From Candidatus Marisimplicoccus framensis (lineage in GTDB: Bacteria; Bacteroidota; Bacteroidia; Flavobacteriales; Flavobacteriaceae), in the NCBI GenBank assembly GCA_905182065.1, contig CAJIZN010000001.1, positions 372,001-436,000 of the forward strand: DNA of 64,000 nt, in the 5' to 3' direction. The position numbers and the translations under genes were made by a program. The notes below the pieces were generated by a model. It did no database searches, was not told the DNA's origin, and was given only the letters and a program-made list of their open reading frames with translations. This document shows, in pieces, positions 1 to 64,000 of this stretch (its first letter is position 1; every line of letters starts with the position of its first letter).

Positions 1-530
1 CCATGGAAGTAAACTTAATTGCTTCAGCTGAAATAGCTAGACAATTAAGACTAAGAGATATGGGAGGAATTATTGTTATAGACTTTATAGACCAAACTAA
101 AAGAGAAAACAGAAAAAAATTGTTTGATCATTTTTGCCAGGAAATGGCAAAAGATAGAACAAAGCATAAAATTCTTCCACCTAGCAAATTTGGATTGATT
201 CAAATCACAAGGCAAAGAGTAAGACCTGAGATGATTATCAAAACCCAAGAAGCTAATCCTAATAAAGATTTAGAAGTGGAAGCGCCTATTTTATTAGTAG
301 ACAAAATCAACACAGAACTTAACAGAATTGTTAAGAATTCGCGTTACAAAAAAGGATCAATATATATTCATGTTCACCCATTTGTAGCAGCGTATATAGA
401 TAAAGGTTTATTTTCATTGAAAAATAAATGGAGTTTTAATTACAAAAGAATAATTAAAGTTATTCCTAGAGACTCTTATTTATATCTTCAATATAATTTA
501 ACAGATAATAAATCAAAAATTTTAAGATAA
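1..530 (+). CDS. rng: Ribonuclease G/E family, C-terminal part (partial)
   Basis: This is the 3' end of an RNase E/G endoribonuclease, which cuts single-stranded AU-rich RNA in rRNA maturation and mRNA decay. The reading frame is open at the window edge, so about two-thirds of the usual 510-residue protein lies upstream and the first ATG at position 3 is internal. The sequence IARQLRLRDMGGIIVIDFID contains an acidic residue expected to bind catalytic magnesium, and it is followed by QITRQRVRPEM and by HPFVAAYIDKG near the C-terminus. No CPxCxG zinc-link motif is present in the visible part. A strong hairpin terminator follows the stop codon. The family assignment is firm; whether to call it Rng or CafA is naming only. 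Confidence 0.9.
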   Translation, partial: MEVNLIASAEIARQLRLRDMGGIIVIDFIDQTKRENRKKLFDHFCQEMAKDRTKHKILPPSKFGLIQITRQRVRPEMIIKTQEANPNKDLEVEAPILLVDKINTELNRIVKNSRYKKGSIYIHVHPFVAAYIDKGLFSLKNKWSFNYKRIIKVIPRDSYLYLQYNLTDNKSKILR

Positions 531-536
531 AAGTTA

Positions 537-572
537 CTAAAACCGTTTAGATATTCTAAACGGTTTTTTTTA
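537..572 (+). terminator. Rho-independent terminator after rng
   Basis: Perfect 10-bp inverted repeat AACCGTTTAG / CTAAACGGTT (541-550 and 556-565) with a 5-base loop, followed by a run of T. It lies directly after the RNase G stop and ends just before the recX start. Confidence 0.9.
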
Positions 573-581
573 TATTATAAA

Positions 582-1031
582 ATGGAATCTTCAGTAAAAA
601 AGAAAATTGAACATTATTGTGCTTACCAAGAAAGGTGTCATTTAGAAGTGACAAATAAACTTAATAAGCTTGGTGTATTTGGAGATGAGCTTGATGAATA
701 TGTTTGTTATTTGATTGATGAAAATTTTTTATCTGAAACTAGATTCTGCGAAGCATATGTAAGAGGTAAATTTAATAACAATAACTGGGGTAAGGTTAAG
801 CTTTCAAGAGAGCTCAAATTAAGGAATATTTCAGATTGGAATATAAGCAATGCGTTAAATCAAATAAAAAGTGAAGATTATAATAAAAAACTAAGAAAGC
901 TTTGTGAAAAACTAGTTGAAATTAGTGATAAACCAGAATTTGAATTAAGAAATAAAGTAGTTAAAAATCTATCTTATAAGGGTTGGGAAATTGATTTAAT
1001 AATAAAGACCCTTAATCAACTAATAAAGTAA
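582..1031 (+). CDS. recX: Regulatory protein RecX
   Basis: A 149-residue RecX homologue, a small all-helical protein that binds RecA and modulates its filament and coprotease activity. The three-helix repeats are visible: an opening segment with HYCAYQERCHLEV, a middle segment YLIDENFLSETRF followed by a W-G-x-x-K-L-x-R-E-L stretch (about residues 60-85), and a final segment NLSYKGWEIDLI. Length is normal for the family. recA is not in the window. The last 20 bases overlap the 3' end of atpC on the other strand, so the two genes are convergent and no terminator is seen between them. Confidence 0.9.
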   Translation: MESSVKKKIEHYCAYQERCHLEVTNKLNKLGVFGDELDEYVCYLIDENFLSETRFCEAYVRGKFNNNNWGKVKLSRELKLRNISDWNISNALNQIKSEDYNKKLRKLCEKLVEISDKPEFELRNKVVKNLSYKGWEIDLIIKTLNQLIK

Positions 1032-1287
1032 CCTTATTATTATTCATTTCAACTGTTCCTGACTCAATGTCAAGCACCGTCTCTCTCTCGTTAAACTGAA
1101 ATTTATCCTTAGCGTTTTCTTCAATCATTAACTTACCAATGATTTTTACCTTGCCTTTTGTAAGAGTAGATACAATTGGAGCATGGTTATTTAAAACTTG
1201 AAAGTCACCATGTGATCCTGGAAAGAGAATTGATTCAACATCACCCTTATATAAAGTTTGCTCTGGTGTAATTATTTCTAGATACAT
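1012..1287 (-). CDS. atpC: F1Fo ATP synthase subunit epsilon
   Basis: A 91-residue epsilon subunit of the F1 central stalk, starting YLEIITPEQTLYKGDVESI, which is the N-terminal beta-sandwich domain. The C-terminal helical hairpin of enterobacterial epsilon (about 135-140 residues in all), which can inhibit ATP hydrolysis, is absent. Short epsilon subunits are usual in Bacteroidota. It follows atpD with a 2-nt gap. The 3' end overlaps convergent recX by 20 nt. Confidence 0.92.
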   Translation of the reverse strand: MYLEIITPEQTLYKGDVESILFPGSHGDFQVLNNHAPIVSTLTKGKVKIIGKLMIEENAKDKFQFNERETVLDIESGTVEMNNNKVTLLVD

Positions 1288-1289
1288 TG

Positions 1290-2807
<1,518 letters not shown>

Positions 2808-2829
2808 TTATGTTTATAAAATTAAAGTG

Positions 2830-2837
2830 CAAATATA
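2830..2837 (-). promoter_or_regulatory. Putative -7 element of the atpD-atpC promoter
   Basis: The minus strand reads TATATTTG, a full match to the Bacteroidota -7 consensus TAnnTTTG, 25 nt upstream of the atpD ATG. No clear -33 TTG was found at the right distance, so this is a single-element prediction. Confidence 0.5.
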
Positions 2838-2981
2838 TGTTCTTGGATTAAAAATTAAAAGTTAATAGCACTTCAATTTTGATAATTTATTAAGATAAAA
2901 GTTATAATCACCAAAAAGCTTCTGAATTGTTCTGGCTCTGTTTAATAAAATAGAATATATTAGATGCTAATTTAATTATTT

Positions 2982-4796
2982 ATGGCATCAAAATATATTG
3001 ATCTTTCGACAGTTAAGTTTTTTATGAACAACGTTCAAGAATTAGAAACAGTCCTGGAAAAGGAAAGGTTTGTTGATCACGATCTTGAATCTGTGAATCT
3101 TTATGTTGACTCAGTTAAACAATTTGCAGATAGAGAATTGTTTCCATATTTCAAAGAAATGGATGAAAATCCTGCTCATTATAAAGATGGCTCAATTCAT
3201 GTTCACCAACAAGTTGAAAAAATGATGAAGGAGGGTGGCTCTATGGGCTTAATTGCTGCACCATTCAATTATGAAGATGGAGGTTTACAGTTACCCTTAC
3301 TTGCTCATACAGCTGCTAACTATATTTTAGATGCTGCTAATAACCATTTGCCAGGTTATTCTGGTCTTACTTCAGGAGCTGCCGAGCTAATTGTAGAATT
3401 TGCCAGCAAAGATCTTAAAGAAAAATATACACCTAAAATGCTTACAGGTGAATGGGGTGGAACTATGTGTTTAACTGAACCACAAGCAGGAAGCTCATTG
3501 TCAGATATAGTTACTAAGGCAACTCCAACTGATGATGGCCAGTATAAAATTAGTGGTCAAAAAATATTCATCTCCGGAGGGGATCATCAGTATGCTGATA
3601 ATATAGTTCATCTGTTATTAGCTAGAATAGAAGGAGCTCCAGCTGGAACAAAGGGAATTTCATTATTTGTAGTACCAAAGATGAGGCTAAAGGAGGATGG
3701 CGAGCTTTTATTTAATGATGTTACTACTGTAGCTGATTTTCAAAAAATGGGTCAAAAAGGATATTGTACTACTCATCTTAGTTTTGGAGATAAAGATGAT
3801 TGTCAAGGTTATCTTGTGGGTGAGGAAAACAATGGTCTAAATTATATGTTTCTAATGATGAATGGTGCTCGTATTGCTGTTGGCAGGGGAGCATCAGCTA
3901 TTGCTTGTGGTGCTTATTACGCTTCACTGGAGTATGCCAACGAACGTCCCCAGGGTCGAAAACTTTCATCAGATGGAACGAAGAATTTAAAAGATAAACA
4001 AAGCTTAATTATTGAACATCCAGATGTCAGGCGAATGCTCCTACTTCAAAAGTCAATGGTTGAGGGGTCTATGAACTTGATTTTTAAAGCTGCAAAATAT
4101 TATGACCTGCAACATAACAGCGCTGATGATAAAGAAAAAAATAAGTATCATACTTTACTTGAGATGATAATTCCTGTCGTTAAAACTTATCCTTCAGAGG
4201 CTGGAATTTACTCTATCAATAATGGCCTTCAAGTTCTTGGAGGTTATGGTTTTTGTTCAGATTTTATTCTGCAACAATATTATCGTGACATAAGAATATC
4301 TTCAATATATGAGGGTACTACAGGAATTCAATCACAAGATCTTCTTGGTAGAAAAATGATGTTAAATAATGGTGAAGGTGCTAAACTGTTATTAGAAGAA
4401 ATTAAAAAGACAATTGAAAAGGCAGATCAAGATGATGAATTAAAAGAGTGGGCTTCCTCTTTAAATAATCAACTAGATCAAAGTCAAAAAATATTATTTC
4501 ATCTTATGCCATTCGCAATAAAAGGAGATTATGAAAGATTTTTAGCTGATGCATCAATTTTTATGGAATTCTTCAGCCTAATCATTGTTGGTTGGTCTTG
4601 GCTAGAAATTGGTGTGGCTACTAAGCATGCTTTATCAATTAGCAATAGTACTTTAGATTCAAAATTCTATCAAGGCAAGTTAGATGCTTTAGAATATTTT
4701 TATGTTTATGAGCTCCCTAAAACAAAAGGGCTTGCAGAAATTCTTCTTCATCCTTCTTCAGTTACAATAAAAAAGAAAGATAAAGTGATTAATTAA
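2982..4796 (+). CDS. Acyl-CoA dehydrogenase, long (DmdC-like) family
   Basis: FAD-dependent acyl-CoA dehydrogenase of 604 residues, in the long subfamily with an extra C-terminal domain (which includes 3-methylmercaptopropionyl-CoA dehydrogenase DmdC and FadE5-like enzymes). Visible motifs are the FAD/substrate signature MCLTEPQAGSS (about residue 165), the ISGGDH segment, and YEGTTGIQSQDLLGRK (about residue 440), whose Glu is the expected catalytic base. It should pass electrons to ETF, which is encoded at 14934-16632. The chain-length or branched-chain substrate cannot be read from the sequence. Its stop codon overlaps that of the convergent kinase gene within the palindrome TTAATTAA. Confidence 0.88.
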   Translation: MASKYIDLSTVKFFMNNVQELETVLEKERFVDHDLESVNLYVDSVKQFADRELFPYFKEMDENPAHYKDGSIHVHQQVEKMMKEGGSMGLIAAPFNYEDGGLQLPLLAHTAANYILDAANNHLPGYSGLTSGAAELIVEFASKDLKEKYTPKMLTGEWGGTMCLTEPQAGSSLSDIVTKATPTDDGQYKISGQKIFISGGDHQYADNIVHLLLARIEGAPAGTKGISLFVVPKMRLKEDGELLFNDVTTVADFQKMGQKGYCTTHLSFGDKDDCQGYLVGEENNGLNYMFLMMNGARIAVGRGASAIACGAYYASLEYANERPQGRKLSSDGTKNLKDKQSLIIEHPDVRRMLLLQKSMVEGSMNLIFKAAKYYDLQHNSADDKEKNKYHTLLEMIIPVVKTYPSEAGIYSINNGLQVLGGYGFCSDFILQQYYRDIRISSIYEGTTGIQSQDLLGRKMMLNNGEGAKLLLEEIKKTIEKADQDDELKEWASSLNNQLDQSQKILFHLMPFAIKGDYERFLADASIFMEFFSLIIVGWSWLEIGVATKHALSISNSTLDSKFYQGKLDALEYFYVYELPKTKGLAEILLHPSSVTIKKKDKVIN

Positions 4797-5866
4797 AATT
4801 CGATTTTTTGTTTCTCTATTGATATTTTTGCCATTCTTGCATATGCTAGAACAACATAATTTAGATGTTTAAACCTTGGATCCTTTGTTAAGCCCTTTTC
4901 GTATCTAAAATATATCTGTTGAACAATAACAGCTATTTTAAAAAGCCCAAAAACAAAATAAAAAACAATATTTTCAATCTCATCTCCAAACTTTTTGGAA
5001 TACATTTCTAAAATTTCACCTCTCTTTGGATTGTTCTCTTCAGAGGTAATATTCAGGTTTATTTCTCTCATATAATCAGGATCATCTTTGTTTATCCAGT
5101 ATGCAAGTGTGGTGCCTAAATCCATAAAAGGATCTCCTGTAGTACACATTTCCCAGTCAAGAACTGACTTTACCGATAAAGTTTTTGAGTCAAGAACTAA
5201 ATTATCATATTTAAAATCATTGTGAATTAACGAAACATAAGGTGATTCTGTAATATTGTTGTTTAACCATTTAATTACAAAATTTATTTCAGGAATATCA
5301 TTGGTTTTTGAATTCTGATATCTCTTTGTCCACCCCTTAACTTGCCGATCACAATATCCAACTGGCCTACCAAATTCGCTGAGACCTATTTTTTCAATTT
5401 CTAATTTATGAAGCTCAGCAAATGTGTCGACAAACTCAGATGCTATAAAATCATATTGTGTTTTTTTTGTTAGTATTTTTTTAAAATTATTACTCCTTAA
5501 TACTATTCCCTTAATTCTTTCCATTATATAAAAATCAGATCCTATAATATTGATGTCATTACAATAATGAAGTGGTATAGGTGATTTTTTATAATTGTTT
5601 TTAAGAGCAGATAAAACTTTATATTCTCTGCTCATATCATGGCCTGATTTAACTTTTGCTCCAATAGGGGGTTTTCTAAGTATATATTCTTTTTGATTAG
5701 ATTTAATTAAATACGTCAGGTTAGAAAAGCCAGACGGAAATTGAAGAATTTCAAAATCACTTTTACTTATATCTAAAAAATTTGATAAATAATTAGAAAG
5801 TCCTGCATTATCAAGCTCTTCGTCTTCTCTTATTTTTGTTGGATTGTCATTAAATGTTTCTGACAT
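4793..5866 (-). CDS. ACAD10/11-type aminoglycoside-phosphotransferase-fold kinase
   Basis: A 357-residue kinase of the APH/choline-kinase fold. It has the Brenner motif HNDFKYDN (residues 215-222, catalytic Asp217) and the metal-binding VLDWEMCTTGDP segment (Asp237). The N-lobe segment ILRKPPIGAKVKSGHDMSRE and the GRPVGYCDRQVKGWT segment look like the kinase half of animal ACAD10/ACAD11, not like antibiotic kinases. Proteins of that type phosphorylate the 4-hydroxyl of 4-hydroxyacyl-CoAs; bacterial LvaA does this for 4-hydroxyvaleryl-CoA. It is the last gene of the SDR-MaoC-ACAD-kinase operon, 21 nt after the dehydrogenase. The substrate is inferred. Confidence 0.82.
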   Translation of the reverse strand: MSETFNDNPTKIREDEELDNAGLSNYLSNFLDISKSDFEILQFPSGFSNLTYLIKSNQKEYILRKPPIGAKVKSGHDMSREYKVLSALKNNYKKSPIPLHYCNDINIIGSDFYIMERIKGIVLRSNNFKKILTKKTQYDFIASEFVDTFAELHKLEIEKIGLSEFGRPVGYCDRQVKGWTKRYQNSKTNDIPEINFVIKWLNNNITESPYVSLIHNDFKYDNLVLDSKTLSVKSVLDWEMCTTGDPFMDLGTTLAYWINKDDPDYMREINLNITSEENNPKRGEILEMYSKKFGDEIENIVFYFVFGLFKIAVIVQQIYFRYEKGLTKDPRFKHLNYVVLAYARMAKISIEKQKIEF

Positions 5867-5887
5867 TATAGATTTGAATAATGAGCT

Positions 5888-7066
5888 TTATTTTTTATAT
5901 GATTTTAAAATAAGTCTAGCCAATCGGCTTTTATGAACCTCATCTGCACCATCATATATTCTTGCAGCTCTTTCATGTCTATAATAAGATGATAAAATTA
6001 TATCATCTGTAACACCCAATGCTCCATGGACCTGAATTGCATTATCAACAACTTTTTGAAGTACATTAGCGCAATAAAATTTAATAATAGATATTTCTGA
6101 TCTTGTTTTATATGTTCCCTGAGAATCAATTTTTTTCGCAGCGTCTTGCACTAGTAATCTTGCAGCATTTATCTCTGCTCTTGACTCTGCAATCCAGTTT
6201 TGAATAGTCTGTTTTTCTGACAACATTGTTCCTGGAGCTATTTCTCTTGAAACTGCTCTTTCACACATTAAATTAAATGCTCTTTCACACATTCCAATCC
6301 ATCTCATACAATGATGAATTCTTCCAGGGCCTAAACGTTTTTGTGCAATTGCAAAGCCCTCCCCTTCGGATCCCAAAACATTTGTGATTGGAACAGAAAC
6401 GTTATTAAATTTAATTTCCGCATGACTTTCCCATCCTGCACCTGGATGCCCCATGATTGAAACATTTCTAACAAATTCAACTCCATCCGTTTTCAATGGA
6501 ACAATGATTTGACTAGCTTTTTTATGAACATCCTCTCCGTCTGGATCAGTGACCACCATAACTATTGCAAAATATGCTCCATCAAAACTTGAGGTAAACC
6601 ATTTATGTCCATTTATAATATAATTTCCATCTTCTTTTTTTGCAGTTGTTCCCATCCTTGTTGGGTTTGAGCCAGCATAATTAGGCTCTGTCATTGCAAA
6701 ACAACTTCTAATTTTGCCTTCTAAAAGTGGTTGAAGGTATTTTTCCTTTTGTTCTTTAGTACCAGTCTCAATTAAAACTTCCATGTTCCCAGCATCAGGA
6801 GCTTGGCAATTGAAGACATAAAATCCATAAGGACTTGCACCAAGTATCTCGCTAACCTCACCATGTTGTTCTAGTGTTAAACCTAAGCCTCCATATTCTT
6901 TAGAAACTTGTGGCAGCCAAAACCCCATCTCTTTAACCTTATCTCTTAATTCATTTAGTTTAGGTAATTTTTCACTCCACTCAGAATTAACAATCCATGG
7001 TTCAAGTGAGATCAACTCATCATTAATAAATGTTTTAATTTTTAGCTTTACTTCTTTAAAGTTCAT
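5888..7066 (-). CDS. Acyl-CoA dehydrogenase, ACAD10/11-like
   Basis: A 392-residue acyl-CoA dehydrogenase. Segments typical of the ACAD10/11 branch are NCQAPDAGNMEVL (residues 86-98), FAMTEPNYAGSNPT (123-136), LGPGRIHHCMR (245-255) and NWIAESR (290-296). At the usual catalytic position the sequence is IYDGADEVH, with Asp372 where classical acyl-CoA dehydrogenases have the Glu of YEGT; Asp at this site is a feature of ACAD10/11. It sits 20 nt after the MaoC gene and 21 nt before the kinase. The paired kinase makes a role in removing a phosphorylated 4-hydroxyl, followed by double-bond formation, more likely than plain beta-oxidation. Confidence 0.86.
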   Translation of the reverse strand: MNFKEVKLKIKTFINDELISLEPWIVNSEWSEKLPKLNELRDKVKEMGFWLPQVSKEYGGLGLTLEQHGEVSEILGASPYGFYVFNCQAPDAGNMEVLIETGTKEQKEKYLQPLLEGKIRSCFAMTEPNYAGSNPTRMGTTAKKEDGNYIINGHKWFTSSFDGAYFAIVMVVTDPDGEDVHKKASQIIVPLKTDGVEFVRNVSIMGHPGAGWESHAEIKFNNVSVPITNVLGSEGEGFAIAQKRLGPGRIHHCMRWIGMCERAFNLMCERAVSREIAPGTMLSEKQTIQNWIAESRAEINAARLLVQDAAKKIDSQGTYKTRSEISIIKFYCANVLQKVVDNAIQVHGALGVTDDIILSSYYRHERAARIYDGADEVHKSRLARLILKSYKK

Positions 7067-7086
7067 TTTTAAATAAGTTTAATTTT

Positions 7087-7566
7087 TTAATTTGGAAGCG
7101 AATATATCAATGAAATTATCTCAGCTACGCAAACAGGCTTGGTCTCTCCTTCAACCTCAAATATAATTTTTAATGTATATTTTGCCCCGCCTGAAACCTC
7201 CTCAATATTTGTTAAAGATACCGTACCCCTAAATTTTGAATCCGCAGGAGTTGCGTTTGGAAATCTCACCTTTTCAAGTCCGTAGTTTACTGCTAATGCT
7301 ATGTTATTCAGTTTTAGTGTTTGGAACACAACCTGTGATGCATAAGATAATACATGAAAACCATGTGCTATAGTTTTTTTATAAGGTGAATATTTTGCAG
7401 CTTTTTCTTGATCTATATGAATCCACTGTTTATCTTGAGTTAATTCTGCAAATGAATTTACTTTCTCTTGTGACATTTCAAACCACTCTGAGATACCAAT
7501 TTCCTTTCCAAGGTATTTATTTAAATCTTCTAGATTTTCTATTTCTGTTGAATAAGGTTTTTCCAT
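7087..7566 (-). CDS. MaoC-like (R)-enoyl-CoA hydratase/dehydratase
   Basis: A 159-residue single hot-dog protein of the MaoC/NodN type. The hydratase motif is present: Asp45 and His50 in TQDKQWIH, followed by KTIAHGFHVLS. Enzymes of this group add water to trans-2-enoyl-CoA to give (R)-3-hydroxyacyl-CoA. It lies between the SDR (8-nt gap) and the ACAD10/11-like dehydrogenase (20-nt gap), consistent with hydrating the dehydrogenase product. The chain-length specificity is not visible. Confidence 0.85.
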   Translation of the reverse strand: MEKPYSTEIENLEDLNKYLGKEIGISEWFEMSQEKVNSFAELTQDKQWIHIDQEKAAKYSPYKKTIAHGFHVLSYASQVVFQTLKLNNIALAVNYGLEKVRFPNATPADSKFRGTVSLTNIEEVSGGAKYTLKIIFEVEGETKPVCVAEIISLIYSLPN

Positions 7567-7574
7567 AATATAAA

Positions 7575-8351
7575 TTAATTGATCATGTATCCCCCGTCTA
7601 TATTAAATGTCTCTCCTGTTGTATAACTTGATGCTTCCGAAGCAAGATAGACAGCCATCCCTGAAATTTCTTCTGGCTCAGCTGCTTTCCTAATTGGTAA
7701 ATCTTTCAACCATAATTCTAACATCTCTTCATTTTGCCACAAAGCAGAACTTAATTTTGTTTTTATTAATCCTGGGCATATTGCATTAGACCTGATACCA
7801 TACTTACCCCACTCCTTTGCTTGAGATTTAGTTAACATACTAATTGCAGCTTTACTAATTGAATACACTCCTAATCCTTTATCTGGCTTATGCCCTTCTA
7901 CAGAAGAAATATTTATGATAGAGCCAGATTTGTTATTTTTCATATGCTTCATAGCCATATTAGAAAGCTTAAATGCAGCTTTTACATTAATATCCATAAT
8001 TTTATTAAAAAGCTTTTCATCCGCATTTTCTAGTCTATCAAAAACAGGGTTTATTCCTGCGTTATTAACTAGTATGTCTATTTTATCATATTTTTTTATT
8101 GTTGTGTCAATCAGCTTTTTCAAGTGATCTTCTTCCCCTACATGACATTCACATGCGAGTGCATTGTATCCATTCTTTGTTATTTTATTGGCGATTTCTT
8201 CTACTGCTTCTTTCGATCTACTGCTAACAACTACGGTTGCTCCAAATTCTGCAAGAGCCTCAGCAATTGATGCACCAATACCTCTGCTTGCTCCTGTAAC
8301 AATTGCAACCTTACCAGATAAATCAAATAGTTTTGTATATTTTTTTGTCAT
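7575..8351 (-). CDS. SDR-family oxidoreductase (probable 3-hydroxyacyl-CoA dehydrogenase)
   Basis: A 258-residue classical short-chain dehydrogenase. The cofactor motif TGASRGIG (residues 19-26), NNAG (96-99), the catalytic Ser in INISS (about 149), and YxxxK at Tyr163/Lys167 are all intact. It is the first gene of the operon SDR-MaoC-ACAD-kinase. In that setting oxidation of a hydroxyacyl-CoA to the 3-ketoacyl-CoA is the simplest role, but SDR specificity cannot be deduced from sequence alone. No clear -7 element was seen in the 200-bp gap upstream. Confidence 0.85.
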   Translation of the reverse strand: MTKKYTKLFDLSGKVAIVTGASRGIGASIAEALAEFGATVVVSSRSKEAVEEIANKITKNGYNALACECHVGEEDHLKKLIDTTIKKYDKIDILVNNAGINPVFDRLENADEKLFNKIMDINVKAAFKLSNMAMKHMKNNKSGSIINISSVEGHKPDKGLGVYSISKAAISMLTKSQAKEWGKYGIRSNAICPGLIKTKLSSALWQNEEMLELWLKDLPIRKAAEPEEISGMAVYLASEASSYTTGETFNIDGGYMIN

Positions 8352-8553
8352 TCTAAATACAGTTATGTTAACGTAATATACTAATTGATTTAATTATCCT
8401 TATAAGAATCTAAAATAAATACAGAAAAAGGTTTTTTGATAAAGTTTAATAAGGTTGTATGTTTTTATAGATGAAAATATTCTTATATATTTAAGAAAAC
8501 TGATCTTTAATAATTAAGATAAAAAAACGGGAAATAATAAAAACCAAATAATT

Positions 8554-10271
8554 ATGAGTGCAAATCAAGAGCCATTTGAACTTAACTTTTACAAATGGGA
8601 AAAGGAGTTTAAAGATAAGCCATACCTAAGACAACCTATAGGTGAGCATGGGAAGAATACACATGGGGTCAAGTTGGAGATATGGCCAGACGATTAGCCT
8701 CTGGGCTTAAATCTCTTAATCTTAGAGAAGGTGCACATATAGGGATTTATTCAAAGAATTGTAGAGAATGGATTATTTCAGACTTAGCAATTGTAATGGC
8801 TGGATATGTTTCAGTTCCTTTCTTTCCTTCTTTAAACGGTAAAGAACTTGCATACATTATGGATTATGGAGATGTTGATGCGCTTTTTTTAGGTAAAATT
8901 GAGACATGGGATGATATAAAAAATGACTTACCCAAAGATATGCCTATGATTACGTTTCCTAATTATGCTGGCTGTTCAAGCGTTGATGTAGGTCATAAAT
9001 GGCATGAATTTATAGATAAACATGAACCGTTAACTAACCCTCATAATCCTAAATTATCTGATTTATGGACAATAATTTTTACCTCTGGAACAACAGGAAA
9101 TCCAAAGGGAGTTATGCTAAATTATCAAGCAATTGACGGAATTAAAGTTGTGCTAGATGATCCCAATAACCCTTTAGGAATTAAACATGATGGTAATAAT
9201 GAATTTATATCTTATCTACCGCTAAACCATATTTTTGAAAGAGTAGTTATTGAATGGACATCATTTAGATATGGTGGAACAATTTCATTTGTAGAGTCAA
9301 TAGAAAAGTTTGGGCAAAACCTTAAAGATGTTCAGCCACATGTTTTTGCAGCGGCTCCAAGAGTTTGGACAAAACTTCAAATGGGTATTCTGTCTAAATT
9401 TTCTCAAAAAACATTAGACACTTTACTTAAAATTCCATTATTATCAGGATTGCTAAAAAAACTTTTAAAGAAAGGACTTGGGTTTAGTAAATCTAGAGTT
9501 ACTGTATCTGGTTCAGCTCCAATGCCTGTAGAATTAATTGAATGGTTTAGAAAGATTGGTGTCTATATAACTAATGGATATGGAATGACTGAGAACTGTG
9601 CAATATGTAGCTCTGTTGACGGAAAAGACTTTGGGAAGTTAAACACTGTTGGAAAACCTCAAAAAGGAGTTGAACTTAAGATCGAAGAGGAAACAGGAGA
9701 AATACTTATGCGAGGGCCATTTGTAATGGTTGGTTATTATAAAAATGAAGAATTATCAAATCAAACATTAAGAGGTGGTTGGCTTCACACAGGGGATAAA
9801 GGGTTCCTCGATGATGATGGATATTTACATATAACTGGAAGAGTAGCTGATAGTTTTAAAACTTCAAAAGGAGAGTACATTGAGCCACTTACTTTGGAAC
9901 AATATTTTGTTAATATTAATGAAATAGAAGAGGTTTGTGTTGTTGGTCTTGGAATTGCTCAGCCACTTTGTCTAATTCAGTTGTCAGAAATCGGTAAGAA
10001 AGCATCAAAAGATGCTCTGTCAAAAATGTTAACTGAAACACTTGATACTGTTAATAACGGGCTTGTTAACTATAAAAAAATATCAACATTGATAGTTGTA
10101 AAAGACGAGTGGACTCAGGAAAATGGGGTTATTGGACCAACTCAAAAACTTAAGAGAGGAGCTGTTGAAGATCTTTACTCTGGAAGTTACCTTAAATGGC
10201 ACGAATCAAATGAAAAATTAATCTTTGAATCATCATCAAATCACTCCGAAAGATTTGATTCATACTCATAA
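8554..10271 (+). CDS. Long-chain acyl-CoA synthetase (AMP-forming), one frameshift
   Basis: AMP-binding acyl-CoA ligase, about 572 residues when reconstructed. The start ATG at 8554 begins MSANQEPFELNFYKWEKEF; this frame runs to about 8648, and the downstream frame resumes as WEEYTWGQVGDMARRL. One base appears to be missing at about 8648, so the ATG at 8682 is not the true start. The P-loop TSGTTGNPKG, the A5 motif NGYGMTE and the A8 hinge region GRVADSFKTSKGEYIEP are intact. It activates fatty or other carboxylic acids to CoA thioesters and is divergent from the SDR operon. Between the two genes (8352-8553) lies 200 bp of A+T-rich DNA in which no other feature was recognised. Confidence 0.85.
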
Positions 10272-10309
10272 GACTAATTCCGTTCACAGCCAAGGATATC
10301 AGCCGCATT

Positions 10310-10397
10310 TGGTGGGTGAAAAAAATTATATTAACTTGGATTCAAATCAGAACAAGTATTATGGGTCTTAAGCCTGTTTTTACTGGCCTTTCCACCA
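10310..10397 (+). other. Candidate structured RNA between the acyl-CoA synthetase and the TonB receptor
   Basis: The 195-bp gap here contains a stretch of about 130 nt visibly richer in G+C (near 38 percent by hand count) than other intergenic DNA. It can form an outer stem TGGTGGG (10310-10316) with TCCACCA (10391-10397), an inner stem ACTTG/CAAGT (10334-10338, 10353-10357), and a bulged hairpin of AAGCC with GGCCTT (10370-10374, 10385-10390). It does not match a riboswitch I know. It could be an untranslated leader, a small RNA, or the remnant of a coding segment. Confidence 0.25.
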
Positions 10398-10437
10398 TAC
10401 TTGCATTAAATTATATAAACTAGTTATAGAAAAGAAT

Positions 10438-10445
10438 TATCTTTG
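10438..10445 (+). promoter_or_regulatory. Putative -7 element upstream of TonB receptor
   Basis: TATCTTTG matches TAnnTTTG and lies 21 nt before the receptor ATG, which would give a 5' UTR of about 15 nt. No good -33 element was seen. Confidence 0.45.
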
Positions 10446-10466
10446 ACGTAACAAAACCTAATTAAT

Positions 10467-13391
10467 ATGAAAAATATTTTAAACAAGTATTATTTAGCCT
10501 TTATGGCTGTAATTCTATTTGGTAGTGTTTATTCTCAAACTCAAATATCTGGTTCAGTAATGGACTCAGGTAGTATGGAAGCAATTCCTGGGGTAAACGT
10601 TATCATTGATGGCACAAACATTGGAACTGTTACAGATTTCGATGGAAACTTTGTCATTAATACGAGTCAAGATGCTCCTTTAACTCTTATTGTTAGCTAT
10701 GTAGGGTATAGTGCAGAAAGAGTTGACGTGACATCTGCAAGTCAAAATATAAATGTAATGCTTAGCGCAGGACAAAACCTTGAAGAGATAATAGTCTCTG
10801 CTTCAAGAAGAGCTCAAAAAGTTACTGATGCTCCGGCTTCAGTAAGTGTGATCTCTACTAGGCAAATTGAAAATTCAGCTCAGGTAGCTGAACCATCAAG
10901 AATACTTGTATCTGTTCCTGGTGTTCAGATTCAACAGCAAACTGCAAACTCAATGAACATTGAAATGAGAGCTGGATCTGGAGTTTTCGGAACATCTACT
11001 TATATAATGAGAGATAATAGAGGATTAATAACTCCTGCTGCAGGAACCTTCTTTAGTTTCCAGCAAGGTCTTTCTAACTTAGATTTAGCCTCTGTTGAAA
11101 TAGTAAGAGGTGCTGCAGGTGTATTGTATGGACCTGGTGTAACGTCGGGTGTAGTTCACTTTAGATCAAAAAGTCCTATTGACTATACAGGTAATGCTGT
11201 TTCAATGTGGGGTGGAGATTTAAATACTTTTGGTTCAGAGTTTAGAATTGCGAGAGCAAATGATGATAAGACTTTTGGATGGAAAATTAATGCTAGAGTA
11301 AATTCTGGTGATGATTTTACTTATGAAGATGAAGCTGCATTAGCTGCTAACGTTGGTGGAATTAATAGTATAATTAGACAACCTGTTATTACAAACATGG
11401 CAGTTGACCCTCTTTTATCTGCAAATGGACCTGTACTTTATGACTTTACAGGAGGAAACTCTATTATAGATACATATAGCAATTTTACTATTGACACAAA
11501 TTTAGAGTGGAGACCAACTGATGATACTAATTATCAAGTTAGTGCAGGTATGACTAATGGAGGTGGTCTATTCTTTCAAGACTTAGGTATTGGGTATGCT
11601 GATGGTAGTACATATTGGGGTCAAGTTCAGGCTACAGTGGGTAACTGGTATGCTCAAGCTTTTATAGACCATAATGATGGTGGTGGAACAGATAATCCAA
11701 CATTCTTGTATGGTACAGGTTTACGTCAGGTAGCCAAAAGAACAACAATGGAAGCTCAAATTCAGTACAACTTTGATATGCCTTGGCTGTTTGATTCAGA
11801 ATGGACTGTAGGATATGATTATAGAAATACTGATTCTGACTCTGAATATACTCTATGGGGAAGAAATGAAGACAGTGATGACTATATAACTAACGGTATT
11901 TATGGTCAAGGAACTTTAACAATGTCTGAAAAAGTAGATCTTGTAGTTGCTGGTAGATATGATCAAGCTAGTTTTATTAGTGCAGGAGAATTTGCTCCTA
12001 GAGCAGCTCTTGTATATAAGCCTTCTGAGAAAACGACTTGGAGACTTTCATATAACAAAGCTTTAACTGGACCTAGTGCGCTTCAAATGTATATTGACTT
12101 CCCAGTAAATGTACCAGCACCTGGAGTTTTAGACGCATGGTTAAGTGGACAAAGTACTGCACAGCGTTTTGCTGATCCAGCAAGTCAAGTAATTGATTTG
12201 GCAGGTTTACCTGTTGATATTCCAGTTTCGGCTGCAGGTGGTGGATTACCACTCGCAATTCCTTATGGATGCTGTTGCTGGTGCGTCTCTTGCAGGTTTA
12301 TATGCTCAGGCTCCTACGCTTCAACCATTATTAACACCATTTTTTGCAAGTTATATGGGACCACAAGGTGGATCAGGAATTTTATCTCCTTATGATTTAT
12401 TCGAACCTACTCAAACTACTGGTAACAGAAATACAAGAACTGGAAGATTTAGTTCTGTTGAAAACTTTGAATTAGGGTTTAGCTAGTGTTATTGGTAAAA
12501 AGTTAAAAATTAGTGCTGATATATATTCTTATGTAAACACTGGATTTACAAACTTTAGTGCAATTGGAGATGCATATGCATTAGTTGGATCAAATATTCC
12601 AGGAGATTTAGGAGCAGCTGTTGCTGCTGATGCTACTGCATACGTAACTGGTGCTTTAACTGCTGTTACAACTCAGACATATCAAGGACTTGCAGCGCAA
12701 TTTGGACTTCCATTTAGTGTTGTTGCTTCTGGTGCTCTTGCAGCGCAAGGTGTACCTTCACTTGAGGCTTCAATTGCAGGTGGTGTAGCTCAAACTTTAG
12801 GTGGTATTAATGGTGCATTTCAAGCATGGTGGTGCAGGTTTCGTTGGTGCATTAGGCCCATTATTTGGTGCTATTGGTGCTGTTGAGTCTGATAGAGTTC
12901 CTCAAGGAGATGGAATTACTCACATTACAACAGGATACATTACTCAAGGAGATGCTAAAAGATCTCACTTTGGTGGAGACATTAGCATGGATTACTTTGC
13001 TAATGCTGATTTAAGACTATGGGCAAATGCTTCATGGTTAAGTCAAAATGAGTGGATTCCAGGAGAAGATAATGATGATGATCTACTTAACACTTCATAT
13101 TTGAATGCTCCAGCGTGGAAATGGAGAATGGGTATGGACTATACTCCTATATCAGGTCTTCAGTTTGGAATGTCATTCCAACACGATGATAAGTTTAGAT
13201 CAGTTCAAGGTTTCTGGAATGGTATGGTCGAAACTAAGAATTTAATTGATATGAGTGTAGGATACAGATTTAATCCTGGCTTAAGGTTTGACATTTCTGC
13301 TACAAACCTTACGGATAATGGTTACAAGACATATCCTAATTTACCAACTATTAGAAGAAGAGTGTTAGGTAAACTAACTTTTAACTTCTAG
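10467..13391 (+). CDS. TonB-dependent receptor with CarboxypepD-regulatory-like domain, three frameshifts
   Basis: Outer-membrane TonB-dependent transporter, about 970 residues when reconstructed. In order: signal peptide ending near VYSQ, a carboxypeptidase-regulatory-like domain (SGSVMDSGSMEAIPGVNV onward), a plug domain (EEIIVSASRRAQKV ... VEIVRGAAGVLYGPG), and the beta-barrel ending in the aromatic KLTFNF. Three single-base insertions, near 12264, 12480 and 12827, split the gene. Between them the frame stays open, including 12482-12826, where no start codon is needed. The barrel contains long Ala/Gly-rich, largely uncharged segments between about 12100 and 12900. The substrate is unknown; the adjacent acyl-CoA genes suggest a lipid or other hydrophobic ligand. 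Confidence 0.87.
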
Positions 13392-13410
13392 TTAATCACA
13401 ATTTTATCAT

Positions 13411-13442
13411 AAAAAGAGCAACTTTCGTTGCTCTTTTTTTTT
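13411..13442 (+). terminator. Rho-independent terminator after TonB receptor
   Basis: Stem AGAGCAAC (13415-13422) / GTTGCTCT (13427-13434) with loop TTTC, extended by A and T runs and followed by nine or more T. The T run merges into the -33 region of the next promoter. Confidence 0.92.
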
Positions 13443-13469
13443 GCATAAACTTTTATGTAACTATATTTG
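13439..13469 (+). promoter_or_regulatory. Promoter of the HMG-CoA synthase-etfBA operon
   Basis: A -33-like TTTTG (13439-13443) and a -7 element TATATTTG (13462-13469) are separated by 18 nt, a good match to the Bacteroidota sigma-A promoter. The expected transcription start is about 10 nt before the ATG at 13486, so the leader is very short. Confidence 0.65.
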
Positions 13470-13485
13470 ATTTTTAGCCATTATA

Positions 13486-14928
13486 ATGAAAAAAGTAGGT
13501 ATCGATTCCATAGCGTATTATGTCCCTTCTCTATATGTAGATATTGAAGAGCTGGCTTCTAAAAGAGATATTCCTCCCAAAAAACTTATTAATGGATTAG
13601 GTTTAAAAAAAATGGCTACTCCTGATTATGACGAAGACTCTGCTTCGATAGCAGCCAATTCTCTGTTCCGTTTAATAAAAGAAAACAATATTAATCCAAC
13701 TGAGGTTGGTAGAGTTTATTTGGGAACAGAAAGTGGTGTTGATGCATCTAAACCTACATCATCATATGTAGTTGAGATTCTTGAAAAAGTATTCGCTAAA
13801 GAGTATGGTGAGAGGTGTTTTAAGAATTGTGATATTGTAGATCTCACTTTTGCATGCGCAGGGGCTGTTGATGCTCTGCAAAACTGCTGTGACTGGGTTA
13901 GAAATGGTGAAAATAGGAAAGCTATTGTAATTGCATCAGATATAGCAAAATATGAATTAAACTCTACTGGAGAATATACACAAGGTGCTGGATCAGTCTC
14001 AATGTTAATATGTGATGACCCATCAATTATATCTTTCAACGGTTCCTGGGGAGTGTCCACCAAAGGTATTGGTGACTTTTTTAAACCACGTAGGCTATTT
14101 AAAAAATCTAATATTCTAATTGAAGCTGCTAAACTTTTAAAACAAGAGATATCTTCAAGTGAAGCTGAAACTATTTTAGAAGGTGCTGACTCAAAGTTTT
14201 GGTCGGATTCAAATGATCTTATAGAGGTTTACAAAGAAGAGCCAATATTTGAAGGTCAACTCTCTAATGAAAGCTATAAAGAGAGAGTGTATGAGGCTCT
14301 TGAAAATTTTAATGAGCAAAATGAAAGAGATGTATTAAATGAATGGGAAAATATAATTTTTCATCTTCCTTACGCATTTCATGGTAGAAGAATGATAATA
14401 AACAAATGGCTTGACTGGATGTCAGAAAATGGTAGGGCTGAAGAAATTTATTCTGAGATTGGCAAACCTGAATCGAATCAAGATAAGGATTGGATGAAAA
14501 AAGTCTCTAAATCTAATCTTTACATGAAATTTATTGAAGATAAAATAGCTCCAGGTGAAAAGGCTTCTTCAGAAATTGGGAATATGTATACTGCATCTAT
14601 TTTCATGGCACTAATTAGCTCACTTGTTGATGCCGTTGAAAATGATAAGCATTTTGAAGATAAAAAAATTGGTTTTATTAGTTATGGTAGTGGCTCAAAA
14701 GCTAAAATATTTGAAGGAACTGTTCAGAAAAATTGGATTGAAAAAATTAATTCTATCAAACTTTATGATAGTCTAAGCAAAAGAAAAAAAATAAGTATTG
14801 ATGTCTACGAAAACTTACATAAAAGAAGGGTTACGTCTAACATAAATAATAATGACGGTATTATAAAACTCAATAAAATTTCTGATGGTGAGTTTACCGA
14901 AGGTCTTAGAAATTATCTTAAATATTAA
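13486..14928 (+). CDS. mvaS: Hydroxymethylglutaryl-CoA synthase family protein
   Basis: A 480-residue thiolase-fold HMG-CoA synthase, which condenses acetyl-CoA with acetoacetyl-CoA. The catalytic Cys is Cys124 in TFACAGAVDAL, the general acid Glu82 is in GTESGVD, and the His is in LPYAFHGRRM (about residue 302). TGEYTQGAGSVSML and the FISYGSGSKAKIFEG C-terminal motif are present. It is somewhat longer than many bacterial homologues. It is followed after 5 nt by etfB. The known roles are the mevalonate pathway, or ketone-body and leucine metabolism. No other mevalonate gene is nearby, and the ETF linkage favours a catabolic setting, but this is inference. Confidence 0.87.
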   Translation: MKKVGIDSIAYYVPSLYVDIEELASKRDIPPKKLINGLGLKKMATPDYDEDSASIAANSLFRLIKENNINPTEVGRVYLGTESGVDASKPTSSYVVEILEKVFAKEYGERCFKNCDIVDLTFACAGAVDALQNCCDWVRNGENRKAIVIASDIAKYELNSTGEYTQGAGSVSMLICDDPSIISFNGSWGVSTKGIGDFFKPRRLFKKSNILIEAAKLLKQEISSSEAETILEGADSKFWSDSNDLIEVYKEEPIFEGQLSNESYKERVYEALENFNEQNERDVLNEWENIIFHLPYAFHGRRMIINKWLDWMSENGRAEEIYSEIGKPESNQDKDWMKKVSKSNLYMKFIEDKIAPGEKASSEIGNMYTASIFMALISSLVDAVENDKHFEDKKIGFISYGSGSKAKIFEGTVQKNWIEKINSIKLYDSLSKRKKISIDVYENLHKRRVTSNINNNDGIIKLNKISDGEFTEGLRNYLKY

Positions 14929-14933
14929 ATTAT

Positions 14934-15680
14934 ATGAATATTTTAGTTTGCATAAGTAATGTCCCCGATACTACATCAAAGATCAATTTTATAGAAAATG
15001 ATTCAAAGTTCGATTCAAATGGTGTTCAGTATATTATTAATCCAAATGATGAATTTGGATTAACAAAAGCTGTTTGGATGAAAGAGTCTAACGCTGCTAA
15101 TGTAACCGTTCTTACAGTTGGAGATCAATCTGCAGAAACCATTTTAAGGAAGTGTCTTGCTATTGGAGCCGATAAGGCAGTTAGAATTGATTGTGATGCT
15201 AATGACGCATATTCAGTTGCTAAAGAAATTGAATCTCATTGTCAATCCATAAACTATGATTTAATTATATGCGGTAGGGAGTCTATTGACTATAATGGTG
15301 GATTAGTGCCTGGGCTTTTAGCTGGTTTTTTAGACTATAACTTTGTTACTAATTGTGTAAGTCTTGATATAAAAGACTCAAAAGCAACTTGTGCAAGGGA
15401 GATTTCAGGAGGCACAGAGATAAGTGAATGTGAAATTCCATTAGTAGTTGGTTCTCAAAAAGGATTAGTTGAAGAGAGTGATCTGATTATTCCTAATATG
15501 CGAGGTATAATGATGGCTAGGCAAAAACCTCTTGAAGTAATAGAAGCTAAGAATGTTAGTGCCAAAACAAGTGATAAAAAGTTTCACAAACCTGAAGTAA
15601 AAAGTGAAGTAAAACTTGTTAAGCCTGATGAATTAGATAAATTAATAGATCTTTTAGAAAACGAAGCAAAAGTAATTTAA
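14934..15680 (+). CDS. etfB: Electron transfer flavoprotein subunit beta
   Basis: A 248-residue ETF beta subunit, which binds AMP and pairs with EtfA to carry electrons from acyl-CoA dehydrogenases to the ETF:quinone oxidoreductase. The start MNILVCISNVPDTTSKINF, the internal NPNDEFGL and the adenine-binding region (CGRESIDYNGGLVPGLLAG) fit the family. It lies 5 nt after HMG-CoA synthase and 1 nt before etfA. The two acyl-CoA dehydrogenases at 2982 and 5888 are likely donors. Confidence 0.94.
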   Translation: MNILVCISNVPDTTSKINFIENDSKFDSNGVQYIINPNDEFGLTKAVWMKESNAANVTVLTVGDQSAETILRKCLAIGADKAVRIDCDANDAYSVAKEIESHCQSINYDLIICGRESIDYNGGLVPGLLAGFLDYNFVTNCVSLDIKDSKATCAREISGGTEISECEIPLVVGSQKGLVEESDLIIPNMRGIMMARQKPLEVIEAKNVSAKTSDKKFHKPEVKSEVKLVKPDELDKLIDLLENEAKVI

Positions 15681-15681
15681 T

Positions 15682-16632
15682 ATGGCAGTACTAGTATATA
15701 TAGAATCAGAAGAAAATAAATTCAAAAAGACAGCCTATGAAGCTCTTTCATATGGAAAAGCGCTTGCAGATAAAATGGGTGTTAAAGTATCAGGGTTAGT
15801 TTTCAACTGTTCTGATACAGATAGTTTAAAAAAATATGGAGCAGATAAAATTATAACAATTGATAATCCTGATTTTGAAAAATTTTCGTCAAAAAAGTAT
15901 TCACATGCACTAGCAGAGGTAATAAAGTCTGAAAATTCTTCAGTTGTTATATTATCTTCATCTGCTGATTCAAAATTTTTAGGAGCTCATTTATCTGGAA
16001 TTACTGATTCCTCATATGTTTCTAATGTTGTGGGAATACCTGAAAGTATATCTCCTTTTGTTGTAAAAAGAACATGTTTTACCAATAAAGCCTTCTCGTC
16101 AACTGAAATGAATGATGGATTAAGAATTATAAGTGTTTCTTCTAACTCATTTGGAATGATTGAAAACTTTAATGATTCTACAGTTGAAAGCTTTAATGTA
16201 GAAAAAGTTGATTCAAATCAAAAAATTATAGACATAGTTAAAGAAACAGGGAGCATAACCATCGCTGATGCTGATATTGTAGTTTCTGCTGGTAGAGGTC
16301 TTAAAGGTCCTGAAAACTGGGAAATGATTGAAACATTAGCTGATACACTGGGTGCTGCAACTGCTTGTTCAAAACCAGTATCAGATATGGGGTGGAGACC
16401 TCATAGCGAACATGTAGGGCAAACTGGTAAACCAGTTTCTTCTAATCTATATATTGCAATCGGTATTTCTGGCGCAATTCAACATCTAGCTGGAATAAAC
16501 TCCTCAAAAATTAAAGTTGTTATTAATAATGATCCCGAAGCACCATTTTTTAAAGCTGCTGACTATGGGGTTGTAGGAGATGCATTTGAAGTAATTCCTG
16601 AATTAATTCAGAAGCTTAAAGATAGGCAATAA
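15682..16632 (+). CDS. etfA: Electron transfer flavoprotein subunit alpha
   Basis: A 316-residue ETF alpha subunit. The C-terminal FAD-binding domain is clear: SAGRGLKGPENW, the HVGQTGKPVSSNLYIAIGIS segment and GAIQHLAGI, then INNDPEAPFFKAADYGVVGD. The N-terminal domain (about residues 1-180) is the usual beta-alpha fold. It is the last gene of the HMGCS-etfB-etfA operon. The following gene is convergent. Confidence 0.95.
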   Translation: MAVLVYIESEENKFKKTAYEALSYGKALADKMGVKVSGLVFNCSDTDSLKKYGADKIITIDNPDFEKFSSKKYSHALAEVIKSENSSVVILSSSADSKFLGAHLSGITDSSYVSNVVGIPESISPFVVKRTCFTNKAFSSTEMNDGLRIISVSSNSFGMIENFNDSTVESFNVEKVDSNQKIIDIVKETGSITIADADIVVSAGRGLKGPENWEMIETLADTLGAATACSKPVSDMGWRPHSEHVGQTGKPVSSNLYIAIGISGAIQHLAGINSSKIKVVINNDPEAPFFKAADYGVVGDAFEVIPELIQKLKDRQ

Positions 16633-16771
16633 GTAAATCTTATACTTAAATTTTACAAATAAATTTATCTTATACTAAAGATTTTAAATCTTAGATAACA
16701 TAGATTTACTTGTATAATAAATTTACTTATTATAAGATAAAACTATTAATTAATAATTATTATAAGATATT
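16633..16771. repeat. Very A+T-rich intergenic stretch with short repeats
   Basis: The 139-bp gap between convergent etfA and the DUF4270 gene is almost pure A+T. Related short words recur in both orientations: ATCTTATACTTAAA, then TATCTTATACTAAAG, and later the inverse TTATAAGATAAA and TTATAAGATATT. No classical GC-rich terminator is visible. It may act as a bidirectional terminator through weak A+T hairpins, or be a decayed repeat. Confidence 0.4.
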
Positions 16772-18601
16772 CTAATACTCAGTGTAAAGAACCTCTAGTT
16801 TAATTCTTTTTGAAAGATTTGATTGATCAGGGTTTGATCCAAATAATGATACCGGAAACGGTAAAGATATTGAAGAACTTGGCAGAGCTATTCTTTTCAT
16901 GTTTGGTAAATAGCCATTTCTCATAGTCATGTCATCAATATTTGAGGACGTTGTTAGACCAAGATCTATATTTAATGAATCATACCTGACTATATTAGAC
17001 ACATGATTAGTAATATTAAATTTATAACTCGTAGGCGTGTTAGTAGGAATCATATTGAAGTAGACCTCCAAAACGGAACTTGTCAGAGTTTACAGCAGTA
17101 GGAGAAAAATCTATTGAGAAATCTTTTAAATAGTCCTCAATTGGCTCACCATTATCATAAGAATAAATATAAAGTCGTTCTGGTAAAAACTTATAGCTTG
17201 AAGGACGAATATCTTCATCTATATACAATATAAGACTAGCCTCGTTTATTAGAACATCTTTCGACTTGAAAGAGTTTAATTCAGAAGATATAGAGTTATC
17301 ATTGGAGAATAGTTTTAATTTTGAAATGAACTTTGATCCATTAAGATATATTTTTTCAGAGGGGATGTTTTCGCTTGAAGAATTAACTTCAGCCAATATT
17401 TTTTGATCATAATTTGCATGATCATAAAGATTAATAGTAACTCCTCCCAAAGGGATTATATTAGACTTGTTCTTTTTTTCAATTATATCATCTGAAACAT
17501 CATCCGTTCCATTGGTATTATAATAATTATAGTTGTAGTCCAACACAACCCTAGCATTAAAAATATCAAGCATCATGTATAAATCATCTGAGAAATTTTC
17601 AGCCCTCACAATAAGACCTTTAAAATAATTATTAAAATTAGCCTGATTAACTAATTGGTCTGACCCCTCCATATTAATAATATAGCGCTGGAAAAAATCT
17701 GTGTCTAAGGGGATTCTAATACGTGGAGTTTCAAAATAATTCACCTGACTTAATTCATCAGGATCTGTGGTAGGATCATCCTCTGTAAACAAAATTGGGA
17801 CTTCATCAAAATTTAAGCTTACCCTCTCATCGTGTAATGTTTTCCCATAGTTTCCTCTTTTATAGAAGTCATCATCAGAAAAATATTCCTTTAATGACTC
17901 AAAGTTATTAGCTGGATCTAAAGAACTTAAGTAATAAGTTAACTCATATACTTTAAGGTCAAACTCTGCATTTCTGTTCCCAAAAACTGAATCTATTTCA
18001 TAAACTTGACTTTCGACATTATAAGTTCCACTATCAGTATCAGTAGGATCTAAAATGCCATCATTATCCGAATCACTGCTCAAAGGATTTGTTCCTGCTT
18101 GAAGCTCTATAATATCAGATAGCCCATCATTATCCGAATCACTAAAGGATCTGCAGGATCAGCATCATAAACATCAATAACACCATCATTGTCTGAATCA
18201 TTAACGTTATTAAAAAACGGAAGGTCAAGATAAACTGCTGTTAATTCCTCTTGTTCATTAATTACTCTTATGTCTGTAAGACTACCCTCAGTTTCTTCAG
18301 TCTGGCTAAAATCACCAAAATTTTGAAGTGAAAAAACATCCAGCTGGGATATAAAGCTAGACTTTGTTTGACCAAAAATATTATCATTAAAAACTCCAAG
18401 GTGCACATTAGATAGATTATTTGTCTGAACCTTATCTAAGGATTCTTGATAAGAGAAAATTGGAAAGGTTTCAGATTTTAAATCTTGGAATTGTTGATCT
18501 AATATTTCAATCCCCACTGAATAATAGTCTTTGTTACAAGATGTAATAAGAGATGAAGAAAGTATAACTAAAAGAACTGCTGTGAATTTCTTACTATACA
18601 T
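16772..18601 (-). CDS. DUF4270 family lipoprotein with calcium-binding repeats, two frameshifts
   Basis: Secreted lipoprotein of the DUF4270 family, about 610 residues when reconstructed. The signal peptide ends in LITSCN (lipobox Cys). After residue 125 there are three thrombospondin type 3-like repeats of the form DSDNDG (DSDNDGVIDVYDADP, DSDNDGLSDIIE, DSDNDGILDPTDTDSG), expected to bind calcium. Two single-base shifts, near 18144 and 17067, split it; each flank continues the same protein. Its start abuts the stop of the GT5 gene upstream (18602). In Flavobacteriia this family recurs next to that gene and panC. The function is unknown, but it is likely exposed on the outer membrane. Confidence 0.82.
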
Positions 18602-19411
18602 TTATTCAATATTTTTTAATAGGAATTCCATTAATTTTTCATCATCTGAAGAGTCTTTAAATTCAAGAAAATCTTTAGAGTGTTTCTTTATTGAGCTAGT
18701 TGTCGATCCATCTATATTATCTGAAGAAAGAATTACTGAATCCGAAAACTTTATCATTAATTCCGTTAGAGATTCAAAGTTAGGTTCAGATATTATGTCC
18801 AGATCCCCTTCAACTCCATCAAATTCAATTTTTTCAGTAATCTCTTTTGACAAACTACCAGCAAATGATTTTGAATACAGAGAGGAAACTATTTTACTAT
18901 TATCAAACACAGGGTCATCTGAGTAAAGCTTTCTTAAATAAAGTGGAAATAATGAAGCAAACCAACCGTGAAGATGAATTATATCTGGTGTCCAATTAAG
19001 TTTTTTAACTGTTTCTATAACGCCTTTTGTAAAGAAAATCATTCTTTCATCATTATCTTTTAAAAGCTTTTCATTCTTATCAAGCAGCAATTCCTTCCTT
19101 TTAAAATACTCTTCATTGTCAATGAAATAGACCTGCATCCTTTCTTTTGGTATAGACGCAACCTTAATTATTAAAGGCATGTATAGATCATTAATAATCA
19201 TATTCATACCTGAAAGCCTAATAACTTCATGCAATTGATGTCTCCTTTCATTTATCATGCCATATTTTGGCATAAAAATTCTCGTCATACCACCATTGCT
19301 GTTAATTTTTTTTGATACTGAGAATGAATTTACTGCCTTTTCGGTTTGAGGAAGATAAGGAACTACCTCCGATGAAATGACTAATATTTTTTTGTCTTTC
19401 AATAATTTCAA
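18602..19411 (-). CDS. Glycogen/starch synthase-like protein (GT5 N-terminal domain only)
   Basis: A 269-residue protein that matches only the N-terminal GT5 domain of glycogen synthase. ILVISSEVVPYLPQ, GGMTRIFMPKYG, ERRHQLHEVIRLSGMN and IIHLHGWFASLFPLYLR are the recognisable segments. The C-terminal Rossmann domain that binds ADP-glucose is absent, and the normal length would be about 480. The same short form recurs next to panC and DUF4270 in Flavobacteriia, so this is not a local truncation. Independent glycogen synthesis activity is doubtful. It is divergent from panC and directly abuts the DUF4270 gene. Confidence 0.8.
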   Translation of the reverse strand: MKLLKDKKILVISSEVVPYLPQTEKAVNSFSVSKKINSNGGMTRIFMPKYGMINERRHQLHEVIRLSGMNMIINDLYMPLIIKVASIPKERMQVYFIDNEEYFKRKELLLDKNEKLLKDNDERMIFFTKGVIETVKKLNWTPDIIHLHGWFASLFPLYLRKLYSDDPVFDNSKIVSSLYSKSFAGSLSKEITEKIEFDGVEGDLDIISEPNFESLTELMIKFSDSVILSSDNIDGSTTSSIKKHSKDFLEFKDSSDDEKLMEFLLKNIE

Positions 19412-19500
19412 AATCTTGATATTGGCTTAGTGTGCAAAATTACAAAAATTATGAGTAAGAATATAAAAACATTATCTTTAAGATTATTAATTTCTCAGAA

Positions 19501-20316
19501 TTGAGAGTTTACTCTTCCCATAAAGAACTTTTAAAATCCCTAGGTAATAATCAGTCTATTGGGCTAGTTCCGACAATGGGGTCACTTCATAAGGGACATT
19601 TATCACTTATTCAAAGAGCTGTTAGCGAAAACAAAGAAGTTATCGTTTCTATATACGTCAACCCTACCCAGTTTAATGATAAAGAGGATTTAAAAAAATA
19701 TCCTAGAAATCTTGACAATGACTTGAAAATACTTGAACGGCATTAATAATATTTTGGTTTATACCCCAAGTGATAGTGACTTATATAATGAACATGAAAA
19801 ATCAAAAAAATATAATTTTGGAGATTTTATGAATATTATGGAAGGAAAATCCAGGCCAGATCATTTTGATGGAGTGGCAACTAGTAGTTGAGAAACTTTT
19901 CAAAATATTTACTCCAAATAATGCATATTTTGGAGAAAAAGATTTTCAACAATTAATTTTAATAAAATCACTAGCAGATAAAGCTTAATTTAAACTTAAA
20001 TGTTGTTGGCTGTAAAACCATTAGAGAGGAAGATGGATTAGCTATGAGCTCAAGAAACAAGCTTCTAAGCAAAAAAGAAAGAGAAAGTGCTGGTGAAATA
20101 ATTAAACTTCTTTTAAAGGCTAAAGAATTGAATAAAGGTTCTAATTATGGACAAATTAAAAAAATGATTATCGATCATGTCAATTCAATTGATGATATTG
20201 ATTTAGAATATTTTGAAATAATAAACCTCTCACAGTTTTTAGATGCTAAAGAAACAAGAGCTTTCATAGCTTGTAAAGTTGGAGACGTTAGATTAATTGA
20301 TAATATTAGCTTTTAA
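19501..20316 (+). CDS. panC: Pantothenate synthetase (pantoate-beta-alanine ligase), three frameshifts
   Basis: ATP-dependent ligase that joins pantoate and beta-alanine in pantothenate (vitamin B5) synthesis. The TTG start at 19501 gives [26 protein letters not shown] carries the HIGH-like motif, and [12 protein letters not shown] follows. Three single-base insertions (near 19744, 19883 and 19984) break the frame. The joined protein reads through [24 protein letters not shown] and [11 protein letters not shown], the last being the KMSKS-like motif. All catalytic segments are retained, so sequence error is more likely than loss of function. No panD is adjacent. Confidence 0.85.
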
Positions 20317-20319
20317 AAA

Positions 20320-21271
20320 TTGAAGAAAAAACTAAGAATACTAATTCCAATTCTACTAGGTATCTTTTTTATATATCTAACTTTCAGGGTTACAACTGAA
20401 AACGAAAGGACTTTAATCTGGAATTATATTAAATCAGCAAAAATTGAGTATGTCTTTGCTGCAATGACTCTAGGTGCTTGCTCAGATATAATAAGAGGAC
20501 TTAGATGGCAGTTTTTATCAAATGCCATTGGTTATAAGTCAAACACCATAATAAGTGTTGCAAGTGTGTTTATGTGTTACACATCCAATATGGCTATTCC
20601 TAGATCAGGTGAAGTTGTTAGGGCTTCTATATTAAGTGAATACAATAAAATACCAATTGGAAAAACTTTTGGCACAATAGCGGCAGAAAGAATTGTTGAT
20701 ATAACTATATCTTTATTTATCCTTATTCTAGTTTGGCTACTTCAGTATGATGTTATTCTAGAATCACTTTTCGATGATAACTTCCTTTATAATATCAGAT
20801 CAAAATATAGGCGCTATATTAATCGTCTCTATTTTGATGTTTTGTGTAATAATTTTTACTATTTCAAAAATTGAAAAAATAAAAATATTTTTCAAAGGAA
20901 TTGTTGAGGGGTTTTTATCATTAATTAATCTTAAAAAAAAATTGCTCCCATTTTTATTGTTTTCCTCACTTATCTGGATATGTTATATTTTAGCTTTCTT
21001 CGTTATTAAGTTTTCAGTTTCTGAATTAGAGATAATAAATAATAATTTAATTTTTCCAGCATTTGTTGTTGGTGTTTTTAGTATTTCTCTTTCTAATCAC
21101 GGGCTAGGAGTGTATCCGCTAGCTATTTCTTTATTTTTATTAAATTTTGGAATAAATACTGAAATTGGATTAACTTATGGTTGGCTAGCTTGGTCCTGTC
21201 AGGCAATTATAACTCTAATTTTTGGAGGTCTTTCTTTTTTTGTACTACCTTTGTTAAAGACAAGTGATTGA
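20320..21271 (+). CDS. YbhN/lysylphosphatidylglycerol-synthase-TM-like membrane protein, one frameshift
   Basis: An integral membrane protein of about 316 residues with six or more hydrophobic segments, of the lysylphosphatidylglycerol synthase transmembrane-region family (UPF0104). RGLRWQFLSNAIGYK and SNMAIPRSGEVVRASILSEY are characteristic. A one-base shift between about 20770 and 20800 splits it; the second part continues DQNIGAILIVSILMF. The start is TTG at 20320, 3 nt after panC. It lacks the soluble aminoacyl-transferase domain, so the MprF activity cannot be assumed and its lipid-related role is unknown. Confidence 0.75.
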
Positions 21272-21272
21272 A

Positions 21273-22613
21273 ATGGAAAAAATTATTAAACAATTTTTAT
21301 CAGAAGTAAATCAAAAAAACCAAAATGAGCCTGAATTCATACAGGCGGTTACTGAGGTTGCTGAGACTGTTATTCCTTATATTGTATCAAAAGACATATA
21401 CTACGGCCAAAATATTTTATTAAGAATGGTTGAGCCTGAAAGAGTCATTTCTTTTAGAGTAGCATGGATTGATGATAATGAGGAAATCCAAGTTAACAGG
21501 GGTTATAGAATTGAGATGAATTCTGCAATTGGACCATACAAAGGAGGTCTAAGGTTTCACCCTTCTGTAAATTTGAGCATATTAAAATTTTTAGCCTTCG
21601 AACAGGTTTTTAAAAATGCTTTAACTACCCTTCCTATGGGTGGTGGAAAAGGTGGATCTGATTTTGATCCAAAAGGCAAATCTGACACAGAAGTTATGCG
21701 GTTCTGCCAAAGCTTTATGACAGAATTATTTAGGCATATTGGCCCTAATAAAGATATTCCTGCAGGAGATATAGGTGTTGGTGGAAGAGAAATTGGCTAT
21801 ATGTTTGGTCAATACAAAAGATTAAAAAATGAATTTTCAGGAGTATTAACAGGTAAAGGAGTCTCATGGGGTGGATCACTTATTAGACCAGAGGCTACAG
21901 GATATGGTGTGGTATATTTTATTGATGAAATGTTAAAGAATTTAAGCCAAGGGCTAAAGGGTAAATCAGTTGTTATATCTGGGTCTGGAAATGTTGCCCA
22001 ATATGCAACAGAAAAATGTATAGATATGGGGGCAAAAGTATTAACGCTTTCTGATTCATCTGGCTTCATTTATGATAAGGATGGAATTGATAAAGAAAAG
22101 CTACAATATATAATGGAACTCAAAAACATTAAAAGAGATAGAATATCAGCCTATATAGACAAGTATTCCAAGGCTGAATTTCATGCAAATAAAGATCCAT
22201 GGGCTATAAAATGTGACATAGCTATTCCGTGTGCAACACAAAATGAATTAGATGTCAATGATGCAAAGACGCTAATAAAAAATGGATGTAAAACTATTGG
22301 AGAAGGAGCTAATATGCCTTGTACAACTGATGCGGTTAATCTATTTATTGAAAACAAAATCTTATATGCGCCTGGAAAGGCCTCAAATGCTGGGGGTGTT
22401 GCTGTTTCTGGACTAGAAATGGCTCAAAATTCTTTAAAATATAATTGGAGTCGTGAAGTTGTAGATGGAAAGTTAAAAGAAATCATGTCAGACATACATA
22501 CTTCATGTATTAAATATGGATCAACTAAGGATCAAGTGAACTATGTAAAAGGGGCAAATATTGCAGGCTTTGTAAAGGTAGCTGATGCAATGCTAGCTCA
22601 AGGAGTAGTTTAA
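21273..22613 (+). CDS. gdhA: NADP-specific glutamate dehydrogenase
   Basis: Hexameric glutamate dehydrogenase of about 446 residues, which aminates 2-oxoglutarate using NADPH. PMGGGKGGSDFDPKGKSD includes the catalytic lysines, GPNKDIPAGDIGVGGREIG is the substrate segment, and ISGSGNVAQYA is the Rossmann motif. The ATG at 21273, 1 nt after the preceding stop, is preferred over the upstream GTG at 21264, which would overlap it. It provides ammonium assimilation. recO follows after 4 nt. Confidence 0.95.
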   Translation: MEKIIKQFLSEVNQKNQNEPEFIQAVTEVAETVIPYIVSKDIYYGQNILLRMVEPERVISFRVAWIDDNEEIQVNRGYRIEMNSAIGPYKGGLRFHPSVNLSILKFLAFEQVFKNALTTLPMGGGKGGSDFDPKGKSDTEVMRFCQSFMTELFRHIGPNKDIPAGDIGVGGREIGYMFGQYKRLKNEFSGVLTGKGVSWGGSLIRPEATGYGVVYFIDEMLKNLSQGLKGKSVVISGSGNVAQYATEKCIDMGAKVLTLSDSSGFIYDKDGIDKEKLQYIMELKNIKRDRISAYIDKYSKAEFHANKDPWAIKCDIAIPCATQNELDVNDAKTLIKNGCKTIGEGANMPCTTDAVNLFIENKILYAPGKASNAGGVAVSGLEMAQNSLKYNWSREVVDGKLKEIMSDIHTSCIKYGSTKDQVNYVKGANIAGFVKVADAMLAQGVV

Positions 22614-22617
22614 TTAA

Positions 22618-23336
22618 ATGCCAAACTCAAGAGCTTTTGTAATTAGATCTATAAAGAATGGTGAAACCAGTTTAATAGTCTCATGTTATCTTGAAGATAT
22701 TGGATATAAAACCTTTATAGTAAAGGTGTTTATGGTTCTAAGAAATCTAAATTTAGCAAAGCTCATTTTTTTCCTCTTAATATAATTAGCCTAAATTATT
22801 CATACTCAGAAGGAAAAAATTTAGGCTTTATTAAAGAAGTAAAAACTGAAAAACTTTATAAGAGCCTTCATCTTGATATTCAAAAAAGTTCGGTGATTAT
22901 TTTTTTATCTGAAATTTTAAATAGCATTTTTAAAGAAGAAACTCTGGTAAATAAAGATTTATTTAATTTTTTATTAAATACTCTTTCTTGGTATGATCAA
23001 GTAAAGAGCTGTAATAATTTTCATCTTAAGTTTCTAATTGAGCTTTCAAGATTTATTGGGTTTTACCCTAATATAAATAATGAAAATGATTCTTTTTTTA
23101 ATCTTGAATCAGGATCAACTTCTGCAATACAAAGTATAGGTGCTAATATTAGCGGCAACGATTTAATCCTATTCAAAGAGTTTTTAGGCACGGAATTTGA
23201 AGATTTAAATTCTATGAACACAAAAAATGAATCTAGAACTCGAATTCTTAATTATATAATTGACTATTATTCTCTACATTTACAAATGTTCAAAACACCT
23301 AAATCAATAAATGTATTTGCAGAAATCTTTAAATAA
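22618..23336 (+). CDS. recO: DNA repair protein RecO, one frameshift
   Basis: RecO mediates loading of RecA onto SSB-coated DNA in the RecFOR pathway. The frame starting MPNSRAFVIRSIKNGETSLIV at 22618 is the N-terminal OB fold. A base seems to be missing near 22723 in a run of A, and the next frame continues KGVYGSKKSKFSKAHFFPLN and then the helical domain. The reconstructed length of about 239 residues is normal. The ATG at 22893 is not the true start. The 3' end overlaps the next TonB receptor by 26 nt. Confidence 0.82.
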
Positions 23337-25813
23337 ATTATTCTTGTTGAACAGGCTGATTATTCTATTGTTTTTTTTCTCAACCCTTTCTTTTGGCCAA
23401 CAAATTACTGTGAAGGATGAAAATACAAATGAAAACCTTCCAGATGTTGTTATTTTTAATGAGAATAAATCTCAGTCAATAATAACAGATCTTGACGGTA
23501 TTGTAGATTTAAGTTTATTTTCATCTGATGAAAATATTTTTTTTCAGTTACTCGGTTATTCAACTCTAGAAATATTAAAGATTGAGGTTTTAAATGGAAC
23601 AACAATTTATCTTCAATCAGAAAGTCAAAATCTTGAAGAAGTTATCTTATCAGTCGCTAGATCTGAATCTAATGTAAATCAAATTGCTGAAAAAGTATCC
23701 GTAATTAAATCTGAAGACTTGTTTTTATCCTCTCCAGCATCTGGAGCAGAGTTACTTGAACTAAGTCCTGGAGTAAGAGTTCAAAAAAGTCAAGGTGGTG
23801 GTGGGAGTCCAATTATAAGAGGATTTGAAGCTAACAGAGTGTTAATTGTTGTCGATGGGGTTAGAATGAATAATGCTATATACCGCTCTGGGCATCTGCA
23901 AAATTCTATTACAATTGATCCAAATAATATTGAAAGAGCTGAGGTGATTTTTGGATCCTCCTCTGTTGGATATGGTTCTGATGCATTAGGAGGTGTTATT
24001 CATTACTACACTAAAAGCCCAATACTTAAAGGTTCTGAAAAAATCAAATCTAGCTTTACTTCTAACTACACTTCTGCAAATCAAGGGCTTTCAAATAATT
24101 TTATAACCAATTATAGTAGTGAAAATTGGGGAAGCATTACATCTCTATCTATTTCTAAATTTGGAGATATAAAAATGGGTGAAAACAGAGATCATGGGTT
24201 TGACAATTGGGGGCTAACTCCCTTATATTCGAAAAACTCTAGATACTCCTATTACTCTCAACCATCAACTAATTCAAATGAAAACGTTCAAAAAAATACT
24301 GGGTATAGCCAAGTAGATTTATTTCAAAAATTTTTAGTAAAACTTGGCGATACTAACCTACTAAATATAAATATTCAATTTTCTGAGTCAAGTGATATTG
24401 ATAGATTTGATCAATTGAGTATTACAAAAGGTAATTCTCTAAAATTTAGCGAGTGGTATTATGGCCCTCAAAAAAGACTTTTAATTTCGCCTAGTTTGAA
24501 AATTTTTCCTAACAGAAAGTTCATGAAAAAAGGTGTAATCACTTTTGGGTTTCAAAAAATAAATGAGAGTAGAATTAAAAGAAAATTTAATGCTCTCAAT
24601 AGGTCACATCAGATTGAAGATCTTAAGGTATTTAGCCTAAATGGTGATTTTGATACTTCTTTTAATGATGACCATTCTATCTCCTATGGTGTTGAGTCAA
24701 CATATAATTATAATTATTCAAAGGCATATGATCAAATAATTGAAATACAGGGAGATGAAATAACTGGACTTAGTAAGAAGTTTGCAATTCCTACCAGATA
24801 CCCAAGTAACGGAAGTTCATATACAAGTTTTGCTTCCTATGTGAATTGGTCTTGGAATATGAGTGAGTTTTTTACTTTTAACATTGGTACTAGACTTACA
24901 TTTACTGGACTTAAAGCAAGTTGGAACGATATCATCTCAGTAAATCCTCAATTATCTGAAGTAAACCTTAACTCTGAAGCATTAACTACTACTGTCTCTA
25001 TAAAACTAAGACCTAGTAAAAGAGTTCAAATAAATACAGTTTTATCTAGTGGATTTAGAAATCCAAATATTGATGATATTGGAAAAATAAGAGAGAATAA
25101 TGGTTTGTTAGTGGTTCCAAACACATTTTTAAAACCAGAATATGCATATAACTTAGACTTAGGTATTGACTTTAGATCTCTTAATAACAGAAATTATATT
25201 TCCTTGAGAGGTTTTAGCACTATTATCTCAAGACATATTGGAAGAGATGAATATGTTGTTTTCTCTGACATCACGACGCCCGACCTGTCAACAGTAATAT
25301 ATAATGGAGAAGAAGTTACTACCATTTCAAATAAAAATCTTGGAAATCGATTTATACATGGTTTCTCGATTGACGGTTTCTCACAAATTAATAATAATCT
25401 GAAGTTTGATTATGGCATAACTTATACTGAAGGAGACAATAACGAAACCTATGGGCCGCTTCCTTCTATATCTCCTTTATTTGGGTCAATTGCGCTTTCC
25501 TATTCAAAAAGAGGCCTTAACCTTAAAGCAGTGTATAAATTTAGTGAAGCGAAGAGTCCTGGCGAATATAGCTTTGGAGGAGAGGATGGGCTAGATGAAA
25601 CCCCTTTCACAATTAATAGCGAAGGAGCTGTTAAGCTATCTTGGAACTCCAAAATGGTCTGATCTATCAATATATGGAAGTAAAAATATTTCATCTAATG
25701 TTACTCTAAGAATAGGTTTAACTAATGTTTTTGACACTCACTATAGAACTTTTGCTTCTGGAATTTCTGCACCTGGAAGATCCTTTCAGTTGGGCCTAAA
25801 TCTTAAATTATAA
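23311..25813 (+). CDS. TonB-dependent receptor, haem/hemoglobin-receptor-like, one frameshift
   Basis: Outer-membrane TonB-dependent receptor of about 833 residues. It has a signal peptide (ending near LSFGQ), a short carboxypeptidase-regulatory-like domain, a plug with ILSVARSESNVNQ, GGGGSPIIRGFEANRVLIVV and DGVRMNNAIYRSGHLQ, then GSDALGGVIHYYT and a barrel ending FQLGLNLKL. The plug resembles receptors for haem, hemoglobin or similar ligands. A one-base insertion near 25640 separates the last 55 residues. It overlaps recO and is followed by ileS. The ligand is an inference from plug similarity. Confidence 0.82.
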
Positions 25814-25872
25814 CCCTTCATATTAACTTTTATTTGATCTAAATCATTAATTTCGCCTTTAATTAATGCATA

Positions 25873-28800
25873 ATGGGATTTAGAGAATCTAAAAACTTTT
25901 CACTCACATCAATTTCATCAGAAATCCAAGATTTTTGGTCTAAAAATGATATTTTTTCTAAATCATTTAACAAGAAGAATAGCTCGCATTTTATTTTTTT
26001 TGAAGGCCCCCCATCTGCTAATGGTAAGCCTGGAATACATCATGTAATGGCTAGAACAATTAAAGATGCTTTCTGTAGATATAAAACTTTAAAAGGATAT
26101 AATGTAAAAAGAAAAGCTGGCTGGGATACTCATGGCCTTCCAGTTGAGTTAGGTGTTGAAAAAGAATTAGGTATATCAAAAGATGATATAGGAAATAAAA
26201 TTAGTATTTCAGAATATAATGCTGCCTGTAAAAAGGCAGTTATGAAATATACTGCTGAATGGGAGTCTCTTACAGAAGAAATGGGTTATTGGATCGATCT
26301 TTCTAATCCATACGTTACTTATACCTCTAAATATATGGAGACTGTTTGGTGGCTTCTTAAAAATATTTCTGATAAAAAGCTTCTTTATAAAGGGTATACT
26401 GTTCAACCTTATTCACCAGCTGCTGGAACTGGTCTTAGCTCACATGAGCTTAATCAACCAGGAGCATATAAAGACATAAGTGATACATCTGTAATTGCTC
26501 AATTTAAATGTTTAGAACAGGGGTTGCCTGAGGAATTAAAAACTTTCTATCCATTTTATTTTCTTGCTTGGACAACAACACCATGGACATTGCCATCTAA
26601 TACTGCTTTAACTGTTGGATCGAAAATTGAATACTGCTTTGTTGAAACATTTAATCAGTATACTAAAAAAAAGACAACCGTTTTATTGGCAAAAGCTTTA
26701 ATTGAAAAAGTTTTTAATAAAAACTTTTATAAAATTGATAATGAAAATGATCTTGATGGTTTTAAAAATACTGATTCAAAAATTCCTTATTTTATTTTAG
26801 GTTCTTGTCTCGGTAAAGATCTTGAAAACCTTAAATATGATAGAATATGGGAAGAATCTCCACTTCCTATAGAAAATCCTGAAAATGCTTTTAGAGTAAT
26901 CATTGGTGATTTTGTTACAACTGAAGATGGAACTGGAATTGTTCATACAGCTCCTACTTTTGGTGCTGACGATTATAAAGCAGCAAAATCTGCCGTGCCA
27001 GAGGTTCCTCCTCTTCAAGTACTTGATGAAAAAGGGAATAAAGTTCCTCTAGTAGACTTAAAAGGTAAATTCATTAAAGGTCTTGGTCTAATAAGTGATA
27101 AGTATGTCAAAAATGAATACTATGAGCCAGACATGATTCCAGAAAAGTCTGTTGATGTTGAAATTGCAATTAAATTAAAGGAACAAAATCTAGCATTTAA
27201 GGTGGAAAAATACTCTCACTCATATCCACACTGCTGGAGAACAGATAAGCCTGTCCTTTACTACCCAATGGAATCGTGGTTTATTAAAATCAGTGACCTA
27301 TCAGAGAAGATGTATAGCCTTAACAAAGATATAAATTGGAAACCAAAATCTACTGGAGAAGGTAGGTTTGGAAATTGGCTGAAATCTGCAAATGACTGGA
27401 ACCTGTCAAGATCAAGATTTTGGGGAGTCCCTTTGCCAATATGGTCAAATGAAGACGGAACTGAGCATAAAGTAATTGGATCTATTGAAGAACTAATTAA
27501 TGAAATCAATATTTCTATAAAACATGGATTTATGAAGTCAAATCCTTATATAAAATTTAAGCTTGGCGATACTTCAGATAGTAATTATAATGAAGTAGAT
27601 CTTCATAAAGATTTTGTTGATGATATTGTGCTCTCATCAAAGGAGAATCTTCCAATGAGGAGGGAGAAAGATATAATAGACGTTTGGTTTGAATCTGGAT
27701 CAATGCCTTATGCTCAGCTACATTATCCTTTTGAAAACAAAGATCTTATTGATAGTCAATCAAACTTTCCTGCAGACTTTATCGCAGAAGGTGTTGATCA
27801 AACTAGAGGCTGGTTTTACACACTTCATGCTATTTCTACTATTGTGTTTGATTCAATCTCATATAAAAATGTTGTTTCTAATGGCCTTGTATTAGATAAA
27901 AGTGGACAAAAGATGTCTAAAAGATTAGGTAATGCTATAGATCCATTTGAAATGATAAATAGTTTTGGAGCGGATCCAGTTAGATGGTATATGATTTCAA
28001 ATTCAAACCCATGGGATAATCTAAAATTTGATCAAGAGGGCGTTGCAGAGGTAAAAAGAAAATTTTTTGGAACCCTTCAAAACATCTATAGTTTTTTTAG
28101 TTTATATGCCAATATAGATAGCTTTGAATATAAAGAAGCTAAGATAAATATTGATGATAGGCCTGAGTTAGATAGGTGGATCTTGTCTGAGCTAAATACT
28201 TTAATTAAAAAAGTTGATGATAATCTTGAGAATTATGAATTAACACCAGCTGCAAGAGACATTAATGATTTTGTTCAAGAAAAACTTAGTAATTGGTATG
28301 TAAGGTTATCCAGAAGAAGATTTTGGAAGGGAGAGTATAATAACGACAAAGTATCTGCTTATCAAACTCTTTATGAATGTCTTTTAAATGTTAGTAAACT
28401 TATTTCCCCTATAGCACCATTTTACTCTGAGCATATATTTCAATCTTTAAATAATGTTACAAACAAGGAGGAATTTGAGTCTGTTCATCTGTCAAGTTTT
28501 CCTTTGTCCTTTCCAGATCAAATAGATACTAAGCTTGAAAATAAAATTAATCAAATAAGGAATATTTGTTCCCTGGCTCTCTCTATCAGAAAGAAAGAAA
28601 AAATCAAAGTAAGACAGCCATTAAAAAAAATTATTATTCCTGTAAAAAATGATGCTGAGAAAAAAGAGATTATAGATGCTAAATCTCAAATCATATCAGA
28701 GATAAATGTCAAATCAATTGAGTTTTTAGATGATAAAAACTCATTATTGGTCAAGGAGCTTAAGCCAAACTTTAAATTGCTTGGCCCAAAGTATGGAAGG

Positions 28801-29271
28801 ATAATAAATGATGTTGCAAAAGAAATAAAAGCTCTATCAAATAGTGAAATTGAAAAACTAGAAAATACAGGTAAGTTGATCTTAATTATAGGAGAAACTG
28901 AAGCTTCAATTACTCTCGATGATGTTGAGGTTAACTATAAAGACATTGAGGGACTTTCAGTTGCAAGTGGAGGGGGACAGACAATTGCGCTTGATCTAAA
29001 TCTTAATAATGACCTTGTAAATGAAGGAATTGCAAGAGAGATAGTTAACAGGGTGCAAAACATAAGGAAAAGTAAGGGGCTGGAGGTAACTGATAAGATC
29101 GAAATAAACATCAAGAGATCTGTTGACCTTGAGAATGCTATAAATTCCAATTTAGATTATGTTAAGGGTGAAACTCTAGCAATAAAATTATATTTTAGCG
29201 AAAAGTTAGATGGGGGAGAAATTATTGAATTTGATAATATTACAACTACCATAACCATAAATAAAGTTTAA
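25873..29271 (+). CDS. ileS: Isoleucyl-tRNA synthetase, type 2
   Basis: Class I aminoacyl-tRNA synthetase of 1132 residues that charges tRNA-Ile. The signature region PPSANGKPGIHHVMAR (HIGH-equivalent, about residues 46-61), the editing domain with LAWTTTPWTLPSNTA, the ADFIAEGVDQTRGWFYTLH segment and KMSKRLGN (about residue 680) are visible. The HHVxAR and KMSKR forms and the length match the eukaryote-like type 2 enzyme, a group associated with low mupirocin sensitivity. This is the usual type in Bacteroidota. The DksA-like gene starts 1 nt after the stop. Confidence 0.97.
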   Translation: MGFRESKNFSLTSISSEIQDFWSKNDIFSKSFNKKNSSHFIFFEGPPSANGKPGIHHVMARTIKDAFCRYKTLKGYNVKRKAGWDTHGLPVELGVEKELGISKDDIGNKISISEYNAACKKAVMKYTAEWESLTEEMGYWIDLSNPYVTYTSKYMETVWWLLKNISDKKLLYKGYTVQPYSPAAGTGLSSHELNQPGAYKDISDTSVIAQFKCLEQGLPEELKTFYPFYFLAWTTTPWTLPSNTALTVGSKIEYCFVETFNQYTKKKTTVLLAKALIEKVFNKNFYKIDNENDLDGFKNTDSKIPYFILGSCLGKDLENLKYDRIWEESPLPIENPENAFRVIIGDFVTTEDGTGIVHTAPTFGADDYKAAKSAVPEVPPLQVLDEKGNKVPLVDLKGKFIKGLGLISDKYVKNEYYEPDMIPEKSVDVEIAIKLKEQNLAFKVEKYSHSYPHCWRTDKPVLYYPMESWFIKISDLSEKMYSLNKDINWKPKSTGEGRFGNWLKSANDWNLSRSRFWGVPLPIWSNEDGTEHKVIGSIEELINEINISIKHGFMKSNPYIKFKLGDTSDSNYNEVDLHKDFVDDIVLSSKENLPMRREKDIIDVWFESGSMPYAQLHYPFENKDLIDSQSNFPADFIAEGVDQTRGWFYTLHAISTIVFDSISYKNVVSNGLVLDKSGQKMSKRLGNAIDPFEMINSFGADPVRWYMISNSNPWDNLKFDQEGVAEVKRKFFGTLQNIYSFFSLYANIDSFEYKEAKINIDDRPELDRWILSELNTLIKKVDDNLENYELTPAARDINDFVQEKLSNWYVRLSRRRFWKGEYNNDKVSAYQTLYECLLNVSKLISPIAPFYSEHIFQSLNNVTNKEEFESVHLSSFPLSFPDQIDTKLENKINQIRNICSLALSIRKKEKIKVRQPLKKIIIPVKNDAEKKEIIDAKSQIISEINVKSIEFLDDKNSLLVKELKPNFKLLGPKYGRIINDVAKEIKALSNSEIEKLENTGKLILIIGETEASITLDDVEVNYKDIEGLSVASGGGQTIALDLNLNNDLVNEGIAREIVNRVQNIRKSKGLEVTDKIEINIKRSVDLENAINSNLDYVKGETLAIKLYFSEKLDGGEIIEFDNITTTITINKV

Positions 29272-29272
29272 A

Positions 29273-29656
29273 ATGAGTAAAAATTCAAACAATAGATATT
29301 CTGATAAAGAATTAGAAGGTTTTAGAAAAATAATCAATGAGAAAATTGAAAAAGCTCTAACTGATCTTAATCTTCTAAAAAGTGCATACATGAACGACAG
29401 CAATAATGGAACTGAAGATACATCCCCAACATTTAAATCAGTTGAAGAAGGTTCTGAAACTATGTCAAAAGAGGCTAACACTCAATTAGCATTAAGACAA
29501 GAGAAGTTTATAAGAGACCTAAAAAACGCGCTTGTTAGGATTGAAAACAAAACATACGGAATTTGTAGAGTAACTGGTAAGCTTATTGATAAAAAAAGAC
29601 TTAAAATAGTGCCTCATGCAACCCTTAGTATTGAAGCTAAAAACATTCAAAAATAA
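29273..29656 (+). CDS. TraR/DksA family protein
   Basis: A 127-residue protein of the TraR/DksA type, which bind RNA polymerase through the secondary channel. The N-terminal coiled coil (about residues 10-95) is followed by a zinc-finger-like region YGICRVTGKLIDKKRLKIVP in which only one of the four zinc-binding Cys residues remains. The typical DxxDxA coil-tip motif was not found. This degenerate form is common in Bacteroidota. It is in line with ileS and lspA, with gaps of 1 and 11 nt. Confidence 0.85.
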   Translation: MSKNSNNRYSDKELEGFRKIINEKIEKALTDLNLLKSAYMNDSNNGTEDTSPTFKSVEEGSETMSKEANTQLALRQEKFIRDLKNALVRIENKTYGICRVTGKLIDKKRLKIVPHATLSIEAKNIQK

Positions 29657-29667
29657 ATCTTATTGAT

Positions 29668-30312
29668 TTGAATTATTTGCTAAAAAATATTGATGCTAAA
29701 AAATCAGTAATATTTATCTTATTATTAATTTTTCTAGATCAGTTTGTAAAGATCTATATTAAACTTAATTACCCCCTAACAACTTATGGAGAATCTCCGA
29801 TTATTGATCTAGGATTTTTTAAATTACTCTTTATTGAGAACAAAGGAATGGCGATGGGAGCTAAATTAAATAATCTCATACCTTTTTTAGATGATAATAC
29901 AGCAAAACTAATTTTAACCATTTTTAGAATATTTGCTTGTATTGGTATCGGCTTTTGGCTTAAAAGTATTATAAAAAATAAAGGATCTCAATTATTAATA
30001 GTTTGTGTTTGCTTAATATTTGCAGGAGCTGTAGGGAATTTAATAGATTCTGTTTTTTATGGGTTAGTTTTTTCATCTAGTTATGGTCAGGTGGCCTCAT
30101 TGTTTCCTGAGTCTGGATATGCTCCCTTGTTCTATGGGAGTGTTGTTGACATGATACAGTTTCCATTAGCAACATGGAATTGGCCTAGTTGGGTCCCTTT
30201 TATTGGCGGTGATCAGTATACCTTTTTTGAATATGTGTTTAATTTTGCAGACTCTTATATAAGCACAGGAGTAATTCTACTTTTAATCTTTAACAAAAAA
30301 GTGTCTCTCTAA
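29668..30312 (+). CDS. lspA: Lipoprotein signal peptidase (signal peptidase II)
   Basis: A 214-residue membrane aspartyl protease that cleaves prolipoprotein signal peptides before the lipidated Cys. The two catalytic Asp residues are in GAVGNLIDSVFYG and FNFADSYIS, and four hydrophobic segments are seen. It is longer than the 160-residue enterobacterial enzyme because of an insertion between the two motifs, which is usual for Bacteroidota. The start is TTG at 29668. It is needed by the several lipoproteins in the window. Its stop overlaps that of the convergent cyclo-ligase by 4 nt. Confidence 0.92.
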   Translation: MNYLLKNIDAKKSVIFILLLIFLDQFVKIYIKLNYPLTTYGESPIIDLGFFKLLFIENKGMAMGAKLNNLIPFLDDNTAKLILTIFRIFACIGIGFWLKSIIKNKGSQLLIVCVCLIFAGAVGNLIDSVFYGLVFSSSYGQVASLFPESGYAPLFYGSVVDMIQFPLATWNWPSWVPFIGGDQYTFFEYVFNFADSYISTGVILLLIFNKKVSL

Positions 30313-30890
30313 CTTAGAGTAAAATCATACACTCTTTTTGGGGTTATAATATAATCCATACTTATATCATGTTTTTCAATATCTTGAATTTCGTCAATAG
30401 GATCGAATAAAGAAAGGCCAATTTTTAAAACATCCTCTTTAATGTTTTCTAAAAATTTATCATAATAACCACCCCCGTAACCGACTCTATGTCCTAGTTT
30501 GTCAAAAATCAAAAGGGGAACAAATATAACCTCAAGTAGGCTTGCGTCTTTTTGATTTGAACTAATTGGTTCTCTTATTCCCAGCTGATTCAAAAAATAG
30601 TTTGTGTTGTTGTCAATTTCTATGTTTAGAAGATCTTTCCCGAGAATCTTAGGGACAAAAACTCTTTTATTTTTCATAAATAATAAGTTTACAATTTCAT
30701 CTGTTTCTACCTCGTTATTTATTTCATTAGATAGGTATAAATGATAAAAACTTTTATCCCATATATTAAGTTCAAGAAGATTTTCAAAAATCCTTTTACT
30801 TAGCCCTTGTACTTGATTAATATCAAGTAATGATCTTTGTTTTTTAAAAGATTTTCTTAAAAAAAATTTACTGTTATTCATGATCAACAT
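30309..30890 (-). CDS. 5-formyltetrahydrofolate cyclo-ligase
   Basis: A 193-residue enzyme (methenyltetrahydrofolate synthetase, FAU1/YgfA family) that converts 5-formyl-THF to 5,10-methenyl-THF using ATP. The family hallmark GYGGGYYDKFL is present in the C-terminal half, preceded by FVPLLIFDKLGHRV. The start could be the first Met at 30890 or the Met three codons later (MNNSKFFLR). It is divergent from uvrC, with only about 32 nt between them. Confidence 0.92.
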   Translation of the reverse strand: MLIMNNSKFFLRKSFKKQRSLLDINQVQGLSKRIFENLLELNIWDKSFYHLYLSNEINNEVETDEIVNLLFMKNKRVFVPKILGKDLLNIEIDNNTNYFLNQLGIREPISSNQKDASLLEVIFVPLLIFDKLGHRVGYGGGYYDKFLENIKEDVLKIGLSLFDPIDEIQDIEKHDISMDYIITPKRVYDFTLS

Positions 30891-30922
30891 TAATATAAAA
30901 TAAAAATAGGCTTAATTTTGTA

Positions 30923-32653
30923 TTGGTGAAACAATCTGAACTTCATATTCAATCTAAATCTCTTCCTGAACTTCCAGGAGTATATCAGTTTTATGATGAT
31001 GAAAAAATAATTTATATAGGTAAAGCAAAAAACTTAAAAAAAAGAGTGTCATCATATTTCACTAAAAACCATGACAGCAAAAAAACAAGGCTCCTGGTTA
31101 AAAGTATAAGGAAAATTGAGAAAATAATAGTTGATACAGAAATGGATGCTCTTTTATTAGAAAATAACTTAATAAAAAAATATCAACCTAAGTATAATAT
31201 TCTTTTAAAAGATGATAAATCATATCCTTGGATTTGTATAGTTAAAGAGCCCATCCCTGACATTTTTTATACAAGAAAAGTTGAGAAAAGAAGAGGAGAG
31301 TATTATGGTCCTTTTACAAATGTTTATAGTGCTAGATTTCTGATTAAACTAATTAAAGATATTTATCCTTTTTTAAATCATGAATTAAATCATTTGATAA
31401 AAAAAGAGACAGAAGAAAGTATTAAGGCAAAATTTTCAGAAAACATAAAATCAATTAGAAACTTAATCAAGGGTCACTTTAGGAAATCCATTGATGAACT
31501 AAAAGGAAAAATGAAGTTATTTTCAAAGAACCTTAAATATGAGAAAGCACAGGAAATAAAAGAGAAACTGGACATCCTATATAATTACCAAGCTAAGTCA
31601 ACGATTGTTAATTCTAAGATAAGTGACATTGATGTTTTTGCAATGGTCTCAGACGAATCATATGCGTATATTAATTATTTACAAATTTCATATGGAGCTG
31701 TTATTAGATCGTTTACGCTGGAAGTTAAAAAGAAGCTTGAGGAAACTGATAAAGAGATATTAAGATTATCAGTAATAGAGCTTAAACAAAGATTTCAATC
31801 ACAGAGTAAAGAAGTGATTGTGCCATTTAAATTAAACCTTCCCAAACCTCTTAAAATTAATGTTCCTAAAGCAGGTGACAAAAAAAAATTAATTGAACTC
31901 TCTGAAAGAAATGCAAAGTTTTATAGAATAGACAAACTAAAGCAAATAAAAATTATTGATCCTGAAGCTCATGGCAACAGAATCATGGAGCAGGTAAAAA
32001 AAGATTTACAGCTTAAAGAGAAACCTATACAAATTGAATGTTTTGATAATTCAAATTTGATGGGAACAAATCCAGTTGCATCATGTGTTGTTTTTAAGAA
32101 TGGTAAAGCTTCAAAAAAAGATTATAGACATTTTAAAATTCAAAATATTGATGGCCCTGATGACTTTGCTTCAATGGAGCAAGTTATTTATAGGCGACTA
32201 AAAAGACTGTTAGAGGAAAATGAAAATTTACCAAATTTAATAGTGGTCGATGGTGGAAAGGGTCAATTATCTTCTGGTGTTAAAAGCTTAAAAAAATTAA
32301 ACTTAGAAAACAAAGTTGCCATAATAGGTATTGCAAAAAAACTTGAAGAAATCTTTAAACCCAATGACTCTCTCCCTTTATATATCGACAAGAAATCTGA
32401 AACATTAAAATTAATTCAGCAATTAAGAAATGAGGCTCATAGATTTGCAATTAACCTTCATAGAGACAGAAGAAGCAAAGATGCTCTTAAATCAGGTATT
32501 GATGGATTAAAAGGTGTTGGCCCAATTTTAAAAGACAAACTTTTAGATAAGTATAAATCTTTCAAGAGGTTAAAAGATGCTGATCAAGAAGATTTAATAC
32601 AATTTCTTGGAAAGAATAGAGGTAGATCTATTTTTAATCAATTAAGAAATTAA
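30923..32653 (+). CDS. uvrC: Excinuclease ABC subunit C lacking the [4Fe-4S] cysteine box
   Basis: UvrC makes both incisions in nucleotide excision repair. The GIY-YIG domain (PGVYQFYDDEKIIYIGKAKNL), the UVR motif (about residues 200-217), the RNase H-like domain (IQIECFDNSNLMGTNPVAS ... LIVVDGGKGQL ... RNEAHRFAI) and C-terminal helix-hairpin-helices (IDGLKGVGPILKDKLL) are all present. Between YPF at residue 150 and LIKG at 181 the usual four-cysteine segment (R-x-C ... C-L-x-Y ... C-x-G-P-C) is missing and replaced by a shorter charged stretch with no cysteine. The protein is 576 residues, about 20 short. The start is TTG 30923 or GTG 30926. Confidence 0.95.
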   Translation: MVKQSELHIQSKSLPELPGVYQFYDDEKIIYIGKAKNLKKRVSSYFTKNHDSKKTRLLVKSIRKIEKIIVDTEMDALLLENNLIKKYQPKYNILLKDDKSYPWICIVKEPIPDIFYTRKVEKRRGEYYGPFTNVYSARFLIKLIKDIYPFLNHELNHLIKKETEESIKAKFSENIKSIRNLIKGHFRKSIDELKGKMKLFSKNLKYEKAQEIKEKLDILYNYQAKSTIVNSKISDIDVFAMVSDESYAYINYLQISYGAVIRSFTLEVKKKLEETDKEILRLSVIELKQRFQSQSKEVIVPFKLNLPKPLKINVPKAGDKKKLIELSERNAKFYRIDKLKQIKIIDPEAHGNRIMEQVKKDLQLKEKPIQIECFDNSNLMGTNPVASCVVFKNGKASKKDYRHFKIQNIDGPDDFASMEQVIYRRLKRLLEENENLPNLIVVDGGKGQLSSGVKSLKKLNLENKVAIIGIAKKLEEIFKPNDSLPLYIDKKSETLKLIQQLRNEAHRFAINLHRDRRSKDALKSGIDGLKGVGPILKDKLLDKYKSFKRLKDADQEDLIQFLGKNRGRSIFNQLRN

Positions 32654-32679
32654 TTTTAATTAATTTTGACTTGTAAAAA

Positions 32680-33474
32680 ATGAAAATTATTTTCCTACAT
32701 CTCCAGATTCTACTTTTTAGTATTAATGTAATTTTCAGTCAACCTAGTCCACCCAAACTATCTGAACCTTTTAAAGCTGGAGAAAAACTTGAATATAGAG
32801 TTCATTATGGAATTTTTAATGCGAGTTATGCTTCCCTTAGTTTATCAAAAAAAGACAGTCTAGACGATGAGAATCTTTTGGCTTCTGGATATGGAAAAAC
32901 AATTGGGTTAGCAAGGCTCTTTTTCAAAGTCGAAGATTATTATAGCAGTTATTTTGATAATGAAAAGGTGTCTCCCGTTTTTTTTAAACGTGATACTTAT
33001 GAAGGAGGGTACACTAAAGATCTGGAAATATCTTTTGATTCACAAGGAAACAAGGCTAGTGTAAATAATATAAAAAAGGGTACACTGGAAGTTATTCCAA
33101 CAGAAGAAAACGTTCAAGATCTTATCTCCTCTTTATATTACCTTAGAAAAAACTTTTCTCCAAACAGTATTGAAGTAGGCGATTATTATACAATAAACAT
33201 GTTTTATGATTCAAAAAACCGAGAACTAGCACTTAAGTACCTTGGAAAAGAAGTTATAAATACTAAATTTGGAAAAGTTGAGTGTTTAAAGCTAATGCCC
33301 GCTACAGACAGAAGTAGAATATTTAAAGGTGAGGGTAGCATTACAATGTGGTTGACAAATGATAAAAATAAAATTCCAATAAGAATTCAAGCTGATTTGT
33401 TAGTTGGATCTATTAAAGCTGATCTAGAAAAATTTTCTGGAATTGCCAACCCCCTAGAAATTATAATCAAATAA
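32680..33474 (+). CDS. DUF3108 domain-containing exported protein
   Basis: A 264-residue protein with a signal peptide (ending near VIFSQP) and a DUF3108 domain covering most of the mature part (EPFKAGEKLEYRVHYGIFNA ... YYTINMFYDSK ... MWLTNDKNKIPIRI). The family is predicted to be periplasmic and to adopt a beta-rich fold; its function is unknown. The stop shares bases with the start of the M23 peptidase gene, which suggests coupled translation and a joint envelope role. Confidence 0.82.
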   Translation: MKIIFLHLQILLFSINVIFSQPSPPKLSEPFKAGEKLEYRVHYGIFNASYASLSLSKKDSLDDENLLASGYGKTIGLARLFFKVEDYYSSYFDNEKVSPVFFKRDTYEGGYTKDLEISFDSQGNKASVNNIKKGTLEVIPTEENVQDLISSLYYLRKNFSPNSIEVGDYYTINMFYDSKNRELALKYLGKEVINTKFGKVECLKLMPATDRSRIFKGEGSITMWLTNDKNKIPIRIQADLLVGSIKADLEKFSGIANPLEIIIK

Positions 33475-34703
33475 TGATAAAAAAGAGTTCAATCTTAGTT
33501 TTCATTCTTACAGTATTTTTAAGCTCATGTAATTCAGATTCAAATGAGCCATTGAAAGTACAGCCAATTAAATACAAATATGGGTATGATGAAAGTAAGT
33601 ACTCATTTGAAGAAAAAAAAGTAGGAAGAGGTGATACGTTTGGAGACATCTTAGAAGATCAGGGAATTGATTATCCTGAAATATATCGAGCACTTCAAAA
33701 AACAAAAAATGATGTAGATTTTAGAAAACTTCAATTAGGAAAGCCTTATACATTAATATATACAAACGATTCTATCCCAAAGCTAAAAGCATTCGTGTAT
33801 CATCCTACAATTGAAGGTTACTCTTTTATTCAATTGAAAGACAGTGTCTATGGAAAGACATTAAAAAAAACTAGAACTTATAAAGATTTATCTGCTTCTG
33901 GAATTATTAATAACTCCTTATATCTCACTCTAGAAGAACAAGACAAAGATCCATTATTAACCTATTATTTGTCTGACATATATGCTTGGACAATTGATTT
34001 CTTCAGATTAGATAAAGGAGATAAGTTTAAAGTCATTTATACTGAAGCGTATGTTGATGACTCAATTCCCGTTGGAATAACCAAAATAAAAGCTGCCTAT
34101 TTTGTTCATAAAGGTGTTGAAAGGTACGCCTTTGAATATGAAACTGATTCTATAAAAGGGATTGTAGAATATTTAGATCAAGATGGGAAGAATCTAAGAA
34201 AAGCATTTTTACAATCGCCTATTAAATTTGGAAGAATTTCATCAAGATATAACCTAAGAAGAAGAATAGCTTTATACGGTAATAGAGTTCGAGCACACAA
34301 AGGCACTGATTTTGCAGCTCCTGTTGGAACACCAATTATGTCTACTGCTAATGGAACTATTATTGAGTCCAGTTATACCAGAGCAAACGGGAGGTATGTG
34401 AAAGTTAGGCACAACAACACCTATGACACTCAATATCTACATATGAGAAAAAGTAATGTTAAAGTTGGGCAATTTATTGAACAAGGAGATGTTATTGGAT
34501 GGGTAGGGATGACTGGGAATACATCTGGCCCACATGTGTGTTATAGATTTTGGAAAAATGGAATTCAAGTAGATCCATTTAAACAAAAACTTCCAGAAGC
34601 AAAGCCAATTAATGAGTCATTAAAAAATAAGTACTTTAGTGATATTGTTTTAATCAAATCTGAACTTGATTCAGTGATAATTAAAAATAAGACTTCCATC
34701 TAA
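33474..34703 (+). CDS. M23 family metallopeptidase lipoprotein
   Basis: A 409-residue cell-wall peptidase of the LytM/M23 family. A lipobox (LSSCN, Cys19) is followed by a LysM-like region (RGDTFGDILEDQGIDYPEIY), then the C-terminal peptidase domain with RAHKGTDFAAPVGTPI (zinc His and Asp) and GNTSGPHVCYRFWKNG (HxxxR-type variant of HxH, with the upstream His in YLHMRK). It is expected to cut peptide cross-links of peptidoglycan. The overlap with the DUF3108 gene and the immediate start of pgi indicate one operon. Confidence 0.88.
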   Translation: MIKKSSILVFILTVFLSSCNSDSNEPLKVQPIKYKYGYDESKYSFEEKKVGRGDTFGDILEDQGIDYPEIYRALQKTKNDVDFRKLQLGKPYTLIYTNDSIPKLKAFVYHPTIEGYSFIQLKDSVYGKTLKKTRTYKDLSASGIINNSLYLTLEEQDKDPLLTYYLSDIYAWTIDFFRLDKGDKFKVIYTEAYVDDSIPVGITKIKAAYFVHKGVERYAFEYETDSIKGIVEYLDQDGKNLRKAFLQSPIKFGRISSRYNLRRRIALYGNRVRAHKGTDFAAPVGTPIMSTANGTIIESSYTRANGRYVKVRHNNTYDTQYLHMRKSNVKVGQFIEQGDVIGWVGMTGNTSGPHVCYRFWKNGIQVDPFKQKLPEAKPINESLKNKYFSDIVLIKSELDSVIIKNKTSI

Positions 34704-36259
34704 TGGCGTTATCAAAAATAGATCCAACCAGTTTAAGTTCCTGGGCAAGCCTTGATAAAAAATTCAAAGCTGAATGTGATAATCATATTTCAAGCTTTTT
34801 TGAAGAAAGTGATCGGCTCGAAAAGTTTACAATAAGTTGGAAGGATTTTTATTTAGACTTTTCAAAAAACAGACTAAGTTCTTCTTCATTCAAACTTTTA
34901 ATTGACCTGTGTGGAGAAACTGATTTAAAGAATAATATTGAAAAATATTTTAACGGCTCCGTTATTAATGAAACAGAGAAAAGAGCTGTTCTTCATACTT
35001 CGTTAAGATCAAGTGAAATAAAAAACCCCAATTTAAAAAAAGAGATTAACGATACACTTGATAAAATTATAAGTATTTCAGATGAAATAAATAATGGTAA
35101 TAAACTAGGATACACTGGTAAAAAAATTACAGATGTAGTTAATATTGGAATCGGTGGTTCTCATCTGGGACCTGAAATGATTACTGAAGCATTGTCTTAT
35201 TATAGCCATGGGGTTAACCCTCACTTTGTCTCTAATATTGATCCTGATTTTACATCAAAACTACTTGAAAAACTAGATCCTGAGACCACTATTTTTATTA
35301 TTGTTTCAAAAACATTTACCACAATTGAAACTCTTGAAAATGCAAAAAAAATAAGAAAATGGTTTATAGACAAGGCTAATGTAGAATCTATAAAAGATCA
35401 TTTTATAGCTGTTTCAAATAATACTGAAGCACCAAAAGAATTTGGTATTTTATCTAATAATGTTCTTTCTATTCCCGAGTGGGTTGGAGGCAGATTTTCA
35501 CTTTGGGGATCAGTTGGTTTAATTATTTCTATTGTAATTGGATCAAAAAACTTCAAAGAGTTTTTAAAGGGTGCTGAATCTATGGATCTTCATTTTAGAA
35601 ATTCTCCTTTTGAAAAAAATATCCCTGTAATTCTTGCTCTAATCAGTATTTGGTATAATAATTTTTTTAAATGTGAGACGGAAGCTGTTCTTCCATACAA
35701 TCAGTTTCTTGGAAAACTTCCAGATTATTTACAACAAGCAAGCATGGAGAGTAATGGCAAGAGCATAGATAGAAGTGGTAATAAAATTACTTATGAAACA
35801 GGCTCTATTATTTGGGGTTCAACAGGAACAAATGCTCAGCATGCTTTTTTTCAACTAATGCACCAAGGAACTAAAATTATCCCTTCTGATTTTATTGCTT
35901 TTAAAAAATCTCTATATGGCGATAAAGCTCAACATGATATTTTGACTTCAAATTTTTTAGCTCAGACAAATGCATTAATGATGGGTAAAATCTCTTCCGG
36001 GAGTGAGAATCACAAAAATATTGATGGTAATAAACCTTCCAATTCAATAGTTATTAACAAGCTTTCTCCCTCAAATCTAGGAGCTCTTATCTCAATGTAT
36101 GAAAACAAAATTTTTACAATTGGCTCAATTTTAAATATCTATAGCTATGACCAGTGGGGTGTTGAGCTAGGAAAATCAATAGCTAAAGATATCATTAAAG
36201 GAAAGCAAGATAACCTTGATCAATCTACAATAAAGATTAGCGAAATATTAAAGAAATGA
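34703..36259 (+). CDS. pgi: Glucose-6-phosphate isomerase
   Basis: A 518-residue phosphoglucose isomerase that interconverts glucose-6-phosphate and fructose-6-phosphate. The sugar-phosphate site VNIGIGGSHLGPEMI and the signatures VGGRFSLWGSVGL and STGTNAQHAFFQLMHQG are intact, and QWGVELGKSIA is near the C-terminus. Its ATG overlaps the stop of the M23 peptidase gene. It ends before an A+T hairpin at 36261. Confidence 0.96.
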   Translation: MALSKIDPTSLSSWASLDKKFKAECDNHISSFFEESDRLEKFTISWKDFYLDFSKNRLSSSSFKLLIDLCGETDLKNNIEKYFNGSVINETEKRAVLHTSLRSSEIKNPNLKKEINDTLDKIISISDEINNGNKLGYTGKKITDVVNIGIGGSHLGPEMITEALSYYSHGVNPHFVSNIDPDFTSKLLEKLDPETTIFIIVSKTFTTIETLENAKKIRKWFIDKANVESIKDHFIAVSNNTEAPKEFGILSNNVLSIPEWVGGRFSLWGSVGLIISIVIGSKNFKEFLKGAESMDLHFRNSPFEKNIPVILALISIWYNNFFKCETEAVLPYNQFLGKLPDYLQQASMESNGKSIDRSGNKITYETGSIIWGSTGTNAQHAFFQLMHQGTKIIPSDFIAFKKSLYGDKAQHDILTSNFLAQTNALMMGKISSGSENHKNIDGNKPSNSIVINKLSPSNLGALISMYENKIFTIGSILNIYSYDQWGVELGKSIAKDIIKGKQDNLDQSTIKISEILKK

Positions 36260-36260
36260 G

Positions 36261-36299
36261 TTAACATAAAAATCTAGATAAATCTTTAGATTATGTTAA
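36261..36299 (+). terminator. Imperfect hairpin between pgi and TonB receptor
   Basis: TTAACATAA at 36261-36269 pairs with TTATGTTAA at 36291-36299, with an inner ATCTA/TAGAT pairing offset by a two-base bulge. There is only a short T-rich tail, so it may be a weak terminator or an mRNA end stabiliser. Confidence 0.45.
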
Positions 36300-36362
36300 T
36301 ATTTAGTTCGCGTAAAAACTCTTGAATAATTTTACTTTTACCACAAATCAAATAAAATAATA

Positions 36363-38898
36363 ATGAAAAAATTAAGCTTAATCTTATTTGCTCTATTAAC
36401 AACAGCTGTTTATTCTCAAGATGCTTCGCTTGATTCAATTGCTCTTTCAGAGGTAACTGTGACATCGAAAGTTGTAGATGTTGCAAAAGAGCGTGAAACT
36501 CCGATTGCATTTAGCACAGTAACAGGTGCTGAAATAGAACTTAAAGGGGGAAACTTAGAGTTTGTTGAAACTCTTAGGAGGACTCCTGGTGTTTACACCA
36601 ATCAAGATAACGGTGGTTATGGTGATGGCCAAATGTACCTTAGGGGATTTGGATTCACTAATACTGCTTACGTTATAAATGGTCAACCTGTGAATGACAT
36701 GGAAAATGGACGGGTATACTGGTCAAACTGGGCAGGACTAATGGACATTGCTTCTAGTGTTCAGCTCCAAAGGGGGCTTGGTTCTACTTCTCTTGCTGTT
36801 CCTTCAGCGGGGGGGACAGTTTCAGTTAACACAAGAGCTGCTGAAGCAACTCCTGGATCAGGACTTAAACTTATGCTGGGTGATAATGGTTATCAAAAAA
36901 CAACCGCATATATGAATACTGGTGTTAATGAATTAGGCTGGTCATCAAGTTATTTACTTGGATTCTGGCAAGGTGATGGATGGAGAAATGGTATGCAAGG
37001 TGAGGGTGTAACTTATGCTTTTTCTGTTGGGTATACACCAAGAGGTGGAGATCATGAATTTAACCTTTCAGTTATTGGTGCCGGTCAGTGGCATCATCAA
37101 GCATATTATGGAACTCAGGTTCAAGATTACTCTAGACTATGGGCCTGCTCAAGGTGATGACTTTAGAAAATTTAATCAACTATACGGTGATTACAAAGGT
37201 GAAGAGTTCTCAGTTTTGAGAAACTATTACCACAAACCTTTAGCAACTCTTAACTGGGATTGGGAAATTAGCAGTAGAGTTACACTTGCTACATCTTTAT
37301 ATGCTTCTGCAGGTAGAGGTGGTGGAACTGGTCTTAGAGGAAGAGGTTCTTTTGGTACTACTTCTTTTAGAGAGTCTTTTTCAGAGTATATGGATGATCA
37401 TGCTGAATGGAGAAACTCAGATTATACAATTAACTGGAATACTGCGGTTTCAAAAAACTTAGCTGGAGCACATGTTCCTGACAGCGGACCTTTTGCTGGC
37501 ATGAACCTTGGGTATCACAATACCATAGATGGACTACCTAGTAAGTGGGGTGCAGATACAACTGTAAGGAGATTTTCAACGAATTCTCATAACTGGATTG
37601 GTGGAATATCAAAAATTAAGATAGATTCAGATAATTTCAGATATGAACTTGGAGTTGATTTAAGATCATACAAAGCATACCACAGAAGAGGTATCAGTGA
37701 TTTCTTAGGTCTTGACGGATATATCTCTACAATTAATGGAAATAACTTCTCAGGAAATGGAGACAGAATTGGAACAGTAGTTACTACTGCATATGAATCT
37801 TCTCCGTTTAAAAACCTTGGAATGGATGATCCAAATGGAACTCAGAGATACTACATTGGTTATAACGACTGGACAGGTATTAATGGTTTAATTGAATACG
37901 TTGGTAATGATAAGTTTTCAGCAGTTCTTCAATTAGGATCAACTACACAGAAATATCAGATAGAGCACTTCTATACTACTCAACCTGATACAAAGAGTAG
38001 AAAAATTACTGTAAATGGTGGTTATATAAAAGGTGGTGCAAACTACAACATGACTGATAGAGCAAATGTATTTATTAATGTAGGTCAGATAAGTAGACCT
38101 CCACTAGTAGATGGGGTCTTTACAAATGCAGATTATGACTTTACAGAAGCAGAAGATATTACATCTGAGAAGATCACATCTTTTGAGCTAGGTTATGGTT
38201 ACACTGGTTCTAATTTTAAAGCAAAAGTAAATGCTTACTCAACAGTATGGGGTGACAGAACCTTCAGTAGATCTACTTCAATTGGAGATCAGGGAATAAC
38301 GATAATTTATGATGGTGTAGAACAAACTCATAATGGTATTGAAGGTGAATTCACTTGGTTTCCTTCAAGCAGATTGAGACTTCGTGGAATGGCTTCATTA
38401 GGTGATTGGAAATTTTCTAAAAACTTCAATGGTACTTCTTTCTACAATGATAATGGTCAAGCTGCGGGAGAAACTGGAACACTTTATTTAGATGGTGTTA
38501 AAATTGGTGATGCTGCTCAAACAGTTTTATACTTAGGAGCTAACTATAAGCTTTCTGACAGATTATCTGCTGATATTGATTTTCAAACATATTCTAATCT
38601 TCATGGAAGATTCAGTCCATTAGATAGTGAGTTTTTCTCTTCTAATAATAGAGGTTCAATTGAGCTACCAAGCTTTAGCTTAGTTGATATAGGGGCAACT
38701 TACAAAACAACTTTCTTAGGATATGAAACAATTGTAAGAGCTAATATCAATAACCTATTTGATGAAGAATATATTTCTCAATCTCAAACGAATCTTCATA
38801 ATGATGGAGGAAGAGCTTGGAATGGAGTTAATGTAGAAAACCTAGTTTACTTCGGTAAAGGAACAACTTGGAATTTAGGAGCTACGTTTAGATTCTAA
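36363..38898 (+). CDS. TonB-dependent receptor, one frameshift
   Basis: Outer-membrane TonB-dependent receptor of about 845 residues. It has a signal peptide ending near VYSQ, a TonB-box-like segment (ALSEVTVTSK), a plug with QMYLRGFGFTNTAYVINGQP and QLQRGLGSTSLAVPSAGGT, and a barrel ending WNLGATFRF. No carboxypeptidase-like N-domain is present. A one-base insertion near 37131 separates the plug from most of the barrel; the second frame resumes LDYGPAQGDDFRKFNQL. The ligand is not predictable. A bidirectional terminator follows, shared with recJ. Confidence 0.85.
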
Positions 38899-38929
38899 TT
38901 AGAGTTTTAAAGCTTATTTATATTTATTT

Positions 38930-38951
38930 AAACCCTGCTTTGGCAGGGTTT
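38930..38951. terminator. Bidirectional terminator between TonB receptor and recJ
   Basis: Perfect inverted repeat AAACCCTGC / GCAGGGTTT (38930-38938 and 38943-38951) with loop TTTG. T-rich tails lie on both strands, and it sits between two convergent genes. Confidence 0.88.
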
Positions 38952-38952
38952 A

Positions 38953-40623
38953 TTATTTTAAATAAATTTCTCTTAGCATAAGCTGTATCTCATCTTTTCC
39001 TGAATAGGAATTAACATCAACTGTGTAGAGAATATCAAATGTTGACTTTATATTTACAAGGGCTTCCTTGTTATCAAAACTTATAAAGGATAATTCTTTC
39101 CCAGATTCATCCTTAATTTTTGACTTTACAATTTGTGACTCTTTTCCAACAAACTTCAATGTTTGGTCTAAAAAACAATTGTTGGTTCTAAATACAGGTT
39201 TTTTATTTCCTAAACCAAATGGTGACATTCGTTGAAGAATTTTAACATTCTCCATTGTGATTTCAGAGAAGTCAATTAAAAGATCGTATAAAAATGTTTT
39301 TTGGAACATTTTACCTGAAACTGAATCTTTTACAGTGTTTTCAAACTGTGTTTTAAAACTTTCAAAATTTGATTTCTTTACTTTTAAGCCAGCTGCGTAT
39401 TTATGTCCCCCAAATTGAAAAATATTATCCTCACATTTCAATAGAGCCTCATATACATCAAAGCCTGATACTGATCTCACAGAGCCAGTTAAAAACTGCT
39501 CATCTGAATCAGTCATTACAATTGTAGGTTTATAAGATCCTTCGATAAGTCTTGAAGCAACAATACCCAGGACTCCTTTGCTCCACAAATCAGAATATAC
39601 AATATTGGTGAAACTATTTTGAATTATTTGTGTTTCCGCTTCTTCTAATACGTTTTTTTCAGTTGACCTTCTAGTTTGATTAAGAAATTCTACTTCATTT
39701 GAAAGAATGTTAGCTTTTTCAACATCCTCCTCTATTAATAACTCAACAATTATTTTTCCATTTTTCATTCTTCCCGCAGCATTAATTCTTGGACCAATAT
39801 TAAATGAAATTTTTGATTCATCGATTTTACTATTAATTGATTTTAAAAAATTTCTAAGCCCAGTTCTAGGGTTTGAATTTATTGTCCTTAAACCATGGAA
39901 AACCATTATTCTATTTTCATCAATCAAAGGCATCATATCAGAAACTGTTGCAATTGCAGTAAAGTCGATAAAAGCATTAATATTACATTGATCATTTGAC
40001 ATTAAGTTATGGGCAGTAATCAATTTAAATGCTATTCCGCACCCACATAATTCTTTAAAAGGATAGTTACAGTCTAATTGTTTTGGGTTAATTATTCCAT
40101 ATGCTTTTGGCAAATTTTCTCCCGGGAGATGGTGGTCGCAAATGATAACTTCAATACCCTTTGAGTTTGCTAAAGCTACTGGATTTATAGCTTTAATTCC
40201 ACAGTCAACAGTTATAATTAGAGAAAAGTTATTTTTTTCAGCATGTTCAATAGATTTTAGAGATACTCCGTATCCTTCTTGATACCTGTCTGGAATATAA
40301 TAAGAAACATTAAATCCTTTAAAATTAAAATACTTATAGAGCATGGCAGTAGATGTTGTTCCATCTACATCATAATCACCCAAAATCATAATCTTTTTAG
40401 ATTTAAAAAATTCTATTCTTTCTACAACTTTTAACATATCTTTCATTAAGAATGGATCATGAAGTAAATCAAGATTTGGTCGGAAAAACTGCTTTGCTTT
40501 CTCTAGTGAGTTTATATTTCTTTGAAGTAATAAGGAGCAAATAAATTCCGGAATTTTTAAAATCTTATTAAGATTTTTTATGTTCTTATGAGCTGGCTGT
40601 TCTGCCTCTATCCAGCTATTCAT
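38953..40623 (-). CDS. recJ: Single-stranded-DNA-specific exonuclease RecJ
   Basis: A 556-residue 5'-3' ssDNA exonuclease of the DHH superfamily, used in recombinational and mismatch repair. Motif I ILGDYDVDGTTST, the DHH motif in VIICDHHLPGE and the DHHA1 motif QFGGHKYAAGLKV are intact. The start codon overlaps the rsmI stop by 4 nt, so the two are probably co-translated. The length is normal. Confidence 0.95.
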   Translation of the reverse strand: MNSWIEAEQPAHKNIKNLNKILKIPEFICSLLLQRNINSLEKAKQFFRPNLDLLHDPFLMKDMLKVVERIEFFKSKKIMILGDYDVDGTTSTAMLYKYFNFKGFNVSYYIPDRYQEGYGVSLKSIEHAEKNNFSLIITVDCGIKAINPVALANSKGIEVIICDHHLPGENLPKAYGIINPKQLDCNYPFKELCGCGIAFKLITAHNLMSNDQCNINAFIDFTAIATVSDMMPLIDENRIMVFHGLRTINSNPRTGLRNFLKSINSKIDESKISFNIGPRINAAGRMKNGKIIVELLIEEDVEKANILSNEVEFLNQTRRSTEKNVLEEAETQIIQNSFTNIVYSDLWSKGVLGIVASRLIEGSYKPTIVMTDSDEQFLTGSVRSVSGFDVYEALLKCEDNIFQFGGHKYAAGLKVKKSNFESFKTQFENTVKDSVSGKMFQKTFLYDLLIDFSEITMENVKILQRMSPFGLGNKKPVFRTNNCFLDQTLKFVGKESQIVKSKIKDESGKELSFISFDNKEALVNIKSTFDILYTVDVNSYSGKDEIQLMLREIYLK

Positions 40624-41303
40624 TGCTTTTTGTCAATACATATAACAAACTCACCTTTTATTTTCTTATTGGAAAAATATTTTATGGCTTCAGCTATGCT
40701 TCCTCTAAACGTCTCTTCATATATTTTTGATATTTCTCTGCTCAAACTAATTTGCCTATTCTCTCCAAAATATTCTATGAACTCTGTTAGTGTCTTTACA
40801 ACCCTGTATGGAGATTCATATATAATTGTGGTTCTGATATTTTGAGAAAGCTCAATTAGTTTAGATTTTCTTCCTTTTTTTCGTGGTAAAAATCCTTCAA
40901 AGATGAAACTTTCGCTAGGCAAACCACTTAAAACTAATGCCGGTATCAATGCAGTTGGACCCGGCAAACATGTAATGACTATGTCTTTTTTAATAGCTTC
41001 ACGAACTAATAAAAACCCCGGATCCGAAATACATGGAGTTCCGGCATCAGTTATTAGGGAAATTTTCTTGCCAGAAATCATTAACTCTATATAATCATCA
41101 ACTTTTTTATGTTCATTATTTAAATGATAGCTGTTAGTTTTAGTTGAAATTTGATATTGATCAAGAAGTTTTTTTGCATGTCTAGTGTCTTCAGCTAAAA
41201 TTAAATCTGATTTTTTAAGGGTTTCAATTGCTCTTATGGTGATATCTTCCATATTACCAATTGGTGTTGGTACTATAAAAAGTTGAGGATCATTTATCAT
41301 CAT
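40620..41303 (-). CDS. rsmI: 16S rRNA (cytidine1402-2'-O)-methyltransferase
   Basis: A 227-residue SAM-dependent methyltransferase of the tetrapyrrole-methylase fold that 2'-O-methylates C1402 in the ribosomal decoding centre. It opens PTPIGNMEDITIRAIETLK and includes LAEDTRHAKKLL, DAGTPCISDPGFLLVREA and CLPGPTALIPALVLSGLP. The C-terminal extension of some homologues is absent. It overlaps the upstream hypothetical gene by 14 nt if the first Met is used, or 11 nt from the second Met. Confidence 0.94.
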   Translation of the reverse strand: MMINDPQLFIVPTPIGNMEDITIRAIETLKKSDLILAEDTRHAKKLLDQYQISTKTNSYHLNNEHKKVDDYIELMISGKKISLITDAGTPCISDPGFLLVREAIKKDIVITCLPGPTALIPALVLSGLPSESFIFEGFLPRKKGRKSKLIELSQNIRTTIIYESPYRVVKTLTEFIEYFGENRQISLSREISKIYEETFRGSIAEAIKYFSNKKIKGEFVICIDKKQ

Positions 41304-41601
41304 CCGATTCTGGTATTTCAGTAACTAAATCTTTAATAGAGTCAATTAATGGTGTTATTTCACTCTCATTATATGGAAGATCATATGATTTTTCTGAATT
41401 TAAATTTAATTTTTTAAGAGTTTCATTTAGTTTTTCTGAATGTAATTCCCATTGAGAATCTTTTTTTCTTTTAGAAAGGAACTTGTAGATTACAGCTAAC
41501 TCATATATGTATTTTGCATCCTCATAAATATTTTCATTATCTGATGAATTATGAATTTGAAGAGCAATTTCTTTTATTTTATTTTCTATTTTTTTAAACA
41601 T
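41290..41601 (-). CDS. Hypothetical protein, small and highly charged
   Basis: A 103-residue protein that I do not recognise. It is rich in Lys, Glu, Asn and Ser, has no signal peptide or membrane segment, and is probably helical, with a heptad-like pattern over about residues 1-70 (KKIENKIKEIALQIH ... YELAVIYKFLSKRKKD). It ends in an acidic tail. It is the first gene of the run leading into rsmI and recJ, and its 3' end overlaps rsmI, so it is likely translated together with them. A link to rRNA modification or repair is only a guess from position. Confidence 0.6.
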   Translation of the reverse strand: MFKKIENKIKEIALQIHNSSDNENIYEDAKYIYELAVIYKFLSKRKKDSQWELHSEKLNETLKKLNLNSEKSYDLPYNESEITPLIDSIKDLVTEIPESDDDK

Positions 41602-41634
41602 TATCGTTTATTATTATAATGAGTTACTTTTTGA

Positions 41635-41642
41635 TAAATTTG
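41635..41642 (+). promoter_or_regulatory. Putative -7 element of tdk
   Basis: TAAATTTG matches TAnnTTTG 25 nt before the tdk ATG, in the 66-bp gap between divergent genes. No -33 element stands out. Confidence 0.45.
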
Positions 41643-41667
41643 CTTTAATTGTAAATCAAATTACAAA

Positions 41668-42255
41668 ATGTTTTTAGAAAACCCTGCATATAATAATGAA
41701 CAATTCGGTTGGATTGAAGTAATATGTGGATCAATGTTTTCTGGTAAAACTGAGGAGCTTATTAGAAGGATTAAAAGAGCGAAAATAGCAAATCAAAAAT
41801 TTAAAGTTTTTAAGCCAACAATTGATTCTAGAAGCAAAAATTATATTGAGTCACATGATGAAAGTAAACTTGAATCAACTGAAGTTAAACATTCATCTGA
41901 AATTTTAGATAATGTTAAAAATTGTCATGTAGTGGCAATTGATGAAGCTCAATTTTTTGATGATGGAATAGTTAATGTTTGTAATCAACTTGCAAATAGT
42001 GGTATAAGAGTAATTATTGCTGGCTTAGACATGGATTATCTGGGCAATCCCTTTGGACCCATTCCTAATTTAATGGCAGTAGCAGAGTATGTTACCAAGG
42101 TTCATGCAGTTTGTAAAAAATCAGGAAATATTGCTAATTATAGTTTTAGAAAAAATAAAAAAAAAGATATAGTTGTTATTGGTGAAAAAGATAAATATGA
42201 ACCTTTAAGTCGTTCTATATATTATAAAAAAATGAAAATAGATAAAAAAAAATGA
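41668..42255 (+). CDS. tdk: Thymidine kinase
   Basis: A 195-residue type II thymidine kinase for salvage of thymidine. The P-loop GSMFSGKTEELIRR, the VVAIDEAQFFDD Walker B region and the IIAGLDMDYLGNPFGP lasso approach are intact. The structural zinc site is degenerate: VHAVCKKSGN keeps one Cys of the usual CxxC, and the second pair near YEPLSRSIYY is gone. I recall the same loss in other Bacteroidota enzymes, so activity is probably kept. The stop overlaps the asd start by 4 nt. Confidence 0.94.
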   Translation: MFLENPAYNNEQFGWIEVICGSMFSGKTEELIRRIKRAKIANQKFKVFKPTIDSRSKNYIESHDESKLESTEVKHSSEILDNVKNCHVVAIDEAQFFDDGIVNVCNQLANSGIRVIIAGLDMDYLGNPFGPIPNLMAVAEYVTKVHAVCKKSGNIANYSFRKNKKKDIVVIGEKDKYEPLSRSIYYKKMKIDKKK

Positions 42256-43241
42256 AAATAGCTGTTGTAGGAGTAACCGGAGTTGTTGGAACTGTTTTAC
42301 TTAAACTATTGGAAGACAGAAAATTTCCTGTAAGTGAAATCATTCCTGTTGCCTCAGAGAAATCTGTTGGAAATAAAATTATGTTTAACGGACATGATTA
42401 TAAAATCGTTTCTCTAAATGAAGCTGTTAATATGAAGCCAGATATTGCATTATTTTCTGCTGGTGGTTCAATTTCTTTGGAGTGGGCTCCAAAATTTGCA
42501 GAAAATGGTACAAGAGTTGTTGATAATTCTTCTGCTTGGAGAATGGACTCAACAAAAAAACTAATTGTAAGTGAGGTCAACTCTAAAGCTTTAACAAAAG
42601 AAGACTTTATAATTGCGAACCCAAATTGTTCTACAATGCAAATGCTTGTTGTATTGGCTCCTCTTCATGAAAAATATAAAATTAAAAGACTAGTAATCTC
42701 AACCTATCAATCTGTTTCTGGAACAGGTAAAGATGCAATAGATCAACTTGAGGGTGAAAGAAACGGCGAGAATTCTTTAAAAGTATATCCTTATTCAATA
42801 GATCAAAACTTACTGCCTCATTGTGATGTTTTTGAAAAGGATGGTTATACTAAAGAAGAAAACAAGCTAATCAATGAGACTCGAAAAATTTTGAACGATA
42901 AAAGCATTCAAATAACTTCTACAGCTGTTAGAGTGCCTATCGAAATATGTCATGGTGAATCTGTAAATATAGAATTTGAAAAAGAATTTGAAATCGAGCA
43001 TATTTTTGAAATTTTAGGTGAGGCTCCCGGATTGATTGTTGAAGATGATCCTGATAATAATAAATATCCTATGCCAATTAATTCATCAAATAAAGATGAG
43101 GTTTTTGTTGGTAGAATAAGAAGAGATTTTAGTATCAAAAGCGGATTAAACCTTTGGATTGTTGCTGATAACCTTAGAAAAGGTGCTGCAACAAATACTA
43201 TTCAAATAGCAGAAAAATTAATTGAAATGAAGATAATTTAA
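42252..43241 (+). CDS. asd: Aspartate-semialdehyde dehydrogenase
   Basis: A 329-residue NADP-dependent enzyme that reduces aspartyl phosphate to aspartate semialdehyde, the branch point to lysine, threonine, methionine and diaminopimelate. The dinucleotide motif GVTGVVGTVLL is at the N-terminus, the catalytic Cys is in IANPNCSTMQM, and SVSGTGKDAIDQLEGE and VPIEICHGESVNIE carry the substrate residues. It overlaps tdk by 4 nt and is convergent with accC, with a 2-nt gap. Confidence 0.96.
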   Translation: MKIAVVGVTGVVGTVLLKLLEDRKFPVSEIIPVASEKSVGNKIMFNGHDYKIVSLNEAVNMKPDIALFSAGGSISLEWAPKFAENGTRVVDNSSAWRMDSTKKLIVSEVNSKALTKEDFIIANPNCSTMQMLVVLAPLHEKYKIKRLVISTYQSVSGTGKDAIDQLEGERNGENSLKVYPYSIDQNLLPHCDVFEKDGYTKEENKLINETRKILNDKSIQITSTAVRVPIEICHGESVNIEFEKEFEIEHIFEILGEAPGLIVEDDPDNNKYPMPINSSNKDEVFVGRIRRDFSIKSGLNLWIVADNLRKGAATNTIQIAEKLIEMKII

Positions 43242-43243
43242 AT

Positions 43244-44578
43244 CTACATTTCAAATGACTCCATAAATTTTGTAGTATAATTACCTGATAAAAAATCTGG
43301 GTTTTCAAGTAATTTTTGATGAAAAGGAATTGTTGTCTTTACACCTTCAATCACAAACTCATCTAGAGCTCTTTTCATTTTATTTATAGCCTCTTCTCTA
43401 GTTTGTGCAGTTGTGATTAATTTAGCTATCATTGAGTCATAATAAGGTGGTATTAAATATCCACTATAAACATGTGTGTCAATTCGAATTCCGTGACCCC
43501 CAGGAAAATGAAGTGTTAAAATTTTACCAGGATTTGGCATAAAGTCATTAGTTGGGTCCTCAGCATTGATTCTACATTCTATAGAACATAGTTTAGGAAA
43601 ATAATTTTTACCAGAAATTGGCTTTCCTGAAGCAACAAGTATTTGTTCACGTATTAAATCATAATCAATCACCTGTTCAGTAATTGGGTGTTCAACTTGA
43701 ATTCTTGTGTTCATCTCCATAAAGTAAAAATTCTTGTGTTTATCAACAAGAAATTCAATAGTTCCCGCTCCTTCATATTTAATAGATTCTGCAGCTTTTA
43801 CTGCAGCTTCTCCCATTTCTTTTCTTAGAGGCTTCGTCATAAACGGTGACGGTGTCTCTTCAATTAGTTTTTGATGACGTCTTTGAATAGAACAATCTCT
43901 CTCTGAAAGATGACAAGCTTTACCATAAGAATCTCCAATAATTTGAATTTCAATATGTCTTGGGTCCTCTATAAACTTTTCTAGATACATGTCATCATTA
44001 TCAAAAGCTAGTTTTGATTCTTGCCTAGCTAATTCCCAAGCAGTGACTAAATCTTTAGGAGTTTTAGCTATTCTCATTCCTTTTCCTCCTCCTCCAGCTG
44101 TTGCTTTCAGCATTACTGGATAACCTATTTCAAGTGCTATATTTTGAGCCTCTTCTAAAGTTGGGACAAGTCCTTCAGATCCAGGAATAGTTGGGACACC
44201 TGCTTTTTTCATCGTTTCTTTAGCAGATGCTTTATCTCCCATTTTGTCTATCATTTCAGGTGAAGCTCCAATAAATTTTATCTTGTGTTCATCGCAAATT
44301 TTCGAAAATTTACTGTTTTCAGATAAAAATCCATATCCCGGATGAATTGCATCTGCATTTGTAATCTCTGCAGCTGAAATTATATTGGCTGGTTTTAAAT
44401 ATGAATCTGCACTTGCAGAAGGGCCAATACAAACAGCTTCATCTGCAAAACGAACATGGAGACTCTCTGCATCTGCCTTTGAATATACAGCTACAGTTTT
44501 AATGCCCATTTCCTTACATGTCCTAATGACACGCATAGCTATCTCTCCTCTATTGGCGATTAATATTTTATTAAACAT
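43244..44578 (-). CDS. accC: Acetyl-CoA carboxylase, biotin carboxylase subunit
   Basis: A 444-residue ATP-grasp enzyme that carboxylates biotin on AccB, the first half-reaction of malonyl-CoA formation. [20 protein letters not shown], the glycine-rich [15 protein letters not shown] loop and the [16 protein letters not shown] signature are intact. It is the last gene of the yceD-rpmF-fabH-accB-accC run, with 2 nt after accB. Confidence 0.97.
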
Positions 44579-44580
44579 TT

Positions 44581-45063
44581 TTATGATGGGTCAATAATAA
44601 AAAGTGGTTGATCAAATTCAACAGGGCTTTGATCTTCAACAAGAATTTTAACAATTTTTCCTGACATCTCAGATTCTATTTCATTAAATAATTTCATTGC
44701 TTCAATTACACATAGAATATCTCCCTCAGCAATAATTTGTCCAACTTCTGTAAAGTTTGGTTTATCTGGAGAAGGTTTTCTATAAAAAGTTCCAATTATT
44801 GGTGCTTTTACTATTATGTGGTTTTCGTTTTCTGCTTTTGTAGACTTTGTTTTAGAGGCATTTTCTTCTAAAGTATCTAGATGAACATTTGAAATAGCAG
44901 AAGGTAAAACAGGAATTTTAGTAGTATCGTCAACTACTATTTGCTGAGTAATATTTTTCTTTGTTTTGATTGTAATTTTAAAGTCTTCTCTTTCTATTTT
45001 AACTTCTTCAACACCAGATTTAGAGACAAATTTTATTAGATTTTGTATTTCTTTAATATCCAT
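44581..45063 (-). CDS. accB: Acetyl-CoA carboxylase, biotin carboxyl carrier protein
   Basis: A 160-residue BCCP. The N-terminal segment ([20 protein letters not shown]) contacts biotin carboxylase, and a Pro/Ser/Lys-rich linker follows. The C-terminal biotinyl domain carries the biotinylation site [14 protein letters not shown] (Lys of EAMK). It lies 10 nt after fabH and 2 nt before accC. Confidence 0.96.
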
Positions 45064-45073
45064 TTTAAATAGT

Positions 45074-46108
45074 TTAATTATATGCCCATGTTAAATATGC
45101 TGCACCCCATGTTAAACCAGCTCCAAATGCTGCAAGTATTAATTTATCTCCCTGCTTAAACTCTTTTTCATAATCATACATTAGTAGAGGTATCGTAGCG
45201 GCAGTAGTATTTCCATATTCTTCAATATTCATTAAAACTTTATTTTTATCTAAATTAATCTTTTCTGCGGTAGCATCAATAATTCTTTTATTGGCTTGAT
45301 GAGGTAGAAGATATTTAATTTCTTCTGGTTTTAGATTATTTCTAATGATAATTTGTTCAGTAGCATTCGCCATCCCCGATACAGCTGACTTAAATATAGT
45401 CTTTCCTTCTTGAGTTATATAATGCCATTTATTTTCAAATGATTCTTGTGAAGTCGGATACATTGAGCCTCCCGATTTAACTTTTAACCATTCTGCTCCA
45501 ATTCCATCGGATCTTAAATACTCATCTTCCCACCCAAAATCATTTATGCTGGGCTCAACTAAAACAGCTCCAGCTCCGTCACCAAATAGTATGCTAGTTG
45601 ATCTGTCTGTGTAATCTACAATAGAAGACATCATGTCAGCACCAATAAGAAGAACTTTTTTGTATCTACCTGATTCTATATAGCTAGTTGCTGTTGACAT
45701 ACCATATAAAAATCCTGAGCATGCTGCATTTATATCGAAAGCATATGCGTTAAGTGCCTTTATCTCTGAGGCTACAGTTGGAGCTGTAGATGCAACATGA
45801 TAGTCTGGAGTTATTGTAGCAAGAATTACTAGATCTATAGTTTTTGGATCTACACCATTTCTATTCAATAAATCTTTAGCAGCATTTATTGCTAAATAGG
45901 AAGTGGCTTTCCCTTTTTCTTTAAGAATTCTTCTTTTTTTAATCCCGGTTCTAGCGGTTATCCACTCATCATTTGTGTCAACCATTTGTTCTAAATCTTT
46001 ATTGGAAATAAAGTCTTGGGGAATATAGCCTCCAACAGCAGTAATAGCGGCTTTTATTTTGTTTGTTTTGTTAGATATCATACTAACATCAATAATGTCA
46101 TTAGACAA
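45074..46108 (-). CDS. fabH: 3-oxoacyl-ACP synthase III (KAS III)
   Basis: A 344-residue condensing enzyme that starts fatty-acid synthesis from acetyl- or branched acyl-CoA and malonyl-ACP. The triad is visible: Cys130 in NAACSGFLYG, His in LLPHQANKRI and Asn in EEYGNTTAA. The first ATG gives about nine extra residues compared with usual starts, so the Met at residue 10 is an alternative. It sits in the plsX-less Bacteroidota order rpmF-fabH-accB-accC. Confidence 0.96.
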   Translation of the reverse strand: MSNDIIDVSMISNKTNKIKAAITAVGGYIPQDFISNKDLEQMVDTNDEWITARTGIKKRRILKEKGKATSYLAINAAKDLLNRNGVDPKTIDLVILATITPDYHVASTAPTVASEIKALNAYAFDINAACSGFLYGMSTATSYIESGRYKKVLLIGADMMSSIVDYTDRSTSILFGDGAGAVLVEPSINDFGWEDEYLRSDGIGAEWLKVKSGGSMYPTSQESFENKWHYITQEGKTIFKSAVSGMANATEQIIIRNNLKPEEIKYLLPHQANKRIIDATAEKINLDKNKVLMNIEEYGNTTAATIPLLMYDYEKEFKQGDKLILAAFGAGLTWGAAYLTWAYN

Positions 46109-46129
46109 TTAAATTGATAATTTAAGATA

Positions 46130-46327
46130 CTAGTTTTTTTCTGATTCCAAAGAATCAACTAAAACTTTTCCTCTGTAATAAAGTTTACCTTCATGCCAAT
46201 GGGCTCTGTGATATAAGTGTGACTCACCGGTAGCTTTGCATGTTGATATTTGCTGTTTTTCAGCTTTAATATGCGTTCTACGTTTATCTCTTCTAGTTTT
46301 AGATATTTTACGTTTAGGATGTGCCAT
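46130..46327 (-). CDS. rpmF: 50S ribosomal protein L32
   Basis: A 65-residue L32, starting [19 protein letters not shown] and ending in the [17 protein letters not shown] segment typical of Bacteroidota L32. It lies between yceD (0-nt gap) and fabH (21-nt gap). Linkage of rpmF to the fatty-acid genes is widely conserved. Confidence 0.97.
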
Positions 46328-46849
46328 TTATAATAAGTCTTTTAATTTGTCCCACCTAGGGTCAGTTTTTTCTTTAAAATTTTTTTTGGGTTTAAGTTCT
46401 TCTAATTTTTTTGCTATTTCTGATTTTAATGAACCGTTTTCAATTCCAGGATGAACTTTTTTTTGTGGAACAGCCAGTACGATGCTCTCGTATATCATAC
46501 GTGATACATCTAGACTGTGAGACCCTGCAGGTAAGAAAACAACCTTGTCATCTGATGATACAACATTGTTTTTGAATTTTACAACTACTGAGTAGTCTGT
46601 TTCAAATTGTAAAGTAAAACTTTCCATAGAAACATCACACTGAACATCTATTTCACCACTAAATAAAAATTTTAAATTTAATAGTGTTGATTTTTTTTCT
46701 AGTTCAAGATTTGCTAATAATTTAGCATCAAGAAAATCATAATAGTCAAAATTTTTAAAGAACTTATTACCAAGCTCATAGTTAAAGCAGTGTAATCCAT
46801 CTTTCAAACCCGAAAATTTAATTAAATATGGCGAAAGCGATTTCATCAC
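46328..46849 (-). CDS. DUF177 (YceD) family protein
   Basis: A 173-residue YceD/DUF177 protein. GEIDVQCDVSMESFTLQFE is the family's cysteine-containing core, and the C-terminus ends KEKTDPRWDKLKDLL, the usual closing motif. The family occurs next to rpmF in most bacteria and is linked to 23S rRNA accumulation. It directly abuts rpmF. Confidence 0.88.
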   Translation of the reverse strand: MMKSLSPYLIKFSGLKDGLHCFNYELGNKFFKNFDYYDFLDAKLLANLELEKKSTLLNLKFLFSGEIDVQCDVSMESFTLQFETDYSVVVKFKNNVVSSDDKVVFLPAGSHSLDVSRMIYESIVLAVPQKKVHPGIENGSLKSEIAKKLEELKPKKNFKEKTDPRWDKLKDLL

Positions 46850-46893
46850 TTAACTATTGAGCGGCAAATTTATAAAAATTTATCTATTTAATG

Positions 46894-47898
46894 TCAATCT
46901 ATCGTATTTCTTGACTTATATATATCCAATCCTACTTTTAAAGCCTGTATGAATGAGGATGTACTTGCTATTCCTTGCCCTGCAATATCAAATCCTGTTC
47001 CATGGTCTGGAGATGTACGAATAATGGGTAATCCAGAACTATAATTAACTCCGTTACCAAAACTAATTGTTTTAAATGGTATTAAACCTTGATCATGATA
47101 TGCTGCAATAATACCATCATATTGCTTATGGTTTTCATTACAAAAAAAGGTGTCTGCAGAAAAAGGCCCAAATATTAAATTATTATCCTTATTAAGGTCT
47201 GTTATCGCAGGTATTAATATGTTTTGATCATCACTGCCAATTACACCATTATCACCAACATGTGGATTAATAGCAAGAATTGCAATCTTGGGAGCTTTAA
47301 TTAAAAAATCATTTTTTAGAGTGTCTGTTAAAGATTTAATTTTTTGGATTACTTTCTTTGTAGTTATTTCGCTGACAACATCTTTAAGAGGAATATGTTC
47401 TGTTAATAGTCCTAATTTTAAGTTGTCTGATACCATCAGCATCATTGGGTCTATATTGAATGTGTTTTTTAAATAATCGGTATGGCCCGAAAATTTAAAT
47501 GAGCTTGAGTAAGACAAGCTTTTGTTAATTGGAGCTGTAATCAAAATATCAATTTTTTTGGATTTTGCATCCTCAACTGCTTCCTTAAAAGAAATAATAC
47601 CGTTAGCTGAAATTTCTTTATCATTTTTACCAAATTCAAATTTAGAACTAGAAAAAACTTCTTTAATATTAATGTGATCTGAAGCTATTTTATCTAAAGA
47701 GTCAATTTTTTTTAGGGGCAACGTTGTAATCTTGAAAAAATCTTGTTGCTTGACAATTAAATCTAAAGAGGAGTAAATTATAAAATTACATTCCTCATAT
47801 AGGTGGCTTTCAGAAAGCACTTTAAGAATAATTTCAATTCCTATGCCATTAGGGTCTCCTATTGAAATTCCTATATTTATTTTTTTGGATTTTAACAC
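46894..47898 (-). CDS. pdxA: 4-hydroxythreonine-4-phosphate dehydrogenase
   Basis: A 334-residue NAD-dependent enzyme of vitamin B6 synthesis. ISIGDPNGIGIEIILK, TAPINKSL, SGHTDYLKN (metal-binding His), NPHVGDNGVIGSDD, AYHDQGLIPFK and RTSPDHGTGFDIAGQG are all present. It is divergent from ribE and is the first gene of the block leading into the fatty-acid genes. Confidence 0.95.
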   Translation of the reverse strand: MLKSKKINIGISIGDPNGIGIEIILKVLSESHLYEECNFIIYSSLDLIVKQQDFFKITTLPLKKIDSLDKIASDHINIKEVFSSSKFEFGKNDKEISANGIISFKEAVEDAKSKKIDILITAPINKSLSYSSSFKFSGHTDYLKNTFNIDPMMLMVSDNLKLGLLTEHIPLKDVVSEITTKKVIQKIKSLTDTLKNDFLIKAPKIAILAINPHVGDNGVIGSDDQNILIPAITDLNKDNNLIFGPFSADTFFCNENHKQYDGIIAAYHDQGLIPFKTISFGNGVNYSSGLPIIRTSPDHGTGFDIAGQGIASTSSFIQALKVGLDIYKSRNTID

Positions 47899-47927
47899 TA
47901 GTTAATTTAATTAGTAATTTTACAGAT

Positions 47928-47935
47928 CAAAAATA
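47928..47935 (-). promoter_or_regulatory. Putative -7 element of pdxA
   Basis: The minus strand reads TATTTTTG, matching TAnnTTTG, 29 nt upstream of the pdxA start, in the 46-bp gap shared with divergent ribE. Confidence 0.4.
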
Positions 47936-47944
47936 AAGATAATA

Positions 47945-48529
47945 ATGTTCACTGGTATAATAGAATGCACTTCAACTGTTGATAAAGTTCAAAAAGATAA
48001 AGGAAATCTTAATATTTCACTAAAATCTCCAATCACAAGAGAGCTGAAAATAGATCAAAGCCTTTGTCATAACGGAGTTTGTCTAACAGTGGTAGATATT
48101 AATGATGATATATACACAGTAACTGTTATTGCTGAAAGTCTTAGCAGGACAAATCTTGGAAAAGTAAAACCTGGAGATATTGTAAATCTTGAAAGGTCAA
48201 TGTCTGTTAATTCTAGATTTGACGGTCATATAGTTCAAGGTCACGTGGATGAAGTTGCCATTTGCACAGAGGCGATTGAAACTGATGGAAGTTGGAAATA
48301 TGTCTTTGAACATTCTCAAAAAAACATAACTGTTGAAAAAGGATCAATAACCATTAATGGTGTTAGCTTAACTGTAGTTGAATCCACTTCTGATTCTTTT
48401 TCAGTTGCAATTATTCCATATACTTATGAGAATACAAATTTTAAAAATATTACTTCAGGAAGTATTGTTAACCTTGAATTTGACATTTTAGGAAAATATA
48501 TTACAAAAATGATTTCAAAAAATAAATAA
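47945..48529 (+). CDS. ribE: Riboflavin synthase, alpha subunit
   Basis: A 194-residue riboflavin synthase that dismutates two 6,7-dimethyl-8-ribityllumazine molecules. It begins MFTGIIE and has two lumazine-binding repeats, each with a G-V-x-L-T-V strand (GVCLTVVDI about residue 40 and GVSLTVVES about residue 138) and the linker RFDGHIVQGHVDE. No FMN riboswitch fits in the 46-bp upstream gap. The oxygenase gene follows after 3 nt. Confidence 0.95.
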   Translation: MFTGIIECTSTVDKVQKDKGNLNISLKSPITRELKIDQSLCHNGVCLTVVDINDDIYTVTVIAESLSRTNLGKVKPGDIVNLERSMSVNSRFDGHIVQGHVDEVAICTEAIETDGSWKYVFEHSQKNITVEKGSITINGVSLTVVESTSDSFSVAIIPYTYENTNFKNITSGSIVNLEFDILGKYITKMISKNK

Positions 48530-48532
48530 AAA

Positions 48533-49483
48533 ATGAATAGAATACCTCAAGTAAATTTGAACGATTATCTAACAGGAGATCCTGATAGCAAAAAAAAATT
48601 TATTAGTGATCTTGGAAAGGGATTTAGTGAGATTGGATTTATTGCTTTAAAGGGTCATCTTTTAAATGATTCTGTTAAAGAGTCTCTTTATGATGAAGTT
48701 AAAAATTTCTTTAATCTCTCAAATGAAATTAAATCAAAGTATATTATAAGTGGGCTTGCAAGTCAAAGGGGGTTTACTCCATTTGGAAAAGAACATGCAA
48801 AAGGTAGAAATGTAGGAGACTTAAAAGAATTTTGGCATTTTGGACAATATGTAAAAAATGAACCTGAGTTAGATAATAAATATCCAAAGAATGTAATTGT
48901 TAATGAACTTGAAGAGTTTAATTCCGTCGGGCAAAAAACATATGAACTTTTGGAAGAAACTGGGAGACATGTCTTGGGAGCTATAGCTTGTTATCTAAAT
49001 TTAGATGAAAAATATTTTGATAAGCATATTTTTAACGGAAACTCAATTCTTAGAGCAATTCACTACCCTCCTATAACACAAGAACCTGACAAAGCAGAAA
49101 GAGCAGCAGCACATGGTGATATTAATTTAATTACACTTCTTATGGGAGCTCAAGGGAAAGGACTCCAGGTTTTAAGCAATAATGGAGAGTGGGTTGATGC
49201 TATTGCAGAGGATGATGAAATCATTGTAAATATTGGTGATATGCTTTCCAGACACACTAATAATAAATTAAAGTCAACCATTCATAGAGTTGTAAACCCT
49301 CCTAAAGATTTATGGAATAGCTCTAGATATTCAATACCCTTTTTCTTACACCCAAGACTTGAAATGCCCCTAAATTGTCTAGAGACTTGTGTAGACAAAG
49401 ACAATCCTAAAGGATTTGATGATACAACAGCTGGTGATTTCCTTTACCAAAGGTTGGTTGATCTTGGACTTGTTAAAGACTAG
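48533..49483 (+). CDS. Isopenicillin N synthase family 2OG-Fe(II) oxygenase
   Basis: A 316-residue double-stranded beta-helix dioxygenase. The iron ligands are His and Asp in AAHGDINLITLL and the distal His in KSTIHRVVNPP; the R-x-S of SSRYSIPFFLHPR binds 2-oxoglutarate. An N-terminal DIOX_N-like domain (VNLNDYLTGDPDSKKKFI ... GFIALKGH) is present. The substrate is unknown. It follows ribE by 3 nt and converges on the beta-lactamase-like gene, overlapping it by 4 nt. Confidence 0.85.
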   Translation: MNRIPQVNLNDYLTGDPDSKKKFISDLGKGFSEIGFIALKGHLLNDSVKESLYDEVKNFFNLSNEIKSKYIISGLASQRGFTPFGKEHAKGRNVGDLKEFWHFGQYVKNEPELDNKYPKNVIVNELEEFNSVGQKTYELLEETGRHVLGAIACYLNLDEKYFDKHIFNGNSILRAIHYPPITQEPDKAERAAAHGDINLITLLMGAQGKGLQVLSNNGEWVDAIAEDDEIIVNIGDMLSRHTNNKLKSTIHRVVNPPKDLWNSSRYSIPFFLHPRLEMPLNCLETCVDKDNPKGFDDTTAGDFLYQRLVDLGLVKD

Positions 49484-50640
49484 TCTTTAAGCTTATTGTA
49501 TAGTGATTGAGATAGTTTTGCTAAAAACGGAATTGCCGTTTCTTCATACTCATATACATTGTCATTAATAATATTATTCTTGTTTGTATATATTGTTGCT
49601 GTTAGGAAAAATTCTACATCATCTTGATAGTTTTTTATATATGCGTTATCTGTAGATGTTCCGTATGCCTGACCTATTTTATTGTAGACCCTAATATTTT
49701 TATTTGCTACAATAGTATCTGCTCCATGAATAAAAAACTTATTATATGATTCAAAATACTTTTTATCAGTTGTAAATTTATTTCCAAGGTCTTCATGGGT
49801 AAACCTGCTCATCCAATACCTCAAAAAATCATAATCTTCAACATTAAGATTAAAGGCGTTATCATCATCAAACTTAGAAGGAAATATTATTCTTTTTATA
49901 ATATTGTGCATGTCAATTATTGAAGATCTGTTTTTTTGAGAGAAGTCAAGAGAGCCAAGCTCAACTATACCATCTTTAAATTTTTTTTCTCCTTTTTTTA
50001 AACCTAATATATTATCGTCAGCTGTAACTATATCTCTCTCTTCATTTGAAGAGATTAGATCATTAAACATTGTTTTTATTTCCCAATCGATAGTATAATT
50101 TGGATCAGGGCTAAACTTATGATTTAAATATGTTTTATTGAATCCCGCTTGATTCATCTTGGCATTAAAATGGTTATATCCAATAAAGTCAATTAACACA
50201 TTTGAAGCAGAATTATCACTCACTAATAAAATATCAGCAATAAGATTCTGAAAAGATGTGATACTATCTTTTTGAATTAGACTCATTTCTTGATCTAATG
50301 GTGAAAGCGTGATTTTTGATTTAAGGGACACATTAATCCCTTTAGATCTTAGTTCATTAATTTTATCTAGAGTTAAAATTACGATCGGAAGTTTTATAGT
50401 ACTTGCTGGATAAAAATAATTATTCTCATCCACTTGAAATTCAAAATCCATAAAGTCTGGCTCACCTTCTTTATCTCTTTTTATTTCTGTATATATAATC
50501 TGTATTTCATAATTTTCTTTGTTTTTAAGAATCTCTTTTAAAAAACCATCACCTTTCATAGAGGAGTTTATAGGGTTTTCTTTTAAAAAACATCCTTGTA
50601 ATAAGAAAAAAGATAAAGCAGTTAAAATGAGCTTATTCAT
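49480..50640 (-). CDS. Class A beta-lactamase-like serine hydrolase lipoprotein
   Basis: A 386-residue lipoprotein (lipobox LLQGC, Cys17) with a penicillin-binding fold. The active-site SxxK is Ser80-Lys83 in FYPASTIKLPI, the SDN motif is Ser141-Asp142-Asn143 in LVSDNSASN, and the third motif is probably NKIGQAYGTS (K-x-G). These match class A beta-lactamases, but the protein is about 100 residues longer and the Glu of the omega loop was not located. It may be a peptidoglycan or peptide hydrolase and not a resistance enzyme. Confidence 0.78.
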   Translation of the reverse strand: MNKLILTALSFFLLQGCFLKENPINSSMKGDGFLKEILKNKENYEIQIIYTEIKRDKEGEPDFMDFEFQVDENNYFYPASTIKLPIVILTLDKINELRSKGINVSLKSKITLSPLDQEMSLIQKDSITSFQNLIADILLVSDNSASNVLIDFIGYNHFNAKMNQAGFNKTYLNHKFSPDPNYTIDWEIKTMFNDLISSNEERDIVTADDNILGLKKGEKKFKDGIVELGSLDFSQKNRSSIIDMHNIIKRIIFPSKFDDDNAFNLNVEDYDFLRYWMSRFTHEDLGNKFTTDKKYFESYNKFFIHGADTIVANKNIRVYNKIGQAYGTSTDNAYIKNYQDDVEFFLTATIYTNKNNIINDNVYEYEETAIPFLAKLSQSLYNKLKD

Positions 50641-50652
50641 ACTATTAAAAGT

Positions 50653-50682
50653 AAAAAAAACCCCTCGGCTGAGGGGCTAGTT
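50653..50682 (-). terminator. Terminator after secreted protein gene 50685-51434
   Basis: Stem CCCCTC (50661-50666) / GAGGGG (50671-50676) with loop GGCT. On the minus strand it is followed by eight T, and a T run on the plus strand makes it bidirectional. Confidence 0.9.
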
Positions 50683-50684
50683 TT

Positions 50685-51434
50685 TTATTCACCAGGTCTA
50701 ACTGATATAGCTCTCCAAAGAGGAACACTCCTTAGATGTGATCTCATATTAAGCACTGATTGCATTTGTTTTGGGATTCTGACAGTTTGCTCTCTAGTTT
50801 TCATCATAGTTTCCCATGAATCATAAAAATCAACAGTCATATAGTCATTATAAACATCATCACCCATTTGATCTAGTCGTTTTAAAAGACCCCAACCTGA
50901 TCTTGATCCTAGGTCTCCTGAATTTAGACTATTTTCAGCTTTTTCATAAGCATATCCATTAGCTACTCCTGCTTTCATAAAATTAAGCACTACTACTTGA
51001 GGTGCATCAGGTGTTTCCCCTTGATTGTCAGCAAAGTTTAATCCTTTATTAGCATATGTATGATCATAAGCTATAGTTCTTGCTTTTATGTTTTTTTGTT
51101 GAAAAATTTCAACATCCATTTCACTATAGTCTGGTCTCATTTTAAGAACACCTGCATTAGAATTCAAGCTATCAGGATGTTTAGCTATTGTTACAAGAAG
51201 CATATTCCATTCGTCTGTGTCGGTTGCGTTTGGTCTCCACCAAACATCCCAGCCTGTTATGGTTCCTTCATCAACTCTCATTTGAGCTAACTCTTTCCAC
51301 TTTTCGTTAAGTATAGTTCCATAGTCTTCCCCTGGAGTAGTTTTAACAAAAGTCATGTTTACATAATCTCCATTTCCTTGAGCAGTAAGTGATCCGATTG
51401 CAACAAGGGCAATAATTAAAAATAATTTTTTCAT
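50685..51434 (-). CDS. Secreted protein of unknown function, two-repeat type
   Basis: A 249-residue protein with a clear signal peptide (cleavage near LTAQG). I do not recognise the family. The mature part looks like two related halves: a strand such as YVNMTFVKTTPGEDY or VVVLNFMKAGVANGY, a helix rich in charged residues, then a GW-containing segment (ITGWDVWWRP, RSGWGLLKRL) and a final strand. This pattern suggests two dimeric alpha-beta barrel (NIPSNAP/EthD-like) repeats, which is an inference. The gene has its own promoter-like element and terminator. Another secreted protein with the same architecture follows upstream at 51562-52340. Confidence 0.7.
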   Translation of the reverse strand: MKKLFLIIALVAIGSLTAQGNGDYVNMTFVKTTPGEDYGTILNEKWKELAQMRVDEGTITGWDVWWRPNATDTDEWNMLLVTIAKHPDSLNSNAGVLKMRPDYSEMDVEIFQQKNIKARTIAYDHTYANKGLNFADNQGETPDAPQVVVLNFMKAGVANGYAYEKAENSLNSGDLGSRSGWGLLKRLDQMGDDVYNDYMTVDFYDSWETMMKTREQTVRIPKQMQSVLNMRSHLRSVPLWRAISVRPGE

Positions 51435-51472
51435 TTTGTTTGTTTTATGTTATTGATTTAAATTAATTAAAA

Positions 51473-51480
51473 CAAAGCTA
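51473..51480 (-). promoter_or_regulatory. Putative -7 element for gene 50685-51434
   Basis: The minus strand reads TAGCTTTG, matching TAnnTTTG, 38 nt before the start codon, which would give a leader of about 30 nt. Confidence 0.45.
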
Positions 51481-51517
51481 ACAAAATTGTTTAATTTCTA
51501 ATTTATCTAAAATACAA

Positions 51518-51543
51518 AACCCCTCTGGTGAGGGGTTTTTTTA
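51518..51543 (-). terminator. Terminator after secreted protein gene 51562-52340
   Basis: Stem CCCCTC (51520-51525) / GAGGGG (51530-51535) with loop TGGT, nearly the same as the hairpin at 50661-50676 after the neighbouring gene. A T run is present on the plus strand and a shorter one on the minus strand. Confidence 0.82.
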
Positions 51544-51561
51544 AAGTTTAATAAGCGTTAA

Positions 51562-52340
51562 TTAGTTAGAACTTGCTCTTACAAATTTTCCATTTTCTAT
51601 ATGCCCTTGATGGATATATATTTGATCTTCATGATCTCCCTCAACTAGACTCCAAAATTTTTGTCTAGCCTCAGTGGATCCAGAAGTTGCGTTTTCTAAA
51701 CTTGTAGCAAATTCATGCATACTATTGTATATCCATTTGCAACCATTACGTCAGATCCTGACCCAGTAAGATGATAGCTGTGGTTACCAAACATAGCCAC
51801 TCCAGACTGAACAGCAGGAACTGTAACCCAGTCATGATAAGCTTGTCCCATTTCACCCTGATTACCTTTAGTGTTATATTTTCCTATAACTAATATAAAA
51901 TTACCTGACACATCTATATTCTCACCTACAATATGATCGTTTTGCCAGTCAATCCTTCTCATTTCATCAGTATGACCATTCCAAAATGATTGGTACTCAC
52001 TAACCATTGCTCCCATTTCTTTTCTTTCATCTTCACTTGCTGCTTCCCATTTTTCTCCAACGTGAACCCAAGGTGTATCATTAATAGCATCATTAGCATT
52101 CATATAATTATCTTGAATAACAACAGATGGTCCAGATCCATAATAATGACTTGTCACCCATTGTCCTTGAAGAGTTCTTTTATCTCCTTGTTGCATGTTA
52201 GTTACTTGCTCGTGTAATTCCATAAACCTGCCTATTTTTTGAATAGGTATGTCTAAATAAGATAAGTTCATTACGGTTTCAGCTTGAGCTGACACAGTAA
52301 ATGAAATAAATAAGGCTAAAATTGTTTTTAAAATTTTCAT
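51562..52340 (-). CDS. Secreted protein of unknown function, one frameshift
   Basis: About 259 residues when reconstructed, with a signal peptide ending near VSAQA. The first frame ends early at 51696, but one missing base near 51720 restores a continuation beginning MHEFATSLENATSGSTEA and ending KFVRASSN. The mature protein has two similar halves (VMNLSYLDIPIQKIGRFMEL and FILVIGKYNTKGNQGEMGQA, each followed by a helix), like the gene at 50685. The two are probably distant tandem paralogues. The function is unknown; a periplasmic or outer-membrane location is inferred. Its start is divergent from the sugar isomerase gene. Confidence 0.72.
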
Positions 52341-52399
52341 ATTATTTTGTTTTTATTTTTGAATCCTTAAATTACAATAAAAAAAATAACTGCTTTAAC

Positions 52400-53374
52400 A
52401 TGAAAAGAAGATCCCTCCTAAAATCATTGACTGCCGCTTCACTTGGTGCTCCATTAATCGGTTGCTCCAATTTAAATTCTACTGAAAAAAGTAGTCTTAC
52501 AAATATTAAACACAACCCAATTGGAGTTTCTACGTACTCTTTTTGGCAATTTAATGGTCGTGAAACACCTATTGAATACTGTATTGATAAAGCATCTGAA
52601 TTTGGATTTGATGGAATAGAGCTTCTGTTAATCCAAATGGAGTCAGAAGAAAACAGCTACTTACAAAAACTTAAAAAAAGAGCCTTTGATTCTGGATTAG
52701 ACATAATGGGTCTCTCAACTCATCAGAGTTTTGTTAGTCCTGATCCTGATAAGCGAAAAGAAAATATTGAATTAACAAAACGTCAAATTGAAGTTGCATA
52801 TTCACTTGGAATTCCAACTATTAGAATAAATACTGGAAGGTGGGGAACAACTAAGCCACAGGGTGATAAATCAGAGTTTGATGTGTTAATGGATAACAAA
52901 GGTATAGAAACTGTAATTGACGGATACACTGAAGATGAAGGTTTTAAGTGGGTTATAGACTCTATAGAGCAATGCATTCCTACAGCTGAGAAATGCGGGG
53001 TTGTTCTTGGGCTTGAAAATCACTGGGGCCTTGGATTAACCTCTGGAGGTGTAATGAGAATCGTGAATGCTATTAATTCCCCTTGGTTAAGTGTAACTCT
53101 AGATACAGGAAACTTTTTTGACAATCGTGAAAAGCAACTTTCAGAACTTGCCCCTCATACATGTCTTATTCAAGCCAAAACATATTTTGGTGGTGCAAAA
53201 TGGCCTGCTTTTAATCAGATTAATATTGACTACACCTCCATTGGAAAGCTAATGCGGGAAAATAATTACAAGGGATATATATCTCTTGAATTTGAAGGTA
53301 ATGAAGATGCTAATTCTGCTGTCCCAAAAAGCCTTGATCTTTTAAGAAAGTCTTTTTACTATAATCTTAGTTAA
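52400..53374 (+). CDS. Sugar phosphate isomerase/epimerase family lipoprotein
   Basis: A TIM-barrel protein of the AP endonuclease 2/xylose isomerase-like superfamily, 324 residues from the ATG at 52400. This start is preferred over 52322 because it gives a twin-arginine-like signal (MKRRSLLKSLTAASLG) followed directly by a lipobox (LIGC). The barrel has GVSTYSFWQF, FDGIELLLIQME, LGLENHWG and LDTGNFFDN with the expected metal ligands. The substrate is unknown; exported members often act in sugar catabolism. Confidence 0.82.
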   Translation: MKRRSLLKSLTAASLGAPLIGCSNLNSTEKSSLTNIKHNPIGVSTYSFWQFNGRETPIEYCIDKASEFGFDGIELLLIQMESEENSYLQKLKKRAFDSGLDIMGLSTHQSFVSPDPDKRKENIELTKRQIEVAYSLGIPTIRINTGRWGTTKPQGDKSEFDVLMDNKGIETVIDGYTEDEGFKWVIDSIEQCIPTAEKCGVVLGLENHWGLGLTSGGVMRIVNAINSPWLSVTLDTGNFFDNREKQLSELAPHTCLIQAKTYFGGAKWPAFNQINIDYTSIGKLMRENNYKGYISLEFEGNEDANSAVPKSLDLLRKSFYYNLS

Positions 53375-53408
53375 ATAGTTTTTATAACTTTAAAGAAAAC
53401 CAACTTTA

Positions 53409-54113
53409 ATGGAAGACAACCCAATACCAATATATGTCATTGAATTCATGTCCGATGAATGGAAAACATGGGCTTTGTTTTCGATAATATTTATATCAAT
53501 TCCATTAATTCTTGGCAGATTTTTAGATAGAAAGCGTAAAATTCAGGTCACGTATGCCATTGGTGGTATTATGATTATTGATTTTATTGCAGAACATTTA
53601 TTTCCTTTAATGAATGGTACTTGGGATCTTCAATATAATATTCCTCTTCATCTCTGTGGTATTTCTTCAATTATATGTTGTATTCTTCCTTTTGTTAAGA
53701 AGAAGGAGCGGTTGTTCCAGTTTGTATATTATACAGGAATCATTGGAGGTATAATGGCAATTTTAACTCCTCAACTTAATTATTTTGATGGAACTTTGAG
53801 ATACTATCTTAACTTTTTTGTGTCACATAGTTTAATAATTGCTCTACCAATATTTATGTTTCTCCACCTAGGAATGAAGCTGCCTAAGTTTTCCTGGTTT
53901 AAGATTTGGATACATTTAAATATTCTTATGGCTATAATCATGCCTCTAAACTTTTTGCTTGGATCAAATTATATGTATGTAAATGCACCGCCTGAAGTTA
54001 GTAATCCTTTAATTATTGGTGATTGGCCATACTATCTGTTAATTTGGGAACCACTTGTAATCATTATAGCATACTTAATTTATGTTATAAGTAAAAGAAA
54101 AATTATCCTTTGA
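53409..54113 (+). CDS. YwaF-like (TIGR02206) membrane protein
   Basis: A 234-residue integral membrane protein with about six or seven hydrophobic segments. IAEHLFPLMNGTWDLQYNIP and LHLCGISSIICCILPF are typical of the YwaF/TIGR02206 family. The function is unknown. Its stop overlaps the start of the histidine phosphatase gene by 4 nt. Confidence 0.78.
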   Translation: MEDNPIPIYVIEFMSDEWKTWALFSIIFISIPLILGRFLDRKRKIQVTYAIGGIMIIDFIAEHLFPLMNGTWDLQYNIPLHLCGISSIICCILPFVKKKERLFQFVYYTGIIGGIMAILTPQLNYFDGTLRYYLNFFVSHSLIIALPIFMFLHLGMKLPKFSWFKIWIHLNILMAIIMPLNFLLGSNYMYVNAPPEVSNPLIIGDWPYYLLIWEPLVIIIAYLIYVISKRKIIL

Positions 54114-54604
54114 CTTTGTTAAAAACATTATTGTTACTTACTTTTTTATTGGGCGAGGTTTCTCATGAAACCTGCTCAACGTTTTATCTTATAAGACATG
54201 CTGAAAAGGTTAGAGTTGATAAGTCTGAGAACAATCCAGCTTTAAATGAGAAAGGTATATTAAGAGCTCAAAATTGGAAAAATTATTTTTTAGATAAAGA
54301 GATATCCAAGATTTATTCAACTGACTATAAAAGAACAATAAGAACGGCTCAACCTTTAGCAATAAATAACAATATTGAAACTATTATTTATTCTACATCA
54401 GATTTTAAATTTGATGATTTTATAAAATCAAATATTGGAGAAAACACCTTAGTTGTTGGCCACAGCAATACTATTCCTGATTTTGTAAATGAGTTAATTA
54501 ACGAGGAGTATTATACTCAAATAGACGACTTGAATAACTCTAATTTATATGTTGTTTCAATATGTGATTCTAAAATCACTCATAAATTAATTAAAGTAGA
54601 CTAA
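54110..54604 (+). CDS. Histidine phosphatase family protein, exported
   Basis: A 164-residue phosphoglycerate mutase-like phosphatase. The phosphohistidine is in FYLIRHAEK (RHA form of the RHG motif), and the second His is in LVVGHSNTIP. A hydrophobic N-terminus (LLLLTFLLGEVSHE) looks like a signal peptide. The start is TTG at 54110, or TTG two codons later. Translation is coupled to the YwaF-like gene by a 4-nt overlap, and the methyltransferase begins at once after the stop. Confidence 0.8.
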   Translation: MTLLKTLLLLTFLLGEVSHETCSTFYLIRHAEKVRVDKSENNPALNEKGILRAQNWKNYFLDKEISKIYSTDYKRTIRTAQPLAINNNIETIIYSTSDFKFDDFIKSNIGENTLVVGHSNTIPDFVNELINEEYYTQIDDLNNSNLYVVSICDSKITHKLIKVD

Positions 54605-55214
54605 ATGAATTCCCCTATTAAAGTTTTTAGTAATTGGGTTATTAATGGTAAAGATGAGGGAATGGAAAAAGGACATTCTCCAGTCTGTAAAAAACATGCT
54701 TGATTATTCAATAAAAGAACTTAAAGAATATAGTTTTATTGATGCTGGATGTGGGAATGGTTGGGTTGTTAGAAAAGTAGGTTGTGATCCTAAATGTAAA
54801 AAAGCAATAGGTGTTGATGGGTCTTTAAATATGATTGAGAAGGCAAAAAAGCTTGATGGGGATAGCCAATACTATTGTACAGATCTAATGAACTGGAGTC
54901 CAGATAAAAAGGTTGATCTTGTTCATTCAATGGAAGTATTCTATTATTTTGAAAATCCTGATATGCTAATCAAGCATATCCATGATAACTGGATAGTGAA
55001 AGGTGGAAGATTGATAATGGGTATTGATTATTATAAAGAAAACAAGCCTTCTCATTCATGGCAAGAAGACTGTGGTATAAATATCATGAAGATGTTTCCA
55101 AAAGAAAGTTGGATTACATTTTTTAAAAAAGCAGGTTTTAATAAAACAGAATCATGGTTTAATGGAGGAGATGGTGAATGGAACGGAACATTAATTGTTT
55201 CAGGAATCAAGTGA
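54605..55214 (+). CDS. Class I SAM-dependent methyltransferase, one frameshift
   Basis: About 202 residues when reconstructed. The true start is probably ATG 54605 (MNSPIKVFSNWVINGKDEG), with one extra base near 54683; the second frame continues SVKNMLDYSIKELKEYSF. Motif I FIDAGCGNGWVVRKVG, the acidic residue in IGVDGSLNMIEKAK, and the VDLVHSMEVFYYFENPD segment mark a Rossmann-fold methyltransferase. The substrate is unknown. The last 15 nt overlap the convergent FMN reductase gene. Confidence 0.82.
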
Positions 55215-55751
55215 TGACTCTACTTGGTTTTTAAAGTCCCTGATTTGAATTTCAAATTTATCATTTAAAGACTTATTTGTTATTCCATCTTTATCTGAAA
55301 AATCATCACTAAAATTTGGAAATGAAAACACAGGTATAATGAGGTTACTCTGTCTTGAAAAACGCTCCTCAGCAATCTGTAAAACAGTCTTAGCACCATT
55401 TGATCCATTTGATGCTGCTAATAGAAATAAAGGTTTGTTACACCAAACTACTTTTTCAACTACAGATATCCAGTCAAAAATATTTTTAAAGGCTGCGGTG
55501 TAGGCACCATTATGTTCCGCCAGAGATATTACTATCCCATCACATTCGCTAATTAGTTTTTTGAATTTTAATGCTTTTTCTGGAATACCCTCTATTTTCT
55601 CCCTGTCCTCGCTGTAAATAGGCATTTCAAAATCATTAAGATCAATAATGATTGACTCATCTGGAGCAATCTTATTCACTGTATAAGTGGCAAGTTTACT
55701 GTTAATTGAATTTTTTGAGTTTGATGCCCCAAAAGCTAAAATTTTACTCAT
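55200..55751 (-). CDS. NADPH-dependent FMN reductase
   Basis: A 183-residue flavodoxin-like reductase. ILAFGASNSKNSINSKLATY is the phosphate-binding loop for FMN, and ISLAEHNGAYTAAFKNIFDW is the family segment with the flavin-contacting residues. It reduces free or bound flavin, quinones or azo compounds with NAD(P)H. Its ATG shares one base with the stop of the CDGSH microprotein gene (TAATG), a sign of coupled translation. It overlaps the methyltransferase gene by 15 nt. Confidence 0.9.
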   Translation of the reverse strand: MSKILAFGASNSKNSINSKLATYTVNKIAPDESIIIDLNDFEMPIYSEDREKIEGIPEKALKFKKLISECDGIVISLAEHNGAYTAAFKNIFDWISVVEKVVWCNKPLFLLAASNGSNGAKTVLQIAEERFSRQSNLIIPVFSFPNFSDDFSDKDGITNKSLNDKFEIQIRDFKNQVESSLDS

Positions 55752-55834
55752 TATTTATTTAGGTGAGATCCATCACAATACCCTTCTGGATTTGATGTAT
55801 TTCCACACCCACATTTTGGCCTATTTGAATTCAT
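55751..55834 (-). CDS. 27-residue CDGSH-motif microprotein
   Basis: A short gene missed by ordinary length cut-offs. The peptide is only 27 residues and carries CGCG at 8-11 and YCDGSHLNK at 19-27, giving a Cys8-Cys10-Cys20-His24 ligand set like that of CDGSH/mitoNEET [2Fe-2S] domains. The spacing between the second and third Cys is 9 residues, one more than in canonical CDGSH domains. The start lies 1 nt after the YceI stop and the stop shares a base with the FMN reductase ATG, so it sits inside a tight three-gene operon. Metal binding (Fe-S or zinc) is inferred from the motif. Confidence 0.75.
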   Translation of the reverse strand: MNSNRPKCGCGNTSNPEGYCDGSHLNK

Positions 55835-55835
55835 A

Positions 55836-56450
55836 TTATAAAGTTTTAAGATTAATTTCTAATTCTATATCATCATAAATCATTTTGTCACCAAGCTTTT
55901 CAAAAAATGTTCCCGATCTAAACTGGATATCATACATAGATCTATCAAAAACTAGATCTGCTTTCCAACCATCCATCGAATTTATTATTTCAAATTGGAT
56001 AGGATGAGTATAACTTTTAATTGTTAGCTCTCCTGAAACTAACCACTTACCATCTGAAATTAGTTCAGAATCCAAAATAGATATTTTAGCTGTTGGATAT
56101 GATTCAACAGAAAAAAAATCATCTGACTTTAAATGAGTTTCAAGTCTATTTTTTGCAAAATCCGTGGGTAAATCGTCATTCTTAATTGTCGACATGTCTA
56201 CAATGAATTCCCCAGTAGAAATCAATCCACCTGATAATTCAAACTGACCAGAAGCAAAATTAATAGTCCCATAGTGGTAGCTAGTAGAAACTTCTCTCCC
56301 TGTCCAAGTAATATAACTAGTTTCGTTTTCAATATTATAGACTCCATCTGAAGCGTTTAACGTCGATACCTCTACAGCTTCTTGTTTGCTATTGTTTAGA
56401 TTACAAGAGACTAGAATTGTAAACATTAATAAGGTGAATATTTTTTTCAT
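55836..56450 (-). CDS. YceI-like domain lipoprotein
   Basis: A 204-residue lipoprotein (lipobox LVSCN, Cys16) with a YceI domain, a lipocalin-like barrel that binds isoprenoids or other long hydrophobic chains. The segments SYITWTGREVS, GTINFASGQFELSGG, FIVDMSTIKNDDL, HLKSDDFFSVESYPTA and the GELTIKSYTHPI strand are typical. It is the first gene of the operon with the CDGSH microprotein and FMN reductase, suggesting a shared redox or quinone-related role. Confidence 0.88.
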   Translation of the reverse strand: MKKIFTLLMFTILVSCNLNNSKQEAVEVSTLNASDGVYNIENETSYITWTGREVSTSYHYGTINFASGQFELSGGLISTGEFIVDMSTIKNDDLPTDFAKNRLETHLKSDDFFSVESYPTAKISILDSELISDGKWLVSGELTIKSYTHPIQFEIINSMDGWKADLVFDRSMYDIQFRSGTFFEKLGDKMIYDDIELEINLKTL

Positions 56451-56587
56451 CGAATAAAATTTTTTGTAAAACTAGGAAAATCAACATACGAGGTTAATGA
56501 TTACCTTAGTTTTAATGATTATTTAACATCTTTTTGTATACAATTAAAAGTAATTTATACATTTAAAATCAATAATATAGATAAATG

Positions 56588-56702
56588 TAAAGTTAACTAT
56601 ACTTTATAAAAGTAAAGTTTGTTTTACAATTATATAAAATAATCATTAAAGTAAAGTTTGTTTTACAAAATATTTTTATATATTTGTAAAGTTAGTTTTA
56701 CA
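56588..56702 (+). promoter_or_regulatory. Four palindromic operators upstream of the XRE regulator
   Basis: Three near-identical palindromes of the form GTAAAGTTTGTTTTAC occur at 56612-56627, 56651-56666 and 56686-56701 (the last with one changed base). A fourth, more distant copy TAAAGT-N7-ACTTTA lies at 56588-56606. Copies two and three are identical over 21 bp. The last copy ends 1 nt before the start codon at 56704 and covers the predicted transcription start. They are the likely binding sites of the regulator itself. Confidence 0.8.
56657..56686 (+). promoter_or_regulatory. Promoter of the XRE-Stealth operon
   Basis: A -33-like TTTG (56657-56660) and -7 TATATTTG (56679-56686) separated by 18 nt fit the Bacteroidota consensus. 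The -33 lies inside operator 56651-56666 and the -7 touches operator 56686-56701. The predicted start of transcription is about 10 nt before the ATG, so the mRNA is close to leaderless. Confidence 0.6.
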
Positions 56703-56703
56703 T

Positions 56704-56898
56704 ATGCTGGTAAATAGAGTAAAAGATTTTAGAAAAGGGGGTGGGCTAACCCAGGAAGAGCTTGCTAACAGAGCAGGCGTAAGCAGGCAAACAATCATTT
56801 CAATTGAAAAAAACAAGTTTATTCCAGGTCTAGATGTCGCTTTAAAAATATCTAAATCTCTGAATACTCCTATTTATAAGCTTTTTTATTTTGTTTAA
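56704..56898 (+). CDS. XRE-family helix-turn-helix regulator (YozG-like)
   Basis: A 64-residue single-domain DNA-binding protein. The helix-turn-helix runs through LTQEELANRAGVSRQTIISI (about residues 15-34), followed by EKNKFIPGLDVALKISKSLN. It has no sensor or oligomerisation domain. The small size and the palindromes just upstream fit a dimeric autorepressor. Its stop codon directly abuts the ATG of the Stealth gene, so the two are co-transcribed. Confidence 0.88.
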   Translation: MLVNRVKDFRKGGGLTQEELANRAGVSRQTIISIEKNKFIPGLDVALKISKSLNTPIYKLFYFV

Positions 56899-57840
56899 AT
56901 GGAAGCAATAGATGCAGTTATAACATGGGTTGACGGGTCGGACCCAGACTACCAAATGAGGTATGATAAATACCTCAGCGGAAGAAGTGATATTAAAAAA
57001 CAATACCTACAATCAAATGAAATTACTTTTTGCATTGGTTCAATTTTAAAATACGCACCCTTTGTGAGAAAAATATTTATTGTTACAGACGGTCAATCTC
57101 CTAATCTGGAAAAGATAAAAAAATTTGCTCCTTTAGACAAAGTAAACATTGTTGATCATAAAGAAATATTTAATGGAGCTGAAGGTTTTCTGCCAACATT
57201 TAATGTCCGCTCAATTGATGCTGTTCTATATAAAATAAATGGCCTTTCAGAAAAATTCATATATTTTAATGATGACATGTTTTTGATAAAAAAAAGCAGT
57301 CCTGAAGAATGGTTTGTTGAGAATAAAGCTGTGTTGAGAGGTAATTGGTCGCAAACATATAACACCCAGCCATTAAAAAAAATATCAAACATGATCAAAA
57401 GTGCTCTTAAAATTCGACCAAGCTATAATGCAGCTCAGTCTAAGGCGGCAAATATTGCCGGATTTGAAAGAGAGTATTTTAGATCATATCATTCTGGCAG
57501 ACCTCAGTTAAAGTCTGTTATTAAAAGTTTCTATGACAAGAATCCCAAAGTGCTTGAAAAACAACTGAAATATAAGTTTAGGGATGCCAAACAGTACATG
57601 CCCTACAGTCTTTGTTGGCACCTTTTAATTAAGGAAGACAAGTATATAGCAGCTTCAAAAAGCAGACTTGTAGAGATTGAGAAAATTAGAAACTATAGCC
57701 CTAAAAAACTTAAAGAAGTCTTAAGCGAGCTGGATCGCAACAAAGAGGTAAAGCTTTTAAACATTCAGGACCTAAACTATGCCTCAGAAGATACGAGTAT
57801 GGTTTTCAAGAGTTGGTTTTACAATAAACTAACCAATTGA
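56899..57840 (+). CDS. Stealth-family sugar-phosphate transferase
   Basis: A 313-residue Stealth protein, a family that includes capsule polymerases such as bacterial hexose-1-phosphoryl transferases. Conserved region 1 is AIDAVITWVDGSDPDYQ, region 2 includes ILKYAPFVRKIFIVTDGQSP and FIYFNDDMFLIK, and region 3 is around YHSGRPQLKSVIKSFYDKNP. No transmembrane segment is seen. It stands apart from any capsule or glycosyltransferase cluster and is controlled with the XRE gene. The acceptor glycan is unknown. It converges on the class V aminotransferase gene, with a 2-nt gap. Confidence 0.86.
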   Translation: MEAIDAVITWVDGSDPDYQMRYDKYLSGRSDIKKQYLQSNEITFCIGSILKYAPFVRKIFIVTDGQSPNLEKIKKFAPLDKVNIVDHKEIFNGAEGFLPTFNVRSIDAVLYKINGLSEKFIYFNDDMFLIKKSSPEEWFVENKAVLRGNWSQTYNTQPLKKISNMIKSALKIRPSYNAAQSKAANIAGFEREYFRSYHSGRPQLKSVIKSFYDKNPKVLEKQLKYKFRDAKQYMPYSLCWHLLIKEDKYIAASKSRLVEIEKIRNYSPKKLKEVLSELDRNKEVKLLNIQDLNYASEDTSMVFKSWFYNKLTN

Positions 57841-57842
57841 AA

Positions 57843-59057
57843 TTATAAGTTTTTTATCACCTCAACCACCCTGTCAATTTCTAGCTTAGTATTATATAGT
57901 GAAACTCCAAGCCTCGTAACTCCTCCTGCTGGCTCCAAACCAAGTTTCTGAATTGCTTTAAGAGCATAAAAATGTCCATCCCAAGCGCATATATTTTCGC
58001 TTGCTAATTTTTTACAAACGTCTTGAGGAGAGAAATCACTATGAACAAAAGATACAGTTGGAGTCCTTTTTGTACTTGAAAAATCTTGGCCTATAATTGT
58101 AATTTTGTCCTCTTTTTGCAGTGAGTCATAAAGGTGTTTCGCAAGTTCAAATTCATGAATACTTATTTGTTTATAAGCGCTTTCTAGCTTTTCTCTTAAA
58201 GAGGAACCTTCACCTATAGACGAAATAAAGTCAATAGCTGAGGCAACTCCAGAACAAGCAGCGTGATTTAGTGTTCCTGTCTCAATAATATAAGGCGCTT
58301 CTTGATCTTGAACAACTAGCCTATCAGTTGTTAAGCTATCTAGCAGCCCTGGTTTTGAATAAAGAAAACTAACGTGTGGTCCATAGAATTTATATGCAGA
58401 GCAGAGCATGAAATCACAGCCCAATTCTTGAACATTTATTGAAAAATGTGGGGCATAATGCACTGCGTCTAATAAAAAAAGACAGTTTTTATCTTTCAGA
58501 TAATTCCCTATGTCAACAAAATCATTGAGGGTTCCAAGAGCATTAGAGGACATCCCCATACAAACCATTACTGTTTTATTATTAATTTTATTTTTAAAAT
58601 CTGTGTAATCAAGGGTGCCATTGTCTAAAAGCTTGACTTCGATTAGCTTAACACCTACCTCTTCAAGAACTTTCCACGGCCCCCTGTTTGCTTCATGGTC
58701 TAACTCAGTTATGATTACCTCATCGCCTTCATTAAATTTTCTTGATAAAGCCCTAGCTAAACTATAGTTTAAAGTTGTCATGTTTTGACCAATAGAAATT
58801 GTTTTTGGCCCTTCTGAACCTAACATTTCAGAGACTCTTTCCCTTACACCATCCATCATGAAATCTGTTTCTTTACTAGTCACAAACTCACCATGAGTGT
58901 TAGCATTTGATCTAATATAGTATTGTGAAATGCCCTCTATTACTTGAATCGGAACTTGAGTTCCCCCTGGACCATCCAGATAGATGATTGGGTTGTTGTT
59001 TGCATCAACCCTTCCTAAAGAAGGAAAGTATTCTCTAATTTTTTCTGAATTTATCAT
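57843..59057 (-). CDS. Class V aminotransferase, cysteine desulfurase-like (VC1184 type)
   Basis: A 404-residue PLP-dependent enzyme resembling the VC1184 subfamily of cysteine desulfurase-like proteins (TIGR01976). The PLP-binding Lys is in CSAYKFYGPHVSFLY, the Asp and His of the cofactor site are in LFLLDAVHYAPH, and ITELDHEANRGPWK is the N-terminal signature. It is not a standard IscS or SufS, and no suf genes are adjacent. It lies 7 nt after the YncE gene as the last gene of that operon. The substrate is unknown. Confidence 0.84.
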   Translation of the reverse strand: MINSEKIREYFPSLGRVDANNNPIIYLDGPGGTQVPIQVIEGISQYYIRSNANTHGEFVTSKETDFMMDGVRERVSEMLGSEGPKTISIGQNMTTLNYSLARALSRKFNEGDEVIITELDHEANRGPWKVLEEVGVKLIEVKLLDNGTLDYTDFKNKINNKTVMVCMGMSSNALGTLNDFVDIGNYLKDKNCLFLLDAVHYAPHFSINVQELGCDFMLCSAYKFYGPHVSFLYSKPGLLDSLTTDRLVVQDQEAPYIIETGTLNHAACSGVASAIDFISSIGEGSSLREKLESAYKQISIHEFELAKHLYDSLQKEDKITIIGQDFSSTKRTPTVSFVHSDFSPQDVCKKLASENICAWDGHFYALKAIQKLGLEPAGGVTRLGVSLYNTKLEIDRVVEVIKNL

Positions 59058-59064
59058 ATTAAGA

Positions 59065-60114
59065 TTATTCTTCTATTTTCCAAAAAGCTATTCCTCCAGC
59101 TTGTTTTCCAATATTTACGGAGCTAACCACTTTAGCTTTTTCTAAATCTATAACATCTACAAGACCTGGATCGCCTCCCACCCCCTCAACAGTAACAAAA
59201 GCATATTTGCTGTCTGGAGAAATAACTACTCCGTGGGGAACAGTAGAGTTATTGGAAATAATCGAAGGGTTTTTTTTGTCAAGCTCCCAAACTAAAGTTT
59301 TAGCATCACTCTTTAGGGTTGCAACTAAAAATTTTCCATCTGCAGAGATATCAATATTGTAAGGGCCTTTTCCAGTATTTATTCTATTTGTAATTTCCCA
59401 GAGGGCTGTGTTAACCTCAATTATTTCATCAGATCCATTTCCTGCAATATAAACCTTAGGTTCTGTAGGATGTGGCATTACCCATGTTGGCTTTACAGGC
59501 GAATGGTGCATTCCCCCATGACTCATACTGTGATTTTCATCAAGACTTAAAGTTCTATTAACTTCAAGTGTTAAAGCGTCTACTTCAAATAACTCCCCTG
59601 ACATCATTGCGACAGAGTATTGATATCTACCGTTGGGCGATATCCTAGACCCGTGGGGCATTACGCCTGTTTGAATTTGTTTAATTTCAGTCATTGTTTC
59701 TGGATCAACAACTGACACACTGCTTGGTTTCATTGCACCATGTAGATTAAAGTTTACACAGTATAATAATCCTGTCAAACTAGATATCTGCATTGAAGCT
59801 GGGAACAACCCTAAAGTTGTTTTATCAATAGGCCTATTTGTCTCCGTTGAAAATTTAACTAAAGATCCATATGGATTTCCATGAGCTAAAGAAAGATACC
59901 AGTAGTCACCCGAAGGGTCAACAGTTAATCCATGAGGACCCTCAATCTCGGTTTTCATTGAGCCAACAGGGATTCTCTCCAGTTCAACTGCAGTCTCTCC
60001 ATCAAAATTAATTAGAGAAACCGTATCATCTGATTCTGCAGCAGCATAAAAATAATACTCCTGACTATAGCTGAATGTAACAGAAAATATACTTAATATG
60101 ATAAACTTGTTCAT
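59065..60114 (-). CDS. YncE-like (YVTN family) beta-propeller protein, secreted
   Basis: A 349-residue exported protein with a signal peptide (ending near TFSYSQ) and YVTN-type propeller blades, for example SLINFDGETAVELERIPVGS, VSVVDPETMTEIKQIQTG, RISPNGRYQYSVAMMSGEL and INTGKGPYNIDISADGKFLV. A Met/His-rich loop, MSHGGMHHSP, lies near the middle and could bind metal. The ATG abuts the stop of the LVIVD gene (TAGATG). The function is unknown. Confidence 0.82.
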   Translation of the reverse strand: MNKFIILSIFSVTFSYSQEYYFYAAAESDDTVSLINFDGETAVELERIPVGSMKTEIEGPHGLTVDPSGDYWYLSLAHGNPYGSLVKFSTETNRPIDKTTLGLFPASMQISSLTGLLYCVNFNLHGAMKPSSVSVVDPETMTEIKQIQTGVMPHGSRISPNGRYQYSVAMMSGELFEVDALTLEVNRTLSLDENHSMSHGGMHHSPVKPTWVMPHPTEPKVYIAGNGSDEIIEVNTALWEITNRINTGKGPYNIDISADGKFLVATLKSDAKTLVWELDKKNPSIISNNSTVPHGVVISPDSKYAFVTVEGVGGDPGLVDVIDLEKAKVVSSVNIGKQAGGIAFWKIEE

Positions 60115-62136
60115 CTAGTCAATAATAGGTGTTTTGTTTATATACTGGTTTGCTTTAGAGTTGTCTGGTTTTAATTCTGACACTTTTGAGGAACCTAAAC
60201 CATTATTCCAATCAGAATAAAAAACATATCCTTTATAGAGCTGTGCACCCCAAGCCATAGTTGCGTTAGGAATGTATCCGTTTGATGTTCCAGTCATTAT
60301 ATAACCTATCTCTCTTCCTTGCCTATACAGGTCTCCCAGAAGATCGCCACTTATATCTACTATCCTTACCCCTCCTCCATACATTGCAACATATAAAACA
60401 TCATCTTCAATCCAATAGTTATGTGAACCTTGTCCTGGTAGCTCATATTTTGCAACCTCTACCGGGTTATCTAAGTCTGAAAAATCAACAAAGTGAAGAA
60501 ATCCTGCAGTTATATTAGGGTTATTTTCATCTACGCCGTCAGGAAAAATTTCATCTCCTAGAACTGTATAAAATTTTCCTGTAGACTTACTTTTAAATGG
60601 GAATGTCGCATGGTGTGCTCCAGTTGCATAATCATAGTTTGCAAAAGCAACAGGGTTTGATGGTGAACCATCTGCAATTCCATTTCCAACGTCAACCAAG
60701 TAGACTCCATCTCTCCAATTAGAAGAATATGCGATTCCATCCTCAATCCATACATCATGAATAGATTGTCCTTCCTTGCCAACCTCAAACATTCCAACCT
60801 CAACAGGATTCTTGGGGTCTTCTATATTAATAACAAAATACCTCTGACTTCCACTAAGGGCATAAACATGGTCATTATCTATAAAGACATTATGAACACC
60901 TCCAGTTAGGTTTTTTGTATATTCAGAAAGAATCTTAACATCATATGGATTAGATACATCCAGAATTATTATTCCGTTTTTTCTATCTGACGCTCCCTCT
61001 CTTCCTATCACAGAAATTCTTCCGTCTTGAGAAACTTTTACATCGTTTACAGTTCTAGCATCGACCTTTACACTGTCAATTTTTTTAATATTTGCTGGAT
61101 CAGTTACATCCCAGAAGAAAGATGTCCCATCTGCTCCCCAAGTACCAGTTACTGCATAATCTCTTCCATCAACTCCTTCAAAAACCCAGAAATCAGAAGT
61201 GTGTTTATCAGACACAACTCCTTTTCCAACTTTTAACACTTCTCTTTCAACTCCTCTTCCAACAACTTTTAGTGGTCTAGATGCTGAGCTGGTTCCAAGG
61301 CTAGCTGAAATCATATAATCCCCTATCACATCTGCAACAAACCTTCCGTCATTCATTATTAAACCTGATGCATTATTTGACTTGTCAATAGCTTTTCCAG
61401 AAAAGGTATAAGTAAAAGGTAGCCCTTCAAGCTGGTTTCCATTTATATCATAACCTACAGCTTCATAATTAACAACATCACCTGTTCGCGAAACATCTAA
61501 ACTAGCTTTAAGTTCTAATTTATTAATTGGATTACTTAAAACATCAATAGTTAAAGTCGTAGATATATCGTCAAATGATGCAGAAAGGATTGCTTTTCCA
61601 GGAGATACTGCTTTAACATTATTAAATGCATCAATCTGAATATTTTCAGAGCCTGAGCTTAACTGAAAAAATTCATTTTTTCTTGTAAAATTCATTTCAT
61701 CAACCACTTCAAATTCGAGAGGGATGTATGAACCTTCGTAAACTTTTGCTGAAGTTAGTGTAATCTTTATTTCTTTTGCCTTTGGGAAATCAACTTGAAC
61801 TGGAAAGGTTCTGCTTAATCTTTGGCCTTCTTGACCTATACATAGTGCTACAATTTCATGAGTTCCTGGCTCGTTAGCTCTAATTGTTCCTTTATCTCTG
61901 TCCACAGTGACTGCTTTGGCTGTGCTAAAGACGCCTTTCTTGTTATAATAAATAACTGCCTGGCACATAGTTTTCTGACCTTCAAGATCTTCGGCAAAAG
62001 ATGTTGGTTTAAATGTTTCCCCAACTCTCATTGTTAAATTTTCTAGATTAGATTTAACAATTAATTCTTGCGAGTACATAGAGGTAGTGGTAAGAATAAG
62101 AGCTGAAATAATAAGGTTTAATAGGGTTTTTTTCAT
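60115..62136 (-). CDS. LVIVD repeat beta-propeller protein with N-terminal Ig-like domains
   Basis: A 673-residue secreted protein. A signal peptide (ending near TSMYSQ) is followed by about three bacterial Ig-like domains (residues 25-290; for example RANEPGTHEIVALCIG and VKAVSPGKAILSASFD) and then a propeller of LVIVD repeats (WDVTDPANIKKID, IILDVSNPYDVKILSEY, FVINIEDPKNPVEVG, VDFSDLDNPVEVAKYE, VRIVDISGD). Such proteins are surface or periplasmic and uncharacterised. It is the first gene of the operon with the YncE-like and class V aminotransferase genes. Confidence 0.82.
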   Translation of the reverse strand: MKKTLLNLIISALILTTTSMYSQELIVKSNLENLTMRVGETFKPTSFAEDLEGQKTMCQAVIYYNKKGVFSTAKAVTVDRDKGTIRANEPGTHEIVALCIGQEGQRLSRTFPVQVDFPKAKEIKITLTSAKVYEGSYIPLEFEVVDEMNFTRKNEFFQLSSGSENIQIDAFNNVKAVSPGKAILSASFDDISTTLTIDVLSNPINKLELKASLDVSRTGDVVNYEAVGYDINGNQLEGLPFTYTFSGKAIDKSNNASGLIMNDGRFVADVIGDYMISASLGTSSASRPLKVVGRGVEREVLKVGKGVVSDKHTSDFWVFEGVDGRDYAVTGTWGADGTSFFWDVTDPANIKKIDSVKVDARTVNDVKVSQDGRISVIGREGASDRKNGIIILDVSNPYDVKILSEYTKNLTGGVHNVFIDNDHVYALSGSQRYFVINIEDPKNPVEVGMFEVGKEGQSIHDVWIEDGIAYSSNWRDGVYLVDVGNGIADGSPSNPVAFANYDYATGAHHATFPFKSKSTGKFYTVLGDEIFPDGVDENNPNITAGFLHFVDFSDLDNPVEVAKYELPGQGSHNYWIEDDVLYVAMYGGGVRIVDISGDLLGDLYRQGREIGYIMTGTSNGYIPNATMAWGAQLYKGYVFYSDWNNGLGSSKVSELKPDNSKANQYINKTPIID

Positions 62137-62183
62137 AACTGTGATTTTTTGTGAGCTTTAAATATAAAAATTATCTGACAGAA

Positions 62184-62218
62184 AATGACCTAGTCTCCTT
62201 TAAGAAATCTAGGTCATT
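62184..62218 (-). terminator. Terminator after katG
   Basis: Perfect 10-bp inverted repeat AATGACCTAG (62184-62193) / CTAGGTCATT (62209-62218) with a 15-nt loop. On the minus strand it is followed by TTTTCTG and a T-rich stretch, between katG and the LVIVD gene. Confidence 0.78.
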
Positions 62219-62226
62219 ATCTAAAT

Positions 62227-62266
62227 TAACCAATTTGCATATGGAAATATGCTTAAATATTGGTTA
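62227..62266. repeat. Nested inverted repeat between katG and the LVIVD gene
   Basis: Outer arms TAACCAAT (62227-62234) and ATTGGTTA (62259-62266) enclose a second hairpin GCATAT / ATATGC (62237-62242, 62247-62252) with loop GGAA. It lies just after the katG stop and next to the katG terminator. It could be an RNA structure at the katG 3' end or a protein-binding site. Confidence 0.5.
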
Positions 62267-62288
62267 GACCTGCAGCTTTAAAAAATGT

Positions 62289-64000
<1,712 letters not shown>

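Follow-up and report, generated by a model that had tools for sequence, protein, structure and literature searches.

The locus described here raises the question of whether an open reading frame of only 27 codons, located between a gene for a YceI-family lipocalin and a gene for an FMN reductase, is a gene and, if it is, what its product does. The frame lies in a stretch of 64,000 nucleotides from Candidatus Marisimplicoccus framensis, which was analysed as a whole and is referred to as the window. The genome of the window comprises 1.23 Mb on two contigs and is 87.6% complete. A preliminary description of this DNA read the frame as a CDGSH-motif peptide with a set of four metal ligands, held its tight packing on both sides to be difficult to attribute to chance, and suggested that with its neighbours it would form a minimal redox unit. 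The translation of the frame agrees with the ligand positions given there (Table 1). The packing is likewise as claimed: the stop codon of yceI is followed after a one-base gap by the peptide frame, and at the downstream junction, TAATG, the last A of the peptide stop TAA is the first base of the FMN-reductase ATG. The N-terminus of the YceI protein resembles, by eye, a lipoprotein signal (LVSC).

Table 1. Position and identification of the peptide gene, its operon partners and the adjoining regulatory features in the window
Feature	Position	Strand	Remarks
27-residue CDGSH-x9 microprotein gene	55751..55834	-	reads MNSNRPKCGCGNTSNPEGYCDGSHLNK*; ligands Cys8, Cys10, Cys20, His24
YceI-family lipocalin gene	55836..56450	-	PF04264 E 1.8e-21, 77.5 bits vs cut-off 23.7
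NADPH-dependent FMN reductase-family gene	55200..55751	-	PF03358 E 1.4e-25, 90.1 bits vs cut-off 24
Xre-type helix-turn-helix gene, divergent from operon	56704..56898	+	PF01381 E 8.1e-15
Three palindrome-like repeats, TAAAGTTnGTTTTA type, between Xre gene and yceI	56611..56702	.	by eye

The peptide is conserved throughout much of the genus. It is matched at E<=1.2e-7 in 19 of the 24 other genus genomes, in 18 of which the same operon is found; with the window included, 19 genomes thus carry a peptide of 26-28 residues between yceI and the FMN-reductase gene. One further frame, a related 28-residue ORF in G007, lies outside the operon and has an unread base in the codon of its first Cys. The gap between yceI and the peptide is 1 nt in 18 of the 19 operons and 2 nt in the other, and the junction with the FMN-reductase gene reads TAATG in 17 operons; of the remaining two, one has a 4-nt overlap and the other a 2-nt gap. 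Invariant in all 19 are Cys8, Cys10, Cys20 and His24, as well as Gly9, Gly11, Thr13, Pro16, Gly18 and the CDGSH stretch. The mean pN/pS of the peptide (171 pairs from the 19 operons) is 0.24, compared with values of 0.30 and 0.28 for YceI and the FMN reductase, respectively; within the peptide, the motif from Cys8 to His24 has 0.12 and the flanks have 0.50. The nucleotide columns that vary are likewise concentrated at the third codon position (10, 10 and 22 of 28 at positions 1, 2 and 3). Because the ligands are invariant, pN/pS is low and the junctions are nearly fixed, the frame is, as judged from these comparisons, a real protein-coding gene under purifying selection, and a chance ORF is ruled out by the conservation of the operon and by pN/pS. 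The preliminary description had argued for a translated gene and had named loss of the ligands, of the start and stop, or an excess of nonsynonymous changes as what would speak against it; none of these was seen in the 19 operons, 18 of which come from other genomes of the genus. This gene has been overlooked by the Pfam and NCBIfam models, in which the window peptide finds no match at E<=1 and E<=0.1, respectively. It is single-copy in its genome at E<=10, and a second YceI is present elsewhere in the same genome.

The same data bear on the possibility that the peptide itself has no function and that the short frame merely couples translation of yceI to that of the FMN-reductase gene. The very small size of the frame and the conserved 1-nt gap and 1-nt overlap would suit such a role, but the invariant ligands and the motif pN/pS of 0.12 over 19 operons largely refute it, and the retention of the same motif in fusions and other contexts described below also speaks against it. 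Coupling alone is consequently regarded as very improbable.

The operon also appears to be gained or lost as a unit. No match to YceI or the FMN reductase at E<=0.001 was found in the five peptide-negative genus genomes and G007, with a positive result for the control G021, an absence that is weak on its own because these six genomes are only 54-84% complete. The neighbouring aminotransferase has 66% identity to its counterpart in G020 and only 31-33% relatives in the other five. G020 retains the methyltransferase, the Xre regulator, the Stealth gene and the aminotransferase in this order but lacks the three-gene cassette. This absence within kept synteny indicates, in one clear case, that the three genes come and go as a block. 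The divergent Xre gene is present in 18 of the 19 operons according to a regular-expression search (the miss is L015) and is kept in the cassette-less G020, where repeats similar to the TAAAGTTnGTTTTA type precede it. By eye, the palindrome-like repeats near the Xre gene look operator-like, as if the gene were autoregulated, and the Xre protein is a possible regulator of the operon.

A second CDGSH-x9 microprotein, of 38 residues and with the same ligand spacing, occurs in four genus genomes (L033:3034-3150 (-), L034:3384-3500 (-), L035:5653-5769 (+) and L036:4558-4674 (+)). It adjoins a 250-aa protein for which only weak Pfam hints were obtained (L033).

The next question is whether the peptide belongs to a known type of CDGSH domain. 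The canonical consensus, C-X-C-X2-(S/T)-X3-P-X-C, separates the second Cys from the third by eight residues (available text of PMC5859297), and the best solved CDGSH proteins, when aligned, have the same spacing. The motif of the peptide is C-x-C-x9-C-x3-H, with nine residues in this interval, and the nine-residue spacing is found in the window peptide and in all family members that were read. The three-Cys-one-His ligand set of the pattern CxC...CDG[STA]H is present. Thus, of the motif named in the preliminary description, the ligand set stands, while the canonical spacing gives way to an x9 variant. The likeness to CISD/NEET domains (PF09360) consists in this order of ligands and in a profile-profile comparison, in which the x9 profile aligned with a profile of five canonical motifs at 97.2% probability with a one-residue gap. 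In direct searches, 15 of 25 x9 members touched PF09360 at E<=1, the best at E 0.017 and under the curated cut-off, the window genome contained no PF09360 match at E<=1, and the x9 profile A1 had no match among solved structures at E<=1.

The difference from the CISD/NEET type extends beyond the spacing. The cluster module of the CDGSH domain is described as needing an N-strand, a P motif and pairing (PMC3174974, available text). The 27-residue peptide has only seven residues N-terminal and three C-terminal of the motif, which on inspection leaves no room for an N-strand or P motif, and in all 19 operons Cys8 is preceded by K, R or Q, not by a hydrophobic residue. The peptide would therefore be described as resembling a CDGSH site at the level of its ligands while falling outside the known CDGSH types. 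The x9 form may stand among the orphan CISDs of the supplement to PMC3174974.

Outside the genus, the motif occurs in several contexts. When 395 genomes of the order were searched with the profile, 30 had a match at E<=1e-3, and 34 motif places were found in this sample: 33 of the x9 form and one canonical x8 motif (L029 in G094), which was excluded from the x9 count. Ten of the 33 are fused ahead of YceI (including G080, with an in-frame stop), three lie beside YceI (the window, G114 and G314), eight are at the C-terminal end of RicT, and 12 are free-standing. The free-standing copies include three with a divergent HxlR gene (G151, G351 and G380) and nine without a recognised partner. Five of the RicT placements were read, and the other three (G360-C4, G247-C5 and G352-C73) rest on an unread 390-codon open frame. 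The RicT/YaaT (PSP1) proteins that carry the C-terminal mini-domain are 381-393 aa long (L054, L058, L059, L060 and L062) and come from one family of the order; the one RicT fusion compared with NCBIfam matched a model named for a regulatory subunit of an iron-sulfur complex (NF041131, 7.2e-76). A scan of named genomes covered the 80 best of 533 YceI loci, with four fusions among them, two of which are apparently on the same contigs as G145 and G412. In a phylum sample of 395 genomes there was no match at E<=1e-4 besides the window's own genome; being a sample, it does not settle the limits of the x9 family. A phage-borne origin of the peptide gene was rejected, since a tblastn search of 50,697 phage records gave no match at E<=1. 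The peptide can be placed in a family of CDGSH-x9 mini-domains that is small and lineage-restricted, and in which many members are tied to YceI and to a redox-type regulator.

Two members of this set are irregular. In G080 (L022 / L082), an in-frame TAA lies inside the CDGSH head and YceI is intact after an internal ATG, which points to decay or a sequence error. At L125:5584-5667 (isolate MED-G119), a motif frame lies 3' of YceI with no ATG, GTG or TTG before the motif.

The distribution is relevant to the reading in which the mini-domain is a zinc knuckle that serves as a docking or tag element, binding one Zn2+ and tethering or timing a partner (export of YceI, assembly of RicT) and taking no part in electron transfer. 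The SEC-C tail of SecA is a zinc-binding element of this docking or tag type. A tag would be expected to occur as the mini-domain does, at N-termini, at C-termini and alone, and no fold elements of a CDGSH domain surround the motif. AlphaFold2 is in line with the latter point: for the YceI fusion L101 (alignment of 25 rows), it predicted the YceI barrel with confidence and placed a helix at 39-52, whereas the first 60 residues, modelled at low confidence with pLDDT block means of 43-64, contained no strand; the modelled frame began at the stop-to-stop start and so included six residues ahead of the ATG. However, the CxC...CDGSH ligands and the conserved Thr and Gly fit the [2Fe-2S] type of motif, and both the partners and the neighbouring regulator are redox-linked. 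A zinc tag is accordingly considered unlikely.

The association with YceI bears on the function. In nine aligned fusions, the motif is followed by 6-12 residues, a hydrophobic stretch and the YceI barrel. Since the motif precedes the signal sequence, the head should stay in the cytoplasm with YceI outside; this topology of a cytoplasmic head and an exported YceI is a prediction from the order of the segments. In a tree of 38 YceI proteins, comprising 15 motif-linked rows (seven of the 12 fused proteins and eight linked but separate YceI) and 23 others, the seven fused proteins group together (94/83), and the motif-linked proteins as a whole do not. Forcing the 15 into one clade costs 65 log-likelihood units (AU p=0.0004); this tree contains one long branch (L077), which calls for caution, and meeting long branches were flagged in a quick tree of 98 rows. 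The rejection of a single clade means that the link between YceI and the motif arose more than once, and such repeated linkage suggests a functional connection. The association claimed for the window operon therefore turned out stronger than proposed, as it recurs beyond the genus both as fusions and as neighbours. Among the papers searched, none joined CDGSH with YceI and none joined HxlR with YceI.

The position of the motif also argues on descent. Simple fission of a YceI fusion was rejected as the source of the operon, because CDGSH stands before YceI in the fusions and after it in the operons, and because one clade is rejected by the AU test. The wider view that the peptide is a decaying remnant of a larger CDGSH protein or of a YceI fusion draws on its being smaller than known CDGSH domains, on the stop-broken motif of G080 and on the L125 motif that has no start codon. 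It is at odds with the differing gene order and with the tree, and the constraint seen in the 19 operons, which show no decay, refutes it for the genus of the window, making it extremely improbable.

A second recurrent association is with regulators. A divergent HxlR gene lies approximately 40-120 nt from 11 of the 12 distinct fused loci (G080 counted; the exception is L100). Among the YceI loci listed that have no motif, a divergent HxlR gene was found within 400 nt in none of 74 and anywhere in the locus in six; these control loci are mostly from other families, so that lineage is only partly controlled for. L102, whose contig starts inside the motif, was omitted from both counts, and what is left of it looks like a further YceI fusion. 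A pirin gene follows in nine of the 12 fused loci (not in G136, L100 and L101, with the L100 contig ending about 900 nt downstream). All seven HxlR proteins sent to Pfam passed the PF01638 cut-off, and the HxlR, pirin and nitroreductase names were confirmed for the proteins sent. A Cys about ten residues before GGKWK, near the N-terminus, is present in frame in 14 of 15 HxlR proteins; the fifteenth (L078) is split across two frames and has the Cys in the other piece. In YodB, CatR and HypR, an N-terminal Cys senses quinones, diamide and HOCl, and these proteins control azoreductase and nitroreductase (PMC6943732, available text). The likeness to these DUF24/HxlR-type regulons is that an HxlR-type gene with an N-terminal Cys stands head-to-head with a CDGSH gene in the relatives, the Bacillus regulons holding azoreductase and nitroreductase genes. 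The differences are that CDGSH and YceI are not mentioned in the available text of PMC6943732, and that the window operon has an Xre gene, not an HxlR gene.

Two features of the fused loci may be added. The HxlR / CDGSH-YceI / pirin cluster recurs at L076:3952-5989, L083:2747-4872 and L084:4540-6580, and an MKRxxF[IL]K stretch, Tat-like by eye, is present in seven of nine pirin frames.

The FMN reductase behaves differently. A phmmer search of the fetched loci detected relatives of it outside the window's genus in no case, and its role as a general partner is not borne out, since it is a neighbour only within the genus. The recurrent partners are YceI and, in relatives, the HxlR regulator, more than the FMN reductase. 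Of the "minimal redox unit" of the preliminary description, the conserved stand-alone CDGSH-type peptide is thus upheld by sequence comparison and the FMN reductase as a recurrent partner is not; the redox role is one that we infer.

The regulator link is the main reason to consider a sensor in place of a relay, in which loss or oxidation of the cluster or thiols under stress would control export of YceI, the FMN reductase or the divergent regulator. The mini-domain stands head-to-head with redox-type HxlR genes even where there is no YceI (G151, G351 and G380), and in the fusions it immediately precedes the signal sequence. Yet the peptide has no DNA-binding or enzyme part, and no HxlR gene adjoins the window operon. 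A sensor is for these reasons judged quite unlikely.

The reading that best accommodates these results is that the peptide is a microprotein of the cytoplasm that binds a metal, probably as Fe-S, and belongs to a YceI-centred module against quinone or oxidant stress; about an even chance is given to this reading. Its broader part, a YceI-linked stress role with some metal, is somewhat more probable than its opposite. In favour were counted the conservation and purifying selection, the absence of the block from G020, the ten fusions and three neighbours, the rejection of one clade by the AU test, the HxlR link, the match with the canonical profile and the iron-sulfur name of the RicT fusion. 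Weighing most heavily against it are the lack of the CDGSH fold elements, the number of copies that occur in the absence of YceI, Xre in place of HxlR in the window operon, and the restriction of the FMN reductase to the genus. The low confidence and lack of strands in the AlphaFold2 model of the fusion head count against it as well. With 12 of 33 places free-standing (nine of them partnerless) and eight on RicT, YceI is not the sole partner. YceI and the peptide are moreover expected on opposite sides of the membrane, and the in-frame stop in the G080 motif and the L125 motif that lacks a start codon also count against this reading.

In mechanistic terms, the three Cys and one His of the lengthened CDGSH motif would most likely hold a [2Fe-2S] cluster, and the peptide would probably do so by dimerising or when bound to a partner. 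Exported across the inner membrane, the YceI lipoprotein would carry an isoprenoid of quinone-like type on the far side, with the peptide and the flavin reductase remaining inside, and the peptide would serve in defence against quinone or oxidant stress. The carrier would be menaquinone, because this is the quinone that Bacteroidota use. Electrons could pass from NAD(P)H through the FMN reductase and reduced FMN to the peptide cluster, and from there to the quinones of the membrane, the pool that supplies YceI. This path, by way of the FMN reductase and the peptide cluster to quinone, is proposed by analogy and is held to be rather unlikely.

The analogy has two sources, both known here from the available text. 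In mitoNEET, electrons pass from a flavin reductase via FMNH2 and the [2Fe-2S] cluster to oxygen or ubiquinone (PMC9490426). YceI lipocalins bind ubiquinone-8 or other isoprenoids, and the YceI member BcnA shields the envelope from lipid peroxyl radicals, with cytochrome b561 as the proposed reductant (PMC9113575). The operon, with its YceI lipocalin, CDGSH-type peptide and flavin reductase, would accordingly supply the parts of a mitoNEET-like chain. The likeness to the mitoNEET chain lies in a CDGSH-type site that is encoded alongside a flavin reductase and a carrier protein of quinone type (PMC9490426); in contrast, the peptide is bacterial, tiny and lacks a membrane helix of its own, YceI is across the membrane, and the flow of electrons is only presumed. 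The likeness to the BcnA-LcoA peroxyl-radical defence lies in a YceI lipocalin grouped with a candidate reductant gene (PMC9113575), whereas the window operon has the peptide and the FMN reductase instead of cytochrome b561. No cytochrome b561 (PF01292) match at E<=0.01 was found in the window genome, which is 87.6% complete.

A more general proposal, tentative and somewhat unlikely, is that the CDGSH-x9 mini-domain, about 20 residues long and working with no beta-sandwich of its own, represents a minimal class of metal-cluster protein. Free or attached to YceI or RicT, it would act on the cytoplasmic side, as electron or sensing end, in a transmembrane system of quinone protection, a bacterial counterpart of the mitoNEET chain. 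If a cluster is held, a CDGSH site would work without the paired fold that has been described as obligatory. To our knowledge, a cluster-holding peptide of 27 residues would be among the smallest natural iron-sulfur proteins. The links to YceI and HxlR offer, in addition, a concrete candidate role for flavobacterial YceI lipocalins.

Some other genes near the operon also deserve mention. The methyltransferase gene, a single ORF of 202 aa in relatives, has its start divided between two frames in the window (54605-54703 and 54645-55214); a frameshift or a sequence error would explain this. The Xre gene and a class-V aminotransferase gene enclose a frame at 56899-57840 for a Stealth-type protein (PF11380, PF17101). 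The TMEM164 family is known mainly from animals, and the frame at 53409-54113 encodes a bacterial protein that matches it strongly (PF14808, 6.2e-41).
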